From assembly GCA_001412365.1 (NCBI GenBank), contig LKUE01000006.1, forward strand, positions 1-16,567: a DNA stretch of 16,567 nt, given 5' to 3'. Made by a program: the position numbers and the translations under genes. Position 1 is the stretch's first letter, and every line of letters begins with the position of its first letter. Positions 1 through 16,567 of this stretch are shown here, one piece after another. Source of the stretch: Desulfuromonas sp. SDB (GTDB lineage Bacteria; SDB-A). The notes beneath the pieces were generated by a model. It saw nothing but the letters and a program-made list of their open reading frames with translations, ran no database searches and had not been told where the DNA came from.

Positions 1-62
1 ATGTAGGCAATTTTTTTCTTTCCCACAAAATCAAAATGAGTATTTTTAAATATTCTTAACAT
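1..62 (-). CDS. secF: SecF, protein-export membrane protein (N-terminal fragment, cut by window edge)
   Basis: Only the first 20 codons are present. The reverse strand has an AAGGAGA Shine-Dalgarno site at about 69-75, six bases before an ATG at 60-62, and then reads MLRIFKNTHFDFVGKKKIAY. The NTHFDFVGKKK stretch just before the first membrane helix is what SecF N-termini look like, and the gene lies 14 bases downstream of the secD stop, the usual secD-secF order. SecF pairs with SecD to use the proton gradient to help pull proteins out of the SecYEG channel on the periplasmic side. The call rests on 20 residues plus the gene order. The rest of the gene lies outside the window. Confidence 0.85.
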   Translation of the reverse strand, partial: MLRIFKNTHFDFVGKKKIAY

Positions 63-76
63 TTTTTATCTCCTTA

Positions 77-1597
77 CTAAATACTCAATTTCTCGGTATT
101 AGGTTTGGCTAAGATAGAATCGAAGAATACTCTGCTTACAAATATCGCGGTGAACATATTAACTACCAAGCCCACACTTAAAGTAACTGCAAATCCCCGG
201 ATGGGACCTGTCCCAAACCACCACAGAATTAATGCTGCCAGTAAAGTAGTAATGTTTGCATCTAAAATGGTGACAAAGGCTTTGGAAAAACCTAAGTCCA
301 CTGCTTTTTTAGGAGTCTTATTTTGATCCAGCTCTTCTCTAATTCTCTCAAAAATTAACACATTGGCGTCAACCCCTGCACCAATAACCAAAACCAGTCC
401 AGCCATTCCGGGCAGGGTCAGAGTAAGATTAAAACCAGATAAGATAGCTAATAGAAAAACCATATTCAGAACCAGGGCAATATCCGCTACAATTCCACTA
501 GCCCGGTAATAAATTAACATAAACAGTAAAATTACCGCCCCTGCTATCAGCATGCTTCTCACCCCTCCCTTCACTGAATCCGCTCCTAAGCTGGGACCCA
601 CTACAAAACTCTCTTCAATGTCTGCCCGTGCCGGCATCCTTCCTGCCTGGAGAACTGAAGCTAATGCCTTGGCATCTTCCAAGGTCCCCTTGCCCAGAGT
701 TATGGTGGAACGCCCATTTAGGATGGGACCTTCTACAGAGGGAGCGGAGTATATTTCATTGTCCATCACAATGGCAATTCTTTCCCCCACATTTTCAGAA
801 GTAATTCTTGCCCAATCCGATCTGGCACTTCCTCCAATTTCCATATCCACCCTGGGTTCAGAAGGATTATTGCTGGTTCCCAAACCAGCTTGGGCGGAGG
901 ATATTGCCCCTCCTGGAATTTCAGGGATTGCACTAACCAGAAGCAATTCCCGGTAATTTGAAATTCCGTAATCTTCTCCATCCATTTCCCTGGTCCATAA
1001 CAAAACTGAACCGGATGCGGAATCGGCAATCCCTCTTTCCCTGGCTTCCATAACCAAAGAATCCAGATATTTCCAGTCATCTGCTTCGCAGACGATCATT
1101 GAGCCACCCGGAAATGTTTTAAGCAGGGCGGAGAACCTGCCGTTAAATTCTTGATCTATTTCCGAAATAACATCTCTCAATCTGGTGATATTTTTAACCA
1201 CTCTGAATTCTAAAACCGCAGTTGTTCCAATTAGTTTCCGGGCTATACTGGGATCCATTTCCCCGGGGAGTTCAACCACCACATAATTATTTCCCTGAAC
1301 TTCAATTACGGGCTCACTTATCCCGTATTTGTCCACCCTGGATTGAAGTATTTCCACTACCTGGTGAACCATTTCCGGTCCGCCTTTGCCAGTGGTGTCA
1401 ACTACCAGAAGAAAATGTGAACCACCTTCTAAATCCAAGCCCAGATGAATAGCTTTTTTTCTTAAAATCATATTCTCCGGAGAATATCTCTGTTCTCTTT
1501 CCAAGCTGTAATATCTCCAAGTAAAGGAAAGTTGCCATAAAGATATCCCCAGAACTGCTATAATTAAAACTATTTTCCAGATGATACTTTTTTTCAT
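77..1597 (-). CDS. secD: SecD, Sec translocase accessory membrane subunit
   Basis: SecD assists the late stage of Sec export from the periplasmic face of the inner membrane, with SecF. The 506-residue protein has an N-terminal helix (about 6-24) and the family motif GLDLEGG (about 53-59). A large periplasmic domain includes the DNEIYSAP stretch. A block of membrane helices follows from about residue 345, carrying the SecD signature GAGVDANVLIFERIREEL near 400-420. The length is normal for a stand-alone SecD, so this is not a SecDF fusion. An in-frame GTG at 1613-1615 would add six residues, but it lies in the ribosome-binding region (GGGAGG at 1608-1613), so ATG at 1595-1597 is the better start. 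No yajC precedes it; it appears to be the first gene of its operon. Confidence 0.96.
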   Translation of the reverse strand: MKKSIIWKIVLIIAVLGISLWQLSFTWRYYSLEREQRYSPENMILRKKAIHLGLDLEGGSHFLLVVDTTGKGGPEMVHQVVEILQSRVDKYGISEPVIEVQGNNYVVVELPGEMDPSIARKLIGTTAVLEFRVVKNITRLRDVISEIDQEFNGRFSALLKTFPGGSMIVCEADDWKYLDSLVMEARERGIADSASGSVLLWTREMDGEDYGISNYRELLLVSAIPEIPGGAISSAQAGLGTSNNPSEPRVDMEIGGSARSDWARITSENVGERIAIVMDNEIYSAPSVEGPILNGRSTITLGKGTLEDAKALASVLQAGRMPARADIEESFVVGPSLGADSVKGGVRSMLIAGAVILLFMLIYYRASGIVADIALVLNMVFLLAILSGFNLTLTLPGMAGLVLVIGAGVDANVLIFERIREELDQNKTPKKAVDLGFSKAFVTILDANITTLLAALILWWFGTGPIRGFAVTLSVGLVVNMFTAIFVSRVFFDSILAKPNTEKLSI

Positions 1598-1607
1598 ACT
1601 ATGGGGA

Positions 1608-1613
1608 CCTCCC
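1608..1613 (-). promoter_or_regulatory. Shine-Dalgarno site that decides the secD start
   Basis: The reverse strand reads GGGAGG here, ten bases before ATG at 1595-1597. The alternative GTG start at 1613-1615 touches this element, so it is unlikely to be used. The site also sits in a small potential hairpin (TGGG pairing with CCCA across a 5-base loop, 1602-1614), which might lower access to it. Confidence 0.7.
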
Positions 1614-1659
1614 ACTTATAAATTATGTTAATAATGGACTTAAATAATCAGAATTGGTT

Positions 1660-1687
1660 ATTCTAACACTTTAATTAATACTGTCAA
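1660..1687 (-). promoter_or_regulatory. Sigma70-type promoter for secD-secF
   Basis: Read on the minus strand there is an exact TTGACA (-35, 1682-1687), a 16-base spacer and TAGAAT (-10, 1660-1665), differing from TATAAT at one position. Transcription would begin near 1653 and leave a leader of about 55 bases before secD. This is by far the best promoter match in the window. Confidence 0.75.
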
Positions 1688-1709
1688 TAAAAAAACATCT
1701 TCAGGGACT

Positions 1710-1734
1710 AAATTTATCAACTAAAATTTATCAA
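1710..1734. repeat. Pair of 11-base direct repeats in the divergent intergenic region
   Basis: The sequence AAATTTATCAA occurs exactly twice, at 1710-1720 and 1724-1734, so the starts are 14 bases apart. The pair lies just upstream of the secD -35 box and could be a regulator site. It is in very AT-rich DNA, where chance repeats are common, so the functional reading is weak. Confidence 0.4.
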
Positions 1735-1794
1735 TTAATCTAAAAATTATTGTTTTTATGTAAAATAACTAAATTTTCACCCTTGATATTTAGG

Positions 1795-1823
1795 TTGACT
1801 TGAATAATTAACCAGAGTATATG
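1795..1823 (+). promoter_or_regulatory. Possible promoter for the small membrane protein / polyferredoxin group
   Basis: TTGACT (1795-1800), a 17-base spacer and TATATG (1818-1823) resemble a sigma70 promoter pointing toward the ATG at 1841. It would leave a leader of only about ten bases and no clear Shine-Dalgarno site is visible, so translation might be nearly leaderless. The region is AT-rich and the call is tentative. Confidence 0.4.
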
Positions 1824-1840
1824 TTAATTTCTTAAATAAA

Positions 1841-2035
1841 ATGAAAGTAATTGATCTTTTTCTAGGAATATTAATTGTTGTTGTCGGAATAGTTCTGAAA
1901 ATCTATTCTAATTTTTCCGGCAATCGCTTTGTGATAAGAGGAACGTCAATTGACGCTTCTCCGGTTGTAATTATTGTGGGGGTAGTGGTAATCCTCATAT
2001 TTTCAGCAGTTAAGTTAAAAAACCGGTTTAAATAG
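1841..2035 (+). CDS. Small two-helix membrane protein, unknown function
   Basis: I do not recognise a family. The 64-residue product has two clear hydrophobic segments, about residues 5-21 (LFLGILIVVVGIVLKI) and 41-57 (SPVVIIVGVVVILIFSAV), joined by a short polar loop and ending in a basic tail (KLKNRFK). The basic tail suggests a cytoplasmic C-terminus by the positive-inside rule, which would also put the N-terminus inside. No ribosome-binding site is evident before the ATG. The next gene starts eight bases after the stop, and a candidate promoter lies just upstream, so it is probably the first gene of a short operon with the two genes that follow. Confidence 0.6.
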   Translation: MKVIDLFLGILIVVVGIVLKIYSNFSGNRFVIRGTSIDASPVVIIVGVVVILIFSAVKLKNRFK

Positions 2036-2043
2036 TAAATTTT

Positions 2044-2358
2044 ATGGATAGAATATTTTACTCTTTACTCTCAGTACCGATTTTAATTACCAAGTCACTA
2101 GTGCCCTATTCTTCCCTGGGGGCAATAATTATTCCAGTGGTCGGAGTTCTTATTATAACCATAATTCTCAGCTTTATCCTTACTCCCTATCGAAAATATT
2201 TTAAACTGCTTATTTTTATTTATTTCCTGTTTGTTTCAGTATTGCTTATTTACCAGGGTATAAAACCAAGACCTCCTGAAGATATCATCAGCAGTGATTT
2301 ACGGGAAAATCGAAATTATGCAATTACTATCTGTTTATCTTGCATAGGAATTGAATAA
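2044..2358 (+). CDS. Small membrane protein with C-terminal Cys-X-X-Cys tail, coupled to the polyferredoxin gene
   Basis: This 104-residue protein matches no family I can name. It has a hydrophobic stretch at about 25-48 and another at about 54-72, separated by the basic loop TPYRKYFK. The last residues are ICLSCIGIE, so a CLSC cysteine pair sits at the extreme C-terminus. If the basic loop is cytoplasmic, both ends face the periplasm. The stop TAA shares its last base with the ATG of the next gene (TAATG at 2356-2360), strong evidence of translational coupling to the iron-sulfur membrane protein. A role in assembling, shuttling electrons to, or binding metal for that partner is inference only. 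It could also be an N-terminally divergent subunit of a larger redox complex. Confidence 0.75.
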   Translation: MDRIFYSLLSVPILITKSLVPYSSLGAIIIPVVGVLIITIILSFILTPYRKYFKLLIFIYFLFVSVLLIYQGIKPRPPEDIISSDLRENRNYAITICLSCIGIE

Positions 2359-3257
2359 TGAAGAAAATTATCAACAAATTGGTTTACTTACGACCTCTGT
2401 TCGGGTTGGCTGGATTTATAATCTTCAACAGTTATTTTATCGGATTTTTAAAAGGAATATATACCGGAAATAACAAAAGATTCTGTGCTCCTTTTATCAA
2501 CTGCCACAGCTGCCCTTCTGCAACTTTCGCCTGTCCTGCCGGTTTAATCCAGCATTATCTAAGTTATCATCATTTGTTTAAAATATGGTTAATTCCCAAA
2601 TTTGTTATAGGAACCCTTGTATTAATTGCCCTGATTGCAGGAAAAGCAATTTGCGGATGGATTTGTCCGTTTGGAACCATCCAAACCCTTTTGTACCGTT
2701 TGAAATCAGTGAAAATACCCCTTTCTCCCAAATTACATTTTATAAAATATGTGGTATTCATCGGACTGGTAATTTACTTGCCGGTATTACTGGGAGCACC
2801 CTGGTTTTGTAAGCTTTGTCCGGTAGGTTCACTGGAAGCGGGAGTACCGTTGATATCCTTCGGCACCGGATCTGTTCAACTAAGAGAAATTGCAGGGAAC
2901 CTGTTTTCCATTAAATTAGCTTTCCTTTCCCTGTTCCTGCTATGGTCAGTATTCAGCAAACGTCCCTTCTGCCGTCTTTTTTGTCCCATCGGCACAATTT
3001 ATTCCCTGTTCAACAAGTTCAGTTTGCTTGAAGTTAAGGTTGATGATGATAAATGCATTCACTGCGGTAAATGTAAAAAACTATGTCCCATTGAAAATGA
3101 AGCTCCCCTTGCCGCCCGTTCAGTGGACTGCTTTCTTTGTGGGGAATGTGTAAGAATCTGTCCTACCGATGCAGTTAAATACGGATTTCGTTATTCCGAT
3201 CTGATAATTCCCCGGTCTCTTAAACCCAATGATAAACAAAAACCGAACAAAGCATAA
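2358..3257 (+). CDS. NapH/CcoG-like membrane polyferredoxin (4Fe-4S binding protein)
   Basis: This 299-residue inner-membrane protein belongs to the broad NapH/CcoG/PceC group of polyferredoxins, which pass electrons between quinols, periplasmic acceptors and cytoplasmic iron-sulfur sites. An N-terminal helix (about 12-33) is followed by a cysteine cluster at C43, C49, C52 and C59 within NCHSCPSATFACPAG, predicted to be periplasmic. Membrane segments follow with CGWICPFG (C99, C103), CKLCPVGS (C151, C154) and CRLFCPIG (C205, C209). Two ferredoxin-type 4Fe-4S motifs end the protein: C233/C236/C239/C243 and C258/C261/C264/C268. No NapG, NapA or cytochrome gene is adjacent, so nitrate reduction is not supported and the electron acceptor is unknown. 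The start overlaps the preceding stop by one base, with AGGA eight bases ahead of the ATG. Confidence 0.88.
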   Translation: MKKIINKLVYLRPLFGLAGFIIFNSYFIGFLKGIYTGNNKRFCAPFINCHSCPSATFACPAGLIQHYLSYHHLFKIWLIPKFVIGTLVLIALIAGKAICGWICPFGTIQTLLYRLKSVKIPLSPKLHFIKYVVFIGLVIYLPVLLGAPWFCKLCPVGSLEAGVPLISFGTGSVQLREIAGNLFSIKLAFLSLFLLWSVFSKRPFCRLFCPIGTIYSLFNKFSLLEVKVDDDKCIHCGKCKKLCPIENEAPLAARSVDCFLCGECVRICPTDAVKYGFRYSDLIIPRSLKPNDKQKPNKA

Positions 3258-3358
3258 AATAACTCAAGGGGTTTGATATTAGAAGATTTTTAAATAAATA
3301 TTATTTTTTCAGAAGATTTCCCCGGAAGCTTTCATCAGAATATCATCCTGACAAAATA

Positions 3359-6300
3359 GTGACAGGAATTATTCTCCTATTGATTTCGCTATCCCTGCTG
3401 TTCTCCCAAACCAATGATTCACTGACCATTAATACCATTACCCGAAGCATGTATTTCTATGTACGGAGTAATATGTCCCGGATAACCAGGGAAAAGGTGC
3501 TTATTCCGGAAAGAGGGGTGCTGGTGGAGGAGTTGTACTACGACAGCATATTTTTGGGGATTGATTCAGTGATTACCGTGCCTGATTACCAGGAATATAC
3601 CTATACCACCACTCTGAAAAACAAGCTGGCTCAGTACACCACTGCCTTTCTCCAGCAGCAGGCGGCAATAGCTAATCAGGGTTTAATTCCGGACATCGAA
3701 CTTCCCATCCGCCTTCCCACCGCCCTTGCCGGCATAATCGGTCAGGGAGGGAATCTGAGAATAAACGGAAGACAGAGAATTGAATTTGGGGGGAGCCAGT
3801 CCACTGATCTCAATGCAGTGCAGACTGAATACACCCAGAACGATTTTCTACCCGAACTAAAGATGGAGCAGCAGCTCCAGGTAAATCTCCAGGGGACTAT
3901 CGGGCAGAAAATCAGCGTATTCGTTGATCACAACAGCGAAGCCCAGTCCGAGTTGAGAAATCAAATCCGGCTGCAGTACAAGGGCTATGAAGATGAAGTA
4001 ATTCATCTGGTGGAAATGGGGCATACTCAGCTTTCCCTGCCCGGAACCGAGTTAATCGGCATGCCTGCCATTCAGATGGGATTATTCGGAATAAAATCGG
4101 AGATGCAGTTTGCCGGTCTCAATGTAATTGCCATTGCCACTAAAGAAGAGGGAAAATCGGAAAGCAGAACCTTTGTGGGGCAAGCCACCGAGGACTCGGT
4201 GGTGTTATGGGACACTGATTACATCCGCAGGCAGTACTTCTGGCTGGGACAGTACGGATCGGATAGTGGAAATGTAAATTACTACGATACAATTTTAGGA
4301 ATAAAAGTTTGGGTTGACGACAACAACGCCGCCAACAACAACCAGACCGGTGCGCTTTACGGATACCTGCACTTCTACACCCAATCCGATTCCGCGCTGG
4401 GAGACTCGGTGGGTTGGTTTGATTTCAAGGAATTAAATGAATTTTACTCTTTCGACTATAAAAATAACATTCTGGAACTTAACTACCAGCTTACCTCCAG
4501 TTATAAATTGGGAGTGTGTTACATCGTGGGAAGAAGAAATATGGAAAACGGTCCCATAGTGCAGACCGATACCATCGGTACCTGGAAAAGCACTTACAAT
4601 CAGGGAGATACTGTTGAGTTGAAAGTTATCAACCCTCAGGTGGAAAGGACTTATTATCCCACCTGGGACTTGCAGCTGAGAAACCGCTACTCTCTGCAGT
4701 CCTCCGCCATTGTCCCCGGATCATTTTCCATGAAGATATACAAGCACATCACCGGTTCCGGAGAAGACCAGGAAACTCAGGGAGATCAAACTTATATTCA
4801 TCTGCTGGGTCTTGACCAGAATGATGACGGGATTATTGACCAGGGAGAAGGATATATCAATTATGAAAAGGGATATTTGGAATTTCCCAATTTATTTCCG
4901 TTCAGTGATACGGTATTAGATGATCCTGATTCCATAATTTATGACACCACCGCTACCGATGTGGGCAGAAAGTACAAGCTGGTGATGAAGTACAAAGGGA
5001 TCCGCTCTGTATTTTCCCTGGGAGCATTAAATATCTTAGAAGGATCGGAAGTGGTGACCGTAAATGGGGAGAGAATGGTACGTAATGTGGACTACACCAT
5101 TGACTACGACATCGGAGTGGTCACCTTCATCACCGATAAGGTAAATGACCCTAATGCGGTGGTGAACATTGACTTCCAGTACGCCCCCTTCATCAGCTTA
5201 GCGGACAAATCCCTGCTGGGGGTGAGAATGGACTACCAGATTTCCCCTGCCCTCAGTATCGGGGGCACCGCGATGTACCGCAGCATCAGCACCAAGGAAG
5301 ATCATCCCCACCTGGGGGATGAACCGAGAAATATCACCATGGCTACGGTGGATATGAATCTTTCCTTCCGTCCTGAATTCATGACCAAAGCGGTGGACAT
5401 CCTGCCCCTCATTGACGCTTCCGCCCCTTCTCTGCTCACCATCCGGGGAGCATTGGCTACTTCCCGCCCCAACCCCAACACCAAGGGCTTTGTCTATCTA
5501 GATGATATGGAAGGGAATAAAATGACCATCAATCTGGGAGTCAACCGGACTAACTGGCATTTCGGAAGTATTCCTGATTCCCTGAACCGCCCTGAACTGC
5601 CGGATATCAGCGACACTACTTATTTAGGACAGATATACTGGTACAGCCCCAATGACTGGTGGACCAAGGGAGATCTAAATCCCGATCTCCCCAGCACGGA
5701 AAGGGACGATAATATCCAGGTGATGAGTGTGGTCATGGAGCAGCTGGACAGCGGAGCTGCCACCTTTGTCAGTCTTCAGCAGTGTCTTTCCAATACCGGC
5801 ATGGACCTGTCTGAATTCAGGTTTCTGGAAGTTTGGGTGTACGGAGATCAGGGTAATGTGCATATAGATTTAGGTTACAACATTCCTGAAGATATTTATC
5901 GCCGGACTGGTGTAAACAACTCCATCGGTGGCAGAATAGACACTTTAGACACCGAAGATTTAAACCGCAATGGAATTTTGGAAACCGACGAAGACCGGGG
6001 GTTGGATAATGTATGGGGTGAAGATGCGCTTCAGGTAGCTGGTGATGAGTGGAATGACGACTATCCCGGTAATGTTCAGCCTTCCACCTACCGGCAGCTT
6101 AAAGGAACCGAGGGAAATGACCGCCTGGATACCGAAGATCTGAACAACGACGGCATCTTAAATGTAAGTAAAGATTACGTGGAGTATTCATTTTCAGTGG
6201 GGGGCAACGAGTTTCTGGAAATTGACCGGGGCAACGGATGGAGATTGTATAAAATCCCCCTGCACGACAGTTTATCCAGCACCTACATTGGTTCACCGGA

Positions 6301-8917
6301 CTGGGAAAGGGTGAGATATGCCCGTCTGTGGATTGACAGCTTTACCGACCAGACTGACTCCTTATTATTTGGAGAGATATCCTTGACCGGAAACAGATGG
6401 AGAAAGAACAGCATTTACTCCCTGGATTCTGTAGCGGATTCACTTCCCGGAGAGTATTTTGAGGTCACCACCAAAAACAACTACGAAGATCCGGATTACT
6501 ATCCTCCCATTGACCCGGGAAGGGATGACCTGGGCAATGAAAAGAGGGAAGGATCCCTGGTGCTGATTGCCAAAAATCTCAACCACAACCGGGTAGCCAG
6601 CTGCTATTACTACACCAGTGTTTTTGAAAACTACAATTTGTACAAGGAAATGAAGGTATGGGTTCACGGCAACGGGGAAGACGGGTATCTGTTTTTGAGA
6701 ATTGGAGGAGACACCTTAACCTACTACGAATACCGCATGAGAATACCTAATGGCTGGGAACAGGCGGTAATTGACTTTGACCAGTTCATTGATCTCAAGA
6801 AGACCATAGAAGGAGATACCACCGGTTTTTGGAATGAGGGCAATTACTATATTCGGACCTATAATGCGGGAAAACCCTCCCTGACCAAAGTTAACCGGTT
6901 AACCCTGGGATTGGTGGACGATGTTCCCAACACCCAATTTGACAGTATTGAAATATGGGTAGATGAGTTGAGATTATCATCTCCCTACCGGGAAACCGGT
7001 CTTTCCGGAAACATCACTCTCAACGCCACCTTCTCCGACGTGATGACCTTAAATGCAACCTTAAACTACACCGATGCCAATTACCAGAAAATCACTCAGG
7101 AACAGGGTACCGGAACCAACAACATCAACTACACCTTAAACGGAACTTTTCAGGGGGGTAAATTTTTTCCCTACCGGTGGGGGGTAATCATACCGGTTAC
7201 CGCCAGTTATACCAATTCAAGATCTGTGCCCAAATTTTACCCTGGTTCAGACATCCGTCTTGATCCGGAAGAATCCGAAGATCAGTCCACCCGCTCCAAT
7301 ACTACCAGTATATCTGCAAGCTTTTCCAAGGGGACTCCTTCTTTAAACCGTATTCTGGCGTTAACTGTGGACAATATCCGGCTTACCGGAAACTGGACCA
7401 AAACCAATACCATAACTTACAATCGCGCGGATACCACTATAACCAAATCCGCCTCTTTCAGCTGGTCCTATGCCCCGGTTTTACCTACAATTAAACTTTT
7501 AGGTCAGGAAATCGGAACTTTTCCCGCTACTTTATCTGTAAATTCCAGCTATCAGGCAAATGAAATCCGATCCCATCTAATACCCGACACCAGTGAAAAT
7601 TTAATTACCGATTACCGTTCCGAAGTCCTCACCAATACCTATGTGGTGGGTTATAATCTTTTAAAACCGCTGACTATCACCTACACCTTCACCCGCAACC
7701 GGGATTTAACCCTGGAAGATGCGGGTTTGTTGGGGACAGAGATTCTGCGCAATCAAAGAGTATCTGTGCGATACACTCCGGTTCCTGTGCAATTTTTAAG
7801 ACCGACCTTATCTTTTGAAACCAATTACGGTGAAGACAGCCGTCCGGAATTAAAGCAAATCACCGATACCACTGATATTCGGAATGTCAGCAACTCCAAC
7901 ACCATTGCCTTTTCCGCAACCATGAACTTCACCCGACCATTTGAATGGATTGGTCGGATAAGAGATGAAAGCAGGGACACTTCGGCAACTCCAGGTTCTC
8001 CTCAGTGGATTTTAAAGAATTTAGGAGAATTGGGCAGAAAAATCACTCCTATCAGCTTCAGTGTATCCCGGACCAGGATAACCCGTTTTTACCGGTTAAT
8101 ATTCCGCCCGGATTTGTTTTATCAGTTGGGGCTTAAAGAGGGAATTGATCCGGATCAAACCGGAAAGTATTCCTCTGCCAACGATTATAAAAACGTAACC
8201 TATAATGTCAATGGAAGTTCAGGCTTTAACCTCACCTACCTCACCTGCGGACTAAACTACTCCTGGTCCAGAAGTTTAGGGGGTAATATCGGAAATAAAA
8301 CCTACAATATGAGTTTGACCTGGCCCCGGGTTACCTTTTCTCTACAGCAGCTGCACAAATTGTTAAAGCTTCAATCCATTCAAAGCACCACCATCAGTAC
8401 CGGCTATGCCCAGACTTCCACTTATACCGGACCGGAAGGACAAGAGCCCACCCGTATAATTAAAAGTATAGATTTATCTCCGCTGATATCATTTCAGGTT
8501 AGGTGGAACAATGGCTTAAATTCAAATTTCACCATGTCCCGGACCATAACCGATACCGATAATAAAGGGGCAGTAACCACTTTAACCAGACAGGAAAGCA
8601 GCAACTACTCAGCCCTGCTCAGTTATACTTTTTCCGCACCGGGAGGTATTCCCCTTTTTGGAAATACAATTAAATTTAACAGTTTGCTCACCTTATCTGT
8701 CTCTTACCGTCTTAATAATACCCGGGAGTACTATCGAACTTCCGGGGAAAATATTTCCCTCCGTTCTAATTACTCCATCACCCCTTCTGCCTCCTATAAC
8801 TTCTCACAAAACATAACCGGGGGTATGAATGCAAACTACACCCTGAACGAAGACCGGCAAACCGGCAGAAAGATAAGAAACGTAGGTCTATCCGCTTGGG
8901 CTGAATTCAGATTTTAG
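3359..8917 (+). CDS. sprA: SprA-like type IX secretion outer-membrane channel
   Basis: SprA (Sov in Porphyromonas) is the giant beta-barrel translocon of the type IX secretion system. This 1852-residue homologue is shorter than the roughly 2400-residue Bacteroidetes proteins. It has a signal peptide (about 1-16), a SprA N-terminal domain (about 130-270, with IEFGGSQSTDL, IGQKISVFVDHNSEAQ and LVEMGHTQLSLPGTELIG), the family core motif GFVYLDDMEG at 710-719, and a long C-terminal region of alternating beta strands ending in phenylalanine, as outer-membrane barrels do. Three EF-hand-like loops lie at 486-497, 867-878 and 927-938. The GTG start has no clear Shine-Dalgarno site, but the frame upstream to 3263 has no ATG, GTG or TTG. 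No other T9SS component genes are in the window. The cyclase gene begins five bases after the stop. Confidence 0.88.
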   Translation: MTGIILLLISLSLLFSQTNDSLTINTITRSMYFYVRSNMSRITREKVLIPERGVLVEELYYDSIFLGIDSVITVPDYQEYTYTTTLKNKLAQYTTAFLQQQAAIANQGLIPDIELPIRLPTALAGIIGQGGNLRINGRQRIEFGGSQSTDLNAVQTEYTQNDFLPELKMEQQLQVNLQGTIGQKISVFVDHNSEAQSELRNQIRLQYKGYEDEVIHLVEMGHTQLSLPGTELIGMPAIQMGLFGIKSEMQFAGLNVIAIATKEEGKSESRTFVGQATEDSVVLWDTDYIRRQYFWLGQYGSDSGNVNYYDTILGIKVWVDDNNAANNNQTGALYGYLHFYTQSDSALGDSVGWFDFKELNEFYSFDYKNNILELNYQLTSSYKLGVCYIVGRRNMENGPIVQTDTIGTWKSTYNQGDTVELKVINPQVERTYYPTWDLQLRNRYSLQSSAIVPGSFSMKIYKHITGSGEDQETQGDQTYIHLLGLDQNDDGIIDQGEGYINYEKGYLEFPNLFPFSDTVLDDPDSIIYDTTATDVGRKYKLVMKYKGIRSVFSLGALNILEGSEVVTVNGERMVRNVDYTIDYDIGVVTFITDKVNDPNAVVNIDFQYAPFISLADKSLLGVRMDYQISPALSIGGTAMYRSISTKEDHPHLGDEPRNITMATVDMNLSFRPEFMTKAVDILPLIDASAPSLLTIRGALATSRPNPNTKGFVYLDDMEGNKMTINLGVNRTNWHFGSIPDSLNRPELPDISDTTYLGQIYWYSPNDWWTKGDLNPDLPSTERDDNIQVMSVVMEQLDSGAATFVSLQQCLSNTGMDLSEFRFLEVWVYGDQGNVHIDLGYNIPEDIYRRTGVNNSIGGRIDTLDTEDLNRNGILETDEDRGLDNVWGEDALQVAGDEWNDDYPGNVQPSTYRQLKGTEGNDRLDTEDLNNDGILNVSKDYVEYSFSVGGNEFLEIDRGNGWRLYKIPLHDSLSSTYIGSPDWERVRYARLWIDSFTDQTDSLLFGEISLTGNRWRKNSIYSLDSVADSLPGEYFEVTTKNNYEDPDYYPPIDPGRDDLGNEKREGSLVLIAKNLNHNRVASCYYYTSVFENYNLYKEMKVWVHGNGEDGYLFLRIGGDTLTYYEYRMRIPNGWEQAVIDFDQFIDLKKTIEGDTTGFWNEGNYYIRTYNAGKPSLTKVNRLTLGLVDDVPNTQFDSIEIWVDELRLSSPYRETGLSGNITLNATFSDVMTLNATLNYTDANYQKITQEQGTGTNNINYTLNGTFQGGKFFPYRWGVIIPVTASYTNSRSVPKFYPGSDIRLDPEESEDQSTRSNTTSISASFSKGTPSLNRILALTVDNIRLTGNWTKTNTITYNRADTTITKSASFSWSYAPVLPTIKLLGQEIGTFPATLSVNSSYQANEIRSHLIPDTSENLITDYRSEVLTNTYVVGYNLLKPLTITYTFTRNRDLTLEDAGLLGTEILRNQRVSVRYTPVPVQFLRPTLSFETNYGEDSRPELKQITDTTDIRNVSNSNTIAFSATMNFTRPFEWIGRIRDESRDTSATPGSPQWILKNLGELGRKITPISFSVSRTRITRFYRLIFRPDLFYQLGLKEGIDPDQTGKYSSANDYKNVTYNVNGSSGFNLTYLTCGLNYSWSRSLGGNIGNKTYNMSLTWPRVTFSLQQLHKLLKLQSIQSTTISTGYAQTSTYTGPEGQEPTRIIKSIDLSPLISFQVRWNNGLNSNFTMSRTITDTDNKGAVTTLTRQESSNYSALLSYTFSAPGGIPLFGNTIKFNSLLTLSVSYRLNNTREYYRTSGENISLRSNYSITPSASYNFSQNITGGMNANYTLNEDRQTGRKIRNVGLSAWAEFRF

Positions 8918-8922
8918 CCATC

Positions 8923-11900
8923 ATGCTCTGCCCCCTCTGTAAATTTGATAATCCTCCCAACCACAGTTTTTGCGGAAATTGCGGAAGCAGACTTAATATA
9001 GCCAAACCTTCCCGGAGGATTGCCACCTTTTTAATTGTAGACATGGTGAATTTCACCAAATTATCCGAGCAACTTGATCCCGAACAGGTGAAGAAATTAG
9101 TTCAGGAAACTTTCGCCAGTTTAGATGATATAACCCAAAGAGTGGGAGGATACCTTCATCAGATAATTGGAGATTCCGGCTTATTTCTGTTTGGGATACC
9201 CCTAGCCTTGGAAAAACATTCCGAACGGGCGGTAAGTGCTGCTCTGCAGATAAAAAAAATTACTCCAGTTTTAAGTGAACAGCTGGAACAAAATATAAAT
9301 TTCCATATGGCTATTCATTCCGGAGAGGTTTTCTGCGGAGATATTTTGATAAATAAATTTCATTCCTATTTTACCATCGGCGATCCTTTAAATGTAACCA
9401 GCAGAATTGAAAATATTTGCCCCGCTGGTGAAATCTATGTATCCCAGGAGATCTATAAAGCAACTAGTCATTTGTTCAACTATGAGCAGGTAGGTGCTGA
9501 AAAATTCAAAGGGAAAAAAGAACCGGTAAGTATTTACCGGTTAGTTGACCAAAGAACCCGGAGATTAAAACAACGGGGTCTTTCCTGGACAGTCATGCCC
9601 TTTGTGGGAAGGGAAAAGGAATTAAACTTGGCAATTAAATGTTTTAGCAAAAGTAAACAGAAATTACGGGGAATAATTGTCAAAGGGGAACCGGGAATCG
9701 GCAAGACCAGGTTTTTTGAAGAATTGATGTCCCAACTTCAGCCTAACCCAGTTAAATTGAATATCAGATGCATACCTTACGGCATGGATAGCTTTTGGAC
9801 TTTAAGGCAGCTGGTAAACCTGATTTTAAATAAGGTTAAAGCCAGTTTACATTTAACTGATAAGATAAGTGCCCTTCAATCTGTTTTTCAAATGTTTGAT
9901 CATGAGCATTCTGATTATATTGCTTCCCATTTGACTTCTCTTTTACAGCACAACCACCAGCTATCCTATCAACCCCAGCAGCTTAATTTAATTTATCATT
10001 CTATATTTAAATTAATTGAATATTTAAACAGTGAGTGTAAACAAACTGTAGTTTTAGTTATTGAAGACCTGCATTGGGCTCCCCCTCCATTTATTGATTT
10101 TCTGGAGCAAATGACCGGGGAATTGGAAAATTTAGACTTATACCTCATTTTAATTTCCAGGACTTTGCCCCACTATCAGGTTACCGATAATTTTTTAATA
10201 AATTTAGCCACCAGAAAATCATTTTTCAATATACATTTGCAGCCTCTGTCCAGGGGAGAAAGTGAGTCCTTAATAAAATTCATTTTGAATATTGACCGCA
10301 TTCCTGTTTCCTTAAAATCCACTATCATCAAATACAGCGAAGGAAATCCTTTTTATTTAGAGGAATTAATTAAGATTTTATTGGAAAAGGGAATAATCTG
10401 GTATGAGCAGGGGAAATGGATTGGAAAAGAAAAATTTGACTTTACCATACCCAAAACTGTAAATGAAATTATCATGAGCAGGTTTGACCTGCTATCCACT
10501 TCAGAAAAAACCATACTGGAAATTGCTTCGGTTAATGGAACTGAATTTTTCGATCAAATGGTTTTTCAGTTATCCGGAGTTTCGGACCGGGGGATACTGG
10601 ACCGTCTTTGCAAATACGGTTTTATTAACTATATAAGAACATCAACTTCCGGAAGTAATCTTAACCTCTACAGTTTTTCACACATTCTGATAAAGGACAG
10701 CATATATTCATACCAGTTGAAAATTCAGCGAAAGCAAATTCACCGTCAAATTTTACATTGGTTTGAACAAAGTTTTCAACAGCTTAATGAATATTACCCC
10801 TTAATTGCTTATCATGCCGATCAGGCAGAATTATGGAATAGTGCAGTTAATTATTACTATCTGGCAGCGATGGAAGAAGAAAAGAAATATTCATTCCAGG
10901 TAGCTGAAAAATTATTAACCCGGATTTTAGAGATCGTTCCAGCCCATCTTTCCAGACTCAATCAACCACAAGTTTTCAACTATCTTTATCATTTCGGTAA
11001 AATTGCTTCTAATCTGGGAAAAAGTAAATTGGCTTTAGAGAAGTTGTTTAGTGCAGAAAAATACTGCAGAAACAAATATCAGCGTGCTCAATTATTCTAC
11101 CAAATTGCCCAAGTCTATCAAACTATCAGTGACTATTCGAAATCAAAACAGTACATTGATAAAGCTTTAGCTTTTTGCAATTTCAACCAGCCCACCAAGA
11201 AAATGAAAAAATTGATTTTCAATCTTTACCATCTCACTTCCGCCGTGGATTATTTAACCGGAAATACCACCCAGGCGTTTACACATTTACTCCAAGCGGA
11301 AAAATACATGGACAAGAAGAACCAGCAGCAGGTGATGATTCAGAACAGCCAGATGTCCGATTTACTCCACGAGAAAGGAGAAATTCAGCAAGCTCTGCAG
11401 CTGAGATTGGAGATTGAACAACTTGCCCACAAATCAAAAAATTTACTAACTTTAGCTACTAATTACAACAATATCGGAATTATTTACGGGGAATTGGGTG
11501 AAATCGAGAAATCCCTTAACTCCTACAAAAAATCTTATGAATTGGAAAAGAAGACCGGACATAAATTAGGACAGGCAATTTCATCTTTTAACATTGGAGC
11601 ATATTACCTGGACTTCGGAGTGAACCGCCAAGCTAGAATTTGGTTAAACCGTTACCATGAATTAAACCTTAAAATAAACAACCAGCTAGGAGAAGGATAT
11701 TACCAATTAGGTCTGGCTGAAATTGAATACAATCGGGCAAATATAAAAAAATCAATACATCACCGTTTAATTTCTAAAAGTATTTTTGCCGAACTGGATA
11801 GCAGACAAAATCAGTTCTTTGCCTTAATTGACATAATTTGGAGGTTTGGAGAAGCTGGATTAAAAAACCAAGCCCTTCAATATCAAACCGAATTACAGCA

Positions 11901-12282
11901 GTTGTTTGAAAAAATCAAGAAGTCAGTCCCATCCTCCGTACATGCAAATTACGATCTTATCTTAACTTATATGAAAATTCTGGATAAATCCCAAAAAATC
12001 ACCCAAGCTGAATTAAAAAAATTACAAAACAATTTAAATGAAAAATCTTCCCCCTATGAAAATATTGATGATCTTTTCATGCTGTACCGAATATTTCAGG
12101 CAAAAGAAAATAGCTACAGCGAAAAATGTTTGATAAGAAGCTGCAATTTTTTAATTAATTCACATCAAGCCATTCCCAAGCCAAACTGGAAAAAAAGCTT
12201 TCTAAATAAATACATCTGTCAAAAAGTTATACAGGAATATGAAAATGTGTTCAATTCTTCTCCTGTTGACCTGAACAACTGA
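8923..12282 (+). CDS. Zinc-ribbon / class III nucleotidyl cyclase / AAA ATPase / TPR signalling protein
   Basis: This 1119-residue cytoplasmic protein has four parts. A zinc ribbon comes first (C3, C6, C17, C20). A class III adenylate/guanylate cyclase domain spans about 33-210, with metal-binding D40 and D84 and the transition-state residues N157 and R161. A P-loop ATPase follows, with Walker A GEPGIGKTR (255-263) and Walker B VVLVIEDLHWA (376-386). A long helical region contains TPR-like repeats, clearest at about 840-960. This cyclase-AAA-TPR layout is known from soluble-adenylyl-cyclase-like regulators that make cyclic nucleotides. The lysine that normally reads adenine (four residues before D84) is Q80, and the second base-contact position is probably F150, so activity or substrate may differ. 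No DNA-binding domain is apparent. ATG lies five bases after the SprA stop without a clear Shine-Dalgarno site, suggesting coupled translation. Confidence 0.9.
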   Translation: MLCPLCKFDNPPNHSFCGNCGSRLNIAKPSRRIATFLIVDMVNFTKLSEQLDPEQVKKLVQETFASLDDITQRVGGYLHQIIGDSGLFLFGIPLALEKHSERAVSAALQIKKITPVLSEQLEQNINFHMAIHSGEVFCGDILINKFHSYFTIGDPLNVTSRIENICPAGEIYVSQEIYKATSHLFNYEQVGAEKFKGKKEPVSIYRLVDQRTRRLKQRGLSWTVMPFVGREKELNLAIKCFSKSKQKLRGIIVKGEPGIGKTRFFEELMSQLQPNPVKLNIRCIPYGMDSFWTLRQLVNLILNKVKASLHLTDKISALQSVFQMFDHEHSDYIASHLTSLLQHNHQLSYQPQQLNLIYHSIFKLIEYLNSECKQTVVLVIEDLHWAPPPFIDFLEQMTGELENLDLYLILISRTLPHYQVTDNFLINLATRKSFFNIHLQPLSRGESESLIKFILNIDRIPVSLKSTIIKYSEGNPFYLEELIKILLEKGIIWYEQGKWIGKEKFDFTIPKTVNEIIMSRFDLLSTSEKTILEIASVNGTEFFDQMVFQLSGVSDRGILDRLCKYGFINYIRTSTSGSNLNLYSFSHILIKDSIYSYQLKIQRKQIHRQILHWFEQSFQQLNEYYPLIAYHADQAELWNSAVNYYYLAAMEEEKKYSFQVAEKLLTRILEIVPAHLSRLNQPQVFNYLYHFGKIASNLGKSKLALEKLFSAEKYCRNKYQRAQLFYQIAQVYQTISDYSKSKQYIDKALAFCNFNQPTKKMKKLIFNLYHLTSAVDYLTGNTTQAFTHLLQAEKYMDKKNQQQVMIQNSQMSDLLHEKGEIQQALQLRLEIEQLAHKSKNLLTLATNYNNIGIIYGELGEIEKSLNSYKKSYELEKKTGHKLGQAISSFNIGAYYLDFGVNRQARIWLNRYHELNLKINNQLGEGYYQLGLAEIEYNRANIKKSIHHRLISKSIFAELDSRQNQFFALIDIIWRFGEAGLKNQALQYQTELQQLFEKIKKSVPSSVHANYDLILTYMKILDKSQKITQAELKKLQNNLNEKSSPYENIDDLFMLYRIFQAKENSYSEKCLIRSCNFLINSHQAIPKPNWKKSFLNKYICQKVIQEYENVFNSSPVDLNN

Positions 12283-12296
12283 GTAGTAAACATCTC

Positions 12297-12325
12297 TTTA
12301 CAAAAAATAAATTTGAACATAAAAT
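12297..12325 (+). promoter_or_regulatory. Possible promoter for the T9SS cargo gene
   Basis: TTTACA (12297-12302), a 17-base spacer and TAAAAT (12320-12325) give a fair sigma70-like match about 90 bases ahead of the ATG at 12414. The intergenic stretch 12283-12402 is very AT-rich, so a chance match is possible. No terminator is visible after the cyclase gene. Confidence 0.35.
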
Positions 12326-12402
12326 AATGTTGCTCTTCTTGGTATATAAAAAAATTTAATATTATAAATAAAAAAAATTAACAGCATTTCAACTTTAAAA
12401 CC

Positions 12403-12410
12403 AAGGAGGT
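12403..12410 (+). promoter_or_regulatory. Strong Shine-Dalgarno site marking the true start of the T9SS cargo gene
   Basis: AAGGAGGT is a full-strength ribosome-binding site. It precedes ATG codons at 12414 and 12417; the second has the better spacing (seven bases from AGGAGG). It shows that translation is meant to begin here, at the signal peptide, rather than at the downstream TTG at 12651. Confidence 0.85.
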
Positions 12411-12413
12411 ACA

Positions 12414-14051
12414 ATGATGAAGATGATGATGGTGTTTTTGATGATCACCACTGGGGCACTAATCCTGAATGCTTCGGTAGCACAAGATTAATTTCTACCC
12501 GCCAATATAATTGAACAGCATCAAGGCTTTGATACAGGCGAAATTCCCTCAGTAGTTAATTATTCACCGCCTCAAGCAGCTCCTGATCACGACATCTGCT
12601 TAACCGTCCAAACCCCCCCTGAAATCTACACCCCCCTGTGGTATAACGACTTGTTGGTCACCGATCAATGTCCTTGTATCCAGTCTGTCAACAAATTAGC
12701 TACTGATTATGACCAGGATGGCTTTGTCTATGTGGCTTTGTTAGCAAATCACACCGGTAATGATACCTTGTGGGTATTTCAATCCACTGACGGGGGACAT
12801 ACCTGGATCAAGGATTGGGAAACCTGGATTTACGGTAGTGATTTAGATATAATCAGCTACGATATGCGGATACAGAAAGAAACTGCCAATCCCTTTATTT
12901 ACCTGGCAGTTGTCTACGTTCATGCCAATGACACCACCTGCACCTTTAGAAGGGTAAACTTAGATCAGTCGGTAAGTGAATGGCATTACTTCACTGATCA
13001 TGCCGACATAAAGCATGTGGAACTAGATATAACCGATGAAGCAAATCCTCATATTTATTTGGTTTACTCTTATCCTTCTTCCTCATTTTATTACTTGAGT
13101 AGGCAATCCTCTGCGGACGGAGGAGCAAATTGGACATCAGGAACGGTAACTTCTGGTCAAAAAGAAGCTACTGGTTTTGACCTCTGTGCGGGACCGGATG
13201 ATCAAGCTTATCTGTTTTGGCATGATGGTACTGATGATGACCTTTCCGTAGCCAGGTATATTAATTATTTCACTTCGGTAGGAGGATTTCAGTATCTTAA
13301 CAATGTTTCAGATTTGTATTACGATGTGTACATAGCCTCTGCCCGTCATAATTCCTATCCCACCAACTACGTAGTGGCAGTTTACCAGGATGGCTTGAAC
13401 AACAGCACTAGCACCCGATCCTGGGAAATTGTATCTTCAGACGGAGGTCAGAATTTCTCTGCTCCCTCTCATTTCCTGGTGGGAGACAATCATGCCATTC
13501 ACCCCTTTGTTGCCTGTACCCGTTGCGGAACATCCGACCAGTTCGTGGGTTATGTTACTCAAAGATGGTCAGGGGAAGATTCAGTAATGGCCGGTTATAA
13601 ATCATCCCAGTCTGCCGGGTGGAGTAATTTAGGTTACAAAAATGATCACCGGGCTACCGGAGAAACTTCACCCCAGGGAAATTATATCTTAACCGGCTTA
13701 GGTGGAGGAATGTACTTAATTTACCGGGAATTCGGTTCAAACAACATCTGGTATGACCGGGCAAGTTATACCTCGGCGGTGGAAGAAATAACATCACCGG
13801 TAGTTAATGTTCATACCGGATTTAACCAGATGATGTTCACCTTGAATTTCCCCTCAGAAACCACCGGAAAATTGATGATTTTTGACTTGACTGGAAGAAA
13901 TGTTAACACAATTTATCAGGGTAAATTCAATGAAGGTGAAAATTCGTTCCGTTGGGATTATCTAAATGACGATATTTCATCAGGCACTTATATCATGCTG
14001 CTGACTACCCCTGAGCATTCCTATTCTCATAAATTCAGCATATTGAACTAA
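12414..14051 (+). CDS. Exported Asp-box protein with T9SS type A sorting domain, interrupted by in-frame TAA (possible pseudogene)
   Basis: Read through, the frame has 546 codons. Residues 1-23 are a signal peptide (MMKMMMVFLM...NASVA) with a likely cut before QD; codon 26 is TAA, and the same frame then stays open for 519 codons. The body has three Asp-box motifs typical of sialidase/BNR-type beta-propellers: STDGGHTW (124-131), SADGGANW (233-240) and SSDGGQNF (341-348). The last ~85 residues (about 460-545) form a T9SS type A sorting domain, with KLMIFDLTGRNV, SSGTYIML and a KFSIL end. The product would cross the inner membrane by Sec and the outer membrane by the SprA route; its extracellular role is unknown, and no sialidase catalytic set was identified. 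An internal TTG at 12651 would give an export-blind protein. The break may be a recent mutation, an assembly error or recoding. Confidence 0.82.
12489..12491 (+). other. In-frame TAA directly after the signal peptide
   Basis: This codon follows ...SVAQD and precedes FLPANIIEQ in the same frame. TAA also ends the genes at 2356-2358, 3255-3257, 14049-14051 and 14096-14098 (minus), so it is an ordinary stop in this genome. A single base change (for example from GAA, CAA or AAA) would explain it. Confidence 0.9.
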
Positions 14052-14056
14052 ACTTG

Positions 14057-14094
14057 AAGAGGAGGGATCAAACCCTCCTCTTTTCTTTTTTTTT
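14057..14094 (+). terminator. Strong intrinsic terminator after the T9SS cargo gene
   Basis: AAGAGGAGGG (14057-14066) pairs perfectly with CCCTCCTCTT (14073-14082) around the six-base loop ATCAAA, and the stem runs into a 14-base T-rich tract with a single C. It starts six bases after the stop codon. In the opposite direction the hairpin lacks a trailing U tract, so it should not stop the convergent nadE transcript efficiently. Confidence 0.92.
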
Positions 14095-14095
14095 A

Positions 14096-15694
14096 TTAGA
14101 ATTTTGCAGCAAGGGGCATTCGCCAGCCGGAGCCAAAGGCTTTAGAAGTAATTTTAATTCCGGGTGCAGCTTGTTTACGTTTGTACTCATTGTGATTGAC
14201 CATTTCAACCACTTTTTCCACTGTGTGCCGGTCCAACCCTTGGCCAACGATTTGATCAACGGATTCTTGTTTTTCCACATATAAATACAATATTTCATCC
14301 AAGAGTGAATAGGGAGGAAGGGTATCCTGATCCAGTTGATTTGGCTTTAACTCAGCAGAGGGGGGTTTGGTAATGATATTCAGCGGAATTCTCTCTTTTT
14401 TTAAATTGACGTACTCAGCTAAATCGTAAACCATTGTTTTAGGGACATCCGACAACACCGCCAGTCCCCCGCTCATATCTCCATATAAGGTGCAGTATCC
14501 CACTGATAACTCGCTTTTATTTCCAGTGGAAAGAACCAGATAACCGTATTTGTTGGAAAAAGCCATTAAAATATTCCCTCTAATCCTCGCCTGGATGTTT
14601 TCTTCAGTGACATCAACCTTTTTGTTCTCAAACCACGGGGCTAATAAATCCAGGTAAGACTGATATACTGAATTAATCCTGATCAGCTTAAAATCAATTT
14701 TCAAATTTTCCGCCAATATTTTTGAGTCAGATATGCTGTGCTCTGAAGAAAAAGGAGAAGGCATTCCTATTCCCAGCACATTATCAGCACCCACTGCATC
14801 AACTGCTAAAACACAGGTAACTGCTGAATCAATTCCTCCGGATAATCCCACCACCGCTTTGCCAAAGCCGCATTTACCCATGTAGTCTTTAATTCCCAGA
14901 ACTAATGCCTGGTAAGCAGTTTCAACTTTATTTAGTTCAGGATAGCGATCCTCCCCGGGAGAATCTGAATTTATCAATAACGTCTGCTCCCGGAAAGAGT
15001 TTAAAACAGTTTTGAATCTACCCGAGGAGTGAAGATAAAAACTAGTTCCGTCAAATACTAAATCATCATTTCCCCCCACCTGATTAACATAGATAATATC
15101 CGCTCCGGTAAAATTGCTAATTTGCTGAAATATCTGTTTTCGTTGAGATATTTTTCCTAAATTAAACGGAGAAGCGGAAATATTGATTATCAAACTCACT
15201 CCCAGATCTTTTAATTTATCATTGGGGTAACCAGTTCCTCCCCAGGCATCTTCACAAATGCTGATTCCTATTAGTTTTTGTTTGTACAATATTGAATTAA
15301 TTTTTTCTGCCGGAGTAAAATATCTTTTTTCATCAAAAACATCGTAATTGGGAAGTAAACTCTTAGCCTGGGAAAAAATTACTTCACCTTTTTCCGCTAA
15401 TACCGCGGTATTGTACAATTTCTGATTACGGTACTGAGGCAAGCCCATTATAAAACCTAGCCCGGGGTATTTTTCAGAATAATTAAGAATTTCCTTGAAA
15501 TGATAATTCACATTATCAATAAACCATTTTTTTTCCAGCAAATCCTTGGGGGGATAACCGCATAAAAACAATTCAGAAAAGACAACTAAATCCGCTTTAT
15601 GATCATTTCCCTGATCTAAAATCTTTTTAGCCTTTTCTGCATTCCCTATTACATCTCCCACCGTAGGATTAAGCTGAGCAATAAGTATTTTCAT
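14096..15694 (-). CDS. nadE: Glutamine-dependent NAD+ synthetase
   Basis: The enzyme makes NAD+ from nicotinic acid adenine dinucleotide using ATP and ammonia released from glutamine, the last step of NAD synthesis, in the cytoplasm. The 532 residues carry an N-terminal nitrilase-type amidase domain with the catalytic Glu-Lys-Cys triad at E41 (SELFLCGYPPKDL), K111 (KSLLPNYDVFDE) and C147 (ISICEDAW). A C-terminal synthetase domain follows, with the ATP-pyrophosphatase loop SGGIDS (285-290) and the STGNKSE motif (389-395). Length and both domains match the two-domain NadE family, so ammonia channelling from glutamine is expected. The ribosome-binding site TAGAGG (15701-15706) overlaps the stop of the upstream gene and lies six bases before the ATG, so the two genes are probably one transcript. 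Confidence 0.97.
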   Translation of the reverse strand: MKILIAQLNPTVGDVIGNAEKAKKILDQGNDHKADLVVFSELFLCGYPPKDLLEKKWFIDNVNYHFKEILNYSEKYPGLGFIMGLPQYRNQKLYNTAVLAEKGEVIFSQAKSLLPNYDVFDEKRYFTPAEKINSILYKQKLIGISICEDAWGGTGYPNDKLKDLGVSLIINISASPFNLGKISQRKQIFQQISNFTGADIIYVNQVGGNDDLVFDGTSFYLHSSGRFKTVLNSFREQTLLINSDSPGEDRYPELNKVETAYQALVLGIKDYMGKCGFGKAVVGLSGGIDSAVTCVLAVDAVGADNVLGIGMPSPFSSEHSISDSKILAENLKIDFKLIRINSVYQSYLDLLAPWFENKKVDVTEENIQARIRGNILMAFSNKYGYLVLSTGNKSELSVGYCTLYGDMSGGLAVLSDVPKTMVYDLAEYVNLKKERIPLNIITKPPSAELKPNQLDQDTLPPYSLLDEILYLYVEKQESVDQIVGQGLDRHTVEKVVEMVNHNEYKRKQAAPGIKITSKAFGSGWRMPLAAKF

Positions 15695-15703
15695 AAATTT
15701 CCT

Positions 15704-16327
15704 CTATAAATCATATCTCCTCCATGATGATAACAGATTAATTGCCCCTCCTGCATAGAAAAGATGATCATATTCATCTCTGAACGGGCACAATCTGACC
15801 ATAAAACCGCCTTCCACTGAAATCGAAGTTTGATAGTAAAGAGCTTTCTCCACAACCAAAGCTAATCCGGAACTTACCACCCAGGTTTTATTATCCTCAT
15901 TTCCGGCAATACCTAAAAATGACGTTTTCCACCGTACATAAATTGCCCCGGGATACTGGTACACTCCAAATTTTGGAATTACAATGATCTTACCTGCACC
16001 GCTATCGGGGACATTTCTAAAATAAGGAGGATTGCCCAGTGGCACTGCCCAGTAAATTGATATAGGCAATAAATTATAGGTAGTTTCATTATAAGCTGAT
16101 GTATCTTGGTTAGATGATAATATTTCAAAAAATTCCAAACCATAACCAATTTTACTATTTAAACTACCCCCTGCTGCACTTCCTAAACATAAACGGTTGA
16201 GATTATATCCTCTAAAATATTCAAATCCGCAAATTTTCAGCCAGTTTTGATAATAATGGTTATGATCTTGACAATTCAGTTGGTAGGAAAAAATATTTAA
16301 AATTAATAAAAAAAATAACCCATTCAA
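15704..16327 (-). CDS. Small secreted or outer-membrane protein, unknown function
   Basis: I do not recognise this 207-residue protein. It begins with a signal peptide (MNGLFFLLILNIFSYQLNC), but the sequence before the cysteine does not fit a lipobox, so lipoprotein status is unlikely. The rest is rich in Gly, Tyr and alternating polar/hydrophobic stretches (KIGYGLEFFEIL, AIYVRWKTSFLGIAG, QTSISVEGGFMVRL, YAGGAINLLSSW), which suggests a small beta-barrel or beta-sandwich; this is inference. The start is a TTG at 16325-16327 with AAGGCGG six bases ahead, a near Shine-Dalgarno match; a nearby ATG at 16321-16323 is out of frame. Its stop lies nine bases before nadE, pointing to co-transcription, though no functional link to NAD synthesis is apparent. 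Confidence 0.65.
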   Translation of the reverse strand: MNGLFFLLILNIFSYQLNCQDHNHYYQNWLKICGFEYFRGYNLNRLCLGSAAGGSLNSKIGYGLEFFEILSSNQDTSAYNETTYNLLPISIYWAVPLGNPPYFRNVPDSGAGKIIVIPKFGVYQYPGAIYVRWKTSFLGIAGNEDNKTWVVSSGLALVVEKALYYQTSISVEGGFMVRLCPFRDEYDHLFYAGGAINLLSSWRRYDL

Positions 16328-16354
16328 AATTATCCGCCTTGTATTTATGTAGAT

Positions 16355-16383
16355 AAGATACCAGAATTTAACATTTAGGTTAA
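16355..16383 (-). promoter_or_regulatory. Possible extended -10 promoter for the 16327-14096 operon
   Basis: On the minus strand, TTAACC (16378-16383), 17 bases and TATCTT (16355-16360) are preceded at the -10 by TGG, forming an extended -10 element (TGnTATCTT). Both hexamers are weak matches, so this is tentative. Confidence 0.35.
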
Positions 16384-16460
16384 TTATAATATAATTATTA
16401 TCTTTTTTTCTAAAAACTAATACAAATTGTTTTTAAATTATTAAACAGTTTGATTACAGA

Positions 16461-16567
16461 AATTTCCGTGTTCTGTCCTCCGGAGTGGTGGTGGGATTAG
16501 TGTAAATTCGTGTTCCTGGTTGGGAGGTAGGGCAGGGATTGGTGTAAATTAGTGGTAAAATATTCCA
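16461..16567 (+). repeat. Degenerate ~42-base tandem repeat reaching the window edge
   Basis: Two 20-base segments, at 16493-16512 and 16535-16554, start with GGGATT and match at 18 of 20 positions, with starts 42 bases apart. A third, weaker copy of the AATT-CGTGTTC part lies about 43 bases earlier (around 16461-16473). The spacers are G-rich (GGAGTGGTGG, GGTTGGGAGG). No reading frame or RNA gene explains the stretch, and it breaks sharply from the AT-rich DNA before it. The array may continue beyond the window. Confidence 0.65.

Follow-up and report, generated by a model that had tools for sequence, protein, structure and literature searches.

An interrupted T9SS cargo gene

The window, meaning the whole 16,567-nt stretch of DNA analysed here, belongs to a 3.14-Mb assembly in 433 contigs (G000) and carries a T9SS cargo gene with the following parts:

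12403-12410, + strand: Shine-Dalgarno site AAGGAGGT, read from the sequence
12414-12488, + strand: ATG start (12414) and signal peptide of 25 codons, MMKMMMVFLMITTGALILNASVAQD, in gap-free alignment with that of an open paralogue (L002)
12489-12491, + strand: in-frame TAA, aligned with E, N, Y, Y or C of relatives
12492-13830, + strand: sialidase-like (BNR/Asp-box) propeller region, its boundary with the tail approximate; PF13088 at 24.8 bits, below cut-off, and weak profile matches to solved sialidases
13831-14048, + strand: T9SS type A sorting domain, TIGR04183 at 25.9 bits (cut-off 23)
14049-14051, + strand: normal stop TAA, read from the sequence
14056-14083, + strand: rho-independent terminator, 11-bp stem and T run, read from the sequence

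The initial annotation had described a ribosome-binding site, start and signal peptide running into TAA, followed by an open frame that reaches an intact sorting tail and terminator, and the sequence confirms this throughout. Across the stop the frame reads MMKMMMVFLMITTGALILNASVAQD, then TAA, then FLPANIIEQ..., with 519 sense codons between the TAA at 12489-12491 and that at 14049-14051; the cargo frame thus holds one stop in 546 codons and no frameshift. The signal peptide, which is seen in the sequence and aligns with those of paralogues, is separated by the TAA from the remaining protein. Asp-box motifs (STDGGHTW and SSDGGQNF) lie in the propeller-like body, and the sorting tail exceeds the NCBIfam cut-off given above and falls below that of Pfam (PF18962, 16.0 vs 27 bits). 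The product is predicted to be a sialidase-like propeller protein, secreted or held at the surface through the T9SS. That a stop should fall so near the likely cleavage site (about 3 codons away or less) has a chance of about 7/546; because this coincidence was spotted after the fact, the position of the stop carries little weight.

SprA, the T9SS translocon, is encoded at 3359-8917 of the same window (TIGR04189, 462 bits), and 87 sorting-tail matches were found across G000. Directly 3' of SprA, at 8923-12282, lies the gene for an 1119-aa adenylate/guanylate cyclase - AAA ATPase - TPR protein, which has many relatives in the related genomes G001, G002 and G003. Neighbouring genes end in TAA and TAG as normal stops, which bears out the earlier statement that TAA is an ordinary terminator elsewhere in the window.

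Paralogues and the locus in related genomes

At least seven paralogues of the window gene are present in G000, full-length or nearly so, 30-48% identical to it and all open, including through the TAA column; with the window gene this cargo family numbers at least eight, and related genes also occur in G001, G002 and G003. Comparison of the codon in close relatives, a check proposed in the initial annotation, gave E, N, Y, Y or C in the five relatives of a gap-free alignment of the signal-peptide region, all of them open at the stop, the column being a variable site right after the signal peptide. Chance does not account for the interrupted frame, which is 519 codons long and shares 48% identity with an open paralogue and 82% with an orthologue. 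Scans of genomic and viral contigs with the cargo protein as query returned no close relative. An 11-row alignment of the cargo proteins was too diverse for scanning; a 6-row version, used in its place, reached one contig, from a MAG of candidate division WOR-3 (now phylum Caldifarciminota), which was the sole named match; G000 is assigned here to an uncultured bacterium of this group.

NAD synthase neighbours the G001 orthologue just as it does the window gene, and from residue 133 of the frame after the stop onward the two cargo proteins are 82% identical. Homology of the orthologue stops abruptly near window position 12900, at a fork beyond which the 5' part is absent from the contig, so that this gene is not comparable at the stop position; a search for the missing part elsewhere in G001 gave no close match (best 42%). 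Less than 0.8 kb lies between NAD synthase and the cyclase in G002 and G003, and it holds no match to the cargo gene. Because the G001 orthologue is cut at a repeat and G002 and G003 are without the gene at this place, the cargo locus looks dispensable. The initial annotation had held that additional disabling mutations in relatives would mark a plain pseudogene; the loss of the 5' part from the G001 contig goes part of the way towards this.

The G001 repeat is an 87-bp sequence common to two contig ends (G001:C97:5222-5315 and G001:C82:1-87; L054, L056); it contains a hairpin and an outward-directed RBS-ATG, and abuts two T9SS-tail gene fragments. Since the WOR-3 contig mentioned above bears a k87 label, the 87 bp may be the overlap used by the assembler at one border of a repeated element, perhaps an insertion sequence of which they would form the end.

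Selection and age of the stop

Over 380 codons the window copy and the G001 orthologue differ by a dS of about 1.0 and a dN of 0.096 (dN/dS 0.095), a ratio that indicates purifying selection in the past history of the window gene. At columns on which the outgroups agree, 8 changes are private to the window copy and 6 to the orthologue. No sign of relaxed selection or of decay after the stop was found in the window copy, which has no excess of changes, no second stop and no frameshift; the claim made here is accordingly limited to a nonsense allele, and does not extend to an established pseudogene. About 5% of single-base changes in the gene would create a stop, and the chance of seeing no further one is below 0.2 at 0.02 neutral substitutions per site and below 0.02 at 0.05. 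Neutral drift of the frame beyond about 0.02-0.05 substitutions per site is therefore unlikely on this estimate, dS to G001 being about 1. Since stops would arise at this rate and no second one is present, one of three things holds: the TAA is very young beside the divergence from G001, it is not genuine, or the gene remains in use.

Survey of cargo genes and the TGA-containing members

Internal stops were looked for in G000 in the surroundings of 78 sorting-tail genes, which together amount to about 49,000 codons, and of nine others, several of them cut by contig ends; 71 of the 78 could be checked at the start, and the other seven run off the examined stretch. None of these genes other than the window gene showed a TAA or TAG interruption, a case at a contig edge not being counted, so that such interruptions, genuine or artefactual, are rare in the T9SS-tail genes of this genome. 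The contig-edge case (G000:C316:1-1616; L182) belongs to the family but shows no recognisable signal peptide, and a TAG stands ahead of it, 12 bases in from the start of the contig.

Six genes, on contigs C35, C158, C210, C305, C393 and C424, have one in-frame TGA between signal peptide and sorting tail. They are listed here with the selenocysteine genes of the same genome:

G000:C210:8557-9603 (L205:158-1204), - strand: C210 cargo gene; signal peptide, one TGA, sorting tail
L204:157-2043, - strand: C393 cargo gene; signal peptide, one TGA, sorting tail
L203:2187-3401, + strand: C35 cargo gene; signal peptide, one TGA, sorting tail
L135:2437-3537, + strand: C424 cargo gene; signal peptide, one TGA, sorting tail
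L206:2246-3424, + strand: C158 cargo gene; signal peptide, one TGA, sorting tail
L243:3895-5100, + strand: C305 cargo gene; signal peptide, one TGA, sorting tail
G000:C305:11105-15900 (L243): cluster of selB (333 bits), selA (546 bits) and tRNA-Sec (anticodon UCA)

The C305 cargo gene lies directly beside the selB-selA-tRNA-Sec cluster. A similar neighbourhood, judged by coordinates, is present on G001:C90.

The TGA is kept in G001-G003 for four families (C210, C393, C158/C305 and C424). Relatives of C210 in these genomes are 47-68% identical, most with one TGA, and the aligned position reads U-x-x-C in those with TGA and C-x-x-C in two homologues without it; in the C158, C393 and C424 families the TGA is kept at 35-70% identity. 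Predicted SECIS-like hairpins, whose stems are 6-9 bp long and whose loops are short (GGUC or AGUU, for example), begin about 10-16 bases 3' of the TGA in C35, C210 and C393, where they are clearest, and in most relatives of C210 and C393; they are absent from the Cys homologues of C210. A comparable hairpin is predicted in C424; the one predicted for the C158/C305 family is farther downstream and less convincing. For C35 no relative was found in G001-G003, and it is a candidate on its hairpin and neighbouring Cys only.

Because of the conserved TGA, the SECIS-like hairpins, the Cys homologues in one family and the selB-selA-tRNA-Sec cluster, the six are candidates for secreted selenoproteins, belonging to several unrelated kinds, in which TGA is probably read as selenocysteine. 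The initial annotation had thought a genome-wide change of code unlikely, which holds for TAA and has to be qualified for TGA, apparently recoded in these cargo genes. Within limited literature coverage, a search found no description of T9SS or WOR-3 selenoproteins, and the available part of a 2026 inventory of 119 prokaryotic selenoprotein families makes no mention of T9SS, FG-GAP, sorting, secretion or signal peptide (PMC13188914). Automatic annotation would class the TGA genes as broken, the same as the TAA gene, when they look like T9SS-exported selenoproteins; if so, several protein families of an uncultured phylum would carry selenocysteine on the cell surface or extracellularly. This by-product is more interesting than the TAA finding, which is real in the sequence, ordinary in kind and by itself of little consequence, one paralogous copy having probably been switched off by a recent stop.

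Nature of the TAA

The most probable account is a single, very recent nonsense substitution that has turned the window gene into a null allele. Translation would begin normally at the ATG at 12414, yield the 25-residue signal peptide and halt at the TAA, and, provided the base is real, no protein would be made from the gene. The open homologues argue for such an allele; as against an error the argument loses force, the same facts fitting one wrong base in the consensus of a fragmented metagenome assembly, with the open gene present in the population. That alternative is rather unlikely but considerably the strongest of the others: the assembly is in 433 contigs, a single base would suffice, the complete coding frame is intact at the dN/dS given above, and the survey of T9SS genes turned up no other TAA/TAG interruption. 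Against it, the site has no homopolymer or repeat, where assembly errors usually fall. An on/off polymorphism, in which open and closed alleles coexist and the paralogous family serves as a pool of surface proteins, would suit the several paralogues and the accessory presence of the locus among related genomes, but is improbable at a site without a simple-sequence repeat and with no near-identical donor, the closest paralogue in the genome being 48% identical. Recent inactivation, polymorphism and consensus error, three of the four options in the initial annotation, thus all fit what was found.

The fourth, recoding of the stop in a secreted protein, is not supported at this codon, and programmed read-through of the TAA is very improbable, even with the frame intact beyond the stop and TGA apparently recoded in other T9SS cargo genes of the genome. 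Selenocysteine is encoded by UGA, and the tRNA-Sec here has anticodon UCA; downstream of the TAA no SECIS-like hairpin was found (-6.8 kcal/mol); no tRNA with a UUA anticodon was found among 40 tRNAs, an incomplete inventory; TAA serves as a normal stop in the window; and the column varies in relatives. Equally improbable is the version in which a genuine, tolerated TAA lets enough translation past for a little of the T9SS cargo to be exported, in a lineage that apparently recodes TGA in several T9SS cargo genes. Internal re-initiation was considered and rejected: the first in-frame ATG, GTG or TTG is the TTG at 12651, which has no Shine-Dalgarno site and lies beyond the signal peptide, and no usable in-frame start with a Shine-Dalgarno site or signal peptide was found after the TAA.

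Comparison with known systems

With T9SS type A cargo of the BNR/Asp-box propeller class the window gene shares a putative signal peptide, a propeller-like body, the TIGR04183 tail and the presence of SprA in the window. It differs in the TAA after the signal peptide and in Pfam scores for propeller and tail below the curated cut-offs, any enzymatic activity being putative. Bacterial selenoproteins (UGA and SECIS) have in common with it an in-frame stop inside an exported protein, and other T9SS cargo genes of G000 fit that class, whereas the window gene has TAA as the codon concerned and lacks both a SECIS-like hairpin and a conserved column of Cys type. Though its TAA is read from an assembly consensus, the window gene resembles recent bacterial nonsense pseudogenes in having one stop with the rest intact, past purifying selection and membership of a dispensable paralogous family.
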